From Flavobacteriales bacterium (lineage in GTDB: Bacteria; Bacteroidota; Bacteroidia; Flavobacteriales_D; Crocinitomicaceae): a stretch of 64,000 nucleotides of DNA. Both the position numbers and the translations under genes were made by a program. The stretch's first letter is position 1; every line of letters begins with the position of its first letter. Shown here piece after piece: positions 1-64,000 of the stretch. The DNA lies in the NCBI GenBank assembly GCA_947488235.1, contig CANLAQ010000006.1, forward strand, positions 1-64,000, in the 5' to 3' direction. The notes under the pieces were generated by a model, which saw nothing but the letters and a program-made list of their open reading frames with translations, searched no databases and was not told the DNA's origin.

Positions 1-763
1 TCTTGAATTTTGTGAAATCAATATTATAAGTGGTTGATAACCATAGTGTGTGATTGCGTTCTACTTTAATACCATCAGTTTTAAATACCATTTGATTTAA
101 ATAACCCAATTGGATATTAAAATTTGGATTAAACCTCCACCCCAAAGCAGTAATAAATCGATTTTGATCTAATATATTTTTTGCGATACCCTTTCCATAA
201 CCTAAGAACACCTCATCATTGACATTTAAAAATAGGGTGTTATTCGCCATTTCCTTTCTACTCAGAGGAACATTTACCATCATGCGATATCGAACTCGAT
301 TTCGATAAGTATCTTTTCCTTGCACAAAAGAACCTGAAGCATTACTCCAATTATCGATCAATCGTTGCTCCATCCGATAGCGATGTTGCAGATCAAAACG
401 ACCATATTTAGCCTTTAAATTTACCTGTTCCCAAATACGATTTTCAGTGGTTTGGTGACTGATAGGCTGATCGCCATATTGGTAAGAAATAATGGAAGCA
501 TATCCAGCAGTGAAAGAAACATTTGGATTTTGATAATAATCAAGCCCAACCCTAGCTAAAGATTGTTGCCAATCGTTAAAGAAATCAGCTCTGCGCCATT
601 GGTACTCCGAATGGAGACCAAATTTCTTGCTTATTTTATGATTTCCAGTATACAAAACCCAGGCGTTACTTTGATTTGAAATCATTTTTTGAGTTAAACT
701 TCTAAATGCAACACAAAATACTGCTGTAAAAACCAAGAAAGTACTTAATAAAAGATGCTTCAC
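1..763 (-). CDS. DUF2490-family outer-membrane protein, C-terminus cut by window edge
   Basis: An uninterrupted reading frame of 254 codons runs from position 763 off the left edge. Its only start candidate near the 5' end is GTG at 763, three codons after an in-frame TAA. The N-terminus (VKHLLLSTFLVFTAVFCVAF) is a hydrophobic signal peptide. The mature part has the alternating aromatic strands of a small beta barrel, including a SEYQWRRADFFNDWQQ segment and an 'RYRMEQR' strand typical of DUF2490 proteins. That family is predicted to sit in the outer membrane and has no assigned function. At 254 residues the protein must be almost complete, so the stop probably lies just outside the window. 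It is divergent from rocD. Family assignment is by pattern memory and moderately sure. Confidence 0.72.
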   Translation of the reverse strand, partial: MKHLLLSTFLVFTAVFCVAFRSLTQKMISNQSNAWVLYTGNHKISKKFGLHSEYQWRRADFFNDWQQSLARVGLDYYQNPNVSFTAGYASIISYQYGDQPISHQTTENRIWEQVNLKAKYGRFDLQHRYRMEQRLIDNWSNASGSFVQGKDTYRNRVRYRMMVNVPLSRKEMANNTLFLNVNDEVFLGYGKGIAKNILDQNRFITALGWRFNPNFNIQLGYLNQMVFKTDGIKVERNHTLWLSTTYNIDFTKFK

Positions 764-827
764 AAGACAAACTTACAAAAAATTGTAAATGGTGATTTTC
801 GAGCTAACAAAACTTATGTTAATTCTT

Positions 828-835
828 TATCTTTG
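828..835 (+). promoter_or_regulatory. Putative -7 element of rocD promoter
   Basis: TATCTTTG matches the Bacteroidota -7 consensus TAnnTTTG, 28 bases before the rocD start at 864. No good -33 TTTG is seen at 17-23 bases upstream, so this is a half-supported promoter. Confidence 0.4.
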
Positions 836-863
836 CCTAATTAATAATGATTAGTATTTCCTT

Positions 864-2132
864 ATGACAAACAATCCAGCACAATACATTGAGCAAGAGC
901 ACAAATATGGCGCCCATAATTATCATCCACTTCCAGTGGTATTATCAAAAGGCAAAGGTGTTTTTGTGTGGGATGTTGAAGGAAAAAAATACTATGATTT
1001 TCTATCAGCATACTCCGCTGTCAATCAAGGTCATTGTCACCCCAAAATAGTTGCAGCATTAACCAATCAAGCGCAAGAGTTAACCTTAACTTCTCGTGCG
1101 TTTTACAATGATGCTCTTGGTCCATATGAAGAATACATGAGTAATTTGTTTGGGTTTGATAAAATACTCCCAATGAATACAGGTGCTGAAGCGGTTGAAA
1201 CTGCCATCAAACTCTGCAGAAAATGGGCCTATGAAAAGAAAAATATTGAAGAAAATCAAGCCATAATTGTTGTTTGTGAAGGAAATTTTCATGGTCGAAC
1301 TACCACCATTATTTCTTTCTCAAGCGATCCTGATTCAAATAAAAATTTCGGCCCTTACGCTCCTGGATTTATTTCTATTCCTTATGATGATGTAGAGGCA
1401 CTTGAACAGGTCTTGAAAATGCCCAATATTGCAGGATTTCTAGTAGAACCTATTCAAGGTGAAGCTGGTGTTTATACTCCTGCAAGCGATTATATTTTCA
1501 AAGCACAGCAATTGTGTAAAGACAATGGTGTTTTATTTATTGCTGATGAAATTCAAACCGGTATCGCAAGAACTGGAAGTTTATTGGCTGTTTGTGGAAA
1601 TTGCACTTGCGAACAAGCGTGTGAAAGACAAGCAACTTATGTAAGACCAGATATATTAATCATGGGGAAAGCACTTTCAGGAGGGATTTATCCAATATCC
1701 GCGGTAATGGCAGATGATGAAATTATGATGGTAATTCAACCAGGACAACATGGCTCAACCTTTGGAGGAAATCCACTCGCTGCTAAAGTTGCCATGGCTG
1801 CTTTGGATGTTGTAGCAGATGAAAATTTGATTCAAAATGCTCGCGCATTAGGAAATATATTTCGCAATGAAATGCAAAGAATTATAGAATCATGTGATCT
1901 ATTGGTCCATGTTAGAGGTAAAGGACTTTTGAATGCCGTTGTTGTGAATGATTCACCTGACAGTTCTACTGCATGGGACATTTGTGTTGCATTAATGCAA
2001 AATGGCTTGTTGGCAAAACCAACTCATGGAAATATTATTCGTTTTGCTCCTCCACTTACTATGACAAAAGAACAGTTAATGGAATGCATTTCAATTATTG
2101 ATAATACAGTAAGAAATTTTATAAAAAAATAA
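864..2132 (+). CDS. rocD: Ornithine aminotransferase
   Basis: A class-III PLP-dependent transaminase of 422 residues that interconverts ornithine and glutamate-5-semialdehyde in the cytoplasm. Family marks visible are the N-terminal [19 protein letters not shown] stretch, the PLP-phosphate turn [10 protein letters not shown] (105-114), the HGR aromatic-stacking region (143-145), ADEIQTG with the pyridine-binding Asp near 228, and the Schiff-base lysine K269 in [11 protein letters not shown]. Length fits ornithine aminotransferases. A four-cysteine insertion (C244, C247, C249, C253) sits just before the active-site lysine; I recall similar insertions in other Bacteroidota RocD proteins, but its role is unknown. 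Four bases separate its stop from the phosphohexomutase, so the two are probably co-transcribed. Confidence 0.93.
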
Positions 2133-2136
2133 TATT

Positions 2137-3546
2137 TTGGCACATAAAATTAAGTTTGGAACAGATGGATGGCGCGCTATTATTGGCGAACATTTTACCG
2201 TAGAAAATGTTGCACGGGTGACCGAAGCAACAGGAATTTGGTTGAAACAAAATTATGATAATCCAACTGTAATCCTTGGACATGATTGTCGTTTTGCAGG
2301 TGAATTATTTATGGAAACAAGTGCGAAAGTTTTTGTTGCTCAAGGAATTCCTGTGCGCATGGCTCGTGGATTTGTTTCTACTCCAATGATTTCCCTTGCT
2401 GCTAATCAATTTAATTGTGAAATTGGAGTAATCATTACCGCAAGCCATAACCCTCCTTCCTACAATGGCTATAAGTTAAAAGCCTTCTTTGGAGGACCTT
2501 TAGAACCAGAAAATGTTCAAGCAATTGAAGATATCATACCGGATCAATGCAGTATAGATTATCAATCTATTGATATTAATAAATGTATTGAAGAAGGCAA
2601 AATAGAAATTGCGGCAATTGCAGAAAGATATATTGACCATGTAAAGAAGAATTTTGATCTTGATGCCATAAATAATTCCGGATTAAACTTAGTTTATGAT
2701 GCCATGTATGGTGCTGGACAAGGCGTAATGCCTTTGATTTTACCTAATGTCGCTTTGTTACATTGTGACTACAACCCTTCCTTCATGGGACAAGCGCCCG
2801 AACCAATCGCTAAAAATTTACAGGAATTATCTAAATATATTACGGATCATAAAAATATTCATTGTGGATTGGCAACGGATGGTGATGCGGATAGAATTGG
2901 ATTGTATAATGGTAAAGGAGAGTTCATTGATTCTCATCATATCATTCTCTTGTTAATTCATTATCTGGTGAAATACAAACAAATGACAGGCAAAGTAGTC
3001 ATTGCATTCAGTGTTACACCAAGAGTTGAAAAATTATGTGCGCATTATGGATTAAGCCTTGAGACCACGAGAATCGGATTTAAAGAGATTGCTTCCATAA
3101 TGATCAAAGAAGATGTGTTAATTGGTGGAGAAGAGTCTGGTGGAATTGCAGTTAAAGGTCATATTCCAGAAAGAGATGGCATCTGGATGGGATTAATTAT
3201 CTGGGAATTTATGGCTAAATCAGGGAAAACATTAGATGAATTAATTGATGAAGTTTATGCCTTGGTAGGTCCTTTTAAATTTGAGCGAAATGATTTGCAC
3301 ATTACAGAAGCATTGAAACAAAAAATAATTTTGAATTGCAAGGCAAATAACTATACTCACTTTGGAAAATACGCTGTTAAGGAAGTTAAAACAACAGATG
3401 GATTTAAATATTTCTTCGATGAGGAACGCTGGGTGATGATCAGACCATCGGGCACTGAACCCGTTCTTAGGACCTATGCTGAAGCTCCAACATTAGAAGA
3501 GGTTAGAGAAATTTTGAAGGCGACTGAAGATACAATTTGTAAATAA
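2137..3546 (+). CDS. Phosphoglucomutase/phosphomannomutase family phosphohexomutase
   Basis: A 469-residue alpha-D-phosphohexomutase moving phosphate between C1 and C6 of hexose phosphates through a phosphoserine intermediate. All four signatures are present: catalytic serine S103 in ITASHNPPSYNG, the Mg loop D248-G-D250-A-D252-R, the sugar-specificity loop GGEESGG around residue 330, and the phosphate-binding RPSGTEP near the C-terminus. The start is TTG at 2137; no ATG precedes KIKFGTDGWRA, and this N-terminal segment is conserved in the family, so TTG is well supported. It follows rocD by four bases. Whether glucose, mannose or glucosamine phosphate is the natural substrate cannot be told from the sequence. 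Confidence 0.9.
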   Translation: MAHKIKFGTDGWRAIIGEHFTVENVARVTEATGIWLKQNYDNPTVILGHDCRFAGELFMETSAKVFVAQGIPVRMARGFVSTPMISLAANQFNCEIGVIITASHNPPSYNGYKLKAFFGGPLEPENVQAIEDIIPDQCSIDYQSIDINKCIEEGKIEIAAIAERYIDHVKKNFDLDAINNSGLNLVYDAMYGAGQGVMPLILPNVALLHCDYNPSFMGQAPEPIAKNLQELSKYITDHKNIHCGLATDGDADRIGLYNGKGEFIDSHHIILLLIHYLVKYKQMTGKVVIAFSVTPRVEKLCAHYGLSLETTRIGFKEIASIMIKEDVLIGGEESGGIAVKGHIPERDGIWMGLIIWEFMAKSGKTLDELIDEVYALVGPFKFERNDLHITEALKQKIILNCKANNYTHFGKYAVKEVKTTDGFKYFFDEERWVMIRPSGTEPVLRTYAEAPTLEEVREILKATEDTICK

Positions 3547-3558
3547 AATTAGGGATTT

Positions 3559-4380
3559 CTATCCCAAACCTACATCAAGAATCATCATCACTAGAAAGCC
3601 CCCTATAAATCCAAGAACTGCCACATCGGTAAATTTATCTCTTTGGGTTTCGGGGATAACTTCTTCAACCACTACAAAAATCATGGCGCCTGCTGCAAAT
3701 GCCAGTGCATAAGGCAGAATAGATTGCATATAAATAACCGCCACCGCTCCAATTACTCCCGCAATTGGTTCAACAATCGCTGACATCTGACCGTACCAAA
3801 AACTTTTAAACCTACTTGCTCCAGATCTGCGGAGTGGCATCGCTACGGCAAATCCTTCAGGGAAATTCTGAATGGCAATACCTATCGTTAAAGCAATAGC
3901 ACCTGCGTAAGTAGCACCTTCCATTCCATTCGCTGCTGCGCCAAATAAAACTCCAATGGCAAGTCCCTCAGGAATATTATGTAAGGTAATTGCAAGAACT
4001 AAAAGGGTAGTTTTATGCAGTTGTGTTTTTACCCCTTCCGATTCATTATCATTAAAATTAATGTGTAGATGCGGGAGTAGTTTATCTAAGCCAAAAATAA
4101 AAATAGCGCCAAGAGCAAATCCAATTGCTGCTGGAAAAACTTTTACAAACCCTTCGCCCGGACTCATTTCTATGGATGGGGATAATAAACTCCAAAAACT
4201 TGCAGCTACCATAATCCCACCCGTAAATCCGAGCATTCCGTCTAACATGCCGCGATGCATCGATTTAAACAGAAAAACTAATGATGCCCCCAAAGCGGTT
4301 ACTAACCAAGTAAATGTGGTAGCTAATAAGGCTGCTAAAACTGGGTCAATCCTTGAAAACCATGTAATGATATCCTGCAT
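3559..4380 (-). CDS. ZIP family divalent metal transporter
   Basis: An inner-membrane transporter of the ZIP (GufA/ZupT-like) family, expected to import zinc or other divalent metals. The paired metal-binding motifs are clear: HNIPEG (about 134-139) and NFPEG (about 172-176) in consecutive membrane helices. Around eight hydrophobic segments are visible, with a charged loop containing HLHINFNDNESEG between the third and fourth. Start: ATG at 4380 (MQDIITWF) is preferred; an in-frame upstream ATG at 4422 would add 14 residues with no family likeness. It converges on the phosphohexomutase (12 bases between stops) and is divergent from a small lipoprotein. Confidence 0.88.
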   Translation of the reverse strand: MQDIITWFSRIDPVLAALLATTFTWLVTALGASLVFLFKSMHRGMLDGMLGFTGGIMVAASFWSLLSPSIEMSPGEGFVKVFPAAIGFALGAIFIFGLDKLLPHLHINFNDNESEGVKTQLHKTTLLVLAITLHNIPEGLAIGVLFGAAANGMEGATYAGAIALTIGIAIQNFPEGFAVAMPLRRSGASRFKSFWYGQMSAIVEPIAGVIGAVAVIYMQSILPYALAFAAGAMIFVVVEEVIPETQRDKFTDVAVLGFIGGFLVMMILDVGLG

Positions 4381-4411
4381 AATTATTTCTAAAATAGTGT
4401 TTTTGATGTTA

Positions 4412-4446
4412 TCTGTATACAAAAGAAATACAATTTTGTATATTTG
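4412..4446 (+). promoter_or_regulatory. Putative Bacteroidota-type promoter of the small lipoprotein
   Basis: TTTG at 4412-4415, a 23-base spacer, and TATATTTG at 4439-4446 match the Bacteroidota TTTG/TAnnTTTG housekeeping promoter. The lipoprotein ATG lies 21 bases downstream at 4468. Confidence 0.55.
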
Positions 4447-4467
4447 AGGTATACTAACAAAAATATT

Positions 4468-4824
4468 ATGAAAAGAGGCTTGTTATTTTTAGGATTATTT
4501 TTACTGCTTACTGTAGCCAGCTGCAATAAAAATGAGAATACTATTTTCCGCGTTTATGTAGCAAAGAATGGTCAGCCGAAAATAAATGCAAAAGTCCGCA
4601 TATATGGTGTAAACACTGTAAATCCACCAACTTTGGATATTGCAGACTATACAGATGCAAATGGTTTAGTTGAATTTAACTTGAATAATTATATTAAATC
4701 AGGATCTTATGGAGGCATGACGCTAGATTGTTATGTTAGTCAAACTAAAACGGGGCCTGTAGATACTGTTTTCACTGTTTTTGTTAAAGGTTTAGAAACC
4801 ACTAAGTCTGAGATTAAATTTTAA
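4468..4824 (+). CDS. Small lipoprotein with Ig-like/carboxypeptidase-regulatory-type domain
   Basis: A 118-residue protein with a lipoprotein signal: MKRGLLFLGLFLLLTVASC, with the acylated cysteine at residue 19. The mature 100 residues look like one beta-sandwich domain ('NAKVRIYG...DYTDANGLVEFNL'), the pattern of transthyretin/carboxypeptidase-regulatory-like folds in which a TD.NG.veF turn recurs. The ATG at 4468 is chosen over an upstream in-frame TTG at 4444 because the signal peptide starts here and the TTG overlaps the promoter -7 element. No function is recognisable; it is probably an envelope-anchored structural or binding protein. Confidence 0.75.
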   Translation: MKRGLLFLGLFLLLTVASCNKNENTIFRVYVAKNGQPKINAKVRIYGVNTVNPPTLDIADYTDANGLVEFNLNNYIKSGSYGGMTLDCYVSQTKTGPVDTVFTVFVKGLETTKSEIKF

Positions 4825-4856
4825 ATTAAAAATCACACTTATTCTTCTTTTTAATC

Positions 4857-4888
4857 CTTGTGCTATTTCGCAAGTTAAATTACCTTTG
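4857..4888 (+). promoter_or_regulatory. Putative proS promoter
   Basis: CTTG at 4857-4860 (one mismatch to TTTG), a 20-base spacer and a perfect TACCTTTG at 4881-4888, ending 20 bases before the proS ATG. Confidence 0.5.
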
Positions 4889-4908
4889 CATTCGTTATAA
4901 ATTTCCTT

Positions 4909-6381
4909 ATGTCACAAAAACTTACAAGTCGCGCAGCGGATTATTCCAAATGGTATAATGAGCTCGTTTATCGTGCAGATTTAGCCGAACATTCTGATGT
5001 GCGGGGTTGTATGATAATTAAACCATACGGTTATGCCATCTGGGAAAAAATGCGTGAAGTTTTAGATGCAAAGTTTAAAGAAACTGGGCATTCTAATGCC
5101 TATTTTCCATTATTAATTCCAAAGTCATACCTAAGCAAGGAAGCCAGTCATGTGGAAGGATTCGCAAAAGAATGTGCTGTAGTAACGCATTATAGACTTA
5201 AAAATGCAGAAGACGGAAGCGGCGTTATTGTCGACCCAACTGCTAAACTTGAAGAGGAATTAATCATAAGACCTACTTCAGAAACCATAATTTGGAATTC
5301 CTATAAAAACTGGATTCAGTCCTACCGTGACTTACCCTTATTAATCAATCAATGGGCCAATGTAGTTCGATGGGAGATGCGTACTCGTTTATTCTTGCGC
5401 ACTGCTGAATTTCTTTGGCAAGAAGGACACACAGCCCACGCTACAAAAAAAGAGGCTATTGAAGAAGCTGAACAAATGCTTCATGTGTATGCTGATTTTG
5501 CAGAAAATTATATGGCAATGCCTGTTCTTTTAGGACGAAAATCAGAAAGTGAACGCTTCGCTGGAGCTGAAGATACTTTATGTATTGAAGCATTAATGCA
5601 AGATGGAAAAGCTTTACAAGCAGGGACTTCACATTTTCTTGGACAGAATTTCGCCAAAGCATTTGATGTGAAATTTGCAGATAAAGAAGGAAAATTGGAT
5701 TATGTATGGGCAACATCATGGGGTGTTTCAACACGATTGATGGGTGCATTAATTATGACTCATTCAGATGACGAAGGATTAGTATTACCTCCTGCTTTAG
5801 CACCTATTCATGTTGTTGGTATTCCAATTTATCGAAATGATGAAGAATTGGCCTTGATTTCCGAAAAGTTTACGGAACTGGGTAAAATATTAAAAGCAAA
5901 AGGCATCAGTTTCAAATATGATAATGATGACAACCGTCGTCCAGGATGGAAATTTGCTGAATATGAATCAAAAGGTGTTCCTATCAGACTAGCAATGGGA
6001 CCAAGAGACTTGGAAAATGGTCAGGTTGAATTGGCAAGGAGAGATTTAAAAACCAAAGAAATTGTCAATTGGGAAGGAATCGAGAATAATATTGAATTAC
6101 TATTAGAGGCCATTCAAACCAACCTTTTTCAAAAAGCAAAGGATTTCAGAACTGCCAACATGAAGAAGGTAGATACTTACGAAGAATTTAAAGCACAAAT
6201 AGATGCTGGAGGTTTTTTCTTAGCGCATTGGGATGGGACTATAGAAACTGAAGAAAAAATAAAACAAGAAACACAAGCTACCATTCGCTGTTTGCTGCTA
6301 GATGCAGAAGAGGAAGTTGGAAAATGTATGGTAACTGGCGCTCCATCACAACAACGAGCAGTTTTTGCCAAAGCATATTAA
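4909..6381 (+). CDS. proS: Proline--tRNA ligase (editing-domain-less type)
   Basis: A class-II aminoacyl-tRNA synthetase charging tRNA-Pro. At 490 residues it is the short archaeal/eukaryal-like form (ProS type 3) without the INS editing domain of E. coli ProS. Motif 2 is in [20 protein letters not shown] and the following GHTAH segment. The anticodon-binding domain starts near residue 300 ([11 protein letters not shown]). The C-terminal zinc-binding-like domain ends in ...KAY, the C-terminal tyrosine characteristic of this type. It is followed after three bases by a tRNA-modifying methyltransferase, so charging and modification of tRNA share a transcript. Confidence 0.96.
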
Positions 6382-6384
6382 TCC

Positions 6385-7089
6385 TTGTCTACATTCTACT
6401 TTAATGAGTTTGTTTTAAACCAATTCGCTAATGCACATAAGGTTGGCACAGACTCCATGTTGTTAGGAGCAGTAATCAATGCCTCTAATAATAAAATCGC
6501 ATTAGATATTGGAGCAGGAACAGGGGTATTGGCATTAATGCTTGCTCAAAGAAATTCAAGCATTAAAATTACTTGTGTTGAGATAGATCAAAAAAGTGCT
6601 GAAGAATGCAAAAACAATGTTAAAATATCTCCTTGGTTTAATCGAATAGAAACTATAAATGCCGAATTTACTCAATACGATTTTCAGCAAAAATTCGACC
6701 TTATTTTTACCAATCCACCTTATTACTTAACCAATAATTCCTCTAGCGAATCTAATGAAAGAACCAAGCATATTACACCTGAAGCGCTTCAGAGCTGGTT
6801 GAATAAAATAGCGGATCTGCTGACAAAAAAAGGGGATTTTTGGATGATTTGGCCCAGTGAAACCAGTCAAAAAATTATTGATATGGCTTATGATTCAGGT
6901 CTGTATGTTGCAAAAAAAATCAATATTTTCAGCAAAAAAAATAAGTTGTCAAGGAATATACTTTGCTTTAATTGTGAAAAAAAGGAAGTGCTTAACGAAC
7001 TATTGATAATTCGTAATGAAGATAATTCTTATTCGGATGCTTATTGTACACTCACTTCAGATTTTCATTTCAAGGAATTTAATCGCTAG
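6385..7089 (+). CDS. tRNA1(Val) (adenine37-N6)-methyltransferase family protein
   Basis: A 234-residue class-I SAM-dependent methyltransferase of the TrmN6/YfiC family, which N6-methylates adenine 37 in tRNA-Val(UAC). Visible marks are the SAM-binding DIGAGTGVLALMLAQR (41-56), the acidic CVEIDQ strand (64-69) and the adenine-methyltransferase catalytic NPPY (110-113). The N-terminal 'AHKVGTDSMLLGA' is family-typical. The start is TTG at 6385, three bases after the proS stop; the FYFNEF segment right after it is conserved, so no later start fits. Cytoplasmic. Confidence 0.86.
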   Translation: MSTFYFNEFVLNQFANAHKVGTDSMLLGAVINASNNKIALDIGAGTGVLALMLAQRNSSIKITCVEIDQKSAEECKNNVKISPWFNRIETINAEFTQYDFQQKFDLIFTNPPYYLTNNSSSESNERTKHITPEALQSWLNKIADLLTKKGDFWMIWPSETSQKIIDMAYDSGLYVAKKINIFSKKNKLSRNILCFNCEKKEVLNELLIIRNEDNSYSDAYCTLTSDFHFKEFNR

Positions 7090-7134
7090 AGCGAAACTGA
7101 GAATCTTTGTATTTTATTAACCTGAGTTTGATTG

Positions 7135-8373
7135 TTAGTTTATCTTTTCTATTTTTATTGGGGTAATTTGACTGGGAAAATTTAAATAATAAAAGCCATT
7201 TTCAAGATTTTCAATGGATATAGAAAAATCTCCTCCTAGTAACAAACCATTTTTTATTTCTCTCCCAAAAGAATCAAATAGTTGATAATTTAAATCCTGT
7301 AATTCTCCTATATCGATGTTTATAATTCCTTGACTAGGATTCGGGTAAACATTAAAATTATGTGACTTTATACTATTTGTGATTTCGGCATAATTCCCGA
7401 CCATTTTTACCAAGCCTTGATTATAGGTCCCTAACCATAATGTATTATTGTTTTCAACCGCTAATGACAATAGGTGGGAATCGGGCAAGCCGGAATTTAT
7501 GACATCAAAATTAAACCAGTTATTCCCAAAATAGATTATCAAACCATTTTGTTCAGAACCTATAAACACCGTTTGGTCTTGATTAATAACAACAGAGGTC
7601 AGCCCATTACTAGGCAACAATGAATTAGAAACATTGAAATTAGTCCAAGGTCCTCCGAAGGCATTGTCTAAAAAAAGACCACCTGCGGGAGATGCAAACC
7701 ATGGATTTCCCAAGGAATCAATTGCAATGGAACGAGAAGAATTATCCGGAATACCAGAAGATGCAATGGTAAATACGCTTAAATTATTTACTTGATCGAA
7801 ATACACAGCTCCCCCATTAATTGTTCCGAAGTATTTTTTGCCTTCTTTTCCGATCGCAATCGAAGTTACATTATTAGTCATCATAGCACTATTCGAAGTA
7901 TTCCATTGTTGCCAAGAAATACCATTAAACATACTGATTCCTTCGGTAGTTGCCAACCACATATTATTTTGTGAATCGAATTCAATCGCACGAATATAAT
8001 TGTCCTGTAAGCCACTATTAAAATTGGTGTAATTTGTCCAATTTGTTCCGTCAAAGGAAAATAAACCTCCATAGGTAGTTCCGACCCAAACCTTACCTAA
8101 ACCATCTATTTGCAATGACCTAATGGCATTATCCGTAAGGGATGAATTACTAGAATTGAAAATAGCCCAGGAAGTTCCGTCAAAACTGGCTAAGCCATCA
8201 TCTGTTCCTGCCCAAATAAGCTGGTTGATAGTATCCATTTTCAAACAACGAACTGTATTGAATGGCAAATCAGAATTCGATGTATTGTACACTTGAAAGG
8301 ACAATTGCGAATAACAAAAAACACTTGCTAAACATAAAACTAAAGAAAGAGTAAGCTTATGAGGACAAACCAT
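7135..8373 (-). CDS. T9SS-sorted beta-propeller protein (two-component-regulator-propeller repeats)
   Basis: A 412-residue secreted protein. It has an N-terminal signal peptide (to about residue 22, ...FCYSQ), then about seven repeats of 40-45 residues of the form 'IWAGT.dGl..FDG..W..y...NS.L..N.I..i..D', the two-component-regulator-propeller/ligand-binding repeat. A C-terminal T9SS type-A sorting domain begins at VYPNPSQG (about residue 342) and ends in IKIEKIN. It is exported across the inner membrane by Sec and across the outer membrane by the type IX system; the ligand is unknown. Its ATG overlaps the TAA of the upstream lysyl-oxidase-like cargo gene by one base (8373), so the two are translationally coupled. 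Confidence 0.85.
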   Translation of the reverse strand: MVCPHKLTLSLVLCLASVFCYSQLSFQVYNTSNSDLPFNTVRCLKMDTINQLIWAGTDDGLASFDGTSWAIFNSSNSSLTDNAIRSLQIDGLGKVWVGTTYGGLFSFDGTNWTNYTNFNSGLQDNYIRAIEFDSQNNMWLATTEGISMFNGISWQQWNTSNSAMMTNNVTSIAIGKEGKKYFGTINGGAVYFDQVNNLSVFTIASSGIPDNSSRSIAIDSLGNPWFASPAGGLFLDNAFGGPWTNFNVSNSLLPSNGLTSVVINQDQTVFIGSEQNGLIIYFGNNWFNFDVINSGLPDSHLLSLAVENNNTLWLGTYNQGLVKMVGNYAEITNSIKSHNFNVYPNPSQGIINIDIGELQDLNYQLFDSFGREIKNGLLLGGDFSISIENLENGFYYLNFPSQITPIKIEKIN

Positions 8374-10697
8374 TATTCTTTACTTATTCGCCTAGTGTAT
8401 GTATTATTATCATAAGTAAGGTTCACAAAATACAATCCTGTAGTCAAATTAGAAGCGTCAACATCCACTGCTGATTGACCGTATATTTCATTAATGGACT
8501 CTTGATAAAGTAATTTACCATTAATATCAGTTAGTGTAAATGACAAGTGACCTTTGACAAAAGGATTGATTTTAAGTTGAAAATGGCCCTCAGTTGGATT
8601 TGGAAATACATAAAAGGAATTTAAGAAAATAAGTGGATCAACAATTCCTGCACATGGATTAACTACAGCAGTAACAGCAACGCTATCACTGTAGCATAAA
8701 CCCTGAGATACTTGTGCATAATAAACTTGGGAACTAGTCAAAATTGGTGTAATATAACTATTTCCAGTTCCGACAAGGAGTCCATTAGAATCGTACCAAT
8801 TAATTGTCCCAGAACCACTTGCGCTTAGTATTAATGAACCCGAATCGCAGATCGTATCCCCTGTAACGATAGGATTTACTGGGCCATTTACGATTACATC
8901 GACAGTTGAAGAAGCACTCTCACAAATACCGTTAGGTGTAAAAATCTCCCAATCATAGAAATAACAATAGTAAGAGGCACCTGCAGAACATCCAGTAATT
9001 GAAACTAATCCAGGAACTTCATAAGGATAAACAGCAGAATTATTGTTGCGATACAAACCACCAGTGGGCATACTTGTTGTTTTCAATCTTAAATTACTAT
9101 CCAAAGGAACAGCAAAATTTAAATTCACACGACTTGCGCCAGAAGGAACATTAACAATCGTACTCTGCAATACAGAACCATCGGATGCTTCTAATTGAAT
9201 TGAAATATTACCTGCATTAAGGGCATAAACTTTTGCAGATTTCAAGGTAAAAGATTCATAACTATTAAAAATCTCGTATTGGTTAACAGACGAATAACCA
9301 CCTCCACCAATTCCATTGGTATGTGGCTCGACATTTACCGAATCAGAAAAAGACTGAGTATTGGTAACAAAATAACTTTGTGAACTCGTTAAGATAGGCG
9401 TAATATAAGTTCCGCCAACAGCCACTTGTGTTCCCTGTGCATCATACCAAGTTAATTGGCCGGTTCCGCTTGCAGTTAAGATTGCAGTTTCTTCCGCACA
9501 AATAGTAACTCCTTGACCAATCGCCAAAGAAGGTGAAACATTATTTACAACAAATGGTAAAGAAGTATTTGTACCACAATAATTGGTAACTGTACAACTA
9601 TATGATCCAGATTGATTCACGAGAATTGATTGGGTTGTTGCACCAGTAGACCAAAGAAAACTAGAACCACCTGTTGCGCTTAAGGTTATAGAACCACCTG
9701 TGCATAAATTACTCGATGCATTGGAAGAAATAGTTGGTAATAAATTTGAATTTGCAGGACTTTGCATAGTAAGTGTTACCGGAACAGCTGTGTAGTTATT
9801 ATTCTCATTTTCCTCTTGAAAATTATTGTTTTTATCTACTTGCATAATAATGTAGTAAGATCCATTACAAGTATTTGGTGGGACATTTATCCACATTCCA
9901 TCTAAATGCTTGCCATAAACATCTGTCCAACCAGATGATATACCTTGTTCAACTACAGAGCAATCATAATTACCTCCTCCTAAATTCCAATTTGGAAAGT
10001 TCGAATTTAACATCGTATTACCCGCCAAATAAACGGTATTATCATCACGACAATGTCCATCATAGGTAGAACCAGGTGTTCCACATTGACCATAATCCAT
10101 TAAACAAAAACCAATTTTTGCTCCTTCTCCTACGATTGGCCAATTCAATGGATTTGGATCTGTAGTTTGAATCCGAAGTGTCATCACCGCCCAATCATTA
10201 ACATGATTATGACCATGGGAAGGATGATATGTCATACTTCCTGTCCAAGTATCAATGTAAGACATTACCCCTAAATCCTTTTTGTAAACTCGTTGAATTA
10301 ATAATTGATTAGGATTTTGCGCACCATTTGGACAAGTAAAAGTTCCAGTACTGGGCACATTAAACACCGTATCATTGCCACATAAAAAAGCGCGTTTTCC
10401 ATTGGCATCTTGTCCACGAACAGTAAAACTTCCGTGACCAATATTAGGCGTTGAACCCGTAACCCGTATGCGGCCATCATCAGGTCCTTGACCAGCATAA
10501 TTTGTACCCGCACCACTTTGGGGATATTCTATCCAACCATTATTAACAATGCCTTTCCACGAAGCAGTTATATCTGGAAGCAATAAACAATTTTGAGAAC
10601 CATCTGCGCAAACACACGAGGTAGCATTCGTTGTTGTGCATTGACTTTTAGCAATAAAAAGAAAACACATAAAAACGGAAAGAGTGTAGATTTTCAT
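8373..10697 (-). CDS. T9SS-sorted lysyl-oxidase-like protein with Ig-like domains
   Basis: A secreted modular protein of 774-778 residues (numbering below counts from the longer ATG at 10709; the signal peptide fits the ATG at 10697 better). Residues 155-312 resemble the eukaryotic lysyl oxidase catalytic domain. They carry a copper-type H165-G-H167-N-H169 cluster, K198 in GAKIGFCLMD and Y265 in TDVYGKHLDGMWINV (the positions of the lysine and tyrosine that form the LTQ cofactor), and a closing 'NFQEENENNNY' segment. Then come an Ig-like domain (320-392), a second Ig-like unit (393-455), a galactose-binding-like stretch with many aromatic residues (460-610), a third Ig-like unit, and a type-A T9SS sorting domain from VFPNPTEG. 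Predicted role: extracellular amine oxidation or protein crosslinking; activity is inference. Confidence 0.82.
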   Translation of the reverse strand: MKIYTLSVFMCFLFIAKSQCTTTNATSCVCADGSQNCLLLPDITASWKGIVNNGWIEYPQSGAGTNYAGQGPDDGRIRVTGSTPNIGHGSFTVRGQDANGKRAFLCGNDTVFNVPSTGTFTCPNGAQNPNQLLIQRVYKKDLGVMSYIDTWTGSMTYHPSHGHNHVNDWAVMTLRIQTTDPNPLNWPIVGEGAKIGFCLMDYGQCGTPGSTYDGHCRDDNTVYLAGNTMLNSNFPNWNLGGGNYDCSVVEQGISSGWTDVYGKHLDGMWINVPPNTCNGSYYIIMQVDKNNNFQEENENNNYTAVPVTLTMQSPANSNLLPTISSNASSNLCTGGSITLSATGGSSFLWSTGATTQSILVNQSGSYSCTVTNYCGTNTSLPFVVNNVSPSLAIGQGVTICAEETAILTASGTGQLTWYDAQGTQVAVGGTYITPILTSSQSYFVTNTQSFSDSVNVEPHTNGIGGGGYSSVNQYEIFNSYESFTLKSAKVYALNAGNISIQLEASDGSVLQSTIVNVPSGASRVNLNFAVPLDSNLRLKTTSMPTGGLYRNNNSAVYPYEVPGLVSITGCSAGASYYCYFYDWEIFTPNGICESASSTVDVIVNGPVNPIVTGDTICDSGSLILSASGSGTINWYDSNGLLVGTGNSYITPILTSSQVYYAQVSQGLCYSDSVAVTAVVNPCAGIVDPLIFLNSFYVFPNPTEGHFQLKINPFVKGHLSFTLTDINGKLLYQESINEIYGQSAVDVDASNLTTGLYFVNLTYDNNTYTRRISKE

Positions 10698-11045
10698 CAT
10701 AATCAGCATTTTAGTAAGGGTAAATTAAGAAAAAAAAATGAATAACATCACATTTAAATATAAACATAACATGAATGTAAGTATCTAGCTGAATGAAAGA
10801 TGAGTGAACTTGGAGTCCTTAAAAAAGTAGGATAACTGTATATTTTTTAGTCACTTTTAAATGCCCCCTACTGCCTGCAGCGATTATTAAAGCTTATTAA
10901 AAAAGAGATTTAAATCTAGACTTGAGAAAAGGATTTTAAGTTATAACTGAATTAGCACTTCGACTACAGCGAAAAAAAATGAATTACTTGTATCTTGTGT
11001 AACCTAAGTTGCCTTTAATCTATTCATAGTAGCTATCTTTGTTTC
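10698..11045. other. Intergenic region of about 350 bases
   Basis: Divergent spacer between the lysyl-oxidase-like gene and DUF983. It contains the DUF983 promoter at its right end. I see no open reading frame with coding character, no tRNA and no strong hairpin; stop codons are frequent in all frames. Confidence 0.6.
11008..11041 (+). promoter_or_regulatory. Promoter with -7 element almost touching the start codon
   Basis: GTTG (11008-11011, one mismatch to TTTG), a 22-base spacer and a perfect TATCTTTG (11034-11041). Only four bases separate the -7 element from the ATG of the DUF983 gene at 11046, so the transcript should be leaderless or nearly so. Confidence 0.55.
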
Positions 11046-11456
11046 ATGAATAGCCCGATTAAAAAAGGTACTAAAATCTACAGCATTTTAAAATTTAAAT
11101 GTCCAGCCTGTCATGAGGGAGATTTTCTGGTTTCTACACCTTATGACCTACGAAATGTAGGTGATGTTCGAATAGTATGTGATGTTTGTAATCAAAAATA
11201 CAGCAAAGAACCAGGTTTTTACCAAGGAGCTTTATATGTTTCCTATGGACTTGGAGTAGTTTTATTTGTAACCATTTGGGTGTCTTGTAATTTAATTTTC
11301 AATATTCTAAATGTTTGGATCCAAATAGGGTTGGTTGCTGGTGCATCAATTATTCTAGCACCTTATCTTTTTGCTTTATCCAAAATTATTTGGGCCAATT
11401 TATTTATTCCTTACAATCCAAATGCTAAGTCAAGAATACAAGAAGGAACTCATTGA
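11046..11456 (+). CDS. DUF983 membrane protein with zinc-ribbon
   Basis: A 136-residue protein. The N-terminal cysteine pairs CPAC (about 20-23) and CDVC (about 46-49) form a zinc-ribbon-like cytoplasmic part. Two membrane helices follow (about 60-85 and 90-115), and the protein ends in a short polar tail. This is the DUF983 layout, common in Bacteroidota and Alphaproteobacteria; function is unknown. The downstream Crp/Fnr gene begins inside it (35-base overlap), suggesting co-expression. A Bacteroidota-type promoter lies directly before the start. Confidence 0.85.
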   Translation: MNSPIKKGTKIYSILKFKCPACHEGDFLVSTPYDLRNVGDVRIVCDVCNQKYSKEPGFYQGALYVSYGLGVVLFVTIWVSCNLIFNILNVWIQIGLVAGASIILAPYLFALSKIIWANLFIPYNPNAKSRIQEGTH

Positions 11457-12072
11457 CCAAACCCTTGGCTATTTGCTGGAAGATGATCTTCTCGCAGAAA
11501 TGTTACTTGTTGCAAAAGTTAGAGAAACACATGCCCATGAAATAATTGTTCATGTGGGTGACGCACTGCAGATGATTCCAATTGTTGTCAATGGATCTAT
11601 AAAGGTTTCCAGAGAAAATGAACATGGTGAAGAAATACTTTTATATTATATCGAAGGTGGAGATACTTGCGCCATGACCTTACAATGCTGCACGCGAAAA
11701 CAAAACAGTCAGATCAAGGCGACTTCAATGGAGTCCTCGTTATTACTTATGTTTCCAGTGGATCATATGGAAAAATGGATGGATACTTATAAATCGTGGC
11801 GCGAATTTATTCTTCAATCCTATCAAGGAAGAATGATGGAGCTGTTAGATACGATAGATCAAATTGCATTTATGCGCTTAGATGAACGATTGCTGAAATA
11901 TCTAAACGATCAAGTAAAATTATTAGGCACTACAGAAATACACCACACCCATCAAGAAATTGCAGATGACTTGCATTCATCAAGAGTGGTAATATCAAGA
12001 CTTTTAAAGCAACTTGAAAACAAAGGAATAATAAGCCTGCACAGGAATAGAATTATCCTCAAAGATTTTTAA
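11422..12072 (+). CDS. Crp/Fnr family transcriptional regulator
   Basis: A 216-residue two-domain regulator: a cyclic-nucleotide-binding-like beta-roll (about 25-125, with VNGSIKV and EEILLYYIEGGDTCAMTL), a dimerisation helix, and a C-terminal winged helix-turn-helix with recognition region HQEIADDLHSSRVVISRLLKQLE. The roll lacks the classical cAMP-binding arginine/serine pair, so the effector is unknown. A cysteine pair (CC, in LQCCTRKQ) sits in the roll. The ATG at 11422 overlaps the end of the DUF983 gene; a longer in-frame TTG start at 11371 would add a segment read in a different frame of DUF983 and is rejected. Confidence 0.85.
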   Translation: MLSQEYKKELIDQTLGYLLEDDLLAEMLLVAKVRETHAHEIIVHVGDALQMIPIVVNGSIKVSRENEHGEEILLYYIEGGDTCAMTLQCCTRKQNSQIKATSMESSLLLMFPVDHMEKWMDTYKSWREFILQSYQGRMMELLDTIDQIAFMRLDERLLKYLNDQVKLLGTTEIHHTHQEIADDLHSSRVVISRLLKQLENKGIISLHRNRIILKDF

Positions 12073-12091
12073 TTCTTAGGCCTTATTTTTT

Positions 12092-12099
12092 TACTTTTG
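12092..12099 (+). promoter_or_regulatory. -7 element just before the sulfotransferase start
   Basis: TACTTTTG matches TAnnTTTG and ends four bases before the ATG at 12104. No clear -33 TTTG; the spacing again implies a near-leaderless mRNA. Confidence 0.42.
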
Positions 12100-12103
12100 T
12101 TTC

Positions 12104-12661
12104 ATGAGTAAAAGTATACTTGTCGTTACAGGATTACCTAGATCAGGCACTTCCTTGATGATGCAACTTTTAGAAGCCGCGCAAATTCCAATTTTAAGCG
12201 ATCAACTTAGAGAAAAAGACAGCAATAACCCAGAAGGATATTATGAATTGTCAGCAGTAAAAGGAATCGTAAAGGACAATAGTTTTTTAGAAAAAGCTAC
12301 AGGCTGTGCCGTAAAAATTGTGGCACCTCTACCCCTATTTTTAGATAAAAGTCAATCCTATAAATTTATTTTTATGCAACGAGACCTCCAAGAGGTTTTG
12401 GCTTCACAAGAAGTAATGATTGGAAAAGATCAAAGTACAGAAAGAGAAAAATTCAAGCAATTATTCAATCAACATCTTGACAAAACCATTGCCTTCATTA
12501 CTCAAATGAATTGGCCTATCCTATTTATCTCACATCAAGCATTGCTCAAAAATCCACATCAAGAAATTGAAAAATTAATCGACTATCTTGATCTTAATAT
12601 TAACGCATCTGATTTAGTACCTATCATTAAACCACAACTTTATCGTCAACAGCATGTCTAA
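12104..12661 (+). CDS. Sulfotransferase-like P-loop protein
   Basis: A 185-residue protein with the PAPS-binding sulfotransferase P-loop GLPRSGTSLMM (10-20) and a second phosphate-binding-type segment FIFMQRDLQEVLASQ (about 87-101), where the arginine would contact the 3'-phosphate of PAPS. It is short for the family (usually 250-300 residues), so it is either a minimal member or a nucleotide-binding relative. Cytoplasmic. It overlaps a 49-codon ORF, which in turn overlaps a phosphodiesterase-TPR gene. The acceptor substrate is unknown. Confidence 0.75.
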   Translation: MSKSILVVTGLPRSGTSLMMQLLEAAQIPILSDQLREKDSNNPEGYYELSAVKGIVKDNSFLEKATGCAVKIVAPLPLFLDKSQSYKFIFMQRDLQEVLASQEVMIGKDQSTEREKFKQLFNQHLDKTIAFITQMNWPILFISHQALLKNPHQEIEKLIDYLDLNINASDLVPIIKPQLYRQQHV

Positions 12662-12803
12662 AGAGAAAAAAGAAGTTTTTGAAGTAACAGCACAAGGGTC
12701 ACTTGGCTTACTAGCATTAGGTCATATTGGGATCATAAAATGGAAAGCCGCAATGGAGGCAGAAAACAACCTGAAAGCAAAGAAGAAAGATGTCAAAAAA
12801 TAA
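12654..12803 (+). CDS. Small 49-residue protein between sulfotransferase and phosphodiesterase genes
   Basis: ATG at 12654 opens a 49-codon frame ending in TAA at 12801. It overlaps the sulfotransferase 3' end by 8 bases and the next gene's start by 14, leaving no gap. The protein starts MSKEKKEVFEVTAQGSLGLL, has a short hydrophobic centre (LGLLALGHIGIIKW) and a lysine-rich charged tail. The snug overlaps fill the only space between two co-directional genes, which argues for a real translated gene. I do not recognise a family; it could be a small partner or coupling peptide. Confidence 0.62.
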   Translation: MSKEKKEVFEVTAQGSLGLLALGHIGIIKWKAAMEAENNLKAKKKDVKK

Positions 12804-15294
12804 ACAAAAACTAATTGTTTTAGGTTGGGATGCAGCGGAATGGAAAGTGATTAATCCACTAATGGAGCAAGGAAAGATGCCGAATCTAGAACGCTTCCTT
12901 AAAAAAGGAGTTTATGGTAAAATTCAAACGATGGATCCGCCTTTATCTCCTATGTTATGGACCAGTATTGCAACAGGAATGCGTGCTGACAAACATGGAA
13001 TTATTGGATTTATTGAACCTACTCCAGATGGAGAAAGTCTGCGCCCAGTAACTTCTACCTCAAGAAAAGTTAAGGCCATTTGGAATATTTTAAATCAAAA
13101 ATCATACAAAAGTAATGTTGTTGGATGGTGGCCAAGTAATCCGGTAGAACCTATTAATGGAGTAATGGTGTCTAATTTATTTCAAACAGCCAGCAAACCC
13201 CTTGAAGAAGTATGGGAAATTGGTCCCGAATCCGTGCACCCGAAATCCCTAGAGGCAACTTTAGCTGCGGTACGCGTTCATCCGCATGAAATTACCCTTA
13301 GTATGGCTTTGCCTTTCTTACCTAATTTGGGTCAAGATAAAACTTTAAGAAAAGACAAGCGAACGCTAAGTGTATTAAAAACCATAGCCAATGCAGCAAC
13401 TGTTCATGCATGTTCCACCTATTTAATGCAAGAAACTGAATGGGATTTTATGGCTATTTATCATGATGCTATTGATCATTTTTCTCATATAGGGATGCGA
13501 TATCATCCACCTAAAAGACCTGAAATTGATCAAAAAGATTATGATGATTTTAATTTAGTAGTAGAAGGGGCTTACCGTTTTCATGATTTAATGCTCGGTC
13601 GAATATTAGATATAATAGAGGAAGACACCACTCTTTTAATTGTTTCTGACCATGGATTTCACACAGATCACCAAAGACCTTTATATATTCCAAATGAACC
13701 CGCCGGACCTGCAGTAGAACATAGTCCGTATGGGATCTTTGCGATGGCAGGACCTGGAATTAAAAAAGGAGGTCAAGAAATAAGTGGCGCAAGTGTTTTG
13801 GATGTTACACCAACCCTGTTGCATTACTTAGGTCTAGCAGTTGGTGAAGATATGGATGGGAAAGTGTTACATGCTTGTTTTGAAAACGCTAAGCCTGTAG
13901 AATTTATTCCAAGTTGGGAAGGGATAGCGGGAGATACAGGAATGCACGACAAAAATAGAATCGAAGATCCTTGGGAAGCGCTGGATGCTTTACAGCAATT
14001 GGTTGATTTAGGATATATTGACGCGCCGGACGATGATAAATTAAAAGAAGTTGAAAAATCAAAAAGGGAGAATCAGTATTATTTGGCCCGAAACATGCTC
14101 AACGGAGGAAATTATAAAGAAGCGTTAATAATATTAGAAGAAATCTTTAAAGCATCGCGGATTATTCGATACGGAAATCGTTTGGCCTTCACCTATTTAG
14201 CGCTTAAACAGTACCAACAAGCAAAAGATATCTTGTTACAATTAATTGAATTGAATAAAGAAAAACAAGCACTTAGAAAGAAAACTGAAGATCCCTTCGG
14301 AAATGCTGAATTAGAAGAACCTATGTACTTACAATACATTGAAGGATTATTGTATTTGGCTATTAACAGACCGAGAATTGCCTTACCTATTCTTGAAGAG
14401 GTACAGCGAAAAAACCCAAATAACTTTCAGGTTGCCATGAATATCGCTCAAATTCATAACCAGCGGAAAAATTTTTCGGCAGCTGAAAAGCAGTTTATTC
14501 ATGCCTTAGCAATAGACGACAGGAGTGCAAAAGCACATCATGGACTTGCTTTAAGTTTATTGCGAAGAGATGATTATGAAAATGCCATAGACGAATTACT
14601 TTTGGCAATAGAACAAGATTTTTACATGCCATTAGCGCATTATCATTTGGGAGAATGTCTATTTAAAACAGGGCAATATAGGGAGGCAAGTCAAGCCTTT
14701 GAAGTGGCTATTCGTTTAGCTCCAGGATTAACAAAAGCGCATCAATGGTTGCAAGTTATATATCGTGATCATATCGTTAATCCAACAAGAGTTGAAGAAA
14801 TTAATAACTTTCTGGCAAAGAATATTGTCAGCAGTATTGCTATTTGCACCAGTGTTGATGGAATTGATACCACCTCTGTTTTTGAAAAGCTTGCCGAAAA
14901 TGGAATTAAGATTAATAATTCTCAAACCATTAGAGATCAAATAAGCACACTTCCCCAATCTAATGCATTTTTAAGCGAATTAAAGAATGAAATGATTTTT
15001 GTTCCATGTCATTTACTTTCCTTTTTACCCTCCAATTATTCATATCGCCTACTTCTTTTGAATGATGTGCAAGACCAAGTATTAAACAATTTAAAACTAA
15101 AACATAAATCTCAATTTTTAGATGGTGTTGTACCAACAGATTTAATTGTAAAAACGAGAAAAGATCAAGAAAAAATTACGATTTGGATGGCTTCTCAAAC
15201 AGATTTACCCTGCCATTACCTTGATATAGAAACCTTTGTCAAGGAAGAAGAAGACAGTATGCTATTGTTAAAAAACTTTTTTTATACTGTTTAA
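12790..15294 (+). CDS. Alkaline-phosphatase-superfamily phosphodiesterase with TPR domain
   Basis: An 834-residue cytoplasmic protein (no signal peptide). Residues 7-370 are a type-I phosphodiesterase/nucleotide-pyrophosphatase-like domain: metal-binding D14 in LGWDAAEW, a nucleophile region PPLSPMLWTSIATG (50-63, Ser53 or a nearby Thr), YHDAIDHFSH (second metal set) and SDHGFHTDHQRP. Residues 420-650 contain about five TPR-like helical pairs (YLARNMLNGGNYKEALIILE; AHHGLALSLLRRDDYENAI). The last 180 residues are unassigned. It is coupled to the sulfotransferase and the 49-residue ORF, pointing to sulfate/phosphate-ester chemistry on a shared substrate, but the substrate is not predictable. 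Confidence 0.82.
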   Translation: MSKNKQKLIVLGWDAAEWKVINPLMEQGKMPNLERFLKKGVYGKIQTMDPPLSPMLWTSIATGMRADKHGIIGFIEPTPDGESLRPVTSTSRKVKAIWNILNQKSYKSNVVGWWPSNPVEPINGVMVSNLFQTASKPLEEVWEIGPESVHPKSLEATLAAVRVHPHEITLSMALPFLPNLGQDKTLRKDKRTLSVLKTIANAATVHACSTYLMQETEWDFMAIYHDAIDHFSHIGMRYHPPKRPEIDQKDYDDFNLVVEGAYRFHDLMLGRILDIIEEDTTLLIVSDHGFHTDHQRPLYIPNEPAGPAVEHSPYGIFAMAGPGIKKGGQEISGASVLDVTPTLLHYLGLAVGEDMDGKVLHACFENAKPVEFIPSWEGIAGDTGMHDKNRIEDPWEALDALQQLVDLGYIDAPDDDKLKEVEKSKRENQYYLARNMLNGGNYKEALIILEEIFKASRIIRYGNRLAFTYLALKQYQQAKDILLQLIELNKEKQALRKKTEDPFGNAELEEPMYLQYIEGLLYLAINRPRIALPILEEVQRKNPNNFQVAMNIAQIHNQRKNFSAAEKQFIHALAIDDRSAKAHHGLALSLLRRDDYENAIDELLLAIEQDFYMPLAHYHLGECLFKTGQYREASQAFEVAIRLAPGLTKAHQWLQVIYRDHIVNPTRVEEINNFLAKNIVSSIAICTSVDGIDTTSVFEKLAENGIKINNSQTIRDQISTLPQSNAFLSELKNEMIFVPCHLLSFLPSNYSYRLLLLNDVQDQVLNNLKLKHKSQFLDGVVPTDLIVKTRKDQEKITIWMASQTDLPCHYLDIETFVKEEEDSMLLLKNFFYTV

Positions 15295-15350
15295 TTAAGT
15301 TATTTTTATTAATTTAACTTCAGATTTTAAAAAATTAAAACCTTAAAACT

Positions 15351-16226
15351 ATGAATACTGCTACACAAAACAAATCTTCTAAACTTGCTCGTTATACTGC
15401 AGTTGCAGGAGCTGTAATAGCTGGAAGTAATGTAAATGCTCAAATAGTATACACTGATTTAGTACCCGATGTTGTATTAGATACTTTGAGCGCACCCTAT
15501 ATGTTAGATTTCAATAATGATGCTAGTCCTGATTTAGTTTTTGGTGCACAACATTTCATTGGTTCTGGATCTCAAAGTGGAATTCAATTTACTTATATCG
15601 GAAATGGTGCTGTAGTTGGAATTCCTGCGGGAAATGCTTTAATAGGAGTTGCAGGATCAAGTTCTGCGTTTGATTTAACAGCACTAAATGCTGGTGACCC
15701 AATTTCTTCTGCTCAAAATTTCGGAGCTTCAAGTTCTAACGCACTTGCTTTAAATGCTGTAATTAATGCTGGTATTGCAGGAACATTTCCTGTGACACAA
15801 GGGAATTTCTTAGGCGTTTCTAATAAATTTTTAGGTGCTCGCTTTGCCATTGCAGGTGCTACGCATTATGGATGGGTGCAATTGTCAGCCAACCAACTTG
15901 CCGATCAATTAACCATTCATGATTATGCTTATAATGCAACAGCAGATGCAGCGCTTAATGCTGGTCAAATGGTGGGTTTAGAAAATGTAAAAGTAGAAGA
16001 TAAAGTAACGATTTTTACCACCTTGAATAATGCCAACATTAATGTAACTCCAGATTTAATTGGTGGAAATATACTAATGGTTGCTATGAATGGTGCCATA
16101 GTATCTACCAAGAAAATCACTGACATCAATACTGCAATTACTTTTGAAGGAATTGAAACAGGTATTTATACTATATCAGCGCAATTTGAAGGTGGAAATG
16201 TTTCCAAAAGAGTTTATATCAAATAA
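15351..16226 (+). CDS. Secreted protein with degenerate T9SS-like C-terminus
   Basis: A 291-residue protein with a long signal peptide (cleavage after ...SNVNA, residue 30). The middle resembles extracellular domains of PEP-CTERM/T9SS proteins in which 'F.G.RF....HYGWVQL' recurs (here FLGARFAIAGATHYGWVQL, about 161-179). The last 75 residues follow the strand pattern of a type-A sorting domain but lack the usual YPNP opening; they begin LENVKVEDKVTIFTTL and end SKRVYIK. It is monocistronic: a good terminator follows at 16245. Function unknown; a surface or matrix protein is likely. Confidence 0.72.
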   Translation: MNTATQNKSSKLARYTAVAGAVIAGSNVNAQIVYTDLVPDVVLDTLSAPYMLDFNNDASPDLVFGAQHFIGSGSQSGIQFTYIGNGAVVGIPAGNALIGVAGSSSAFDLTALNAGDPISSAQNFGASSSNALALNAVINAGIAGTFPVTQGNFLGVSNKFLGARFAIAGATHYGWVQLSANQLADQLTIHDYAYNATADAALNAGQMVGLENVKVEDKVTIFTTLNNANINVTPDLIGGNILMVAMNGAIVSTKKITDINTAITFEGIETGIYTISAQFEGGNVSKRVYIK

Positions 16227-16244
16227 TATAAAAATCAACTTTAC

Positions 16245-16270
16245 AAAAGCGGGCCTTGCTCGCTTTTTTT
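16245..16270 (+). terminator. Rho-independent terminator
   Basis: Stem 16245-16254 / 16258-16267 (AAAAGCGGGC with GCTCGCTTTT, one G-T pair), three-base loop, ending in a run of seven T. It closes the secreted-protein gene and lies directly before the CapA-like gene. Confidence 0.8.
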
Positions 16271-16285
16271 ATGCTAACAAGAACC

Positions 16286-17389
16286 ATGAATAAAAAAATA
16301 ATTTACAGTGCGCTATTTCTACTTCCTTTAATTGGCTTTGGACTTAGATATCAATTGAATAAAAAGCAAATTACTACCAAAAGTCCACAAAAAGTAATTT
16401 CAAAAAATAACTTGGAAGATTCTGTTTTTAGTCTTGTAGCCGTTGGAGACATTATGATGGGAACCAACTATCCTAGCGCTGATGGCTTGCCTCCAAAAAG
16501 CACTAATCTATTAGATTCAGTTCTTCAATATTTAAAAGAAGGTGATCTTACCTTTGGAAATTTAGAGGGGTCCATGTTTGATGGAGAAGGAACACCAAAA
16601 AAGTGTTCTAATCCTGCTGTTTGTTACGCCTTTAGACAACCTACTTATTTTATGAAACAGCTGCAAGCAGCAGGGTTTGATTTATTTTCAATTGCCAACA
16701 ATCACCTGGGCGACTTTGGAGATATCGGCAGGGCGGCAACTTGTGCTACCTTAAAAGAAAACAAAATGAAGTTTGCAGGACTCGAAAGGTGCCCTTGGGA
16801 TACCTTAACGGTAAAAGGAGTTAAAATAGGGTTTACTGCCTTTGCTCCAAATACCCAATGCTTGCAAATTACAGATTATACTACCTTGACAAAAACTGTA
16901 AAATTATTATCGGCGACTTGTGACATTGTAATTGTTTCTTTTCACGGCGGTGCAGAAGGGAGTTCTAAAAGTCATGTTCCCAAAATGGAAGAAATCTTCT
17001 TGGGCGAAAACAGAGGTGATGTCTATAAATTTGCAAGGGTTGCCATCGATGCAGGTGCTGATGTAGTTTTGGGTCATGGTCCGCATGTAACAAGAGCGGT
17101 GGATATTTATAAGAATAGATTTATTGCCTATTCTATGGGGAATTTCTGTACTTATGGAAGTTTTAATTTAAAAGGGATCAGTGGACTCGCTCCGATTTAT
17201 CAGCTCAAATTAAAGAAAGATGGATCGTTCATTTCCGGGAAAGTAATTCCTACTATGCAAAAAGGTGAAGGCGGACCCTTATTTGATCCAAATAAAAGTG
17301 TGTTTCAAGAGATTAGAAATTTAACCAAAACAGATTTTCCAGAGAATGGATTTCAACTCTCAGAAAATGGATTTTTTACTTTTAATTGA
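16286..17389 (+). CDS. CapA family (PGA_cap) metallophosphatase-like protein
   Basis: A 367-residue protein with an N-terminal membrane anchor or signal (MNKKIIYSALFLLPLIGFGL) and a CapA-type calcineurin-like fold: VAVGDIMMG, FGNLEGSM, ANNHLGDFG, VSFHGGAEG, and GHGPHVTRAVDIY followed by YSMGNF. CapA homologues take part in poly-gamma-glutamate export or act as periplasmic metallophosphatases. No capB/capC is nearby, so a capsule role is not supported here. ATG 16286 is chosen because upstream in-frame TTG/ATG codons fall in the terminator and its T-run. It converges on prfC (two bases between stops). Confidence 0.85.
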   Translation: MNKKIIYSALFLLPLIGFGLRYQLNKKQITTKSPQKVISKNNLEDSVFSLVAVGDIMMGTNYPSADGLPPKSTNLLDSVLQYLKEGDLTFGNLEGSMFDGEGTPKKCSNPAVCYAFRQPTYFMKQLQAAGFDLFSIANNHLGDFGDIGRAATCATLKENKMKFAGLERCPWDTLTVKGVKIGFTAFAPNTQCLQITDYTTLTKTVKLLSATCDIVIVSFHGGAEGSSKSHVPKMEEIFLGENRGDVYKFARVAIDAGADVVLGHGPHVTRAVDIYKNRFIAYSMGNFCTYGSFNLKGISGLAPIYQLKLKKDGSFISGKVIPTMQKGEGGPLFDPNKSVFQEIRNLTKTDFPENGFQLSENGFFTFN

Positions 17390-17391
17390 TT

Positions 17392-18990
17392 TTATTTATT
17401 CCCTGAAAGCATAAATTCTGATGTCGTATGAAAAACAATATCAGGATAATCTTGCTCAGCCATCGACAACAAGAAAGGTGTTTCCGCTAAAAATACGGTG
17501 TAATTATCTTTATCTGTTGCTAAATAATTTGCCTTAGCTCTTTTAAAATTAGCAAGTTGCTCAGCGTTTTCACTCGTAATCCAACATGCCTTAGAAAAAT
17601 TCCGATGAACAAAACGACAATTAGCACCATATTCATGAATCAATCGATAATTAATTACTTCAAACTGTAATTGACCTACAGTACCCACAATTTTACGATT
17701 ACCCGGCTGCTGAATAAACAATTGAGCAACGCCTTCATCAATTAATTGGCGAATACCTTTTTCAAGTTGTTTTGATTTTAATGGGTCTAAATTTTCCAAT
17801 TCTTGAAAAATTTCTGGAGAGAAACTTGGAATCCCTTTGTAGGCCATAATTTCTCCAGAACTCATGGTATCTCCAATTTTAAAGTTACCTGTATCATACA
17901 ATCCAACTACATCACCTGGATATGCTTCATCAATCACACTTTTATCCTGAGCTAAAAAAGAAGTAGGATTGGCAAACTTCATTTTTTTGTTCAATCTAAC
18001 ATGGTGATAAAAGGTATTTCTTTCAAATTTTCCTGAAACAACCCGAAGGAATGCAATTCTATCGCGATGTTTCGGGTCTAGATTGGCGTGAATTTTAAAA
18101 ACAAAACCAGAAAAATTATTTTCATCTGGTTCCACTCTTCTTACATCAGTATCACGACCGATTGGAGAAGGTGAAATTTCACAAAAGGTATCCAGTAATT
18201 CTCGTACACCAAAATTATTAACTGCCGAACCAAAAAATACAGGAGCGATATCACCAGAAAGGTATTTATTACGATCAAAAGGATCGTAAACACTTTCTAT
18301 TATTTCAATTTCTTCTCGTAATTCTTTGGCTGGAGCATCACCAATAATGCTGTCTAAGATGGTATCAGACAAACTATCTACTGCAACGACCTCAGCTGCT
18401 ATCTTGGTTTTATTTGCCGCAAAAAGATTTAAACTTTGATTGTAAATGTTATAAACTCCCTGAAACCTATCCCCCATTCCTATGGGCCATGTTAAAGGAC
18501 GCACATGAATGTCTAAGGTTTGTTCTAGTTCGTCTAATAAATCAAATGCTTCTTTACCATCACGGTCCATTTTATTAACAAAAACAATTACAGGAGTCTT
18601 TCGCATTCTACAAACTTCCATCAAGCGCTTCGTTTGTTCCTCCACACCATTGGCACAATCAATTACAAGAATAACACTGTCAACTGCCGTTAAAGTTCTA
18701 AAGGTATCTTCGGCAAAATCTTTGTGACCGGGAGTATCAAGAATGTTGATTTGTTTGTCCCGGTATTGAAATGCCATAACAGAGGTAGCGACAGAGATTC
18801 CTCTTTGCTTTTCTATCTCCATAAAATCGGAGGTAGCTGTTTTTTTAATTTTGTTGTTTTTAACTGCCCCAGCGGTTTGAATAGCCCCTCCAAAAAGCAA
18901 AAGTTTCTCCGTCAAGGTAGTTTTACCAGCATCCGGATGGGAAATAATCCCAAAAGTTCGTCTTTTTTCTATTTGTTCGAGGTCGCGCAT
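17392..18990 (-). CDS. prfC: Peptide chain release factor 3
   Basis: A 532-residue translational GTPase that recycles RF1/RF2 from the ribosome after termination. G1 is [11 protein letters not shown]2 region [13 protein letters not shown]3 [13 protein letters not shown]4 NKMDRDG. It is followed by domain II and the RF3-specific domain III with [14 protein letters not shown]. Length is very close to E. coli RF3 (529). Start ATG at 18990; a terminator for ndk lies directly upstream, so prfC has its own promoter or relies on read-through. Confidence 0.97.
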
Positions 18991-19004
18991 AAGGCTATAA
19001 GAAT

Positions 19005-19030
19005 AAAAAAGACCGCCCAGGCAGTCTTTT
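19005..19030 (-). terminator. Terminator of ndk
   Basis: On the minus strand, AAAAGACTGCC, loop CTG, GGCGGTCTTTTTT: a 7-bp GC-rich stem with one mismatch followed by six T, located 24 bases after the ndk stop. Confidence 0.78.
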
Positions 19031-19053
19031 AATTTATTTCAATAAATTTGAAA

Positions 19054-19473
19054 TTAGAAAATCTCGCTTGCACTAAAATGAAATGCACCTTCAATCGCAG
19101 CATTTTCATCTGAATCAGAACCATGCACTGCATTTCTTCCTTTATTTTCAGCGTATGCCTTACGAATTGTACCGTCAGCTGCTTCTGCAGGATCTGTAGC
19201 ACCAATTAAGGTTCTAAAGTCAGCAACTGCATTGTCTTTTTCCAAAATAGCAGCTACAATCGGACCAGAGGTCATGTATTCTACTAATACACCATAAAAA
19301 GGTCTTTCAGAGTGTACTTCGTAGAATTTTTTCGCATCCTCTAAAGACAACTGTGTATATTTCATTGCTTTGATAGAAAATCCAGCCTGGATAATCATAT
19401 CTAAAATTTTTCCCATATGCATATTTTCAATTGCATCAGGTTTTAACATTGTAAAAGTTCTATTCGTCGCCAT
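19054..19473 (-). CDS. ndk: Nucleoside diphosphate kinase
   Basis: A 139-residue enzyme transferring the gamma phosphate between nucleoside triphosphates and diphosphates through phosphohistidine. The active-site histidine is H117 in [25 protein letters not shown] is at the N-terminus. Length is standard (about 140). It has its own promoter-like -7 element upstream and a terminator downstream, so it is probably a single-gene unit. Confidence 0.97.
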
Positions 19474-19492
19474 TTTCTTATAAATTTGGGTG

Positions 19493-19500
19493 CAAAGATA
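19493..19500 (-). promoter_or_regulatory. Putative ndk -7 element
   Basis: Minus-strand TATCTTTG (TAnnTTTG) ends 19 bases before the ndk ATG. No convincing -33 TTTG at the expected spacing. Confidence 0.45.
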
Positions 19501-19548
19501 AGGAATATTAAAAATGTAACCTTAAAACAGAGCATTCATTTTATCATT

Positions 19549-20094
19549 ATGACAAAAATAAAATCACTAATCACCTCAGCGCTCTTCATAACGGGGTTAA
19601 TTATTACTGCTTGCGGACCCAACAAGACAGTGAAAAAATCAAAAATTAAGACGCCGTCTCAGGAAAATAATTCAACTGTTCCTGCCAAAAAAAAGGTGGA
19701 GGAAGACATTAAAGAATCTCCGAATGTTCCTGCCCAATTACTCCCTATTCAAAAAAAGACTGAAAAAGCACCCAATGAGCTTCTTGTGCCTACAGTATTG
19801 AAAATGGCGCCAGAAATGAATATTCCTCAAAAATGGACCGATGCTTTTGCTGCCCCTGAATGGCAAGAGTATTACCATGAAAGTTCAAGTGCCTTCATGA
19901 AGGGATGGGAAAAGGAATTACAAAAAGATTCTGCCTTTGTGGTCAATAAGGACGATTTACTTAGGATTTACAGAGGTAAAATGGAAAAAATATTTTATGC
20001 TAGTCCAGAATTTGTTGAGTATAGCGTTCAAAAATTAAAATCTGAAAGTCAATTTGAACTGCTTGAAAAAAAATATCCAAGCCATTTTAATTAA
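19549..20094 (+). CDS. Hypothetical lipoprotein
   Basis: A 181-residue predicted lipoprotein: signal MTKIKSLITSALFITGLIITAC with the lipid-carrying cysteine at 22. A lysine/proline-rich low-complexity linker (about 25-75) follows, then a helical C-terminal region rich in aromatic and charged residues (PEWQEYYHESSSAFMKGWEK). ATG 19549 is chosen because an upstream in-frame start at 19486 would bury the signal peptide. Its last 8 bases overlap the 3' end of the convergent TonB receptor gene. No family recognised. Confidence 0.65.
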   Translation: MTKIKSLITSALFITGLIITACGPNKTVKKSKIKTPSQENNSTVPAKKKVEEDIKESPNVPAQLLPIQKKTEKAPNELLVPTVLKMAPEMNIPQKWTDAFAAPEWQEYYHESSSAFMKGWEKELQKDSAFVVNKDDLLRIYRGKMEKIFYASPEFVEYSVQKLKSESQFELLEKKYPSHFN

Positions 20095-22525
20095 CAAGAG
20101 GCAATTTCTTTTTAGCGGCGAATTCGATAATAATTCCAATGGTAGGCTGAACGATACCTGATGCATTTTCGATGTATTTAGTTTGGTATCGCGTTGGGTC
20201 ATTTGGATCAGTCACTGGGGCGCCTGCAGCATCTGTAACTACTAATAAGGTTGGAGCCAAAATAGTTTTGTGCCCATATGCATTTTGAATGTCTAGATAA
20301 AAATTCAAGTTGAACTTATCCAAAAACAGTTTCTTGTCCACCCTAACATTCAATTGATGATAATTTGATTCACGCATGGTGTTCAATTTATTGTAATCCA
20401 ACAAACCAAAACCATTAATATCCCAATTTTGTTTTAGGCTAGAGTTAGCTACATCATACGGAGTGTAAGGCGAGCCTCCGGAGAACAACCAACGCATTCC
20501 GATTTCCCAACCATTTTTGAATCGTTTTCCACCTGTTAGAGAAACAATATTTCTACTATCCCATGCCGTTGGAACATAGTTACCCAATTTGTCTTGAAAT
20601 TCAGACTTTACAAAAGTGTAGGCAACAACTGCATAAAACCCTTTAAATAATTTTTGCTGATACAAGAATTCAAAACCGTAAGATCTTCCCATGGATTGAG
20701 AACGCACGGCTTCATTTCCAACTACTCCAAAATCAGATCCGATATTCGCCAAACACAAAGAGTCTTTTGTAGAAAAAGGATAGTAATTATATTTTTTATA
20801 AAAACCTTCAACCGTAAAACGAGAACTAATTTCAGTAAGATATTCAGCACCCAGAACAAAATGATCCGCTTGAATATATTTCAAGTCATTTGCTTTATTG
20901 ATCAATGATCCTTGCGCATCTCGGTATCCAAGAATGGTATAAGAAGGAAGTTGATGGTAACGGGCAATATTTCCATTGATGGCAATTTTCTTAGTCACCC
21001 GATAGTTCACAGAAAAGCTTGGAGATAGTTGATTTAATAAATTAGACATGTTTTTTGAATAATTGGTCCCATCTGCTCGTAAGCCAATAGAAAGATTTAA
21101 TTTTTCATTAAACAAACCTTTGCTTAATTGCGAAAAAGCGCTGTATTTACTTAAAAACAAATCCGATTTAAAATCAATGGTTACAGGCTGACCTTGAATG
21201 GTAATCTTGTTGTAGGTGGAATTAAAATATCGGGCGTATTCATAACCAGCCCCAACATTCCAACGCCATCCGTCTTTTTTATAAGTATGTTCTATGCGCA
21301 CCTTATTTTCAGCCTCAAAGGAAGAGTAATCTAAGATTTTATTGGCTTGAGTTTCTATAAAATCCTTGTAACGCGTTGCTGTATTATTTAACATGTTTCT
21401 ACTCACCACAATATTTTGAATCCCATTTTTACTAGAATGCATGTAATTAACTCCTAGGGTATAATTCCATTGTTGTTGTAGCGGCAAATTCCCGAGGATA
21501 TAATTATTGGATTCAATTTGAGAGGAATCTGTTACATTATCATTCGCACTTGCATTTAATCTAAAATCATCGATGGCACCCAAACCAATTACAGATAGTT
21601 TACTGTTCTTATTAATCTTGTAATTATACTTAAACTGAAAATCATTATAGGTAGGTAAGATCGGTAATTTTAATGCTGCAAATAGAAATTGCAAATAAGA
21701 CCTACGCGCTGAAAAGATAAAATTCGAGTTTTTACCCAAGGGACCATCCAATGTAATGGCAGCATCACTAGAGCCCAAAGCGAAATTAGTTATCAATCCA
21801 TCACTATTCCCTTCTTTCTGTTTAAAAGAAATCACACTACTCAATCCATTGGCTCTATTTGAAGGGAAGGCACCTGCATAAAAATCAACTTCTCTGATGA
21901 AATTTACATTTAACAATCCAACAGGTCCGCCACTACTTCCTTGGGTAGCAAAGTGATTGATGTTGGGAACTTCAATACCATCTAAATAAAATTTATTTTC
22001 TCCAGGAGATCCTCCTCTAATGATGATGTCATTTCGAAAAGTAGCACGAGAGGCGACTCCAGGAAGCGCTGCAATTACACGACTTACATCGCGATTAGCG
22101 CCGGGTAGTCTTTCGATTTCAGTTGAATTCAAAGTCTTTAATGAAACTGGTGATTCTACATTTCTTAAAAATCTATTCCCATTAATCACAACTTCTTTTT
22201 GGTCTTTAACTATAAAATCCAGATTAAAGTCTAACTCAATTGAACGCGCATTGGTAACCAAAATTTCATTGATGATTTGATCTTTAAATCCAGGACAACT
22301 CGCTTTAAAGGAATAGATTCCCGGGGCAATGCCTCTTATTTCATAAGAACCATCTTCTAAAGAAATAGCTCCTTTTTGCTGATCAAGAATAGAAATCTTT
22401 ACAAAGGCAATTGCTTCATTGTTGGCAGCATTTAAAACATGACCCCTTACCAATCCATTTTGAGAAAAAGAATTGAAAGAAAGAAAAATTATGATAATAA
22501 AAAAGAGAAGAGATAGGGATTTCAT
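20087..22525 (-). CDS. TonB-dependent receptor with carboxypeptidase-regulatory-like domain
   Basis: An 812-residue outer-membrane receptor. It has a signal peptide (to about 21), then a carboxypeptidase-regulatory-like domain (25-110, VRGHVLNAANNEAIAFVKIS...SLEDGSYEIRGI), a plug domain (120-240, with IRGGSPGENKFYLDGIEVPN and the 'NRANGLSSVISF' strand), and a barrel of alternating aromatic strands to the C-terminus. No SusD partner lies beside it, so a glycan-uptake SusCD pair is unlikely; the substrate (siderophore, vitamin or peptide) is unknown. A DUF2147 gene lies 48 bases upstream on the same strand. Confidence 0.9.
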   Translation of the reverse strand: MKSLSLLFFIIIIFLSFNSFSQNGLVRGHVLNAANNEAIAFVKISILDQQKGAISLEDGSYEIRGIAPGIYSFKASCPGFKDQIINEILVTNARSIELDFNLDFIVKDQKEVVINGNRFLRNVESPVSLKTLNSTEIERLPGANRDVSRVIAALPGVASRATFRNDIIIRGGSPGENKFYLDGIEVPNINHFATQGSSGGPVGLLNVNFIREVDFYAGAFPSNRANGLSSVISFKQKEGNSDGLITNFALGSSDAAITLDGPLGKNSNFIFSARRSYLQFLFAALKLPILPTYNDFQFKYNYKINKNSKLSVIGLGAIDDFRLNASANDNVTDSSQIESNNYILGNLPLQQQWNYTLGVNYMHSSKNGIQNIVVSRNMLNNTATRYKDFIETQANKILDYSSFEAENKVRIEHTYKKDGWRWNVGAGYEYARYFNSTYNKITIQGQPVTIDFKSDLFLSKYSAFSQLSKGLFNEKLNLSIGLRADGTNYSKNMSNLLNQLSPSFSVNYRVTKKIAINGNIARYHQLPSYTILGYRDAQGSLINKANDLKYIQADHFVLGAEYLTEISSRFTVEGFYKKYNYYPFSTKDSLCLANIGSDFGVVGNEAVRSQSMGRSYGFEFLYQQKLFKGFYAVVAYTFVKSEFQDKLGNYVPTAWDSRNIVSLTGGKRFKNGWEIGMRWLFSGGSPYTPYDVANSSLKQNWDINGFGLLDYNKLNTMRESNYHQLNVRVDKKLFLDKFNLNFYLDIQNAYGHKTILAPTLLVVTDAAGAPVTDPNDPTRYQTKYIENASGIVQPTIGIIIEFAAKKKLPLVN

Positions 22526-22573
22526 GACAGAATTTAACAGTTAAACAAATAAAATTTTAACTTGTTTACAAAA

Positions 22574-23011
22574 TTAGAAATCTTTTGTGGTTCTTGTCCA
22601 TGTTTGCGTACGATAAAAGGGTCCAATATAACCTCTAACATTTAATTTATCTGGTTTTGAGGCATCGATCCACATTTTAACAGTATATGTTTTACCGTTC
22701 TCTGGATCTACAATGGTGCCATCTTCCCATTCACTTCCATTCCACTCTAATCCGCGAACAATTTGCAGACCGTCTAAAGGTTTATTTTTTCGATCATCTG
22801 TACAAAGGGTACATTTTGGGTTAGGACCTCTACCCTCTCTTGGATATAAATAAATGATTTTTCCATATAATTCCCCATCAGTTTTGTAGAGCTCTACGAC
22901 AGATTTTTTCTTGCCCGTATTATCATCAATGGTAATCCAATTCCCAAGGCAACTTTGAGCGAAAGTAATTTTAGTAACTAAAATACAAGCAAATAAAAGT
23001 ATAGATTTCAT
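22574..23011 (-). CDS. DUF2147 secreted protein
   Basis: A 145-residue protein with a signal peptide (MKSILLFACILVTKITFAQ) and one DUF2147 domain: GNWITIDDNTGKKKSVVELY, then GKIIYLYPREG, PLDGLQIVRGLEW, GTIVDPENGKTYTVKMW and a closing YRTQTW. These are lipocalin-like extracytoplasmic proteins of unknown role. Two cysteines in CTLCTD could bind metal or form a disulfide. It lies six bases after the stop of trpG/pabA on the same strand. Confidence 0.86.
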   Translation of the reverse strand: MKSILLFACILVTKITFAQSCLGNWITIDDNTGKKKSVVELYKTDGELYGKIIYLYPREGRGPNPKCTLCTDDRKNKPLDGLQIVRGLEWNGSEWEDGTIVDPENGKTYTVKMWIDASKPDKLNVRGYIGPFYRTQTWTRTTKDF

Positions 23012-23017
23012 AATTTT

Positions 23018-23587
23018 TTATTTTAAAGATAAACAAAAATGCATATAATTTTTCAAAATTAAAGAACCTTTTTCGGTCAAAATTGATTCAGGATGAAATT
23101 GAACCCCAAATTGATAATTTTCTAACACCTCCAATCCCATGGCAACCCCCTCAATTGATTCAGCAATAAGAAAGTCTTCAGAAAGATTGACTACTTTCCA
23201 ACTGTGATACAATCCAACTTTAAATTCCTGCGGTAAATCTTTGAATAATAAAGAAGGTTTTAATTGAATCACTTGGGCATTGACCCCATGTTTCACTTCC
23301 AATTGATTTTCAAGTTGAGCGCCTAAGAACTCTGAAATACCTTGCATTCCTAAACATATACCTAAAACTGGAACTTTACCTTTGCAAATATTTAACACCT
23401 CAAATAGATTCTTTTTTTCTTTTGGTAAACCAGGTCCTGGAGAAAGTACAATACCATCAAATGACAACAACGCTTCTAAATCTAAGTCGTTTTCCCTAAG
23501 CACAATGACCTCACAATTCAAATTTTTGAAGTAATGGGCGAGATTGTAGGTAAAAGAATCGTAAAAATCGATGATTAATAGTCTCAT
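23018..23587 (-). CDS. Anthranilate/aminodeoxychorismate synthase glutaminase subunit
   Basis: A 189-residue class-I glutamine amidotransferase of the TrpG/PabA type that supplies ammonia for chorismate amination. The triad is visible: C78 in LGICLGMQ, H165 and E167 in VQFHPES. The N-terminal LLIIDFYDSFTYNLAHYF and LSPGPGLP are subgroup-typical. No trpE or pabB lies in the window, so the tryptophan or folate pathway (or both, as in organisms with one shared subunit) cannot be decided. It shares an overlapping divergent promoter region with ridA. Confidence 0.9.
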   Translation of the reverse strand: MRLLIIDFYDSFTYNLAHYFKNLNCEVIVLRENDLDLEALLSFDGIVLSPGPGLPKEKKNLFEVLNICKGKVPVLGICLGMQGISEFLGAQLENQLEVKHGVNAQVIQLKPSLLFKDLPQEFKVGLYHSWKVVNLSEDFLIAESIEGVAMGLEVLENYQFGVQFHPESILTEKGSLILKNYMHFCLSLK

Positions 23588-23606
23588 TTGGAGGTTTTGT
23601 TTTTAC

Positions 23607-23641
23607 TTTGCAAAAGTAGCAAAGAGAATAAAGTAAATTTG
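23607..23641 (+). promoter_or_regulatory. ridA promoter
   Basis: TTTG 23607-23610, 23-base spacer, TAAATTTG 23634-23641, 21 bases before the ridA ATG. It overlaps an opposite-facing promoter almost base for base. Confidence 0.55.
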
Positions 23642-23645
23642 CAAA
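23611..23645 (-). promoter_or_regulatory. trpG/pabA promoter
   Basis: On the minus strand, TTTG (complement of 23642-23645), 23-base spacer, TACTTTTG (complement of 23611-23618), 23 bases before the trpG/pabA ATG. Confidence 0.55.
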
Positions 23646-23662
23646 AAATAATAAAAAATAAA

Positions 23663-24043
23663 ATGAGTAAAATTTCCATTCAAATACCTCAAGCACCTTC
23701 ACCGATTGGTCCTTATAGTCCTGCGATTTTAAAAAATAACACCTTGTACATCAGCGGACAAGTTCCTTTGAATCCAACGACAGGGAAATTAATTAATGAT
23801 GATATAAAAGCAGCGACCCAACAGGTAATGGAAAATTTAGGGGCGCTATTAAATGCCGCTGATATGGGATTTGACGATGTAGTAAAATGCTCTATCTTCA
23901 TGAAAGATTTGGGAGATTTTCAAGAAATGAATGCTGTTTATGGAACTTATTTTAATACTATTCCACCAGCAAGAGAAACAATAGAAATAGCAAGACTTCC
24001 GTTAGATGCCATAATTGAAATTTCTTGTATTGCCATAAAATGA
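23663..24043 (+). CDS. RidA family enamine/imine deaminase
   Basis: A 126-residue RidA (YjgF/YER057c) protein that hydrolyses reactive 2-aminoacrylate-type enamines formed by PLP enzymes. Marks are PSPIGPYSPAI, YISGQVPLNP, KCSIFMKDLGDF and the catalytic arginine R104 in PPARETIEIARLP. ATG 23663 gives the normal family length; an upstream in-frame TTG at 23588 is rejected. The stop overlaps the start of the next gene (ATGA). Confidence 0.94.
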   Translation: MSKISIQIPQAPSPIGPYSPAILKNNTLYISGQVPLNPTTGKLINDDIKAATQQVMENLGALLNAADMGFDDVVKCSIFMKDLGDFQEMNAVYGTYFNTIPPARETIEIARLPLDAIIEISCIAIK

Positions 24044-25998
24044 AAATGAATCCAAATAGTTTTGATTTAAGTATTATCATCGTTAATTATAATGTTGAGT
24101 TTTTTCTCGAGCAATGTTTGAACTCAGTTGAAAAAGCCCGGCAAAAATTAAATATCGAAGTTTTTGTAGTTGACAATAATAGTTCTGATGGCTCCATGTC
24201 AATGCTGGAAAGAAAATTTCAAAATATTAAAAGAATTGAAAACAAAGAAAACCTAGGTTTTGCAAAAGCCAACAATCAAGCCATTACATTAGCTTCAGGA
24301 AAATACATACTCTTACTCAATCCAGACACGGTGATTGAAGAACAAACACTGAGTCTTGTTTTTCAACGCATGCAAGCAGATCAAAATATCGGTGGATTAG
24401 GCGTTCGAATGGTTGATGGAAAAGGAATTTTTCTGCCTGAATCTAAAAGAGGATTACCAACCCCTGCAGTTGCCTTCTATAAAATATTTGGGTTTTCGAA
24501 ACTCTTTAAGAAATCAAAACGCTTTGGCCGTTATCATCTGAGCTACCTTCCTGAAATGGAAGAACATGAAATTGATATACTCAGTGGAGCATTTATGTGC
24601 ATGCGTAAAGAGGTACTGGAAGAGATTGGTTATTTAGATGAAACCTTTTTCATGTATGGAGAAGATATTGATCTTTCTTACAGAATTCAAAAGGCAGGAT
24701 TCAAAAATTTATATTTCCCTCAAACAAGCATTATTCATTACAAGGGAGAAAGCACCAAGAAGAGTTCTGTGAATTATGTATTTGTTTTTTATCGGGCCAT
24801 GGTGATTTTTGCTAAAAAACATTTTTCACAACAGAACGCCTCATTGTTTTCCTTAGCAATTAATGCTGCCATCTATTTACGCGCAGGAATAGCGATTGTA
24901 CAACGCTTTATTAAATTTTTCGGTCCAATTATAATTCAATCTGCTATACTGCTGCTTGGACTATTTGCACTAACCTATCAATGGCAACAACGAGAAATCA
25001 CCTTTCCACAAGCAGCTTACCAACTGATGATACCTACCTATTTTATCATTTGGACCTTAAGTTATTTACTCTGTGGAGCTTTTGACGAACCTTTTAGGGT
25101 AAGTAAACAATTGAAGGGTGTAATTATTGGAACTGGACTCATTCTTATTTTATATGCCTTGTTGCCGAAAGAACTTCAATTTTCCAGATTGTATGTACTA
25201 ATTGGTGGCCTTTGGTATTTTCTGTGGAATATATTAAATAGATTACTTAAGAATCTTTTGAGTGGAAAAGGTTGGCACCTGAATAGAAAAGTTAAACGAA
25301 AATTCCTCATCATTGGAGATGAAGAAGAAGTCAAAAGAGTGGAGCGCTTATTACATCAAACTTTTAGTGCCATATCATCGGTTTCTGCAGTGGCAGTTCA
25401 CGAACATTTTACAGGAGCAATAGGGGATTTACGCCAAATTGAAAAAGTAATTCAAGAGTTAAAAATAGACGAATTAATTTTCTGTGCAAAAGATATCAGT
25501 GCCAGGCAGATTATTCAAATTATGGGTGATGTGAAATCTGAAGAAATTGATTTTAAAATTGCACAACCAGATGCCCAATTTATCATTGGAAGTAATTCCA
25601 TTGATAACAGTGGTGAAATGTATGTGCTAAATATCAGTACTCTGAACAGAACTAGCACCTTACGATCTAAAAGATTACTCGATGTTCTTTTTGCAGGACT
25701 TGCTTTAGCATTATCACCCATTCTTATATTTCTATTTAACAACAAAAAACAATTTTTAAAGAATCAATTGCAACTCATAATAGGAAACAAAACACTCGTC
25801 GGTTTTTATAGAAATGAAGAGGTGAAAGACACCCATTTACCTCAGCTTAGGAAAGGCATTTTAAATCCAATGGATGGAAATTTGGGCCTTCCAAATGAGA
25901 ATATGGATAAAGTAAATTTAATTTACTCAAGAGATTATTCATTATTGAAAGATTTAGGCATTCTGATGAAGCATTGGAAAAATTTGGATCGTGTTTAA
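24040..25998 (+). CDS. GT2 glycosyltransferase fused to membrane, nucleotide-binding-like and phosphoglycosyltransferase-like segments
   Basis: A 652-residue multidomain protein. Residues 9-235 form a family-2 glycosyltransferase (LSIIIVNYNVEFFLEQ, VFVVDNNSSDGS, LNPDTVI as the DxD-type site, FFMYGEDIDLSYRIQKAG). About five membrane helices (265-415) follow. Residues 425-540 resemble the Rossmann/CoA-binding-like domain of polyprenyl-phosphate glycosylphosphotransferases (KFLIIGDEEEVKRVERL, ELIFCAKDIS). The last 110 residues open like a bacterial sugar transferase (SKRLLDVLFAGLALALSP), but the usual catalytic basic/aspartate block is not recognisable. ATG overlaps the ridA stop. Probable role: envelope polysaccharide synthesis at the inner membrane. 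Confidence 0.8.
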   Translation: MKMNPNSFDLSIIIVNYNVEFFLEQCLNSVEKARQKLNIEVFVVDNNSSDGSMSMLERKFQNIKRIENKENLGFAKANNQAITLASGKYILLLNPDTVIEEQTLSLVFQRMQADQNIGGLGVRMVDGKGIFLPESKRGLPTPAVAFYKIFGFSKLFKKSKRFGRYHLSYLPEMEEHEIDILSGAFMCMRKEVLEEIGYLDETFFMYGEDIDLSYRIQKAGFKNLYFPQTSIIHYKGESTKKSSVNYVFVFYRAMVIFAKKHFSQQNASLFSLAINAAIYLRAGIAIVQRFIKFFGPIIIQSAILLLGLFALTYQWQQREITFPQAAYQLMIPTYFIIWTLSYLLCGAFDEPFRVSKQLKGVIIGTGLILILYALLPKELQFSRLYVLIGGLWYFLWNILNRLLKNLLSGKGWHLNRKVKRKFLIIGDEEEVKRVERLLHQTFSAISSVSAVAVHEHFTGAIGDLRQIEKVIQELKIDELIFCAKDISARQIIQIMGDVKSEEIDFKIAQPDAQFIIGSNSIDNSGEMYVLNISTLNRTSTLRSKRLLDVLFAGLALALSPILIFLFNNKKQFLKNQLQLIIGNKTLVGFYRNEEVKDTHLPQLRKGILNPMDGNLGLPNENMDKVNLIYSRDYSLLKDLGILMKHWKNLDRV

Positions 25999-26058
25999 TA
26001 ATTCTTGTTATATCTAACATTTTGACTAATTTTACACTCAAATAAATGAATATTTAAG

Positions 26059-27369
26059 ATGGCTGAAATAGAAATCAGACTTCCCAAAATGGGTGAGAGC
26101 GTAACAGAGGCAACAATTACAAATTGGCTAAAACAACCAGGTGACAAAGTTGCTATGGATGAGCCTTTGGTAGAGGTTGCTACTGATAAAGTGGACAATG
26201 AATTACCATCTGAAGCAGCTGGAACGCTTATAAAATGTTTATTTGAAAAAGATCAGGTAGCGCAAGTTGGAGATGTAATTGCCATTATATCAACAGACTC
26301 GAATGCGGTAGCAGCAGCCACAAGTGCTCCTGTTATTGCTGAAACACCAATTGCAGCAGCTGTAGAAACAAAAATAATCGAGGAGGTCATCACTCCAACT
26401 GAAAATCAACAAAATTTCAATTCAGGAGATCGCTTCTACTCACCATTGGTTAAAAGTATTGCTCAAAAAGAAGGACTGAGTAGTTCGGAATTGAATAGCG
26501 TTACTGGAACAGGTTTGGAAGGTAGAGTAACTAAGAAAGATTTGATTTCTTATATAGAAAATAGAGGTTCGGCGCCTAATGTACAAGTTGCTGTTGCTGC
26601 AAGTACGCCAACAATCCCTACCCCATCAGTACCAAAACCTCCAATGGTTTTTGCAAGTGGAACAGATGAAATCATTGAAATGGATCGAATGCGCAAGCTG
26701 ATCTCTGATCACATGGTTATGTCAAAACACACTTCGCCACATGTTACTTCTTTCGTTGAAGCAGATGTAACTAATATCGTAAATTGGAGAAATAAAGTTA
26801 AAAAGAAGTTTTTTGAGAGAGAAGGGGAGAATATTACCTTCACTCCTATTTTTATTCAAGCAATAGCTAAAGCAATTAAAGATTTTCCAATGATTAATGT
26901 TTCCGTATCAGGAACGACGATTATCAAAAAGAAAGACATAAATATTGGAATGGCAACAGCATTACCTTCTGGTAACCTGATTGTTCCTGTAATTAAAAAT
27001 GCAGATCAATTAAATTTAATTGGTTTGACAAAAGCAGTGAATCAACTGGCAAATAATGCAAGAAACAATAAACTAAAACCAGAAGATGTTCAAGGTGGAA
27101 CTTACACCATGACTAATGTAGGTTCGTTTGGAAATGTAATGGGAACTCCAATTATCAATCAACCCCAAGTAGCTATTATGGCTGTTGGAGCGATAAGAAA
27201 AATGCCTGCAGTAATTGAAACACCTGAAGGAGATTTTATTGGAATTCGTCATAAAATGTTTTTATCACACTCTTACGATCACAGGGTAGTTGATGGTGCT
27301 CTTGGTGGACAGTTTGTCCGCAGGGTTGCTGATTATCTTGAACAATTTGACACAGAACAGAATTTTTAA
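26059..27369 (+). CDS. 2-oxo acid dehydrogenase E2 (dihydrolipoamide acyltransferase)
   Basis: A 436-residue E2 core subunit. It has one lipoyl domain (2-76) with lipoyl-lysine K44 in VATDKVDNELPS, an alanine-rich linker, a peripheral-subunit-binding domain (about 125-162, SPLVKSIAQKEGLSSSELN), a second linker, and the CoA acyltransferase catalytic domain (205-436) with H408 and D412 in YDHRVVDGALGG. E1 and E3 genes are absent from the window. The lipoyl context is closest to branched-chain/2-oxoglutarate-type E2 enzymes, but the acyl specificity is uncertain. lipA, needed to make its cofactor, lies at 52.9 kb. Confidence 0.92.
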   Translation: MAEIEIRLPKMGESVTEATITNWLKQPGDKVAMDEPLVEVATDKVDNELPSEAAGTLIKCLFEKDQVAQVGDVIAIISTDSNAVAAATSAPVIAETPIAAAVETKIIEEVITPTENQQNFNSGDRFYSPLVKSIAQKEGLSSSELNSVTGTGLEGRVTKKDLISYIENRGSAPNVQVAVAASTPTIPTPSVPKPPMVFASGTDEIIEMDRMRKLISDHMVMSKHTSPHVTSFVEADVTNIVNWRNKVKKKFFEREGENITFTPIFIQAIAKAIKDFPMINVSVSGTTIIKKKDINIGMATALPSGNLIVPVIKNADQLNLIGLTKAVNQLANNARNNKLKPEDVQGGTYTMTNVGSFGNVMGTPIINQPQVAIMAVGAIRKMPAVIETPEGDFIGIRHKMFLSHSYDHRVVDGALGGQFVRRVADYLEQFDTEQNF

Positions 27370-27394
27370 ATTACCTTTATAAAAAATAGAAGTT

Positions 27395-29701
27395 ATGAAT
27401 AAATATTTAACATTAACATTGGGATTATTCATCTCTTTAATGGCTTACAGCCAACAAACTGAAGTAGAAATTAAAAATGTAATCAACAAGTCTTCTGAGC
27501 AGGACTTGATAGGTGAGAACTCTAGATTATTACAAGAAAACTTCTTTCATTTTGCAGATTTAGTTGCAGATAAGTTAATCAGTTATGATAAAGATAATGC
27601 GAACTACAATTATAGAAAAGGGTTTATCTTATTGGCAATGAATCAGAACAATGAATTGGCGATGAATCATTTATTGAAAGCAATCAAAAAAACACAAGTC
27701 AATTACGATATTTATTCCGTTACTGAAAAAGCAGCCTCCATTGATGCTTACTTTTATTTAGCAGCAACTTATCAAATAGACGGACAATTCGATAAAGCCA
27801 TTTCTAATTATAAAATATTTCTTGAAAAGGCGGTAAAAAAATCTGAATTGAATGTAAGCGCTCAAAACTGCATCAAACAATGTGAAGTAGCTAAAAAAGC
27901 AGTTGCATCTTCTCAAGGAAAAGCACCAATGAATCTTGGTAAAAGTTTGAACACTAATCAAAATGAATGGAATGCTCAAATTTCTTTAGACGGAAAAGTT
28001 GTTTATTTTTCTAGTCAATGGCCATGGGCGGACAAGGCAGCTGATGCTTCCAAAGATGTTATGTTCAATACCTATCCAGATGATGTATATCAGATGTTTG
28101 TCGAAAAATCTGGAGCTTGGAGTAAGCCAAGTATCATGTCTTTTTCAAATCCTAAAGTTGGTGAACGATTGAGTTATATCACACAAGACGAAAGAAATGT
28201 TTTTGTATACAACAATAGCGGAAATTTCTTATTTAATACCACTTTTCAAAATGGCGTTTATGGTCCATTAACACCGATTAAGGAGGTTAAAACCGCAAGT
28301 GAAAATAGTGCTTATATTCATTGGAATACGCATTACACACTCTCTCCTGATGGAAATACCATTTATTTTGTATCGAATGCTGAGGGTGGTAAAGGGAAAA
28401 GAGATCTTTACATGGCTGAAAAATTAAACGGCGTTTGGGGTGCTGCTCAAAATATGGGAGGCATGATTAATTCAGCGTTTGATGAAGAAACACCTTTTAT
28501 GGGATTAGATAATAATGTACTTTATTTCGCTAATAATGGTCCTGAAAGTATGGGAGGCTTCGATATTTTTATGGTACAAAGAGATGAGAATGGAATGTGG
28601 TCGAAACCTGTAAATATTGGTTTTCCATTCAATTCTCCAGCTGATGACCTATTCTTTACTTTAACTGCTAATGGTAAACAAGGAATGGTGTCCTCTAACC
28701 GCAAAGGCGGGGAAGGAATGTTTGATCTGTACGCTCTTGAAATGTCCGCATCGAGCAACAATGCATTTTTAAACGGTCAAATAATAAACCCTAAAGGAAA
28801 AGCAATACCAGAAGGATCTTATATTATTTTAAAATGCTTGGATTGCAATAATTCTTCAGAAGTAATTCTAGCGCCAAGAATGAGAGATGGTGTATTTGTA
28901 AGTAAACTTGAAAAATGTAAGACCTATGAATTGTCCTACTATTATGGTTCTGAAAGCCGAAAGCACTATACTACACAATTTAAAACCAATTGCGAAACAA
29001 GCTATGAGGAAATAGTTCAGAAGGTCTTAATAGATGACGACAATAAAATCATCTTTCCTTTCCCTAAATATACCGTTCAAGGTACCGTTCGTGACGAGAA
29101 ATCAGGTTTAGGTATTGCAAATGCAAGTGTAAGTATTAATATTAATGGAAAAACTGATGTAGTGAATACCGATAACAATGGAAACTATATTTCCAATCTT
29201 ATTAAGAATCTTTATTACGAGACTGAGGTTAATGGTCAATCAGAAGCAAGTGCTCAAGATTATTTATCAAACTCAAATTCCATCAAAACGGTATTGGCTT
29301 ACGATTCAATTTTAAAAATGGATGTCAATTTAACTCCAGTAGCAACAAATAATTTAGGAACATACTATGTAAACTATCAATTTAATAAGCACAATTTGAC
29401 AGACTTTTCAAAAAATAAATTGAATGAAGTCATCAAAGTTTTAAACGCTAATCCAAACTTGAAGGTTGAAATTAGATCCCATACAGATTCAAGAGGTAGT
29501 GCTATTTATAATCAAGTGCTTTCAGATTTAAGAGCAAAAACTGCTAAGGAATATATTCAATCCAAAATCACCAATTCAAGACGCGTTAGTTCTAAAGGAT
29601 ATGGTGAAACTGAATTGCTTAATTCCTGTGCGGATGGTGTTCCATGTACTGAAAAAGAACAACTACAGAATAGAAGAACTGAATTCATCATTATTAAATA
29701 A
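27395..29701 (+). CDS. PorE-like OmpA-family protein (TPR, PD40 propeller, regulatory domain, OmpA)
   Basis: A 768-residue secreted/outer-membrane-associated protein. Signal peptide (to about 20), TPR-like helices (30-170), a PD40/WD40-like propeller (185-450; repeats such as 'TLSPDGNTIYFVSNAEGGKGKRDLY'-type blades), a carboxypeptidase-regulatory-like domain (about 560-640, VQGTVRDEKSGLGIANASVS), and an OmpA peptidoglycan-binding domain (655-768, VEIRSHTDSRGS...NRRTEFIII). This domain order matches PorE, the T9SS outer-membrane-peptidoglycan tether; paralogues are common in Bacteroidota, so orthology is not certain. A strong terminator follows. Confidence 0.85.
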   Translation: MNKYLTLTLGLFISLMAYSQQTEVEIKNVINKSSEQDLIGENSRLLQENFFHFADLVADKLISYDKDNANYNYRKGFILLAMNQNNELAMNHLLKAIKKTQVNYDIYSVTEKAASIDAYFYLAATYQIDGQFDKAISNYKIFLEKAVKKSELNVSAQNCIKQCEVAKKAVASSQGKAPMNLGKSLNTNQNEWNAQISLDGKVVYFSSQWPWADKAADASKDVMFNTYPDDVYQMFVEKSGAWSKPSIMSFSNPKVGERLSYITQDERNVFVYNNSGNFLFNTTFQNGVYGPLTPIKEVKTASENSAYIHWNTHYTLSPDGNTIYFVSNAEGGKGKRDLYMAEKLNGVWGAAQNMGGMINSAFDEETPFMGLDNNVLYFANNGPESMGGFDIFMVQRDENGMWSKPVNIGFPFNSPADDLFFTLTANGKQGMVSSNRKGGEGMFDLYALEMSASSNNAFLNGQIINPKGKAIPEGSYIILKCLDCNNSSEVILAPRMRDGVFVSKLEKCKTYELSYYYGSESRKHYTTQFKTNCETSYEEIVQKVLIDDDNKIIFPFPKYTVQGTVRDEKSGLGIANASVSININGKTDVVNTDNNGNYISNLIKNLYYETEVNGQSEASAQDYLSNSNSIKTVLAYDSILKMDVNLTPVATNNLGTYYVNYQFNKHNLTDFSKNKLNEVIKVLNANPNLKVEIRSHTDSRGSAIYNQVLSDLRAKTAKEYIQSKITNSRRVSSKGYGETELLNSCADGVPCTEKEQLQNRRTEFIIIK

Positions 29702-29720
29702 CTGATTTCACATTTAACAC

Positions 29721-29746
29721 AGCCCAATTTATTGGGCTTTTTTTTT
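29721..29746 (+). terminator. Rho-independent terminator
   Basis: Perfect stem AGCCCAA (29721-29727) / TTGGGCT (29732-29738), 4-base loop, then nine T including the stem end. It ends the PorE-like gene, eight bases before the exonuclease ATG. Confidence 0.85.
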
Positions 29747-29754
29747 CTACTATA

Positions 29755-30597
29755 ATGAAAATTAATCTCAAGAAACCACTTTGTGTTTTTGACTTAGAAA
29801 CCACAGGAACCAACATCACAAAAGACCGAATTGTTCAAATTGCTATCGTTAAAATCATGGAAGATGGAAGCGAAATTGAATACAATGAATTGGTGAATCC
29901 TGAAGTTACGATTTCTGATGAAATTGCAGAAATCCATGGGATTACAAATGAGATGGTCAAAAATGCTCCAACCATAAAAACATTAGGGCCAGCCATTCTA
30001 GCTTTTATAGGAGATGCAGATCTTGCGGGATACAATTCAAATAAATTTGATATACCCGTTTTAGTAGAGGAATTGTTAAGAGTCGGTATTGCTGTAGATT
30101 TTTCAGATAAATCATTTGTAGACATCCAGAATATTTTTCACAAAATGGAACAACGCACCCTTGCTGCTGCGTACCAATTTTATTGTGGGAAAACTATGGA
30201 CAATGCGCATAATGCTTTATATGATACGCAAGTAACATGGGAAGTATTGAAAGCGCAACTAGAACGCTATCCAGAATTGGACAGTGAAATTAACGCCCTT
30301 GCAAGCTTCTCAAGGCAGAGCAATTATGCGATGGTCGATTTTGCTGGTCGACTTGCGCATAACGACAAAGGAGAAGTGGTCTATAATTTTGGGAAACATA
30401 AAGGGAAAACCATTGCAGCAGTAATGCAAAATGAACCCGGTTATTATGGTTGGATGTTAGAAGCAGATTTCCCGCATCAAACAAAACAATGCCTTCGCAA
30501 GGAGATGGAAGAAATAAAAAGAAAAAAGGAAGTCAATAAAGAAGGTGAAATTCAAGATAAAATAAGTGGATTATTAGATAAATTTAATAAGAAATGA
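29755..30597 (+). CDS. DnaQ-like 3'-5' exonuclease
   Basis: A 280-residue DEDDh exonuclease: ExoI CVFDLETTGTNITKDRIVQ (D14, E16), ExoII around YNSNKFDIPVL, ExoIII HNALYDTQVTWEVL. The C-terminal extension (about 210-250) has FGKHKGKTIAAVM and PGYYGWMLEADFP, a small module seen after several bacterial DnaQ-like proteins. It acts on DNA or RNA 3' ends; its partner (polymerase or repair system) is not shown by context. Its stop overlaps the start of the FAH-family gene (ATGA). Confidence 0.9.
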   Translation: MKINLKKPLCVFDLETTGTNITKDRIVQIAIVKIMEDGSEIEYNELVNPEVTISDEIAEIHGITNEMVKNAPTIKTLGPAILAFIGDADLAGYNSNKFDIPVLVEELLRVGIAVDFSDKSFVDIQNIFHKMEQRTLAAAYQFYCGKTMDNAHNALYDTQVTWEVLKAQLERYPELDSEINALASFSRQSNYAMVDFAGRLAHNDKGEVVYNFGKHKGKTIAAVMQNEPGYYGWMLEADFPHQTKQCLRKEMEEIKRKKEVNKEGEIQDKISGLLDKFNKK

Positions 30598-31199
30598 AAA
30601 TAATTTGTATTGGCAGAAACTATAGTGAACACGCTAAAGAAATGGGTTCTGCTACCCCAAGTGAACCCGTTTTTTTCATGAAACCTGATACTGCAATATT
30701 GCGTGAGAAATATTTTTTTCATCCCTCCTTTACAAAAGATTTACATTATGAATGTGAATTGGTGGTGAAAATTTCAAAACCAGGAAAAAGTATTGCAGTT
30801 CAATTTGCAAAAAACTACTATAAAGAAGTTTCTATTGGCATAGATTTTACCGCACGAGATCTACAACAAGCTTGCAAAGAAGCTGGATTACCTTGGGAAA
30901 AAGCAAAATCATTTGACAATAGTGCAGTGGTATCCAATACTTGGATTTCCGTTGAAGAAAACAAAATACCCAGTAAGTTTGAGTTTTATCAAAATGGGAC
31001 TTTAAAACAAAAAGGCGATAGCACTGAGATGATTTTCAGTATCGATCAAATTATCGCTTATATTTCTCAATTCATCACCCTAAAAACAGGTGATTTAATC
31101 TTTACAGGGACACCAGCAGGAGTTGGTCCTGTAGCCATCGGTGATCAATTAGAAGGTTTTCTGGAAGGACAAAAGATGTTTAATATTGAAGTAAAATAA
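30594..31199 (+). CDS. Fumarylacetoacetate hydrolase family protein
   Basis: A 201-residue FAH-fold enzyme acting on C-C bonds of acylpyruvate-type substrates (acylpyruvase/oxaloacetate decarboxylase group). Metal ligands are visible in ECELVVKIS and GIDFTARDLQ; the substrate-loop stretches PWEKAKSFDNSA and GDLIFTGTPAGVGPV are typical. Length matches the small single-domain YcgM-like members. Overlaps the exonuclease stop by four bases. Cytoplasmic; the precise substrate is open. Confidence 0.9.
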   Translation: MKIICIGRNYSEHAKEMGSATPSEPVFFMKPDTAILREKYFFHPSFTKDLHYECELVVKISKPGKSIAVQFAKNYYKEVSIGIDFTARDLQQACKEAGLPWEKAKSFDNSAVVSNTWISVEENKIPSKFEFYQNGTLKQKGDSTEMIFSIDQIIAYISQFITLKTGDLIFTGTPAGVGPVAIGDQLEGFLEGQKMFNIEVK

Positions 31200-31205
31200 A
31201 ATTCT

Positions 31206-33434
31206 TTACTGCTTTATAAATCGAATTACTTTTTGATCGCTTATCTTAATAAAATAAACTCCGTTTTTCCAATTACTTACATCAATTGTTGTTTCTAATT
31301 CAAGATTAGAAAATTGAATCATAGTTCGACCCATTGCATCAAAGATACAGTAGTTCATATTTAATTTTTTACTATTGATTTGTAATTTATCATGGCTAGG
31401 ATTTGGATAAATTACACAATCATTTGATGGAATTTCATTGATAGTAAGACTGCTATTTGGATCATTTTCTAGATGAAATACCCCACCTAAATCTTGGCCA
31501 ATAAATAAATCTAATTGTCCATCATGATCAATATCATTGATAAATGGTGCACTATAAGCGCCTACATTAATTCCTAAAAATCCATTGGATCTCAGATTAA
31601 AGTTAGCATTCAAATTTCCATCAATACCATCATACAAGAGCAATGTCCCGTCATAATTACCGAGGATTAAATAGGTAGTGTCAAGGTGACTGAAAAAATG
31701 TGGAATTGGAAAACCATCAGGATTGGTAGTAGAGACATCAATTCCCCCCAAAAAGGAAGAGGTCAAAGTAAATTGAGGAAGCGTTGCAGTTCCACTATTC
31801 TTGTAATAAATTATCGTTCCCGTTTTTTCTCCTATGATTAAATCTAACAATCCATCTTGGTCTACATCGAATAATTGAGGACTTGCAAATTGACCCACTT
31901 GAATCGCAATCCCATTATTATCTTGTAAATTTGAACTCGGTACAGCAAAATTAGGGGAGCTACCAATTGTTGTATTTACAAATAGCGCTAGTTGTCCATC
32001 TTCTTTTCCAAGGAGCATATCCAATTTACCATCACCATTAAGGTCACCAAAAGTAGGTGCAATATGCAAGCCCAGATTAGCTTGAGATAAATTCATTAAA
32101 TCAGCATCAATAAAAGTAAAGACAGGTTGTGTTAAAGTTCCCGTATTCTTATAATACGCCAAGCGACTTTCTTTATTTAATATGGGTTTATAGGCAAAAT
32201 AATTGGCGACAATTAAATCCTCCAATCCATCACCTGATATGTCTGCAAGTACTGGAATAGAGCCCAAACCATGTTCAATCATTTCACTTTGCAAGAAAGC
32301 ATTTCCTTGGTAGATGAAATTACTATTTGAATTGCTTGCTGAATTATGATAGAATAAAATACTTTTTTCATTCTCTGACACTCCTTTGGCATTAGGAGCT
32401 ACGAGTAGATCTTTAATTCCATCAAAATCAACATCTAAACGATACGCTGCCGGAAAGACCTGCATACTCGCAGATACACTATTGGATGGAAAAGCTGGAT
32501 CAACACTGATCATCAATGAATTGGTATTGGGAGCAGTTCCTCCATTTATCAATAAATTGAGATTGGTATAAGCAACATCACCAACAATCAAATCTTGTAC
32601 ACCTGAGCCATCAATATCCAAAGCCAATAGAGTAGATCCAGAATGGGCTTTTTCGGCATCATTTGGATTGTCATGAGGAGGCAACATTGGGTTTGGGACA
32701 TTCCCTGTAACACAAGGTCCATTTTGATCATTCAGAAATAAACTATTAGAAGTAACATCCTCTCTAAATCCTCCCCAACATTCATTTTTCAATTTAAAAA
32801 TTAGAGAGTCTGAATTTCCATACATGTCTTGGCTTTGATTTTGATGATATTGCACATGTTCACCACCAATATGATAGGTCAAAATATCTATATCACCATC
32901 AAAATCTACATCTACAAGAGCAGGAATATCGCTTGAGCTAACATATAGACCCAATTGCATACCATTATAATCAGAATACAAAAGCTCCTTTACTAAAAGC
33001 CATTGTAAACCTTGAGAAAAGCTCCCAGTATTTTTAAATACCTTCATTCCTCCAATACCATATGTGAAAAGATCATTATTTCCATCACCATTATAATCCA
33101 CCAAGGCAGCTCGATAACGCAGATCTGAAGGAAATAAAGATGCTGCATGGGGATCAAAAGTATAGAAATGATTCACACCTACTTGATCATGACGAAAAAC
33201 ACGGATTTGGTTATTACTCCGATCAAAAATGAATATATCTAAATCACCATCAAAATCATAATCTATATCCGAGGGTTGCGCATAGTTAATTCCACCAGCC
33301 CAAGCCAAATCTAATTTACTTCCTAATTTATATACAGGAATTGAATCTTCGTAATTAAATTGAAATTGAGCAGAGATGGAGACCCATCTGCAACAAACAA
33401 TACATAAAAGAATGATAAAACGCTTTAAAGACAT
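31206..33434 (-). CDS. T9SS-sorted FG-GAP/VCBS repeat protein
   Basis: A 742-residue surface or secreted protein. Signal peptide to about residue 22, then about ten FG-GAP/VCBS repeats that build an integrin-like seven-bladed propeller, each carrying a calcium-loop motif such as DYDFDGDLDIFIF, DYNGDGNNDLF, DVDFDGDIDIL, DLNGDGKLDMLLG and DVDQDGLLDLIIG. A type-A T9SS sorting domain starts at IYPNPSHDKLQI near residue 674. Probably a calcium-stabilised adhesin or matrix protein; no enzyme motif is seen. It converges on the FAH gene. Confidence 0.87.
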   Translation of the reverse strand: MSLKRFIILLCIVCCRWVSISAQFQFNYEDSIPVYKLGSKLDLAWAGGINYAQPSDIDYDFDGDLDIFIFDRSNNQIRVFRHDQVGVNHFYTFDPHAASLFPSDLRYRAALVDYNGDGNNDLFTYGIGGMKVFKNTGSFSQGLQWLLVKELLYSDYNGMQLGLYVSSSDIPALVDVDFDGDIDILTYHIGGEHVQYHQNQSQDMYGNSDSLIFKLKNECWGGFREDVTSNSLFLNDQNGPCVTGNVPNPMLPPHDNPNDAEKAHSGSTLLALDIDGSGVQDLIVGDVAYTNLNLLINGGTAPNTNSLMISVDPAFPSNSVSASMQVFPAAYRLDVDFDGIKDLLVAPNAKGVSENEKSILFYHNSASNSNSNFIYQGNAFLQSEMIEHGLGSIPVLADISGDGLEDLIVANYFAYKPILNKESRLAYYKNTGTLTQPVFTFIDADLMNLSQANLGLHIAPTFGDLNGDGKLDMLLGKEDGQLALFVNTTIGSSPNFAVPSSNLQDNNGIAIQVGQFASPQLFDVDQDGLLDLIIGEKTGTIIYYKNSGTATLPQFTLTSSFLGGIDVSTTNPDGFPIPHFFSHLDTTYLILGNYDGTLLLYDGIDGNLNANFNLRSNGFLGINVGAYSAPFINDIDHDGQLDLFIGQDLGGVFHLENDPNSSLTINEIPSNDCVIYPNPSHDKLQINSKKLNMNYCIFDAMGRTMIQFSNLELETTIDVSNWKNGVYFIKISDQKVIRFIKQ

Positions 33435-33444
33435 CAGATTTCTA

Positions 33445-34842
33445 TTAATAATTTACTTCTTGATGCAAAGGATTTAAGAGATCCATTACTGATTTCACTG
33501 GACTAAAAGTATTGCTAGGAATTTCAACAAAAATGGAGTTCCAATAATACATGGATCCATTCCATAATCCCGGAAGTTCCAAGTAATTTATTTGATTGCC
33601 TAAATAAGTCTTTTTAACCTTAAAAGAACTTTTAGCATCAACCAATTGACTCAAATCAATTTCATTTCCTTCTAAATCTTTGGTGCAAAGCACCATCATC
33701 ACAGGATTAAAATGCGTACTCGAAAATAAATGCTTTGTTTGTTCTTCGTTAACAATTTGAGACTTCTCAATAATTTGTTTCGTTACTATTCCATCGCGAT
33801 TAATCATAAAAGGTCCGCCTCCCGCCAATCCTTCATTTTTTACCATTCCACAAATTCGCAATGGACGATTAATGATCGAAATCAAGTTTGCTTCATCTTT
33901 TATTGAGGATATTTCTGAATGGGTATAGAGTTGAAATTCTTCGTTCAATTTTATCAATTCAGGAATAGATTTCGAAGTTTGAATCAACTGTAATCGTTCC
34001 CTAATTTCAATAAGTAAACCAGCCAATGCACTCCACACCTGATTAGAAGAGGAAGCGTGAGAAAGGTGTTGCACATTATCAATGTTTTTTACAAATATTA
34101 AATCCGCTTGAATAGATTGAAGATTTGGCAAAAGTGCTCCATGACCAGCAGGCCTTCTGAGATAGTTTCCATCTAAATCCTTCAAGGCTTCTTGCTGCTC
34201 ATTAAAAACATAGGCGTCAGCAGTATTAGATTGATAAGAATAGGCTACTTCATAATTTTTTTGATCATTTTGTTCCGCATTGGCAATGACCATTTTTATT
34301 AAATCTTCATATTTTTCCTGAATGGTAAAGTGGAAAGTTGCTTTTGAAGCGTTAAGAAAAGAAGCTTGAAGAATATGTTCTTCAATAGGGTTTTTCACAC
34401 CCGAAATATAAGAATGAAATGGAAAAACACCTTTAGGCAGTTGCGCATAATCTTGTCCTTCTGGAGCCATTAAGAAGTTAAGAAAATCCTTCCAATCCAT
34501 TTCGAAATTCAAGATATTATTTTGGATCTCTAGGGGTAAAAGTTCAAAAAAGGCGAACTTAGAAATATGACTAAAAAATCGCTCTACCGAAGCACGATTT
34601 TCGTCTTTTGGATTTTGCAGAAATTCATGGATGAACTCAAACATTCGCGAACCTGAACCAGAGGCAGGTATAAACACACAAACTTCTTTTTGAGCAGCCT
34701 TAAATTTAGATTCATAAAAATGAAGGTGAGTATCTAACAAATTTAAAATCCCCTCCCCGACTCTACATGGACCTTCAATCAATAAAGAAGGACTGACATC
34801 AAAAAGATTTTTTCGCTCGTGCGCGATGATTTCAGAGATCAT
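33445..34842 (-). CDS. DUF4301 family protein
   Basis: A 465-residue cytoplasmic protein. Near residue 60-70 lies PASGSGSRMFEF, the nucleotidyltransferase-like glycine/serine loop of DUF4301, and later stretches RRPAGHGALLPNL and NEGLAGGGPFMI are typical. The family is largely confined to Bacteroidota and looks like a sugar-nucleotidyltransferase relative; activity is unproven. ATG 34842 is chosen: an in-frame extension to 34941 would run through the divergent methyltransferase gene. Ten bases upstream of the FG-GAP gene on the same strand. Confidence 0.85.
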   Translation of the reverse strand: MISEIIAHERKNLFDVSPSLLIEGPCRVGEGILNLLDTHLHFYESKFKAAQKEVCVFIPASGSGSRMFEFIHEFLQNPKDENRASVERFFSHISKFAFFELLPLEIQNNILNFEMDWKDFLNFLMAPEGQDYAQLPKGVFPFHSYISGVKNPIEEHILQASFLNASKATFHFTIQEKYEDLIKMVIANAEQNDQKNYEVAYSYQSNTADAYVFNEQQEALKDLDGNYLRRPAGHGALLPNLQSIQADLIFVKNIDNVQHLSHASSSNQVWSALAGLLIEIRERLQLIQTSKSIPELIKLNEEFQLYTHSEISSIKDEANLISIINRPLRICGMVKNEGLAGGGPFMINRDGIVTKQIIEKSQIVNEEQTKHLFSSTHFNPVMMVLCTKDLEGNEIDLSQLVDAKSSFKVKKTYLGNQINYLELPGLWNGSMYYWNSIFVEIPSNTFSPVKSVMDLLNPLHQEVNY

Positions 34843-34878
34843 GGTCGTAATGTAAAATCGATTTGTTTTCTTTGCATA

Positions 34879-35649
34879 ATGAATATTGTCTTCGAATTTA
34901 TAAAATATCAACTGATTGCCAAAGGAAGACATGGAATACATTCTCCATTTGTATATAAATTAGTTGATGAAATACTTAATCAAAAAGTTCCAAACAGTGT
35001 AAAGCTACAACAAAATGTACTATTCAGAAATTTAAAGAAATCCAAAACAAAAATAAATTTTCAGGAATTTGGTGCGGGTTCCAAAAAAATGGATAGGCAA
35101 AGAATTGTAAGCGATGTGTTTAGACAAAGTGCAACGAGAGGAAAATATGCGAAATTAATTTACCTGCTTTCCAAAAACTTTGAGCACAAAGAAATACTAG
35201 AATTAGGCACTTCCTTAGGCGTTGGAACGCTTCATTTGCATTGGGGAAATCCTTCTGCAAGTATCACCACACTCGAAGCATGTCCGAATACCTTCGCCTT
35301 TACAAGTAAACACCTTCAGGACCACATCTATCCAAAGGGTACAATTAAAATAGAAAACACCTTATTCAAAGAATTTATTGAAAAATCTAAAACCAATTAT
35401 GACCTCATATTTATTGATGGACATCACAATGGAACAGCGCTATTAGAATACATGGAAGCACTTGATAAAAATTCAAACGACCAGACAATTTTTATTGTGG
35501 ATGATATCAGATGGAGTAAGGACATGTTTATAGCCTGGAATCAATTGATTCAGAATGAAAAATACCAATTAAGCATAGACTTTTTCAAAATGGGAATCTT
35601 AATGAAAAGACCCACTCAAATCAAAGAACATTTTACATTAAAATTTTAA
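34879..35649 (+). CDS. Class I SAM-dependent methyltransferase
   Basis: A 256-residue protein with a Rossmann methyltransferase core: EILELGTSLGVGTLHL (SAM-binding motif I, about 113-128), TTLEACPNT (acidic strand 2) and DLIFIDGHHNGTA (motif IV), then IFIVDDIRWS. The HSPFVYKLVDEIL start is common to Bacteroidota members of this family, which resemble O-methyltransferases. ATG 34879 replaces an upstream in-frame start at 34819 that lies inside the divergent gene. The last four bases overlap the convergent anti-sigma-like gene. Confidence 0.82.
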   Translation: MNIVFEFIKYQLIAKGRHGIHSPFVYKLVDEILNQKVPNSVKLQQNVLFRNLKKSKTKINFQEFGAGSKKMDRQRIVSDVFRQSATRGKYAKLIYLLSKNFEHKEILELGTSLGVGTLHLHWGNPSASITTLEACPNTFAFTSKHLQDHIYPKGTIKIENTLFKEFIEKSKTNYDLIFIDGHHNGTALLEYMEALDKNSNDQTIFIVDDIRWSKDMFIAWNQLIQNEKYQLSIDFFKMGILMKRPTQIKEHFTLKF

Positions 35650-36389
35650 TAGGTAGCAAATAATACTGCAAACATATCAGGTAAAGTAGCCTTTATCTGC
35701 TCAGACTGAGGTGAAAATTTATCATTATCTTGTCTCGGAGTCCATTCAAAGGTTTGCGAAAAGTCTTTGGCAGAACTCAATTGGAGGTCTAATGTTCTAA
35801 AACCTGACAAATCTTCCGTTACCGAAAGGAGCTTTACTAATTTAGTATCGTCTAATGTATTTGGTAAAGCCTCAAAGTCAGTTGAGACAAGATCATCAGG
35901 ATTTTGAAATTTAACTTTTACATCATTTTCCTTATTTAAATTCTTGACTGAAGCCATAGGGACAATGTTCGATTTCTGCTCAACAGTTTTCTTAGGTTCC
36001 TTATTTTGCTTCACACTCTTCGACTCCATCTTTGCAAGAGCCGTATTATTAATAGGATCTGAAAGAGCGTTTTTAATCACAACAGTCATGACAGCAACAA
36101 CAAGTACAGCGGCAATGGCGCGAAAATATCCTTGTTTATACAATGGGATTTGGCGCATTGGAGCTGGCACTGAAGGAGAAATTTTAGGATATGTTTGGGT
36201 AAACAAATCGTCTAAATTTTGCTTTACAGATGCAGCAGGCAGTTCCATTGCATTATTTTCACTTTCAATATGATTAAAAGTTTCTTTTAACAAAAGAAAA
36301 GTAGCTTCATCAGAACAAAAAGAAGCAATTTGCTCCAATTCTTGAGCATTCAGATCCTTAATTGAATTTTTCTTAAAAATCGTTTCCAT
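35646..36389 (-). CDS. Putative membrane-anchored anti-sigma factor
   Basis: A 247-residue protein lying one base after the ECF sigma gene. The N-terminal 85 residues are acidic and helical, one membrane helix (FRAIAAVLVVAVMTVVI, about 89-105) follows, and the remaining 140 residues would be periplasmic. This is the layout of ECF anti-sigma factors, but no zinc anti-sigma HxxxCxxC motif is visible. The role is inferred from position and topology. Confidence 0.6.
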   Translation of the reverse strand: METIFKKNSIKDLNAQELEQIASFCSDEATFLLLKETFNHIESENNAMELPAASVKQNLDDLFTQTYPKISPSVPAPMRQIPLYKQGYFRAIAAVLVVAVMTVVIKNALSDPINNTALAKMESKSVKQNKEPKKTVEQKSNIVPMASVKNLNKENDVKVKFQNPDDLVSTDFEALPNTLDDTKLVKLLSVTEDLSGFRTLDLQLSSAKDFSQTFEWTPRQDNDKFSPQSEQIKATLPDMFAVLFATY

Positions 36390-36390
36390 A

Positions 36391-36981
36391 TTATATTTCG
36401 ATTAAAATAGATTGATAATCCTTTAATTTTTCTGCAAGTTGTTTGGTCGCATAAAATAAACGCGATTTAACGGTTCCTTCATTAATCACTAACACATCTG
36501 CAATTTCTTTCATGGACAGACCTTGCAGATGGCGCAAGCTAAAAACTTCTCTGTGCTTATCGTCCAAACTTTCCATGCTTTCATCAAAGGCCACTTTGAA
36601 AAATTTATCTTGTACCGTATTCAGAACATTATCTTCTGATTTTAGACTGTAATGCTGATCCAAGCTATTGCTGACATTTTTACGAACCTCAATCTTTTTA
36701 AATTCATTTTTACACATGTTACAGGCAATTGTAAACATCCATGTTTTAAAAGATCTATTGGCATCAAAAGCAGTTGGATTGACAATTAATTTAGCAAAAA
36801 GATCATGAACCATATCTTGCGCTTTTTCTTTATCCTGCCACAACATTTTATTAAAATAACCAAATAAAACCCCAGAATAACGCAAATATATTTCGTCAAA
36901 AGCACGCTTTTCTCCCAGTGACAGTTGCACCATCAAGTCCTCATCAGAAAGGGAATCAAATCGTTTTTTAACGATAATCAT
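36391..36981 (-). CDS. ECF RNA polymerase sigma factor
   Basis: A 196-residue sigma-70 family member. Region 2 is at 20-90 (RAFDEIYLRYSGVLFGYF, KAQDMVHDLFAKLI, FKTWMFTIACNMCKNE), and region 4 at 135-185 (DDKHREVFSLRHLQGLSMKEIADVL, with the helix-turn-helix VNEGTVKSRLF-like segment INEGTVKSRLFYATKQL). It sits between a secreted/periplasmic TPR-like protein gene and a membrane anti-sigma-like gene with one-base gaps, so all three form one operon. Confidence 0.92.
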   Translation of the reverse strand: MIIVKKRFDSLSDEDLMVQLSLGEKRAFDEIYLRYSGVLFGYFNKMLWQDKEKAQDMVHDLFAKLIVNPTAFDANRSFKTWMFTIACNMCKNEFKKIEVRKNVSNSLDQHYSLKSEDNVLNTVQDKFFKVAFDESMESLDDKHREVFSLRHLQGLSMKEIADVLVINEGTVKSRLFYATKQLAEKLKDYQSILIEI

Positions 36982-36982
36982 A

Positions 36983-38158
36983 TTAGTTTTTCTTATTTAT
37001 GATAGCAGATTTACCCGATTTTAAGCCAATCTCCTGAATATGTAATTCAGTATTTACTTTTGCAACTTTGACGACATTAAGATTGTATTCAGATTTCAAA
37101 TAAAATAGCATCGGGAGATAATTACTGGATAAATTATTGCTCAATGGACTTTTAAATTTTGTAATATTCTTTCTATTCATTGTAAGCCATAAATCTTCTT
37201 GCTTTTGAATAGATGGTAATTCTCTTGATAATTGAACTTCAAAAATCAAACCAAAAGGAACCAAGTTGGATTGCAGCGGGACAAAATATGGTGATGGAAT
37301 CGTTAGGGATAATGCTAATTTTTTATTCTGGTTTATAGCACAAAACGCTTCTAAAAAAGCAACATTAACCTCCCTTTGTCCCGGAATAGCATACCCCAAT
37401 TTAGTTAAGGCATTACGATAATGCTGACTCTGTAAGAAATCAAGTGAAATAACAGGGATTTGGTTGCTGTTCTTATTTACTATTTGTTCATACAAGACGC
37501 AATAGGTATCTAAGAAACCATAAGTAATCAGCGTATTACAATCAGCACTTGACAATAAAACATCTGCAGCATAACTCAAGCCTTCTTCACTTATTTGTTC
37601 CTCATCTTTTAACTTTAATAAGTATTTTTTAGCGTCCGTAGTGTCGCCAATAATTATTGAATTTGCCATTGATTGGATCAATACATCGCTATTATTAGGC
37701 GATAACTCAAGTGCTTTTTGAAGAAAAGGAGCGCGATCTACATCGTAATTTCCTGCCATGTAATAAAACAAATTATACTCAAATTCGGCGGTTGAATCTG
37801 CTTGAAGTTCAACAACCTTTTTATCTAATTCTTCTTGTATAGCAGGCTCGATGGTGCGGTACTCAGGTTGAGAAGAAGCTGATTTTTTAAGTTGGGTGAA
37901 GGACTTACTTACTACTAGTTTCTTAGAAAATGAAGCGCTTTCAGTTTTTTCTCTTTCCCGATTTGTTTTTGACTTAACACTTTTTTCTCCGAGTTCCTCA
38001 TTCTGATAGCCCATACTATCCAATACCATCGTTGAATTTTTTTCCTCTTGAATTTGATTGCTGTTGAATTGAATATTCAAACTATTATTTTGCGCAGGTG
38101 GTTGCGCTTGCACCATCAGGCAAATTAAGGAGCTGAAGAAAAGAAGAAAGTACTTCAT
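36983..38158 (-). CDS. Secreted protein of unknown function, first gene of an ECF sigma operon
   Basis: A 391-residue protein with a signal peptide (MKYFLLFFSSLICLMVQAQ), a serine/lysine/glutamate-rich stretch, and a helical TPR-like centre (about 150-215; PFLQKALELSPNNSDVLIQS). The C-terminal 150 residues form a mixed alpha/beta region with no recognised family. An ATG at 38167 would add three residues. One base separates it from the sigma gene, so it is a candidate signal-sensing or output component of the regulatory unit. Confidence 0.6.
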   Translation of the reverse strand: MKYFLLFFSSLICLMVQAQPPAQNNSLNIQFNSNQIQEEKNSTMVLDSMGYQNEELGEKSVKSKTNREREKTESASFSKKLVVSKSFTQLKKSASSQPEYRTIEPAIQEELDKKVVELQADSTAEFEYNLFYYMAGNYDVDRAPFLQKALELSPNNSDVLIQSMANSIIIGDTTDAKKYLLKLKDEEQISEEGLSYAADVLLSSADCNTLITYGFLDTYCVLYEQIVNKNSNQIPVISLDFLQSQHYRNALTKLGYAIPGQREVNVAFLEAFCAINQNKKLALSLTIPSPYFVPLQSNLVPFGLIFEVQLSRELPSIQKQEDLWLTMNRKNITKFKSPLSNNLSSNYLPMLFYLKSEYNLNVVKVAKVNTELHIQEIGLKSGKSAIINKKN

Positions 38159-38331
38159 AACCGTCATTTTATTTTATATACATCCATCGAAACAAATAGT
38201 TCATTTAAGACAGAATCTGAAAAGTAATATATAAAATCTAATAGTTTTCAATTTTATTTATTTTTATTACAGAGGCCTTGAATAAAAGTAATTTGACTAA
38301 TAATACTTAGTTTTGAGCGTTGAACAAGAGC

Positions 38332-39714
38332 ATGAAAAAAAAATATTCCATTTTTCTATTATTAACTGCACTATTATTTCTCACTGGGATAAATTCCAGT
38401 TGCTCCAAAATCAAAGGAAATTCTAAAGGGCATCTCAATTTCTCGATTGACACTTTAGTTTTTGATACTGTATTTACCACAATCGGATCCACTACTCAAC
38501 AATTTAAGATCTATAATAACGAAAACAAGCCTGTCCAAATTGATGAGATAGAATTAATGGGAGGCGCCAATTCGCCCTTTAGCATAAATATAGATGGAGA
38601 GGCAAAGGATTTTATCAAAAATATAACCCTTAGGGCAAATGACAGTTTATTTGCATTTGTTGAAGTCAACTTGAATGTAAACAGTCAAATACTTCCTTTG
38701 ATCATTGAGGATTCCATTAGATTTCGCACCAATGGAGTGGATCAATATGTAAAACTTACCGTTTGGGGACAAGACGCATACTTTCATTACAAAGATTTAA
38801 ATGAGGGCACTTGGCCCAACGACAAACCACATGTTATTTATGGTTATGCAGGGGTAGATTCATCCAAGATTTTAAACATCCAAGCCGGAACAAAAGTTTA
38901 TTTGCATAAAAACGCATTATTATACATTTACAAATCTACCTTAAACATCAATGGCACTTTAGGAAATGAAGTTGTATTTCAGGGAGATCGATTAGAATCT
39001 ATGTATCAAGAGGTAGCAGGACAGTATTACGGAATCTATTTTCATCAAGCCAGAGCATCAACCATTGACTATGCCATAATGAAAAATGGGACAAGTGGTG
39101 TGCATCTTTTCGGCAATGACCCAAGCAATCCAGGATACACTCTAACCATGACCAATACAAGAATCTTTAATCCTTCGAGGTATGGAGTTTTTATTTATTC
39201 AGGCGCTAAAGTCAAAGCGGAAAATTGTCTTATTTCAAGATGTGGAACCCATGCTTTATTAGTTTTAGAAGGTGGAGATTTTAATTTCAATCACTGTAAT
39301 TTAGTTGGATATGGGAATTCACAATCCCCTGCAGTTGGAATAAGTAATTTTTACAATGATTACATAACAGGAACAACAAATGTAGGTTCCATAAATGAGG
39401 GAAAATTTTATAATTGTGTAATTGCTGGTAAGTTAGGGACTGAGATGGCTATTGATACACTTCAAATGAATGGGGTAAGCTTGAATTTTGATTTTAGATC
39501 CTGTTTAATCCGTTCAGAAACCGTTTATAATGATTCGTTTTATCAGAACATTATTTGGAATGTCAATCCATTATTTGAAAACACCGCTCAGGGAGATTTT
39601 ATATATCAGGCTATCTCGCCATTAACTGGAGCAGGATTTGCAAGTTCTGTCTTGAATGATATCTTTGGTAACCCAAGAAACAATCCGCCTGATATTGGAG
39701 CAGTAGAACTATAA
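38332..39714 (+). CDS. Probable lipoprotein with right-handed parallel beta-helix
   Basis: A 460-residue envelope protein with an N-terminal hydrophobic signal ending in SSC (a weak lipobox), an Ig-like first domain (about 35-140, 'TVFTTIGSTTQQFKIYNNEN', as in choice-of-anchor/ASH-type domains), then a parallel beta-helix (about 190-400) with short repeats such as MTNTRIFNPSRYGVFIYSG and KAENCLISRCGTHALLVL. The C-terminal PLTGAGFASSVLNDIFGNPR and DIGAVEL are the choice-of-anchor Q-type ending. ATG 38332 is chosen; an upstream TTG at 38320 is less likely. Function unknown; beta-helices often bind or cleave polysaccharide. A long bidirectional terminator starts at its stop. Confidence 0.75.
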   Translation: MKKKYSIFLLLTALLFLTGINSSCSKIKGNSKGHLNFSIDTLVFDTVFTTIGSTTQQFKIYNNENKPVQIDEIELMGGANSPFSINIDGEAKDFIKNITLRANDSLFAFVEVNLNVNSQILPLIIEDSIRFRTNGVDQYVKLTVWGQDAYFHYKDLNEGTWPNDKPHVIYGYAGVDSSKILNIQAGTKVYLHKNALLYIYKSTLNINGTLGNEVVFQGDRLESMYQEVAGQYYGIYFHQARASTIDYAIMKNGTSGVHLFGNDPSNPGYTLTMTNTRIFNPSRYGVFIYSGAKVKAENCLISRCGTHALLVLEGGDFNFNHCNLVGYGNSQSPAVGISNFYNDYITGTTNVGSINEGKFYNCVIAGKLGTEMAIDTLQMNGVSLNFDFRSCLIRSETVYNDSFYQNIIWNVNPLFENTAQGDFIYQAISPLTGAGFASSVLNDIFGNPRNNPPDIGAVEL

Positions 39715-39751
39715 ACAAAAAAAGCGTCCTATTGAGACGCTTTTTTTGTTT
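39713..39751. terminator. Bidirectional terminator between the beta-helix protein and mdh
   Basis: Perfect 16-bp inverted repeat AAACAAAAAAAGCGTC / GACGCTTTTTTTGTTT (39713-39728 and 39736-39751) with a 7-base loop. A/T runs on both sides let it end both convergent genes. Confidence 0.88.
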
Positions 39752-39763
39752 AATATAATTAAA

Positions 39764-40702
39764 TTAAGCAGTGGCAATCATATTGTCAAGAACCTCCATA
39801 ACACCTTTTACAGCTTCTGCAGACTCATTTAATAAAGTTTTTTCTGCTTCATTAAGATCTAACTCAATGATTCTTTCGATTCCTTTTTTACCTAAAACAA
39901 CAGGAACACCTAAATAGATATTATTTAATCCATATTCACCTTGCAACCAAGCGCATACAGGAAAAATTCTTTTTTGATCACGAACTATAGCTTCCACCAT
40001 TTGTGCAGCAGCAGCTCCTGGCGCATACCATGCAGAAGTACCTAATAATTTTACTATTTCTCCACCACCAAACTTAGTTCTTTCGATGATTTCGTTTAAT
40101 TTTTCTTCAGAAATTAATTCAGTAACTGGGATCCCAGCAACAGTTGTATATCTAGGAAGAGGAACCATGGTATCGCCATGACCACCCATCAATACTGCTT
40201 GAATATCTTTTGGAGAAACATTTAATTCTGTCGCTAAGAACGCACGGTATCTGGCTGTATCTAAAACACCCGCCATTCCAAAGACCTTATTTGGATCCGT
40301 TTTAGCATTCAAAAATGCACAGTAAGTCATAACATCCAAAGGATTAGAAACAACTATTATAATAGCATCAGGAGAATACTTAACGATGTTTTCAGTTACA
40401 ATCTTAACAATTCCCGCATTGGTAGCGATTAAATCGTCTCTAGACATACCGGGTTTTCTTGGTAAACCAGAAGTAATTACAACAACATCAGAATCTTTTG
40501 TTTTTTCATAATCACTTGTAGAACCGATTACTCGTGAATCATACAAATTAATAGGCGCTGTTTGCCAAATATCAAGTGCCTTACCTTCGGCAAAACCCTC
40601 CTTTATGTCTAATAGGACGATTTCATTGGCGATTTCGCGACTTGCAAGGACATCTGCGCATGTTGCTCCAACATTACCTGCTCCTACTACTGTAACTTTC
40701 AT
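39764..40702 (-). CDS. mdh: Malate dehydrogenase
   Basis: A 312-residue NAD-dependent malate dehydrogenase of the LDH-like (MDH3) type used in the citric acid cycle. Rossmann start VTVVGAGNVGATCADVL, VVITSGLPRKPGMSRDDLI with substrate arginines, IVVSNPLDVMTY, and catalytic histidine in MGGHGDTMVPLPRYTTV. Ends LDNMIATA. Length is normal. Transcribed alone, with the shared terminator after it. Confidence 0.95.
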   Translation of the reverse strand: MKVTVVGAGNVGATCADVLASREIANEIVLLDIKEGFAEGKALDIWQTAPINLYDSRVIGSTSDYEKTKDSDVVVITSGLPRKPGMSRDDLIATNAGIVKIVTENIVKYSPDAIIIVVSNPLDVMTYCAFLNAKTDPNKVFGMAGVLDTARYRAFLATELNVSPKDIQAVLMGGHGDTMVPLPRYTTVAGIPVTELISEEKLNEIIERTKFGGGEIVKLLGTSAWYAPGAAAAQMVEAIVRDQKRIFPVCAWLQGEYGLNNIYLGVPVVLGKKGIERIIELDLNEAEKTLLNESAEAVKGVMEVLDNMIATA

Positions 40703-40843
40703 ATGAAAAAATTTATTATTGTTATTTTACCCTGCAAAATTAATACAAATGATTAAATTTTCTTTAATTTGATAAACTTTTTAAGTAATATAAACCCAAG
40801 AGGCAACCCTAAACTTAAATAAGCGTTTCTAAAATATAAAAAC

Positions 40844-41413
40844 TTGGAGAAGATTGACCCAATAAAGCATATTGTAGCAGGATGTTTGAGAAACGAAAGA
40901 CGCGCTCAGGAGGAATTCTTCAAAATGTATTATGGGAAAATGTTATCTGTCTGCATGCGCTACATAAAAGATCGTGATAGCGCGCAGGAAGTACTCCAAG
41001 ATGCTTTTATAAAGGTCTTTGAAAAATTGGAATTATTTGATTTCCGCGGTTCAATCGAGGGTTGGTTGCGTCGAATTGTATCAAATACTGCAATTGATGC
41101 CATTAGAAAAGCCAAAAGAAACCCTTTTTTGAGTGGTGACGATAACGATTTTAAGCAAGTAGCAGAGAACGAAATGGAAAAACAAGAAGATTTAGCCTTT
41201 ATGCAAATAAAAGCAGAAGTCGCCATGGAAGCCATTCAATCTTTGTCACCCGCCTACCGTACTGTCTTCAATATGTATGTATTTGAAGAATATACACATA
41301 AAGAAATTGCCGAGATTCTTGGCATAAATGAAGGAACATCAAAATCCAATTTGTCTAAGGCAAAATTGAATTTGCAAAAAAAATTGAATTTAAAATTTGA
41401 AAAGATCCAATAA
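40844..41413 (+). CDS. ECF RNA polymerase sigma factor
   Basis: A 189-residue sigma-70 family member: region 2 with FFKMYYGKMLSVCMRYI, DSAQEVLQDAFIKVFEKLE and GWLRRIVSNTAIDAIRK; region 4 with LSPAYRTVFNMYVFEEYTHKEIAEILGINEGTSKS. The start is TTG at 40844; no ATG precedes the conserved residues. Its stop overlaps the start of the next gene (TAATG), whose product is a membrane protein with an unusual periplasmic end, so the two form a probable sigma/anti-sigma unit. Confidence 0.91.
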   Translation: MEKIDPIKHIVAGCLRNERRAQEEFFKMYYGKMLSVCMRYIKDRDSAQEVLQDAFIKVFEKLELFDFRGSIEGWLRRIVSNTAIDAIRKAKRNPFLSGDDNDFKQVAENEMEKQEDLAFMQIKAEVAMEAIQSLSPAYRTVFNMYVFEEYTHKEIAEILGINEGTSKSNLSKAKLNLQKKLNLKFEKIQ

Positions 41414-42657
41414 TGATGGACGATAAAATAAACGAAATATTTAAATCAGCACTTGAAGGGCATGAAATGCCTTACGATGCAAACGCCTGGAAAGCTTTTG
41501 AAAGTAATCTAGACGGAAAACAAGTACCTAAAAAATCAAATCTTTGGAAATGGTTAACGGGTGCTGCTGCTCTTGTTGCCATTATCGGCGGTTTCTTAGC
41601 TATTGAACCTTCTCAACAAGCAAATTCTGGCGAGAAAAATTCACCTGAATTACTTTCAAATAATAAGAAAACTGAAATTATTTCAACTGAAGTAAAAGCT
41701 GCTCAAATAAAGGAAAAACTGGTTAAAAAAGAAACAAAAAACAAATCTCTTTTAAATCTATTGCAAGAAGAAATTCCAACAATTGCCTCTGTAATTATTA
41801 ATTTAAACGAAGAAGGAACACTAAAAACAAACCTAGTTAACAATGAATTAGAAACGAATGCTTCCGATAATGACTATAATCTAGTTGACCAGCAAGTATT
41901 CTATCCCGAAATAGATATAAATTGTGTGAATGAAGAACAATGGATAGAAAATAAAAATTCTTTTAACCTAATGTTGCAGACTCCAACGGGTGAAGAAATA
42001 GTTTTATTAGCCAATCAGAAAACATTAATTACGGCTAAATCTAAAGGAACCTATAAAATTGGTTGGTACATTGAACCGAATAATTTTAATGTCTACAAAA
42101 GCAAATTCATTAATGATGTTCCTGCTCTAGATGTTTTGACAGAAGAATTGAACTATGATAATGGATTACCAACTTTACCTGTGAAATTCAGAACTAATGA
42201 AGATGAGGTTGTAACCCAATATGACAATCGTTCTATCACCTCTAATTCAAGTGAACAAAATGTCTACTTATTTGAAAAAGGGGATATTCAAATTCGTTTT
42301 ACCGCAAGCAATACGCATTCTTGCAAAACAACTGTTGTAAAAGAAATAAGTGTAAACGAAAATTATAATCTATTAGCAGTAAATGCTTTTGATCCTTATT
42401 CAAGTGATAATAGAAAAAATAGTTTCATGCCTTTTGCACTTACCAAAAGAACAAGTCCATTCGTGCTTGTTATCATTGATCCAGCAGATGGAGGTGTTGT
42501 ATTTCAATCTAATGACGCGAGTAATTCATGGGATGGTTACGACAAAAGAAACGGTAAAATGGTTGCTCAGAATAAAGCATTCATTTGGAAAGTAAGTTTG
42601 CAGAATCCGGAGAAAAAAGAAAAATCAGATTATAAAGGAACAATAATTCGTTTATAA
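41413..42657 (+). CDS. Putative anti-sigma membrane protein with PKD and gliding-motility-type C-terminal domain
   Basis: A 414-residue protein translationally coupled to an ECF sigma factor. A cytoplasmic N-terminus (1-44) with a PYDANAWKAFESNLDG motif is followed by one membrane helix (46-64), a lysine/asparagine-rich linker, then a periplasmic part. Residues 180-316 resemble PKD-like sandwich domains (FEKGDIQIRFTASNTHSCKT). Residues 320-414 resemble the gliding-motility-associated C-terminal domain (type-B T9SS sorting signal): VNAFDPYSSDN in place of PNAFTPNGDG, FVLVIIDPADGGVVFQS in place of F.I.NRWGE.VFE, then WDGYDKRNGKMV, AFIWKVSL and KGTIIRL. No signal peptide. Both architecture and role are inference. 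Confidence 0.72.
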   Translation: MMDDKINEIFKSALEGHEMPYDANAWKAFESNLDGKQVPKKSNLWKWLTGAAALVAIIGGFLAIEPSQQANSGEKNSPELLSNNKKTEIISTEVKAAQIKEKLVKKETKNKSLLNLLQEEIPTIASVIINLNEEGTLKTNLVNNELETNASDNDYNLVDQQVFYPEIDINCVNEEQWIENKNSFNLMLQTPTGEEIVLLANQKTLITAKSKGTYKIGWYIEPNNFNVYKSKFINDVPALDVLTEELNYDNGLPTLPVKFRTNEDEVVTQYDNRSITSNSSEQNVYLFEKGDIQIRFTASNTHSCKTTVVKEISVNENYNLLAVNAFDPYSSDNRKNSFMPFALTKRTSPFVLVIIDPADGGVVFQSNDASNSWDGYDKRNGKMVAQNKAFIWKVSLQNPEKKEKSDYKGTIIRL

Positions 42658-42681
42658 ATAGATGTGCTAAGATATGTTAAG

Positions 42682-42717
42682 TAAGGATTATTCTCAGGGA
42701 TAATCCTTATTTTTGTT
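42682..42717 (+). terminator. Terminator of the sigma/anti-sigma operon
   Basis: Stem TAAGGATTAT (42682-42691) / ATAATCCTTA (42700-42709) with 8-base loop, followed by a T-rich tail; 25 bases after the stop. Confidence 0.78.
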
Positions 42718-42809
42718 TTAAGCGTTTCTATGAAAAAAATACAGCACTTTAATAGACTTCAAAACCCTAAGGGAAATGAAATATTTATGCACTTAAAAAA
42801 TTATGTTGC

Positions 42810-44627
42810 ATGAGTATAATTCATTTACTACCGGATCATATTGCCAATCAAATTGCAGCTGGAGAAGTTGTACAGCGTCCTGCCTCTGTAGTAAAGGAGT
42901 TGATGGAAAATGCTGTTGATGCAAACGCTCAAAATATTAAAGTAATCATCAAAGATGCTGGTCGGACCTCTATTCAAATAATTGATGATGGTAAAGGGAT
43001 GCTTCCAACGGATGCTTTGAAGTGTTTTGAAAGACATGCTACAAGTAAAATAACGGTCGCAGATGATTTGTTTACTCTGAAAACAAAAGGATTTAGAGGA
43101 GAAGCATTGGCTTCTATTTCAGCAGTAGCACATGTTGTTTTAAAAACGAGACAAGAAGAAGTTGAGTTAGGATATTTAGTTGAAATAGAAGGGAGTAAAA
43201 TTAGCAAACAAGAGGAAACTGTTTGTGCTAAAGGGACTTCTTTTGAAATAAGAAATTTATTTTACAATATTCCCGCCAGAAGAAATTTTCTGAAATCCGA
43301 TTATGTTGAATTTGGACACATACAAGAAGAATTTATTCGAGTAGCATTGGCACATCCTGAATGTAAATTCATTCTGATGCACAACGACCAAGAATTATTA
43401 CATCTCAATTCTGGTGTTCTTAGAAAGCGAATTGTTGATATTTTGGGTAAGTCGAGCAATGAGCATATTGTACCTATTGAAGAAGCAACCGACATTATTA
43501 AAATCGAAGGATATGTTGGAAAGCCTGAATTTGCAAGAAAATCAAGAGGAGAGCAATACCTTTTTGTAAATAATCGATTTTTTAAAGACGCCTATTTCAA
43601 TCATGCGGTCACTAAAGCATTTGAAGGATTAGTTCCAGAAAAATCATTTCCATCGTATTTTATTTTTCTAACGGTTGATCCAAGCAAGATCGATGTCAAT
43701 ATTCACCCAACAAAAACGGAAATTAAATTTGAGGAAGACCGTTTTATTTATTCTATTTTACTGAGCAGTATTAAAAAAGCATTGGGGAAATATAATATTA
43801 TGCCGACACTGGACTTTGAAATTGAAACTAGTTTTGACATACCAAGTTCCTTTAGAAAAAATCCACTTGTGGAACCACAAATCATTGTAAATCCAAATTA
43901 TAATCCTTTTCATAAGCAAGCGAACACTGCTTCAAAAGGCGATTATTCGAAAGGAATTCACAGTCAAGGCTTTGGTACAGAGCAACCCGACGATAAAGAT
44001 TGGGAGAATTTCTATGCCATTAATAAGGAAGATACATCAGTGCGACAAGGTCAAATAGAACTGGATGAATCCTTTGATACTGGAAATAACTTTTTAATCA
44101 GAGGAAAATACATTCTTTCCAATTGCAAATCTGGCGTTATGGTAATTGACATAAAAAGAGCAACCGAAAGAATTCGATATGAACAACTTTTACTTGCTTT
44201 TGTAAAAGAACCCATTCAACATCAGGCTTTATTGTTTCCAATAGAAAAAGAATTATCGAAGGATGAGATCAGAATTTGGACAGAACACGAGTCTTTATTG
44301 GGTCAACTTGGCTTTACGGGCGTCTTAAAAGAAAACACCTTACATCTTGGAAGTACTCCAAATGCTTTGCATGAGAGTCAAATTGAAACATGTTTTTCTG
44401 CCTTAATCAACCTTTTGGTTCATAGTGCCATAGACAAAGGCGACTTAGCACATCAAGTAGTAGCAGTTTTAGCCTACAACAGTGCGCGAACGGCCACAAT
44501 TCAAGTACCCGAGCAAGCTAGTCGTTTGATTGAAGAACTTTTTTCTTTGCCTGAGCATGCATTTTGTCCATCAGGGAAACCAATTATTAAAACCATCACA
44601 TTAGAAGAAATAGCCGCTAAATTTTAA
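42810..44627 (+). CDS. mutL: DNA mismatch repair protein MutL
   Basis: A 605-residue GHKL ATPase that couples MutS recognition to strand removal. N-terminal ATPase: IANQIAAGEVVQRPASVVKELMENAVDA-type motif I region (E36), IIDDGKGM, ATSKI and TKGFRGEALASISAV; the transducer has HPTKTEIKF. The linker is 340-410, and the C-terminal dimerisation domain starts near FLIRGKYILS. The usual endonuclease block (DQHA-x2-E) is replaced by DIKRATER, and the second metal motif is also not recognisable. First gene of a tightly packed run with two rhomboids and more. Confidence 0.95.
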   Translation: MSIIHLLPDHIANQIAAGEVVQRPASVVKELMENAVDANAQNIKVIIKDAGRTSIQIIDDGKGMLPTDALKCFERHATSKITVADDLFTLKTKGFRGEALASISAVAHVVLKTRQEEVELGYLVEIEGSKISKQEETVCAKGTSFEIRNLFYNIPARRNFLKSDYVEFGHIQEEFIRVALAHPECKFILMHNDQELLHLNSGVLRKRIVDILGKSSNEHIVPIEEATDIIKIEGYVGKPEFARKSRGEQYLFVNNRFFKDAYFNHAVTKAFEGLVPEKSFPSYFIFLTVDPSKIDVNIHPTKTEIKFEEDRFIYSILLSSIKKALGKYNIMPTLDFEIETSFDIPSSFRKNPLVEPQIIVNPNYNPFHKQANTASKGDYSKGIHSQGFGTEQPDDKDWENFYAINKEDTSVRQGQIELDESFDTGNNFLIRGKYILSNCKSGVMVIDIKRATERIRYEQLLLAFVKEPIQHQALLFPIEKELSKDEIRIWTEHESLLGQLGFTGVLKENTLHLGSTPNALHESQIETCFSALINLLVHSAIDKGDLAHQVVAVLAYNSARTATIQVPEQASRLIEELFSLPEHAFCPSGKPIIKTITLEEIAAKF

Positions 44628-44629
44628 TC

Positions 44630-45394
44630 ATGTTAAAAAATTTACCTCAAGTCACCAAGAATCTTTTGATATTGAACATCATGTTCTTTGTTGCGTCCCT
44701 TATTTTAGAATCTCAAAATATTGATCTTATTGGTCAATTTGGGACACATTATGTTAATTCTCCTCAATTCAGACCTTTTCAAATTGTCACTCACTTTTTC
44801 ATGCATGCAGACTTTTTCCACATTCTATTTAATATGTGGTTGTTTATCATGTTGGGTGCTTATCTAGAAAATCTTTGGGGCCCCAAAAGGTTTTTTATTT
44901 TTTATGTTGCTTCTGCTTTGGGTGCATTTGCTTTACATAATTCAATCGGGATTTATCAAATCTATGAACTAAGAGCAGGATTGTGTACTTATCTTCCAAT
45001 GGATCAAATTGATGCGATTATTGCTGCTACAGATAGAAAACATGTAGGTAATGCGCTTGAAAATTATATGATGATTCACCAATACCCAATTGAACCAGCT
45101 TTACAAAACTACCTTACACTTTGTATCACACCAATGGTAGGTGCTTCAGGAGCTATCTTTGGTGTAATGGCTGCCTTTGCTATATTGTTTCCGAACACAG
45201 AGTTTAGATTGTATTTTGCGATACCCATTAAAGCAAAATATTTTGTTGGTGCTTACTTCCTATTTGAAATTTATCAGGCTTTTCAAAATCAGGCTGGCGA
45301 TTCTACAGCCCATTTAGCGCATGTTGGTGGAGCCATTGTAGGTGGAATTATTGTTTTGATTTGGAGGAAAAAAGACAGAGATAATTTTTACTGA
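44630..45394 (+). CDS. Rhomboid family intramembrane serine protease (first copy)
   Basis: A 254-residue inner-membrane protease. The catalytic serine is in VGASGAIFGV and the partner histidine in TAHLAHVGGAIVGG; six membrane helices with the characteristic HFFMHADFFHILFNMWLF loop after the first. A roughly 60-residue insertion with charged and tyrosine-rich sequence lies between helices 3 and 4, before the active-site helix. Two bases after mutL; its TGA overlaps the next rhomboid's ATG. Confidence 0.92.
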   Translation: MLKNLPQVTKNLLILNIMFFVASLILESQNIDLIGQFGTHYVNSPQFRPFQIVTHFFMHADFFHILFNMWLFIMLGAYLENLWGPKRFFIFYVASALGAFALHNSIGIYQIYELRAGLCTYLPMDQIDAIIAATDRKHVGNALENYMMIHQYPIEPALQNYLTLCITPMVGASGAIFGVMAAFAILFPNTEFRLYFAIPIKAKYFVGAYFLFEIYQAFQNQAGDSTAHLAHVGGAIVGGIIVLIWRKKDRDNFY

Positions 45395-46272
45395 TGCTGC
45401 AGAATAAAAATTTTATAGAGGAAATTAAATTTCAAATTCGTCATGGAAAAATGACGAATAAACTGATCATCATTAATGTTGGAGTATTTGTCCTGATTCA
45501 ACTGTTGATGGCAATTCAGCGTTTGAAAGGGTCTACCGATGGTTCTTTAATAAATAATATTTTTGGTCTAGACACAAGTGGATTTTTAATGAGACCATGG
45601 GGACTAATTACTAGTATTTTTTCTCATTTTGATCTTTGGCATCTTCTTTTTAATATGTTGTTTCTATATTTTGCAGGAAAGTTTTTTGAAACGATTTTTG
45701 ACCAAAAAAGATTACTAGCAACCTATTTAATCGGTGGAATAATTGGTGGCTTAGTGGAACTTTTGGCGCATTATATATTTTTTTATAACAGTAGCAACAG
45801 CCCATTTGTAGTGGGAGCTAGCGGATCGATTATGGCTATATTTGCTGCAATCGCTTTTTACAGTCCCAATACTAAAGTAATGCTCTTTGGTGTTCTTCCA
45901 ATTCGCTTATTTATTCTTGCTGTTTTCTTTTTATTAAAAGATATAATTGGAATCGGTCATGAAGATGGCATTGCCCATTTCGCTCATATTGGCGGTGCAA
46001 TTTTAGGTGTGATTTCAGTTCAAAATACTTATAGTCAGAGGAATATTATTACTTTCACGCTTAAGCTCTTTAAAAACCTAAGTACCATTAACTTTGGCAC
46101 TAAGAAAAAGACAGGTAAGACTTTTCGTGCAAAAAGTGACGAGGCTTACAACTATGAAAAAAAGATGAAGCAAGAGAAGACAGATGTTATTTTAGATAAA
46201 ATTGCAAAATCTGGATATGAGTCTTTAAATAAAGCTGAAAAAGATTTTCTCTTTAACCAAAGCAATAAATAA
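45394..46272 (+). CDS. Rhomboid family intramembrane serine protease (second copy)
   Basis: A 292-residue rhomboid: VGASGSIMAIF (serine) and IAHFAHIGGAILG (histidine), SHFDLWHLLFNMLFLYFAG, and a cytoplasmic C-terminal tail of about 70 basic residues (about 225-292) missing from the first copy; family proteins of this type in Bacteroidota often carry such a tail. Starts inside the stop of the first copy (TGATG). The pair probably arose by tandem duplication and has diverged strongly. Substrates unknown. Confidence 0.92.
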   Translation: MLQNKNFIEEIKFQIRHGKMTNKLIIINVGVFVLIQLLMAIQRLKGSTDGSLINNIFGLDTSGFLMRPWGLITSIFSHFDLWHLLFNMLFLYFAGKFFETIFDQKRLLATYLIGGIIGGLVELLAHYIFFYNSSNSPFVVGASGSIMAIFAAIAFYSPNTKVMLFGVLPIRLFILAVFFLLKDIIGIGHEDGIAHFAHIGGAILGVISVQNTYSQRNIITFTLKLFKNLSTINFGTKKKTGKTFRAKSDEAYNYEKKMKQEKTDVILDKIAKSGYESLNKAEKDFLFNQSNK

Positions 46273-46276
46273 ACAT

Positions 46277-47383
46277 TTGAAAAAGATAGTCAGTACCTCA
46301 GCTAAAATAATTACAAGTATTTTCATTCTTGGATTGCTGATGGGATATGCATCTCCTTATTTTCATCCAAACACGATAACATTTTTACCTTTTTTCGGGT
46401 TAAGCTACCCTATTTTTGCAGGCGGCGTAATCACTTTTATGTTGATTTGGGCCGTTTTTAAGTCAAAATGGGCGGTTTTTTGCCTTTTTTTCCTATTAAT
46501 TGGCGGAAAATTACATTTTCGTAGTTTCGCCTATAATTTAACCAATACTTCAGATTCTATAGAAAATCCTGATAATAAACTTAAATTGTTAAGTTATAAT
46601 GTTCGCTTATTTGGGATTTACGAACCAACAAACGCTATACAAAATAGAGATGGCATTTTTAGTTTCTTGCGAAAAGAAAATCCAGATGTTGCCTGTTTTC
46701 AAGAATATTACCGACAAGACAAACCCACCAATTTCGAGACATTTGATTCCTTAATGTCCTCTGTACATGCTGTTGATTATCACGAAAGAAGTGCTCATAA
46801 AATAAGTGGTCGACAAAATTTTGGTATTGCCATGTTTTCAAAATATCCTATGATTGCAAAAGGAGATGTAATGTTTGATACGCAGAGTTCGAGTGATTTT
46901 AATTATTGCATTTTTGCTGATATCGTAAAAGGCAAAGACACATTTAGGATTTATAATGTTCACTTACAATCCATTCGCTTACAAGAAGGTAACTATACAA
47001 CGGAGCGGATTGGAAATCAACGCGTGCCCAGCAAATCCACCATCCTTAAAGTGATTAAAAAATTAAGATTGGCCTATCAAAAAAGAGCTGATCAAGCAAG
47101 AAGGGTGGTTGAACATGCATCAAACTCACCTTATCCAAGCGTAATTTGTGGCGACCTTAATGATACCCCTATGTCCTACTGCTACAACCAATTCAACAGA
47201 AAATACATTGATGCTTTCAGAAATTCTTCATGGGGAATTGGATCTACCTACATTGGTCGATTGCCTGCTGGAAGAATTGATTATATTTTTCATACACCAA
47301 CATTGAACAGCACAGAATTTCAAGTTCATTCCGAGAAGTTAAGCGACCACAGGGCTATATCATGTAAGATTGAGAAGCTATGA
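46277..47383 (+). CDS. Membrane-anchored endonuclease/exonuclease/phosphatase family protein
   Basis: A 368-residue protein with two or three N-terminal membrane helices (about 5-25, 38-58, 60-80) and an EEP domain facing outward or periplasmic: LKLLSYNVRLFGIYE, PDVACFQEYY, the NVHLQSIRL strand, CGDLNDTPMSYCY and the final SDHRAISCKI (catalytic histidine). It hydrolyses phosphodiester or phosphomonoester bonds; the substrate (lipid, nucleotide or DNA) is unknown. TTG start at 46277, four bases after the rhomboid stop; its TGA overlaps the next gene's ATG. Confidence 0.88.
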   Translation: MKKIVSTSAKIITSIFILGLLMGYASPYFHPNTITFLPFFGLSYPIFAGGVITFMLIWAVFKSKWAVFCLFFLLIGGKLHFRSFAYNLTNTSDSIENPDNKLKLLSYNVRLFGIYEPTNAIQNRDGIFSFLRKENPDVACFQEYYRQDKPTNFETFDSLMSSVHAVDYHERSAHKISGRQNFGIAMFSKYPMIAKGDVMFDTQSSSDFNYCIFADIVKGKDTFRIYNVHLQSIRLQEGNYTTERIGNQRVPSKSTILKVIKKLRLAYQKRADQARRVVEHASNSPYPSVICGDLNDTPMSYCYNQFNRKYIDAFRNSSWGIGSTYIGRLPAGRIDYIFHTPTLNSTEFQVHSEKLSDHRAISCKIEKL

Positions 47384-47997
47384 TTTTAGAATTAAATCCT
47401 CAATCCATTGATCAAAGGCAAATTATTCAAATTGTAAATTATCTAAATCAAGGTGGAATTGCCATTGTTCCTAGCGATACCGTTTATGCCGTGGTTTGTA
47501 GTCTGAATAATAAAAAGGGCTTAGATAGTCTTGCAGCATATAAAGGTTCCTCGCTAAATAAATTAAAATTTTCCTTGATTTTTAATGATTTTACGCAGTT
47601 ATCTGCCTATACCTCTCCGATTGACAGAAGTATATTTCGCTTATTAAAAACAAATTTACCAGGGCCATTTACCTTCATTTTACATGCACATAAAAATGTA
47701 TCTAAACTATTTTTATCTAAACGAAGTGAAATGGGGATGCGCATACCCAACAATACCATAATTCAAGAAATCATAAAACAATTGGGTAATCCATTGGCAA
47801 GTACCTCTTTGCACAAAGACACTGAGGATACAGACTCTTATTTTACAGATCCAGATGAAATTTATGAGCAATTTGAAGATGAATTTGGATTAATCGTACT
47901 TGGTGGCACTGGAAATAATGTTCCCTCTACCATTATAGATTGTTCACAAGGAGAGATAAATATTATAAGACAAGGATTAGGTATCTTAAAAACATAG
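47380..47997 (+). CDS. YciO/YrdC/Sua5 family protein (L-threonylcarbamoyladenylate synthase-like)
   Basis: A 205-residue YrdC-fold protein. Members make threonylcarbamoyl-AMP for the t6A modification at tRNA position 37, or are YciO-like relatives of unclear activity. Visible are GGIAIVPSDTVYAVVCSL, KFSLIFNDFTQLSAYTS, LPGPFTFILHA, MGMRIPNN and PLASTSLHK. 'SDTVYA' and the short length, without a Sua5 domain, favour the YciO subgroup. Overlaps the EEP gene by four bases. Confidence 0.87.
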   Translation: MILELNPQSIDQRQIIQIVNYLNQGGIAIVPSDTVYAVVCSLNNKKGLDSLAAYKGSSLNKLKFSLIFNDFTQLSAYTSPIDRSIFRLLKTNLPGPFTFILHAHKNVSKLFLSKRSEMGMRIPNNTIIQEIIKQLGNPLASTSLHKDTEDTDSYFTDPDEIYEQFEDEFGLIVLGGTGNNVPSTIIDCSQGEINIIRQGLGILKT

Positions 47998-48000
47998 ACT

Positions 48001-48564
48001 ATGTTGCTTATTATAGATTGCGGAAGCCAAAAAACTCAATTTATTGAGGAGTTAGTTGATCTTCATTTGGACTATAAAACCATTTCGATCCTAGATATAA
48101 GTCCAGAAGAAGTTGAGAAATACACAGGGATTATTATTTCAGGCGCACCGATTCAAATAACAGAAGTCGATATGCAACTCTATTTAGATCAAGTAGAATG
48201 GATAAAAACCACTACAATTCCAGTATTAGGGATTTGTTTTGGTCACCAATTAATAGGATTGTTGTTTGGAGCCTATGGTTCAAAAATGAGAGAGGACAGA
48301 GACTGGCAAGAAATTGAAGTGCTCGCAAATCACGCCTTATTCGAACGCATGCCCCTTATCTTTGAAATGATGGAAGATCATTGCGAATGTATTTCTTTAC
48401 CACCTAATTTTGAATTGATTGCTACCTCAGACGCCTGCGTAAATGAGGCCATGTCGCATCCCACTAAAAGTATTATGGGCGTGCAATTTCACCCTGAGGT
48501 GTCTGGGAATTTTGGAGCAGTTTTAATAGAAAATTTTATAAGCCTTTGTGAAACCAAGGATTAG
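48001..48564 (+). CDS. Class I glutamine amidotransferase (GMP-synthase-like)
   Basis: A 187-residue glutaminase-type domain: cysteine nucleophile in VLGICFGHQLIG, and histidine/glutamate in GVQFHPEVSGNFG, with IIDCGSQKTQFIEEL and IISGAPI. Standing alone without a synthetase domain, it resembles the YfeJ/GATase1 'GMP synthase-like' proteins whose ammonia acceptor is unknown. Last gene of the run starting at mutL. Its last bases overlap the 3' end of the frameshifted Crp/Fnr gene. Confidence 0.87.
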   Translation: MLLIIDCGSQKTQFIEELVDLHLDYKTISILDISPEEVEKYTGIIISGAPIQITEVDMQLYLDQVEWIKTTTIPVLGICFGHQLIGLLFGAYGSKMREDRDWQEIEVLANHALFERMPLIFEMMEDHCECISLPPNFELIATSDACVNEAMSHPTKSIMGVQFHPEVSGNFGAVLIENFISLCETKD

Positions 48565-49276
48565 TTTCCAGCTAAAGAGATTAATTTTATTTTATCAATC
48601 ACTCTAAGTTTACGAACCTCGATTTCCAAACAACCATCTTCTTTAAATTCTTTCAGAAGGCGAATTAATGTTTCCGTAGCGGTACGACAAAATTGGCCAA
48701 GTCTTCTCGAGATAGATTAATAGGATCTTCACCATAAATATCCATTAAAATCAACAAAGAGAAAGCCAGTCGTTCACGAACAGATTTTTGCGCCATATTG
48801 GTAATAAAATCAGCACGATCAGATAATTCATGAGAAAGTTCTTTGATAATCCCATTTCTAAGGGTAGGATTAAATTCAATCATATTTAGGAAATCTTCTT
48901 TCGCAATAAAGCAAATGTTAGAATCCTCAAGAGACTCTGCAGCAACTTTATACAATTCACCGCTAAACATGGCGCGAAAACCAATTAAATCGCCTGCTTT
49001 GGCAATATGAATTATTTGTTCTTTTCCTTCGTCGCCGCGCTTAAAGACCTTAACCTTTCCATGATTTAAACAAAATACACCCCTAGGCGTTGAGCCTTCG
49101 ACAAAAAGAGATTGTGTTTTTTTGTAAAAATTACAAGCCCGTTGAGCTTCAAGAGTATCCAATTCAGCGCCCGAAATTCCATTAAATAAACCATGACCTC
49201 TCGACTTACAAGTAGAGCAGGTAACATGTTTATACGATTCATCAAGCATTGATTTCATTGAATCAAAGCTAGTCAT
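48561..49276 (-). pseudogene. Crp/Fnr regulator with a frameshift inside the helix-turn-helix
   Basis: From ATG 49276 the frame gives a Crp/Fnr protein with an N-terminal cysteine group (CSTC, 20-23), a cNMP-like roll (HGKVKVFKRG, KAGDLIGFRAMFSG) and the start of the winged helix (DPINLSREDLANFV). It then ends abruptly as VPLRKH at 48665. In the adjacent frame the rest of the domain continues without a stop (TATETLIRLLKEFKEDGCLE through LISLAGN, stop at 48561-48563). Restoring one G near 48685 would give NFVGTATETL, the expected recognition-helix start. So a one-base loss truncates the DNA-binding domain. FnrL/FixK-like oxygen-responsive regulators have this build. It could also be a sequencing error. 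Confidence 0.85.
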
Positions 49277-49332
49277 TTTATCATTAGAAAATAAATATGA
49301 TTTTCGTCATTTTTTAGCGTTTTTAGAACTTG

Positions 49333-49340
49333 TATTTTTG
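49333..49340 (+). promoter_or_regulatory. -7 element before the hemN/TauE fusion ORF
   Basis: TATTTTTG matches TAnnTTTG and ends three bases before the ATG at 49344; presumably the original hemN promoter. Confidence 0.42.
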
Positions 49341-49343
49341 TAC

Positions 49344-49751
49344 ATGATTGATAAAGAAACCATTGAAAAGTATAATGTTCCAGGTCCTCGTTACACTTCC
49401 TATCCAGCAGTTTTATTCGGAATAATTAATGGATTCCTGCCCTGTGCTATGGTTTATTTTGGCTTACTCAACGCCATGAGTAGTCACAATTCTCTAGTTT
49501 CCATGTACGCCATGATTGCCTTTGGATTAGGTACCCTGCCAGCGATGTTGACACTTGGTTTTATTAAACAGAAAAAACTATTATCTAAGCTTAACTTCAA
49601 GAAGGCGGTACCTATATTATTGATTATTGCAGCGCTGCTGACTATCTTAAGAGGATTAGGTTTAGGTATACCATTAATTAGTCCAAGTATCACTGATGTT
49701 AGTAATACACACCAACATCCTAAAATGGAATGCTGCAAAGCGCCTGAATAA
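49344..49751 (+). pseudogene. Chimeric remnant: hemN 5' end joined in frame to TauE/SafE-like 3' end
   Basis: A 135-codon frame of two unrelated parts. Residues 1-23 (MIDKETIEKYNVPGPRYTSY then PAV) are the N-terminus of oxygen-independent coproporphyrinogen III oxidase HemN. From about residue 24 (FGIINGFLPCAMVYFGLLNA) it is the C-terminal half of a TauE/SafE-type 'sulfite exporter' membrane protein, with FGLGTLPAMLTLGF and ILRGLGLGIPLISP, and a histidine/cysteine tail (HQHPKMECCK). The radical-SAM core of HemN and the first helices of the transporter are missing. The join is near 49407-49416. It is best read as a deletion scar; the ORF may still be expressed but is unlikely to have either parent activity. 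Terminator follows. Confidence 0.82.
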
Positions 49752-49754
49752 AGC

Positions 49755-49788
49755 AAAAAAAAAGGGTCCGAATGGAACCCTTTTTTTT
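49755..49788. terminator. Terminator between the fusion ORF and the T9SS cargo gene
   Basis: AAAAAAAAAGGGTCC, loop GAAT, GGAACCCTTTTTTTT: GC stem with one bulged A, A-run and T-run on either side, so usable from both strands. Confidence 0.8.
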
Positions 49789-49803
49789 GATTAAATAAAT
49801 CAA

Positions 49804-52737
49804 TTACATTTTAATGAACTTGACAGATTCAACTTGTTTTCCTGAAACAAACTTAACAATGTAAGTTCCATTTGGAATATCATCACCGTCAATGAATAAA
49901 GTATTTTCTCCAGCAGACATATAATTATCACTTACAGTTTTAATTAAACGACCTGTAATAGAGTAAACATAAGCTTGAACACTTCCACCTTTAGCCAAAT
50001 TGAAAGCTAAGGTAGTTGAGTTATTGGTTGGATTTGGATAAGTCTTTAGATTCGTTTTGAAATTAGCTCCTGTATTGGAACCATTATTATTTAAACCTAA
50101 ATAAGCAGCAGAGCTCCAAATTCCACGACCGAAAGTACCGATATAAATTTCACCTGGACGGTTATTCCCTTCTTCGAAAGTTCTCCATGATTGACGCACT
50201 TCGTATACTGGCGTTCCTTCAAATCCAACAGAAGCATAATCCCAAGATGCACCGCCATTTTCAGTAACGAAAACACCATTGGATGTTCCAACTACAATAA
50301 TATCCGAATCATCTCTATCTATTATTCCGTCATAACAAGCAACTCCAGGACTCGTAATACTTCCTAAAGAAGTGTAAGAGGGTACAGATGCCGTTGCATT
50401 CAGTGATCGTTTGTTGGTTCCGTTAAATCCAGCAAATAAGACAATGTCATTTGCATTATTAGGATTGACCGCTAAACCTTCATAACTCGTATTCGATATT
50501 TTGGTTGCTGTCGTATAATTTGGAGTTGTACCAGTGACACCTGTTCCAACATAAGCGACTTTGTCTTTGAAATTAGCCTCTGTAGAATAAGCACTTCCTA
50601 GACCATCAACGCGCCAAACACCAGAACCAGCAGAGATATAACAATGCTCTAAATCCTTGGAGAATTCTACATCTACATTGTTAAAGGTACCAGCACCAAT
50701 TCCTCTAGCGACACATACCCAATTAACATTTGTAATGGCCAATCTTAATGCATTTCTTGTTCCCCAAAGTTCACCTCCGTTAGCATTAACAAAAACAAGG
50801 AACCAAGATTGATATGGATCTTGAACTCTCAAGGTATCCCAAGCAACATTATAAGCTACTGTATCAGTGCCCATAGCATAGGTTTCACCAGTTGCAGGAT
50901 TTTGTCCGTAGTTAACAGAACCTACTGTCAAAGAAGGAGTATAGTTTAAGGTGTCATCAAAATATAAATTTGATGAAGCAACATAAGTAATTGAATCTCC
51001 AGAAGACAAACTTGGAACACGAATGATTGCTCCTGAGCTGTAATTTTTTGTTGGAACATAAGTCACTGAATCCTTAGAATTCAAATCATAATATTCAGCC
51101 AAGACAAACTCAGTATGGAAAGGGTGAAAAGGGCTTCCATCAGTACCACAAGGATCATATGTACCAGGTAAAATAGGAACAAAAGAAGATGAAGTAGCAC
51201 CTTTATCTCCTGATCTAGCAATTGAATTGTAATAAACAGAGGAGAACATAACTTTAGGATTGAAGAATGAAATCTCACATTCAAAACCATCGCCTCCACC
51301 TACTTCTGTAAAAGACTGGAAAGTTGAACCTGTATGGTCGTTATACAAAGATCCATTATCTTGCGTACCTCCCATTACAGCACCATCTCTATCGAAGGCA
51401 ATTCCGTAAAATTGAGTGACATTATAACCTCTATTTGCTGGATACCAAGTACCACCGAAGTTATTTGAGATACCAACACCACCATCATTTCCAATATAGA
51501 GTCTATTATTAGCATCCCACTTCATTTCATGATTATCAGCATGTGCATAAATTGGAGAGTTTGGAGAAACAAACCATTGACTCACTTTCAAGAAAAATCC
51601 TGATGGAGGATTATTTACCGCTTGATTCCATTTCCAAATATCAATACCACCAACAAGAATTTCTTCATTATCTGTAGGATTAACAGAAACTATTGAATTA
51701 TAGGTTCCTTGATCGCGATAAATATCAAATTCATTTGGAGGAGCTGATGCACCTACGAATTGATACCAAGTTTGACCGTTGTTATGAGAAACATGCATAC
51801 TCAATAAGTTACTGTTTGTTCGAACAGCATATATAGAATATTGATTAGTCGTTGTACTCTTTGTTGGAGAAATAGCATATTCAATTCTTCCTGCACCAGT
51901 AGGTACTAAATTATTTCCAATGGTTCCAGTTTTATCAGAAAAACTAACACCTCCATCTACAGACACATAAGTTTTATTAGCAGCAAACGAAGCGACAATA
52001 ACTGAAGCGTCAGAAGAAACTTTTAGAGCAAAACATCCGCCAGAAGTTACTGTTACATTAGTCATTGAAGCATCACCTAATTTCCATTTTTTCAAACCAG
52101 AAGAAGTTGCCATCCAAACATAATTATCTGCGTTGGTGCTGATTATTTCTGTACAATTTGATGTTCCTGGAATTGCATTCCAAGTAGTTCCAAAATCACT
52201 AGAATACCAAACACCATTTCCATTCCACCCTTCTTGATTCGAACCTGTTGCAACATACAATACACCATCAGGTGATTGCGCCATACTTGAAATAAATGGA
52301 TTTCCGCCAGCTGCTATATATTCTGGAACACGCGTCCAAGAATTTCCTTTGTTTAATGAGGTAAATAAACCTCCAGAAACACCACCAGCCCAAATGCGAT
52401 TGATATTCGTGCGGTCTATTTGAATAGCACGCGTTCTACCACCAATATTGTCAGGACCTTGTTCTTCAAAGCTAATTGTTTTTGATTGCTTCATTTTGGA
52501 TATTTGATCTGCAATCATTGCTAATTTCTCAGCAGAAACAGCTTCACCGGTAGTTACATCAATATATCGCGCTTTCATCCAAGCAGCTGCATCATCAGAT
52601 TTAGGCTGATTTAACATGCTTAAATCAGCTGATTGGTATCGAGATAACAAATCAAGTTGACCGAAAGGTGAAAAATAAAAGGCTGTAGCTAATACTGCAA
52701 TTGCCACAGAACCAATAAGATAGACTTTTTTATTCAT
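49804..52737 (-). CDS. T9SS-sorted sortilin/BNR-like propeller protein
   Basis: A 977-residue secreted protein: signal or anchor MNKKVYLIGSVAIAVLATAF; about residues 90-480 form a sortilin/BNR-type propeller with Asp-box-like turns (SLNKGNSWTRV, SSDFGTTWNAIPG, SVDGGVSFSDKTG, SHNNGQTWYQF, NNFGGTWYPA, ENGGASWDYASVGF). A variable middle region (about 560-700) follows, then more blades, and a type-A T9SS sorting domain from TYPNPTNNSTTLAF (near 905) to VKFIKM. No catalytic sialidase arginine triad is recognisable, so it is a binding or scaffold protein rather than a proven hydrolase. Confidence 0.87.
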   Translation of the reverse strand: MNKKVYLIGSVAIAVLATAFYFSPFGQLDLLSRYQSADLSMLNQPKSDDAAAWMKARYIDVTTGEAVSAEKLAMIADQISKMKQSKTISFEEQGPDNIGGRTRAIQIDRTNINRIWAGGVSGGLFTSLNKGNSWTRVPEYIAAGGNPFISSMAQSPDGVLYVATGSNQEGWNGNGVWYSSDFGTTWNAIPGTSNCTEIISTNADNYVWMATSSGLKKWKLGDASMTNVTVTSGGCFALKVSSDASVIVASFAANKTYVSVDGGVSFSDKTGTIGNNLVPTGAGRIEYAISPTKSTTTNQYSIYAVRTNSNLLSMHVSHNNGQTWYQFVGASAPPNEFDIYRDQGTYNSIVSVNPTDNEEILVGGIDIWKWNQAVNNPPSGFFLKVSQWFVSPNSPIYAHADNHEMKWDANNRLYIGNDGGVGISNNFGGTWYPANRGYNVTQFYGIAFDRDGAVMGGTQDNGSLYNDHTGSTFQSFTEVGGGDGFECEISFFNPKVMFSSVYYNSIARSGDKGATSSSFVPILPGTYDPCGTDGSPFHPFHTEFVLAEYYDLNSKDSVTYVPTKNYSSGAIIRVPSLSSGDSITYVASSNLYFDDTLNYTPSLTVGSVNYGQNPATGETYAMGTDTVAYNVAWDTLRVQDPYQSWFLVFVNANGGELWGTRNALRLAITNVNWVCVARGIGAGTFNNVDVEFSKDLEHCYISAGSGVWRVDGLGSAYSTEANFKDKVAYVGTGVTGTTPNYTTATKISNTSYEGLAVNPNNANDIVLFAGFNGTNKRSLNATASVPSYTSLGSITSPGVACYDGIIDRDDSDIIVVGTSNGVFVTENGGASWDYASVGFEGTPVYEVRQSWRTFEEGNNRPGEIYIGTFGRGIWSSAAYLGLNNNGSNTGANFKTNLKTYPNPTNNSTTLAFNLAKGGSVQAYVYSITGRLIKTVSDNYMSAGENTLFIDGDDIPNGTYIVKFVSGKQVESVKFIKM

Positions 52738-52872
52738 AATTCTAATATTAGAGCACTATATAATAGCGTGCAAGATAATGATATTTTTTTTACGAGAGAA
52801 TAGGTTTTAAACACTTTTTTTATTTTTTTTTGACATTTAAATGACATACAATTAATCATAATTTATTCTAGG

Positions 52873-53739
52873 TTAAAATAAATGTTTTTCCGCATGATAA
52901 GAGGATCTAACCAAGGGTCCGGATTCTACATAGCGAAATCCCATGGAAAGACCTAAATCTTTATAATAAGCAAATTGTTCGGGCGTGATGAATTCCTCTA
53001 CAGGTAAATGTTTTGGAGTAGGTTGAAGATATTGTCCTAATGTCAAGACATCTACCTCCACTTGCCTCAGATCTTGCATGGTTTCAATGACCTCTTCCAC
53101 ACTTTCACCTAAACCCAACATAACACCTGATTTAGTTCTCATGCCCCCTTTCTTTAGGCGAAAAAGTAATTCTAAACTTCTATCGTATTTGGCTTGTATG
53201 CGCACTTGTTTGGTTAAACGACGCACCGTCTCCAAATTGTGTGATACAATTTCTGGTGCCACATCAATAATATGTTGTAAGTTTTCCCAATTACCCGCAA
53301 AATCTGGAATCAAGGTTTCCATGGTAGTGTTTGGAGATTGCTGACGAATAGCTTTAACGGTTTGTACCCATATTTCAGATCCACCATCTTTTAAATCATC
53401 GCGATCTACTGAGGTTAATACCGCATGTTTGACACCCATAATTTTTACACTATTGGCGACTCTTCCTGGTTCAAAAATATCTACTTGCTCTGGTTTTCCA
53501 GTTTGCACTGCGCAAAAACCACACGATCTTGTACAAATATTCCCTAAGATCATAAAGGTAGCGGTGCCCTCTCCCCAGCATTCTCCCATATTGGGACAAC
53601 TTCCACTTTCGCAAATGGTATGCAGTTTGTGCTCGTCTACTAGTGATCTTACTTTTCTGTAGTTCTCACCAATAGGCAACTTTACCCTCAGCCAACTTGG
53701 CTTTTTCATTCTAGGTGTTTCCTCTTTTAGTTCTATCAT
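52873..53739 (-). CDS. lipA: Lipoyl synthase
   Basis: A 288-residue radical-SAM enzyme inserting two sulfurs into the octanoyl chain on lipoyl domains such as the E2 protein at 26 kb. The N-terminal auxiliary-cluster cysteines lie in [12 protein letters not shown], the radical-SAM cluster in CTRSCGFC, and the C-terminal serine ligand in VRSSYHAE. Length and order are standard. Faces away from the OsmC-like gene. Confidence 0.97.
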
Positions 53740-53828
53740 TATGAATACAAAATTCGTAAAAGTTACCTAATAACATCTATAAATAACAAATTGTTTTTGA
53801 GTAAGATTATCCCTCCTTAAAAAAGCCT

Positions 53829-53836
53829 TACTTTTG
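53829..53836 (+). promoter_or_regulatory. -7 element of the OsmC-like gene
   Basis: TACTTTTG, 13 bases before the ATG at 53850; a TTTG lies at 53796-53799 but at a 29-base spacing, longer than usual. Confidence 0.4.
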
Positions 53837-53849
53837 CTAAACAATTCAT

Positions 53850-54248
53850 ATGGAAATTTCAACTGTTAATTATTTAGGAGACTTGCGCACTGAGTGTATT
53901 CATTACTCAGGAGAGAAGATACTTACAGATGCCCCTAAAGATAATTTTGGTAAAGGCGAAGCATTCTCTCCAACTGATTTAATGGCTACTTCTTTGGCGG
54001 CATGTTTTATAACAATAATGGGTATATATTGCGGACAGAATGGTATTAAAATGGAGCATTGCACTGCAAAAGTGGAAAAAATCATGTCCGCACTTCCTAG
54101 AAAAATCGCTAAAATTAATATCCGATTTAATTTATCAGAAAACCATTGGGATAAAGCTACTTTTGATGCGGTTGTCAGTGCTGGAAAAAAATGTCCCGTT
54201 GGATTAACCATTGAAGAAGTTGTAGCAATTGATTATATTTTTGAATAA
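53850..54248 (+). CDS. OsmC family protein
   Basis: A 132-residue peroxiredoxin-like protein of the OsmC/YhfA fold. One redox cysteine is in SLAACFITIMG (near 52) and the second in KKCPVGLTIEE (near 115). Such proteins reduce organic hydroperoxides with lipoylated partners; neighbouring lipA is suggestive but not proof. Two bases... its stop at 54248 is directly followed by the RlmB-like gene, whose ATG is at 54250. Confidence 0.88.
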   Translation: MEISTVNYLGDLRTECIHYSGEKILTDAPKDNFGKGEAFSPTDLMATSLAACFITIMGIYCGQNGIKMEHCTAKVEKIMSALPRKIAKINIRFNLSENHWDKATFDAVVSAGKKCPVGLTIEEVVAIDYIFE

Positions 54249-54249
54249 A

Positions 54250-55035
54250 ATGGAAAGAGAAAGAAACTATATTAAAAAGGAAAAATCAGATGTGATTTTT
54301 GGAATCCGCACGGTTATTGAGGCGATTCAAGCAGAACGAGAAATCAATAGAATTCTGATACAAAAAGGGATGAACAAAGATTTGTTCATGGAATTAAAGA
54401 ACGAACTAGCAGATAAAAACTATCAATTACAATTTGTTCCTGTTGAAAAATTAAATGCCTTAACTTCTGGAAATCACCAAGGAGTAATTGCTTTTGTGTC
54501 GCCTATCGAATATGGAGATATTGAAGTTGTGATAGACGACATGTTATTAAAAGGAGAGAAACCATGTGTTCTCGTATTGGATAGAATAACGGATGTAAGA
54601 AATTTTGGAGCGATAGCAAGAACAGCTGAATGTCAAGGAATCGATGCAATATTAATTCCCGCCAAAGGTTCTGCACTTGTCACTGCTGACGCGATGAAAG
54701 CCTCTGCAGGAGCATTAAATAGAATATTAGTTTGTAAAACAGACAACCTAAAAAACACCTTATTTTATTTACAACAAAGTGGACTAAGAATTATCGCTTG
54801 TACTGAAAAAGCAAGTGTTCCATTACAAAGCATCAATCTAAGAGGACCAGTGGCCATGATTTTCGGATCAGAGGAAAGTGGTATTACCAGTGATCTTATT
54901 TCTATGTCGGATGCTCGATTGAGAATCCCAATGAAAGGAGAAATTGCTTCTTTGAATGTGAGTGTTGCTGCTGGTATTGTTATGTATGAAAAAATGCGTC
55001 AGGATGCAGAAGTAATGTTTACCAAAGAAAAATAA
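54250..55035 (+). CDS. rlmB: TrmH/RlmB-type 23S rRNA (guanosine-2'-O)-methyltransferase
   Basis: A 261-residue SPOUT methyltransferase. N-terminal ribosomal-RNA-binding L30e-like part (16-95, FGIRTVIEAIQAEREINRIL, 'SGNHQGVIAFV'), C-terminal trefoil-knot with LDRITDVRNFGAIARTAE, IFGSEESGI and the closing RIPMKGEIASLNVSVAAGI. The RlmB subgroup methylates G2251 of 23S rRNA, but TrmH-type tRNA activity cannot be excluded. ATG 54250 lies one base after the OsmC-like stop. Confidence 0.9.
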   Translation: MERERNYIKKEKSDVIFGIRTVIEAIQAEREINRILIQKGMNKDLFMELKNELADKNYQLQFVPVEKLNALTSGNHQGVIAFVSPIEYGDIEVVIDDMLLKGEKPCVLVLDRITDVRNFGAIARTAECQGIDAILIPAKGSALVTADAMKASAGALNRILVCKTDNLKNTLFYLQQSGLRIIACTEKASVPLQSINLRGPVAMIFGSEESGITSDLISMSDARLRIPMKGEIASLNVSVAAGIVMYEKMRQDAEVMFTKEK

Positions 55036-55048
55036 TTTCAGGTTTCAA

Positions 55049-55759
55049 TTAACGCAATAACATAGCAGCTTTTTGCGGCACTTCATTTAGATCATATATT
55101 CTATGCTCAAACTTAAGGGTATTGCGCAAATTAGGTTCAAACCAAATGGCTTGCATTCCCGATCTTAACGCTCCTGCTATATCAGCATGATAATCATCTC
55201 CTACCATTAAAGAATTTTCAGGCTTAGCACATGCTAAATCCAAGGCATGTTTAAAAATCTTTTGATGGGGCTTATTATATCCAATGTGTTCCGAACATAC
55301 TACCACATCAAAAAAGGGACTTAACAAACAATTATTCAATTTTTCATATTGGACTTCTGTGAATCCATTAGTGATAATATGGAGGGTGAAACCCATTGTT
55401 TTCAAATCAGTTAAAACCTGAATGGCATTAGGAAAAAGTCGTGTTTGTCTAGGAGATATTTCTACATAAGCATCGCCGATTCTTTTTATTTGATTCTCAT
55501 CATGTAATCCGAAGACCTTAAGGGTTGCGCGAAAACGCTCATAACGCAAAGCTTCTTTTGCCAGTTTTCCTTGACCATATTTTTTCCAAAGAGCCGCATT
55601 TTTATTGCGATAAACTTTATGAAAATGTTCAAAACCTTGACAGGCATCTAATAGTTTTTCTTGTTCAAGAATAGTGCGCAAGGCAAATTCAGAATTAGCA
55701 TCAAAATCCCAAAGCGTTCTATCAAGATCAAAGAATAAATGTCTATCTGAATATGACAT
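55049..55759 (-). CDS. HAD-family 5'-nucleotidase (YjjG-like)
   Basis: A 236-residue HAD phosphatase: nucleophile motif FFDLDRTLWDFD (D at 11, D at 13), motif II IITNGFTEVQ, lysine in GYNKPHQKIF, and motif IV VGDDYHADIAGA. The cap insertion between motifs I and II and this order match the noncanonical nucleotidase YjjG that clears pyrimidine nucleotides. Its start overlaps the upstream membrane-protein gene by 17 bases. Its 3' end converges on rlmB. Confidence 0.9.
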   Translation of the reverse strand: MSYSDRHLFFDLDRTLWDFDANSEFALRTILEQEKLLDACQGFEHFHKVYRNKNAALWKKYGQGKLAKEALRYERFRATLKVFGLHDENQIKRIGDAYVEISPRQTRLFPNAIQVLTDLKTMGFTLHIITNGFTEVQYEKLNNCLLSPFFDVVVCSEHIGYNKPHQKIFKHALDLACAKPENSLMVGDDYHADIAGALRSGMQAIWFEPNLRNTLKFEHRIYDLNEVPQKAAMLLR

Positions 55760-56207
55760 AAGAAAGAAAAGTAGTCACAATTGCATTTAAAAACATACCT
55801 AGCATTATCCATAGAAAAGTAAACTTTTCATTGCCATAAAACTTAGCAACCACGATACTTCCAATCGGAACGGATAGAAAAAAAGGAGCCCAAAAACAAA
55901 TTCCTATTTTCCCGAAAGTCGATTTTATTTTGAGTATAAATCGATTCATTTTAGTGAATTTTTTTTTCACTTTCACGGTAGTATTATTTTGCTTTGCCCA
56001 AAGAAGTTTTTTGGCGTATCGTTTGGCGGTATAAGCTAATAAAAAATCACTTCCAAAATAAAAGAAAAATGATCCGAAGATACCGCCAGCAACTGAAGCA
56101 AAATAAGTCTCATAATAATGCATGCCGAGATGCACCGCTGTGAACGGCGCAAATAAAAATTTGACAGTTGACAACAAAAAAGTACTTGTAATTCCTCCCC
56201 AGTTCAT
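55743..56207 (-). CDS. Conserved membrane protein of unknown function
   Basis: A 154-residue protein with about four hydrophobic segments (8-28, 33-55, 97-118, 128-152) and a basic loop of lysines in the middle (near 80-95, KQNNTTVKVKKKFTK). Glycines and prolines in FFFYFGSDF and FWAPFFLSVPIGS recall small multi-helix membrane families, but I recognise no specific one. It lies between upp (two bases) and the HAD gene (17-base overlap), so all three are one operon. Confidence 0.65.
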   Translation of the reverse strand: MNWGGITSTFLLSTVKFLFAPFTAVHLGMHYYETYFASVAGGIFGSFFFYFGSDFLLAYTAKRYAKKLLWAKQNNTTVKVKKKFTKMNRFILKIKSTFGKIGICFWAPFFLSVPIGSIVVAKFYGNEKFTFLWIMLGMFLNAIVTTFLSYVIFR

Positions 56208-56209
56208 AA

Positions 56210-56857
56210 TTATACTTTTATGCCAAATGCTAAATCCCCTGCATCACCTAATCCAGGAACAATATAAGACTGTGCAGTTAACTCATCATCAATAGCCCCT
56301 ACCCAAAATTCTGTATTGGGAGGCAATTGATTTTTTAAAGATTCAATAGCAAACGAACTTGCAATCGCAGAGACAATAATCAATTTTTTCGGAGTTCCAT
56401 TGATCTTAAGCGTATTATATACTGCTAACATGGAATTACCTGTCGCCAACATAGGATCACTTATGATCCAAATTTTATTGTCTAAAGGAGGTGCTGCAAG
56501 ATATTCAACAAATATTTCGAAATCTTCAGGACTTGAATGTTTTCTATAGGCAGATATAAAAGCGCTGTCAGCTTTATCAAATGTACGCATGAGTCCCTGA
56601 TGCATCGCTAATCCTGCACGCAGTATCGTAATTAATACAGGTTGCTCCAATAATACTTTACAAGAAGAAATACCTAAAGGTGTAATAATGTCCTTTGAGG
56701 AATAGGCTAAATTTTTAGAAAGTTCATAGCCCATTATTTCGGCGATGCGCTCCATATTCAGTCTGAAACGAAGTGCATCTTTCTGAACTTGTTCATCTCT
56801 AATTTCAGCAATATAGCTTCCCAATATGGATGCGTGATCGGAAAAATTATATACCAT
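56210..56857 (-). CDS. upp: Uracil phosphoribosyltransferase
   Basis: A 215-residue type-I phosphoribosyltransferase that converts uracil and PRPP to UMP for pyrimidine salvage. The PRPP-binding loop is WIISDPMLATGNSML, with LEQPVLITILRAGLAMHQG and the C-terminal uracil-binding YIVPGLGDAGDLAFG. ATG 56857 is used; an in-frame TTG two codons earlier is the only extension. First gene of an operon with the membrane protein and the YjjG-like nucleotidase, which fits nucleotide salvage. Confidence 0.95.
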   Translation of the reverse strand: MVYNFSDHASILGSYIAEIRDEQVQKDALRFRLNMERIAEIMGYELSKNLAYSSKDIITPLGISSCKVLLEQPVLITILRAGLAMHQGLMRTFDKADSAFISAYRKHSSPEDFEIFVEYLAAPPLDNKIWIISDPMLATGNSMLAVYNTLKINGTPKKLIIVSAIASSFAIESLKNQLPPNTEFWVGAIDDELTAQSYIVPGLGDAGDLAFGIKV

Positions 56858-56965
56858 AATCAATAGTGATTTTTTTGATAAAGTTAGTCAGAAAATCAAG
56901 TTAAATTAAGAATTAACAAAGTTTATGTAATTTAACAAATCAAAGATTTTTCCTATTTTTAGCAG

Positions 56966-58255
56966 ATGAATCAATCGAATAAAAAAATAATTTTTGTTGT
57001 TATTGTTGCTGCTCTTGGATACTTTGTTGACATCTATGACTTAGTGCTCTTTGGCGTTGTAAAAGCAGACAGTCTAAAAGCAATTATGCCAAGTGCTAGC
57101 ATACTAGAACAAGCGGCAATGGGCAAACACCTATTCAATATGCAAATGTTAGGAATGCTCATTGGGGGATTAATTTGGGGAGTTTTAGGAGATAAAAAAG
57201 GGCGATTAAAAGTGCTTTTTGGTTCTATTCTGCTCTACTCTATTGCTAATATCACCAATGCTTTTGTAACAGACACTTTTAGTTATTCTTTGATTCGAAT
57301 AGTAGCAGGTATTGGTTTAGCGGGAGAATTAGGTGCCGGAATAACATTAGTTTCCGAAATGATGTCCAAAGAAAAACGAGGCTATGGAACGATGATTATA
57401 GTAACCTTTGGAGCATTAGGCGCAGTAGTTGCTTCACTCGTAGGTTCAACTGGCGCTGGTTTAGCTACTTTATTTTCAAATATTTCCAATATTCAAATTG
57501 CACCTTGGCAAGCCGCTTATTTATTAGGTGGAATAATGGGATTAACCTTATTATTCTTGCGTGTAGGAACCATCGAATCTAATTTCTTTAATACCATTAA
57601 AACCAAAGAAAGTGTAAAGAAAGGATCTTTTAAAATTTTATTCTCTTCTAGAAAAAACACCTTGAAATATCTTCATTGTATTTTGATTGGCATTCCTATT
57701 TGGTATGTTATTGGATTAATTATAATGAATTCAAAAGACGATTTTGGTCCCTGGCTTGGTCTTTCCAATGTGAGTAATGGAAAAGCAGTAATGTATGCCT
57801 ATATTGGTTTATCATTGGGGGATCTAATTTCTGGATTTTTAAGTCAATGGCTGAAAAGTAGAAAACTAGTTGTGAAAATTTATCTAGGCTTTACAGCAAT
57901 AACTTGCCTCATTTTCTTGTTCTTCATTAAACAAATTAGCCTTGAGAATTATTATTTGTTTTGCTTTCTCTTAGGAACAGGCACTGGTTATTGGGCTATT
58001 TTTGTAACCATTGCAGCGGAACAATTTGGAACCAATATCAGATCTACCGCAGCTAACACCATTCCTAATTTTGTAAGAGGTTCGGTAAACCTTATTATAC
58101 TTTTATTCGGATTTTTACTTTCAATGTCTTGCACAACAGGTGTTGCGGCATTGATAATAGGATTTGTCCTGATTTTACTTGCTTATTTCAGTTTGAGTAA
58201 ATTAGACGAGACCTTTGGAAAAGATTTAAATTATCTAGAGGAAGAAACTACTTAA
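56966..58255 (+). CDS. MFS transporter (metabolite/sugar symporter-like)
   Basis: A 429-residue major-facilitator transporter with about twelve membrane helices. Signature loop GVLGDKKGRLKVLFGS between helices 2 and 3, and FVDIYDLVLFGVV in helix 1 with the acidic pair typical of metabolite:H+ symporters. A central cytoplasmic loop lies at about 205-235. LGTGTGYWAIFVTIAAEQFG in helix 10 is a common MFS feature. The substrate is not predictable; the nearest look-alikes transport dicarboxylates or sialic-acid-type molecules. Monocistronic; the region after its stop carries the repeats listed below. Confidence 0.87.
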   Translation: MNQSNKKIIFVVIVAALGYFVDIYDLVLFGVVKADSLKAIMPSASILEQAAMGKHLFNMQMLGMLIGGLIWGVLGDKKGRLKVLFGSILLYSIANITNAFVTDTFSYSLIRIVAGIGLAGELGAGITLVSEMMSKEKRGYGTMIIVTFGALGAVVASLVGSTGAGLATLFSNISNIQIAPWQAAYLLGGIMGLTLLFLRVGTIESNFFNTIKTKESVKKGSFKILFSSRKNTLKYLHCILIGIPIWYVIGLIIMNSKDDFGPWLGLSNVSNGKAVMYAYIGLSLGDLISGFLSQWLKSRKLVVKIYLGFTAITCLIFLFFIKQISLENYYLFCFLLGTGTGYWAIFVTIAAEQFGTNIRSTAANTIPNFVRGSVNLIILLFGFLLSMSCTTGVAALIIGFVLILLAYFSLSKLDETFGKDLNYLEEETT

Positions 58256-58256
58256 T

Positions 58257-58380
58257 GCCCACCTGCTTTGCAGGAATTGAGCCGCGGATTATCAAGCTGC
58301 GGCATGCTTCCTGGCTTGATGATCATAAGGGTTTACTCACCGCACCATTTAAAAGCCCACCTGCTTTGCAGGAATTGAGC
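58257..58380. repeat. Pair of 26-base direct repeats with a structured 72-base spacer
   Basis: The same 26 bases (starting GCCCACCTGCTTTGCAGG and ending in GAATTGAGC) occur at 58257-58282 and 58355-58380. Each holds a small hairpin CCTGC-TTT-GCAGG. The spacer has two inverted repeats, GCCGC/GCGGC and ATCAAGC/GCTTGAT, and is more GC-rich than its surroundings. The block begins two bases after the MFS stop. It is not a CRISPR array (two units only). Confidence 0.85.
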
Positions 58381-58435
58381 TTTTTTCATTTTCTTCCTCA
58401 TTCAAACAAGTTTGATTCGGGAAAATGAAAAAAGC
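58379..58435. repeat. Long inverted repeat beside tRNA-Leu
   Basis: Perfect 15-base arms GCTTTTTTCATTTTC (58379-58393) and GAAAATGAAAAAAGC (58421-58435), with a 27-base loop containing a smaller hairpin TCAAAC/GTTTGA. Its right arm also belongs to the tRNA terminator, so the two structures exclude each other. Confidence 0.8.
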
Positions 58436-58460
58436 CCAATATAAAAAATACTGGACTTTT
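58430..58460 (-). terminator. Terminator of tRNA-Leu
   Basis: Minus strand AAAAGTCCAGTAT, loop TTTTT, ATATTGGGCTTTTTT: 13-bp stem with two or three G-T pairs followed by T-run, four bases after the tRNA CCA end. Confidence 0.75.
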
Positions 58461-58463
58461 AAT

Positions 58464-58548
58464 TGGTGCCCACGACTGGATTCGAACCAGCACACCTAAT
58501 GGCACCACCCCCTCAAGATGGCATGTCTACCAATTTCACCACGTGGGC
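58464..58548 (-). tRNA. tRNA-Leu (anticodon GAG)
   Basis: An 85-base cloverleaf on the minus strand including an encoded CCA. The acceptor stem GCCCACG pairs with CGTGGGC, the D arm is GTGAAATTGGTAGAC, and the anticodon stem CCATC pairs with GGTGG (one G-T) around loop TTGAGGG, giving anticodon GAG. A long type-II variable arm (TGCCATTAGGTG region) follows, and the T arm CTGGTTCGAATCCAG. It reads CUC/CUU leucine codons. Confidence 0.95.
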
Positions 58549-58703
58549 ATAAAATTTAATATGAGAACTTAAAAAAATTAACATTGCTAAATTTTCAAGT
58601 GTGCCCAAAGATAGATAAATCTCGAAAATCTTTTACGCTAAAATTATATTCGCCAAAAAATAATCTTTAACTTTAATAAAATATTTCATAAAAGAGGATA
58701 AAA

Positions 58704-58895
58704 ATGCGACTTCTGAATATGCTTTCAATATTTATTGGTAGTGGAATTGGCTACATTTATTACCTCAATTTCCCTTGTCAAAATCAATGCTCAATTACCT
58801 CTAATCCTTTTGCATCAATGATTTTTGGCGGTTTATTCGGAGCTCTTTTGTTTCAAATACTTTCGACAATAAAAAAATATAAGGAAGAAAATTGA
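58704..58895 (+). CDS. Small DUF6132-like membrane protein
   Basis: A 63-residue protein with two membrane segments (4-22 and 38-56) and the central pattern YYLNFPCQNQCSITSNPFAS, matching a family of small Bacteroidota proteins (DUF6132-like) with CP-type cysteines and ITSNP. Function unknown. An AGAGGA purine run lies about eight bases before the ATG, one of the few Shine-Dalgarno-like sites in this window. Its TGA overlaps the TTG start of the next gene. Confidence 0.78.
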   Translation: MRLLNMLSIFIGSGIGYIYYLNFPCQNQCSITSNPFASMIFGGLFGALLFQILSTIKKYKEEN

Positions 58896-59776
58896 AAAAA
58901 TCTACTCTTTTATTAAGCTTATTTCTTCTTTTCTTCATCCAAGAATCATGGGGACAAACCTTTAGTTTTGATAAATTAAATCAAAGACGCAATTGGCGCA
59001 TCAATAAAAGAGAATTTCAATTAGGACTTTGTGCAACTCAATTTAATGGTGATTTAGGCGGTGCAGGTGGCAATGGAATTGATTACAGTACAAAAGATAT
59101 AGATTGGCAATCCACCGGATCGGGACTTGAAATAGCCTATAAATATAGATTTAAGCCTTATTTTGCCACTAAAACATGTGTCAGTTATTTCAAAGTTCAA
59201 GCAGATGACAAATATTCTGAAGAAGGAACTAGAAACATGCGGAATTTACATTTCAGAAGTAAATGCTTTGATATCAGTCAACGAATGGAGCTTATTATTC
59301 TAGCAAATGAAAGCAATGGTAGATTTTACAACCTAACTTCTAAAGCACGAAAAAACAACTCAAACTGGCAACTTTATCTTTTTGGTGGAATAGGTTTGAT
59401 GTATTTTAATCCACAAGCGATGTACAATGGAACATGGACTAATCTTCAAGCATTAAAAACAGAAGGTCAATCGACACCATATTCTCGAACTACTTTTATT
59501 ATTCCATCAGGATTGGGAATGCGCTTTGGTGTAAATGAACGCTTCAGAGTCGGTGTTGAATTAGCGTACACGAAGACATTTTCAGATTATATCGATGATG
59601 TGAGCACAACATACACCTCTATTAATAATCTAAGTTCCCCAGCTGCTGTTTTTCTAGCCAACCCAAATGGTAACTCTAGTACTTACGGGCCTGGTGAAAA
59701 AAGAGGGGACCCTAATCAAAAAGATGCGTATTATAAATTGAGTTTTCAATTAATTTATAATCTATACCATCGCTAA
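58892..59776 (+). CDS. Outer-membrane beta-barrel protein (DUF6089-like)
   Basis: A 294-residue protein with a signal peptide (MKKSTLLLSLFLLFFIQESWGQ) and alternating-strand barrel sequence. The segments FQLGLCATQFNGDLGG, LFGGIGLMYFNPQAMYNGTW, ALKTEGQ and IIPSGLGMRFGVNERFRVGVELAY are typical of Bacteroidota DUF6089-type barrels. The start is TTG at 58892, overlapping the preceding stop by three bases; no ATG lies near the signal peptide. Role unknown, probably an outer-membrane channel or structural protein. Confidence 0.8.
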   Translation: MKKSTLLLSLFLLFFIQESWGQTFSFDKLNQRRNWRINKREFQLGLCATQFNGDLGGAGGNGIDYSTKDIDWQSTGSGLEIAYKYRFKPYFATKTCVSYFKVQADDKYSEEGTRNMRNLHFRSKCFDISQRMELIILANESNGRFYNLTSKARKNNSNWQLYLFGGIGLMYFNPQAMYNGTWTNLQALKTEGQSTPYSRTTFIIPSGLGMRFGVNERFRVGVELAYTKTFSDYIDDVSTTYTSINNLSSPAAVFLANPNGNSSTYGPGEKRGDPNQKDAYYKLSFQLIYNLYHR

Positions 59777-59786
59777 AAAATTGAGC

Positions 59787-59814
59787 AAAAAAAAACCGCC
59801 GAAGCGGTTCTTTT
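59787..59814. terminator. Terminator between the barrel gene and the small secreted protein
   Basis: AACCGC, loop CGAA, GCGGTT (59794-59809) with a run of nine A before and CTTTT after; usable from both strands. Confidence 0.8.
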
Positions 59815-59827
59815 AAAAAAGCTGGAA

Positions 59828-60193
59828 TTACTTTAAATATTTTTCCATAAATGCACCAACAGTAATGATATCATCACCAATGTGTACATTACTTGCACCC
59901 GATGCACTTAAAAAACGGCCAATAATCATTCTTGACTGCTCGTCATTGTTTAATAATTGAACGATTGTTTTGTTGGTATTTACATCAAAACTGATTTTTA
60001 AATTTTCAGTATAATATTTACTTACCTCATCAATTTTATCAGGTGTTATATCCGAACCCATAGTGAAAGTATAAGTTCCACTCGTTTTTGATTGGATTAA
60101 TTGTTTCGGCGTTTCGCTAATTGCATAAGATTGAGCATTAACATTAGATAAAGCGACAAATAATAAAGCAAGTGTAAAAAGTATTTTTTTCAT
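59828..60193 (-). CDS. Small secreted protein of unknown function
   Basis: A 121-residue protein with a clean signal peptide (MKKILFTLALLFVALSNVNA, cleavage before Q). The mature part is about 100 residues, mixed alpha/beta, without cysteines; no motif recognised. It sits alone between a terminator and a 106-base intergenic stretch in which I see nothing else. Confidence 0.65.
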   Translation of the reverse strand: MKKILFTLALLFVALSNVNAQSYAISETPKQLIQSKTSGTYTFTMGSDITPDKIDEVSKYYTENLKISFDVNTNKTIVQLLNNDEQSRMIIGRFLSASGASNVHIGDDIITVGAFMEKYLK

Positions 60194-60299
60194 TTTCTTA
60201 GTTTTTAGTTAACGCTAAAGTAGACAAAAAAAATTCGTGAAATAAATTTGTCATATAATTTAACAAAATATTAAACAATTTTTTAGTCAATTCTTCATA

Positions 60300-61238
60300 C
60301 TATTTAAAGACATCGCGCATTACTTCACCGCTGGAAGTTGCTCCATTAATATGCAATAATTCTAATATTGTTGCATGCACATCTATTAAACTATGAGTAC
60401 TTGAATTGATTGTATTCGTTTTAAAATCTGGTCCATAACAATAAAGATTAATATGACGACAACCTTCACAGTCATCACCATGAGAAACAAAACCATTTTG
60501 AACATTGTTAAGATGTCTTCCATGATCATTCGAAATAAATAAACTTGTTTTATCCTTATATACCGGATCAGATTGAATTTTTTTCCAAATTTCATGACAA
60601 TAAGCATCTGAATTTTTGATTCCTGCCAGGTAGTTTCCCCAATTATTTTGATGTCCTGAAAAATCTGGCTCTCTAAAATTAACCAATAATAATTTCGGAT
60701 GATATGCATCCATGACTTCAATTACCTTTTTAAAAGTAATACTGTCGTGGCGGTAACCACTTCCTAAACCCGAAACACCACAATCAGTTGAAGGCATGCT
60801 TTTATTCTTCCAACGCGTGTCTTTGCAATTGGCCAAGACTTCTAATTTATCTTTACTGGCAATAATCCATGCCTCTTTCTGATCATTTCCACTTTCATTC
60901 AACCAATGCTGAAAAAATGAAGAATGTACCGGTAATTCTTGTCCACCATTATTGATTGCTTGATAATAACCTGTAGTAAGCGCTGTATGACCATTGGTGG
61001 TCCATGTTTGACCTAAATTGTAATAGGAGGTAAAAACTACTCCTTCAGGCGCTAAAACAGAATCCATAAATGGGATGTATTTATGACTAAAATCACCCCA
61101 AGTTTCAGAATACCTTGGCCCGTCAACAACTAAAACAACAATATATTTAGTTAAATACTTTTTGTTTTGTACCCTATCGTGTGAACAAGAATAAATAAAT
61201 TGAGTGACAAGAAATAAATACAAAAGTGCTTTATTCAT
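60300..61238 (-). CDS. Alkaline-phosphatase-superfamily phosphodiesterase, probable lipoprotein
   Basis: A 312-residue protein: signal ending SCS (candidate lipid-bearing cysteine 18), metal Asp D39 in VVLVVDGPRYSE, nucleophile threonine T80 in GQTWTTNGHTALTTG, second metal site in NFREPDFSGHQNNW and ISNDHGRHL. These are the family marks of nucleotide-pyrophosphatase/sulfatase-like hydrolases. A cysteine pair (DDCEGC) near residue 255 probably forms a disulfide. Periplasmic or surface; substrate unknown. It is related to, but not closely like, the TPR phosphodiesterase at 12.8 kb. Confidence 0.83.
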   Translation of the reverse strand: MNKALLYLFLVTQFIYSCSHDRVQNKKYLTKYIVVLVVDGPRYSETWGDFSHKYIPFMDSVLAPEGVVFTSYYNLGQTWTTNGHTALTTGYYQAINNGGQELPVHSSFFQHWLNESGNDQKEAWIIASKDKLEVLANCKDTRWKNKSMPSTDCGVSGLGSGYRHDSITFKKVIEVMDAYHPKLLLVNFREPDFSGHQNNWGNYLAGIKNSDAYCHEIWKKIQSDPVYKDKTSLFISNDHGRHLNNVQNGFVSHGDDCEGCRHINLYCYGPDFKTNTINSSTHSLIDVHATILELLHINGATSSGEVMRDVFK

Positions 61239-61337
61239 ATTGCAAGTTATAAAAAATAGCGCTTTGATTACACGAACATAAAAGGATAATTACTCTATTG
61301 TTAAATTAAGTAACTTTAGTGCATATAATTTAATTAA

Positions 61338-63674
61338 ATGATAAGAATTCTATTTGTATTAACACTTATTCTCATAGGGTTTGGAGCAAAAGCGCAGACT
61401 TTTTCAGCTATTGTTAATCAAAATATTCCTGATGATAATTCTACTGTTGCATTCAATATTAATGTAAGTGGTTTGCCCAATACCATCGATCAGAATTTTG
61501 GACTAGAAGTCATTTGTCTCAATATGACCCATACCTATGATTCAGATATGGAATTACAATTGAAGGCTCCTGATGGAACAACCAGTCTTTTATTCTCAAG
61601 TATTGGCGGTGGAGATGATAACTTTACGAATACTTGTATTTCAGGTGTTGGTCTACCAATTGGCGGAAGCATTGCACCCTTTACCGGTACCTTTCAAGGG
61701 ATGTCAGTTTTGGGTGATTTAAATAATGGACAAAATCCAAATGGGACATGGCAACTACTATGTCGTGATATGGCCGCAGTAGATATTGGATATTTAATAG
61801 ATTGGCAAATTACTTTCAGTACCACCCCTGCTCAGCCCTTCCTTTTCTTATCAAGTAATATCCCTATTGTTAAACTTACCACCCAAGGATCTGCTATTAA
61901 TGATAATGCGAAAGTGCCGGTATTAATGCAAATAATTGATCATGGTGTTGGAGTTATCAATTATGCAAACGATACTGTTTATGCCTATGAGGGAACTATT
62001 TTAACCGAATGGCAAGGATTTACAGGTCCCATGTATCCAAAGAAAAACTATGACTTTGATTTAGTAGATGTGTTAGGAAATAAAATTGACACTACGCTAC
62101 TGGGAATGCCTGCTGAAAATGATTGGATCTTTAAAGCTGAATATTTGGATCATAGTCTTATAAAAAATACAATCGCTTATGAATTTGCAAGAAGAATGGG
62201 GAATTACGCACCCCGTATTCGGCCCTGTGAGGTTATTTTAGATGGCGCTTATATTGGTTATTATTCCTTAACTGAAAAAGTTAAAAGAAATACGCAGCGC
62301 GTTGATATTGCAAAACTTACGCCACAGGACATAAGCGGTAGCGCATTAACTGGTGGTTATATAATTGAAATGAATATAAATGGTGATCCTGGTGAATGGA
62401 ATTCTGTTTTTCCGCCCATCAATAATGCAACCACCTCCAATCCTGTTGAATTTAAATTTGTATATCCCAAAGCGACATCAATACTCCCTGTTCAAGGTGC
62501 ATACATAAAGAATTATGTAGATTCCTTTGAGCTTGTATTAAATGGAAGTAATTACCTTGACCCAAATAGTGGATACAGACAATGGATTGATGTTCCGAGT
62601 TTTATTGATTTTTTAATTGTCAATGAATTTTCTGTAAATTATGACAGTTACGGTCGCAGTACTTATATGTATAAAGAAAAAGATACAGACGGAGGAAAAT
62701 TAAAAATTGGACCCCCATGGGATTATGATAGAGCCTTAAGTTATGGCGATATAAATTCAGCTTCGGGATGGGTTTGGGAAATCACACACCCATATTGGCC
62801 TTTTCCATTTTGGTGGTCAAAAATGTACACCGACCCGGTTTATCAAAAAGAATTGGCTTGCCGTTGGAAATCTTTAAGAGCAGATGAATTTAAAACGGAA
62901 GCCTTCATGACTTTTATTGATAGCGTTAGTAACAATATAAATCAAGCCCAAGCTAGAAATTTTACCGTTTGGAACGATCTAGGTGGAAGTACTTATTCTA
63001 ATGAGATACAATTATTAAAAACCTATTTAAGTACTCGGTTGACTTGGATAGACAATGCCCTAGCGCCATTCTCCAATTATACTGTTCCATTATCAATCCC
63101 TGCAGATACAAGTGCTTGTATTTCGCTCGATTATGATGCTGCAATCAGCAACGGAAATCAACTTCAATATAATTGGCAACCTGGACCTGACTCTTCTTTA
63201 ATTCATATTACTCAAAGTGGATCTTATTATTTGCAGGCTGAAGATCCGTTTGGATGTAGAAATCACGATACTATGTCAGTTGAAATTTTTCAAAATACGG
63301 ATACAACTCTTTATTATACAGTACTATCAAGTCTGGATCTAAATGGCCAGAATTATTCCCAAACAGGAATATATACACAGAACACCATAAATCAACACGG
63401 TTGCGATAGTTTAATTACAATTCATGTGTTTATTGCTACCAATGAAAATTCCTTGCTTGTTTTTCCAAATCCGTGTGTTGATCAACTAACGATCCAACTA
63501 CCAGATGAATTTATTGGCAAAACCTACACCCTTTGTGATTACAACGGGAAATTAATTTTTAAAGGAACTATGAACTCGAATATTCAAGTCTTGAATGTTA
63601 AACAAATAGCCTTAGGAGCCTATCTGTTGCATATTGAAGGACTCGCAAAACCCGGAAGGATAATCAAACAATAG
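61338..63674 (+). CDS. T9SS-sorted CotH-kinase protein with N-terminal P domain
   Basis: A 778-residue secreted protein. Signal peptide to about 20 (GFGAKAQ); residues 25-160 are a proprotein-convertase P/Homo-B-type sandwich (THTYDSDMELQLKAPDG, NPNGTWQLLCRD). Residues 170-590 form a CotH kinase domain: WIFKAEYLDHSLIKNTIAYE, GAYIGYYSLTEKVKRN and the catalytic PPWDYDRALSYGD. An Ig-like region and a type-A sorting domain from VFPNPCVDQLTI follow. CotH kinases phosphorylate proteins on serine in spore coats; here it would act outside the cell. Activity is inference, architecture is clear. Confidence 0.86.
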   Translation: MIRILFVLTLILIGFGAKAQTFSAIVNQNIPDDNSTVAFNINVSGLPNTIDQNFGLEVICLNMTHTYDSDMELQLKAPDGTTSLLFSSIGGGDDNFTNTCISGVGLPIGGSIAPFTGTFQGMSVLGDLNNGQNPNGTWQLLCRDMAAVDIGYLIDWQITFSTTPAQPFLFLSSNIPIVKLTTQGSAINDNAKVPVLMQIIDHGVGVINYANDTVYAYEGTILTEWQGFTGPMYPKKNYDFDLVDVLGNKIDTTLLGMPAENDWIFKAEYLDHSLIKNTIAYEFARRMGNYAPRIRPCEVILDGAYIGYYSLTEKVKRNTQRVDIAKLTPQDISGSALTGGYIIEMNINGDPGEWNSVFPPINNATTSNPVEFKFVYPKATSILPVQGAYIKNYVDSFELVLNGSNYLDPNSGYRQWIDVPSFIDFLIVNEFSVNYDSYGRSTYMYKEKDTDGGKLKIGPPWDYDRALSYGDINSASGWVWEITHPYWPFPFWWSKMYTDPVYQKELACRWKSLRADEFKTEAFMTFIDSVSNNINQAQARNFTVWNDLGGSTYSNEIQLLKTYLSTRLTWIDNALAPFSNYTVPLSIPADTSACISLDYDAAISNGNQLQYNWQPGPDSSLIHITQSGSYYLQAEDPFGCRNHDTMSVEIFQNTDTTLYYTVLSSLDLNGQNYSQTGIYTQNTINQHGCDSLITIHVFIATNENSLLVFPNPCVDQLTIQLPDEFIGKTYTLCDYNGKLIFKGTMNSNIQVLNVKQIALGAYLLHIEGLAKPGRIIKQ

Positions 63675-63759
63675 TTAATAAATCAAGAAAAACTTTTTCC
63701 TGTCTTTGGAGCATCAAGATCACATTTTTTCGATCTTAGTCTTTTGAAAAGTATAATTT

Positions 63760-63933
63760 ATGGAAGCACAAAAATTACAAATACAAGAACAGATTAATAT
63801 TTTGACTGGTCAATTGACTGGAGACATGATGAATGATATGGAAATAAAAGATCAAATTCACAACCTCCAAATGAAACTAGACGGTGTGCGTCCAATGGAT
63901 TCTATGATTGAATGCGAAGGTTGCGGATCATAA
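63760..63933 (+). CDS. 57-residue protein ending in CEGCGS
   Basis: ATG 63760 to TAA 63933. The protein is helical (MEAQKLQIQEQINILTGQLT, then MEIKDQIHNLQMKLDGVRP) and ends IECEGCGS. I recall short Bacteroidota proteins with the same layout, a heptad-like helix, a 'LTG' turn and a C-terminal CxGCGS; their function is not known to me. The terminal cysteine pair suggests metal or cluster binding. Its 3' end overlaps the convergent gene by six bases. Confidence 0.68.
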   Translation: MEAQKLQIQEQINILTGQLTGDMMNDMEIKDQIHNLQMKLDGVRPMDSMIECEGCGS

Positions 63934-64000
63934 ATCTGACGCGAAAAGTACTTTTTCTGCTTTAAGTTGAACTTTAAGTTCGTCTACAGACAAATGATTT
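63928..64000 (-). CDS. Partial gene, C-terminus only
   Basis: A frame entering from the right edge on the minus strand reads ...NHLSVDELKVQLKAEKVLFA then SDL and ends at a TGA at 63928-63930. Only 23 codons are visible, so no family can be given. Confidence 0.45.
   Translation of the reverse strand, partial: NHLSVDELKVQLKAEKVLFASDL

Follow-up and report, generated by a model that had tools for sequence, protein, structure and literature searches.

Fusion pseudogenes can form at short direct repeats by microhomology-mediated deletion. The locus described here, in an uncultured Flavobacteriales bacterium, is like such deletion scars in that two distant genes are joined within a short repeat and the flanks are undisturbed, and it differs from them in nothing essential, although it happens to keep its reading frame. 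It lies in the window, by which we mean the whole analysed stretch of 64,000 nucleotides (C6:1-64000 of a 74.8-kb contig), and the bin it comes from (G000) is a 2.45-Mb draft assembly (100 contigs, completeness 89%, contamination 0.56%). We are confident that a recent 9870-bp deletion, probably aided by microhomology, left an in-frame and very probably non-functional hemN'-'dsbD_2 relic in this lineage. Gene loss by deletion is ordinary as a kind of event, and the value of the case is its base-level clarity together with the parallel losses, which make a good natural series. The loss of a high-affinity oxidase can be mapped to the base and set among parallel losses within one genus, and the question of when cbb3 respiration becomes dispensable turns into one that is testable with metagenomes. 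Among the matches listed by a literature search, none describes the deletion or the genus-wide losses in its title or the opening of its abstract.

The intact form of the locus is a cbb3-oxidase gene cluster. In a protein search of 60 related genomes, including the own one, eight members of the same genus (G002, G008, G011, G013, G015, G024, G029 and G035) had a HemN start and a DsbD_2 end on a single contig and strand, separated by about 10 to 13 kb. Seven of the eight loci have the order hemN, P-type ATPase (about 784 aa), ccoNO (about 724 aa), ccoP, ccoG, fixH and DsbD_2; downstream of DsbD_2 there is a 977-aa T9SS protein in reverse orientation and then a lipA-like gene, and a reverse fnr precedes hemN wherever the contig extends so far. 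The names of the cluster genes rest on the proteins of a sister species, G099, in which the cluster hemN-ccoI-ccoNO-ccoP-ccoG-fixH-DsbD_2 lies in one piece (L090, contig G099:C7) between the same fnr and T9SS-protein flanks as in the window. Pfam and NCBIfam assign these proteins to TIGR00538 (hemN), ATPase-cat_bd, NF011053 (bifunctional cbb3 subunit I/II), FixP_N, TIGR02745 (ccoG), FixH and DsbD_2. The ccoP protein scores under the NCBIfam equivalog cut-off (125.5 against 179.95 bits) and is supported by Pfam FixP_N and Cytochrome_CBB3; NCBIfam gave no match at E 1e-10 for the fixH and DsbD_2 proteins of G099, and the names lipA, GATase and endonuclease for flanking genes were given by eye. 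The cluster that the sequence-only reading had expected beside an Fnr-like regulator (hemN-ccoI-ccoNOP-ccoG-fixH-TauE) is thus present in G099 at the same site, with ccoN and ccoO fused and DsbD_2 as the 3' gene. The window shares with G099 the locus, the outer genes, the flanks and the upstream dyad, but it lacks everything between hemN codon 21 and DsbD_2 residue 128. The features of the locus are as follows.

48561..48664, minus strand: 3' rest of the fnr gene, no longer in frame (aligned with G099 and G106; the end position follows from the blastn offset)
48665..49276, minus strand: gene for an Fnr/Crp-type regulator, cut short at 203 aa by a one-base deletion relative to both sisters; the sensor domain is still there and the HTH is gone
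49297..49310, no strand: TGA-N6-TCA dyad (ATGATTTTCGTCAT), candidate Fnr/Crp-type operator between the divergent fnr and hemN
49344..49406, plus strand: hemN codons 1-21, the last two common with DsbD_2 (profile match, alignment to sisters)
49401..49406, plus strand: deletion join; the microhomology TATCCA is exact over 6 bp, and over TATCCANCNGT 9 of 11 bases agree; compared with G099, 9870 bp are absent (alignment to G099)
49407..49751, plus strand: 3' end of the DsbD_2 (TauE/SafE-like) gene, 114 codons and the native stop (Pfam, alignment to G099)
49756..49788, no strand: terminator-like hairpin and T tract, placed where the relic and the T9SS-protein gene converge (terminator scan, reported on the minus strand)
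49804..52737, minus strand: right flank, 977-aa protein with a T9SS sorting domain, the usual neighbour of the cluster in the genus

The fused frame is open from a TTG at 49338 or an ATG at 49344 through the stop ending at 49751, and its product of 135 aa is made up of hemN codons 1-21 and the last 114 codons of DsbD_2. Codons 1-19 are certainly from hemN, codons 20-21 (Y-P) are common to both genes, and DsbD_2 residues 128-241 follow. In a profile search, residues 2-24 correspond to positions 3-25 of the 454 in the NCBIfam hemN profile TIGR00538 (E 1.4e-4), which bears out the HemN N-terminus read earlier from the letters, but the 20.8 bits are far from the cut-off of 324.95 and the relic does not qualify as a HemN; the G099 HemN scores 420.5 bits, with Radical_SAM at its residues 55-227. 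This radical-SAM part is missing from the fused frame, as had been noticed from the sequence. Residues 22-97 match positions 121-197 of the 199 in Pfam DsbD_2 (PF13386, E 4e-16), where the G099 protein covers positions 2-197; the relic is not a full DsbD_2 domain, with more than half of the profile missing and about three hydrophobic segments left by plain hydropathy. The 3' half had been taken for a TauE/SafE-like protein, and it is indeed the C-terminal part of a membrane protein, but of another family: we discarded the name TauE, since Pfam gives DsbD_2 and no match to TauE proper (PF01925) in the relic at E up to 10. DsbD_2-type proteins, we presume, often carry the annotation "sulfite exporter TauE/SafE family". 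The fused frame should be annotated neither as HemN nor as a TauE/SafE transporter. In the own binned genome, the window is the sole site with a DsbD_2 match; a 133-aa TauE half-match on contig C17 was considered as the missing half and rejected, as it matches PF01925. As for the promoter and terminator that had been claimed for the fused frame, the terminator-like hairpin at 49756-49788 (minus strand) agrees with the second, and for the first the scan of the relic locus used a sigma-70 model, which is not meaningful for Bacteroidota, and its result was discarded.

The join can be placed by comparison with G099. A blastn search with window positions 48001-54300 gives two blocks, 48001-49411 (93.9% identity) and 49401-54300 (94.3%), so the flanks on both sides are equally diverged from G099, and the G099 offsets of the two blocks differ by exactly 9870 bp, a multiple of three, which leaves the join in frame. 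An in-frame deletion between hemN and the 3' gene, proposed from the sequence alone, is thereby supported. Around TATCCA, 9 of 11 bases agree between hemN and DsbD_2 of G099 (TATCCAACAGT and TATCCAGCCGT), and the residues at the join are S-Y-P-T-V-P in G099 hemN, A-Y-P-A-V-L in G099 DsbD_2 and S-Y-P-A-V-L in the window. When up to three mismatches are tolerated, a 33-base pattern spanning the join occurs in one of the 86 genus genomes, the own one. The closest of the 86 are G106 and G099, with Fnr 97% and 95% identical and the T9SS protein 98% (over a part) and 97% identical to those of the window. In the tree of the T9SS protein, in which the row of G106 is only 47% filled, the three genomes form a clade with support 100, with G099 and G106 together at 97. 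G106 has the same start as the window, there heading a complete hemN, and its cluster is split over contigs C192 and C123, which hold hemN, ccoI, ccoNO, ccoP, ccoG and fixH; C123 ends 27 residues into DsbD_2. Both nearest species thus carry a whole hemN and not the short fused frame, and the ancestral gene order in the nearest relatives and the colinear flanks that mark a deletion relic are there, in G106 on two cut contigs.

The deletion would have arisen by slippage or end-joining at the two copies of TATCCA. It would have taken out most of hemN, the whole of ccoI, ccoNO, ccoP, ccoG and fixH, and DsbD_2 in its 5' half, and would have left the in-frame fusion behind the old hemN start and control region. 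That the frame was kept is probably luck, a chance of 1 in 3. The fused product is very probably without function, because it has no HemN catalytic domain and only half a membrane domain. Against G099, the DsbD_2 part of the relic has 5 nonsynonymous and 13 synonymous changes (omega 0.10) and no excess of amino-acid change; in six of seven intact DsbD_2 pairs omega is 0.09 to 0.16 (three with dS above 1.6), and one pair is saturated. As the relic resembles the intact pairs, either the deletion came well after the two species separated or the product is under constraint.

No FixO match was found in the own bin, 89% complete, and with it no ccoN or ccoO of a cbb3 cluster. Nor did the bin yield a full HemN, only the 22-residue match of the relic and two partial, sub-threshold matches elsewhere, one of which spans residues 51-292 in a 376-aa frame that, by its length, may be HemW-like. 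The original site of the cluster lies within one contig and is empty of it; with a bin of this completeness a copy elsewhere in the organism is conceivable. Cytochrome bd (CydA) had no match in the bin. Two COX1 proteins are present and both carry the motif GHPEVYI; we take GHPEVY to be typical of aa3-type oxidases and both proteins to be of that type. HemF is present as well. Since two aa3-type oxidases remain, what was lost would be the cbb3 branch of respiration and not respiration as such. Oxygen would then be reduced by the aa3-type oxidases, and coproporphyrinogen would be oxidised by the O2-dependent HemF only. The earlier suggestion that the strain has lost a microaerobic terminal oxidase is supported by the searches for FixO and HemN in the rest of the bin, with the qualification that the two aa3-type oxidases were kept. 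Across the genus, cytochrome bd subunit I occurs in only two of the 86 genomes, in G074:C48 (L171) and in G076:C17, and G076 has no FixO match.

A join of this kind could also arise from assembly or from mixing of strains, the contig jumping from hemN to DsbD_2 in an organism that still has the cluster. The genome is a draft in 100 contigs and 89% complete, close species with the cluster are found among public MAGs, so that the intact sequence may occur in similar samples, and the cluster could be on a contig that escaped binning or be carried by other strains of the same population. We consider such an artefact unlikely because the stretch common to both genes at the join is very short: exactly shared are 6 bp, which is shorter than the k-mers of assemblers and should not be enough for a k-mer assembler to make a join. 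The same divergence of both flanks from G099, the in-frame join, the lack of FixO and full HemN elsewhere in the bin, and the neighbouring Fnr-type regulator, which is broken too, also speak against it. A little less probable still is that the fusion is maintained as a small membrane protein with a new function, for example in the handling of copper or thiols by what remains of DsbD_2, its C-terminal half. The frame that is open from the old start to the native stop, the omega of about 0.10, and the upstream dyad and downstream hairpin that have been kept would all suit such a protein. Most of the divergence from G099 may however predate the deletion, which makes omega uninformative on selection, and over half of the DsbD_2 profile is missing, the partner genes are gone, the join occurs in none of the other genomes of the 86-genome set, and in G081 a scar of this sort is broken up by stops and gaps.

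It is scarcely credible that the cluster was never in this lineage and that the sister species acquired it at this site by transfer. Its distribution is patchy (FixO in 26 of 86 genomes) and the ccoNO tree disagrees in places with that of the T9SS protein (G024 groups with G087 in the ccoNO tree only), which would fit a gain, although the deepest forks of the ccoNO tree are weak. On the other hand, the window holds both outer ends of the cluster, colinear with G099, other lineages of the genus have the cluster at this site in this gene order, and distances in ccoNO agree with those in the T9SS protein (rho 0.74, 22 genomes, reached in 0 of 999 permutations). From the places where the two trees disagree, some transfer of the cluster within the genus is possible. 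The deletion remains by far the best explanation of the window.

The regulator next to the relic is damaged as well. The fnr product is 203 aa in the window against 238 aa in G099: near codon 196 the window is one base short of both G099 and G106, whose copies are intact. With Pfam at E up to 0.001 the window protein matches PF00027 only and the G099 protein PF00027, HTH_Crp_2 and Crp; the window protein has lost the Crp-like HTH that, with the cNMP-binding-like domain, defines an Fnr-type regulator. Fnr matches are found in 57 of the 86 genus genomes, and where no contig end interrupts the match it extends to query residue 197 or 198. At E up to 1e-20, 24 of 26 FixO-positive and 33 of 60 FixO-negative genomes have a match (Fisher p 0.0009, not corrected for kinship). 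Of the FixO-positive genomes, G093 and G100 lack one, and in both the FixO contig breaks off within the cluster; that of G093 has neither a ccoI nor a hemN match ahead of ccoNO. In G020, which has no cluster, only the end of fnr is left. The TGA-N6-TCA dyad is plausibly an Fnr/Crp-type operator. It is present in all 21 tested rows with fnr beside hemN or a hemN scar, related rows that are not independent (19 with hemN, that of G104 cut by a contig end, and the scars of G000 and G081), in 4 of 23 tested cluster-less rows (G094, G107, G096 and G066) and in 3.2% of mononucleotide shuffles.

The loss in the window is not unique and is one of many cluster losses in the genus. Among the genomes that are at least 90% complete and at most 5% contaminated, 16 of 50 have a FixO match. 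On the T9SS-protein tree of 74 species, a quick tree of one protein in which some absences will be assembly gaps, presence and absence of the cluster change at least 16 times. A pruned tree of 53 tips needs a minimum of 12 changes; it keeps genomes that are at least 90% complete, or have the cluster, or have a scar, and drops incomplete cluster-less ones. If the cluster is ancestral and was never regained, the full tree would require 32 losses and the pruned tree 22, with midpoint rooting.

Two further scars resemble that in the window, with the 5' end of hemN joined to the 3' end of DsbD_2 between fnr and the T9SS-protein gene, but they have other breakpoints and belong to other lineages. In G081 (L095, 814-1128) hemN residues 1-40 are followed by DsbD_2 residues 192-238, out of frame and decayed, with stops and gaps. 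In G094 (L101, spacer 666-890) only about three hemN codons are left and the start is joined almost directly to the DsbD_2 tail. Compared with G086, the fnr-hemN spacer and hemN start of G094 are 89% identical over 107 bases, and the DsbD_2 tail with what follows 77% over 56 bases; a match at the hemN start and then at the DsbD_2 tail implies a loss of about 10.3 kb. G107 (L107, spacer 3036-3313) has kept the dyad of the hemN control region, without a clear coding remnant and with no cluster gene beside it. The other cluster-less spacers that were examined gave no hemN or DsbD_2 remnant (tblastn with G099 proteins, E up to 1e-3), and a match in G026:C11 was not accepted as a relic, its frame being full of stops and its neighbours not those of the locus. 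It may be that the whole microaerobic unit, hemN through DsbD_2 and later Fnr, is repeatedly deleted in one step with ends inside the first and last genes, that this loss is favoured where oxygen is plentiful, and that the window, G081 and G094 are separate stages of one recurrent adaptive loss. We put this forward tentatively, with somewhat more doubt than belief.

The arrangement of the cluster also varies. In G029:C20 (L074) it is not beside the T9SS-protein gene, has no fnr and contains an 829-aa frame on the other strand, and in G087:C38 (L159) it has fnr and lies away from the T9SS-protein gene. In G074 the fnr-hemN-ccoI and ccoNO-to-DsbD_2 parts are on different contigs (L169 and L160; C101 and C109), and the ccoNO parts of G074 and of G093 (L168, G093:C126) have no ccoI match in front. 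G015 has a second FixO match in a 765-aa frame (G015:C8:1972-2670) as well as the usual cluster on its C3. On the far side of fnr, at 47380-47997 of the window, a Sua5/YciO-like gene (named by eye) lies between the endonuclease-like and GATase-like genes, likewise in G099 and not at that place in G002, G008, G015 and G035. In three genomes of another family of the order (G039:C1, G050:C17 and G057:C1) the order is opposite to that in the genus, the end of a DsbD_2 match being followed at once by a hemN start on the same strand.
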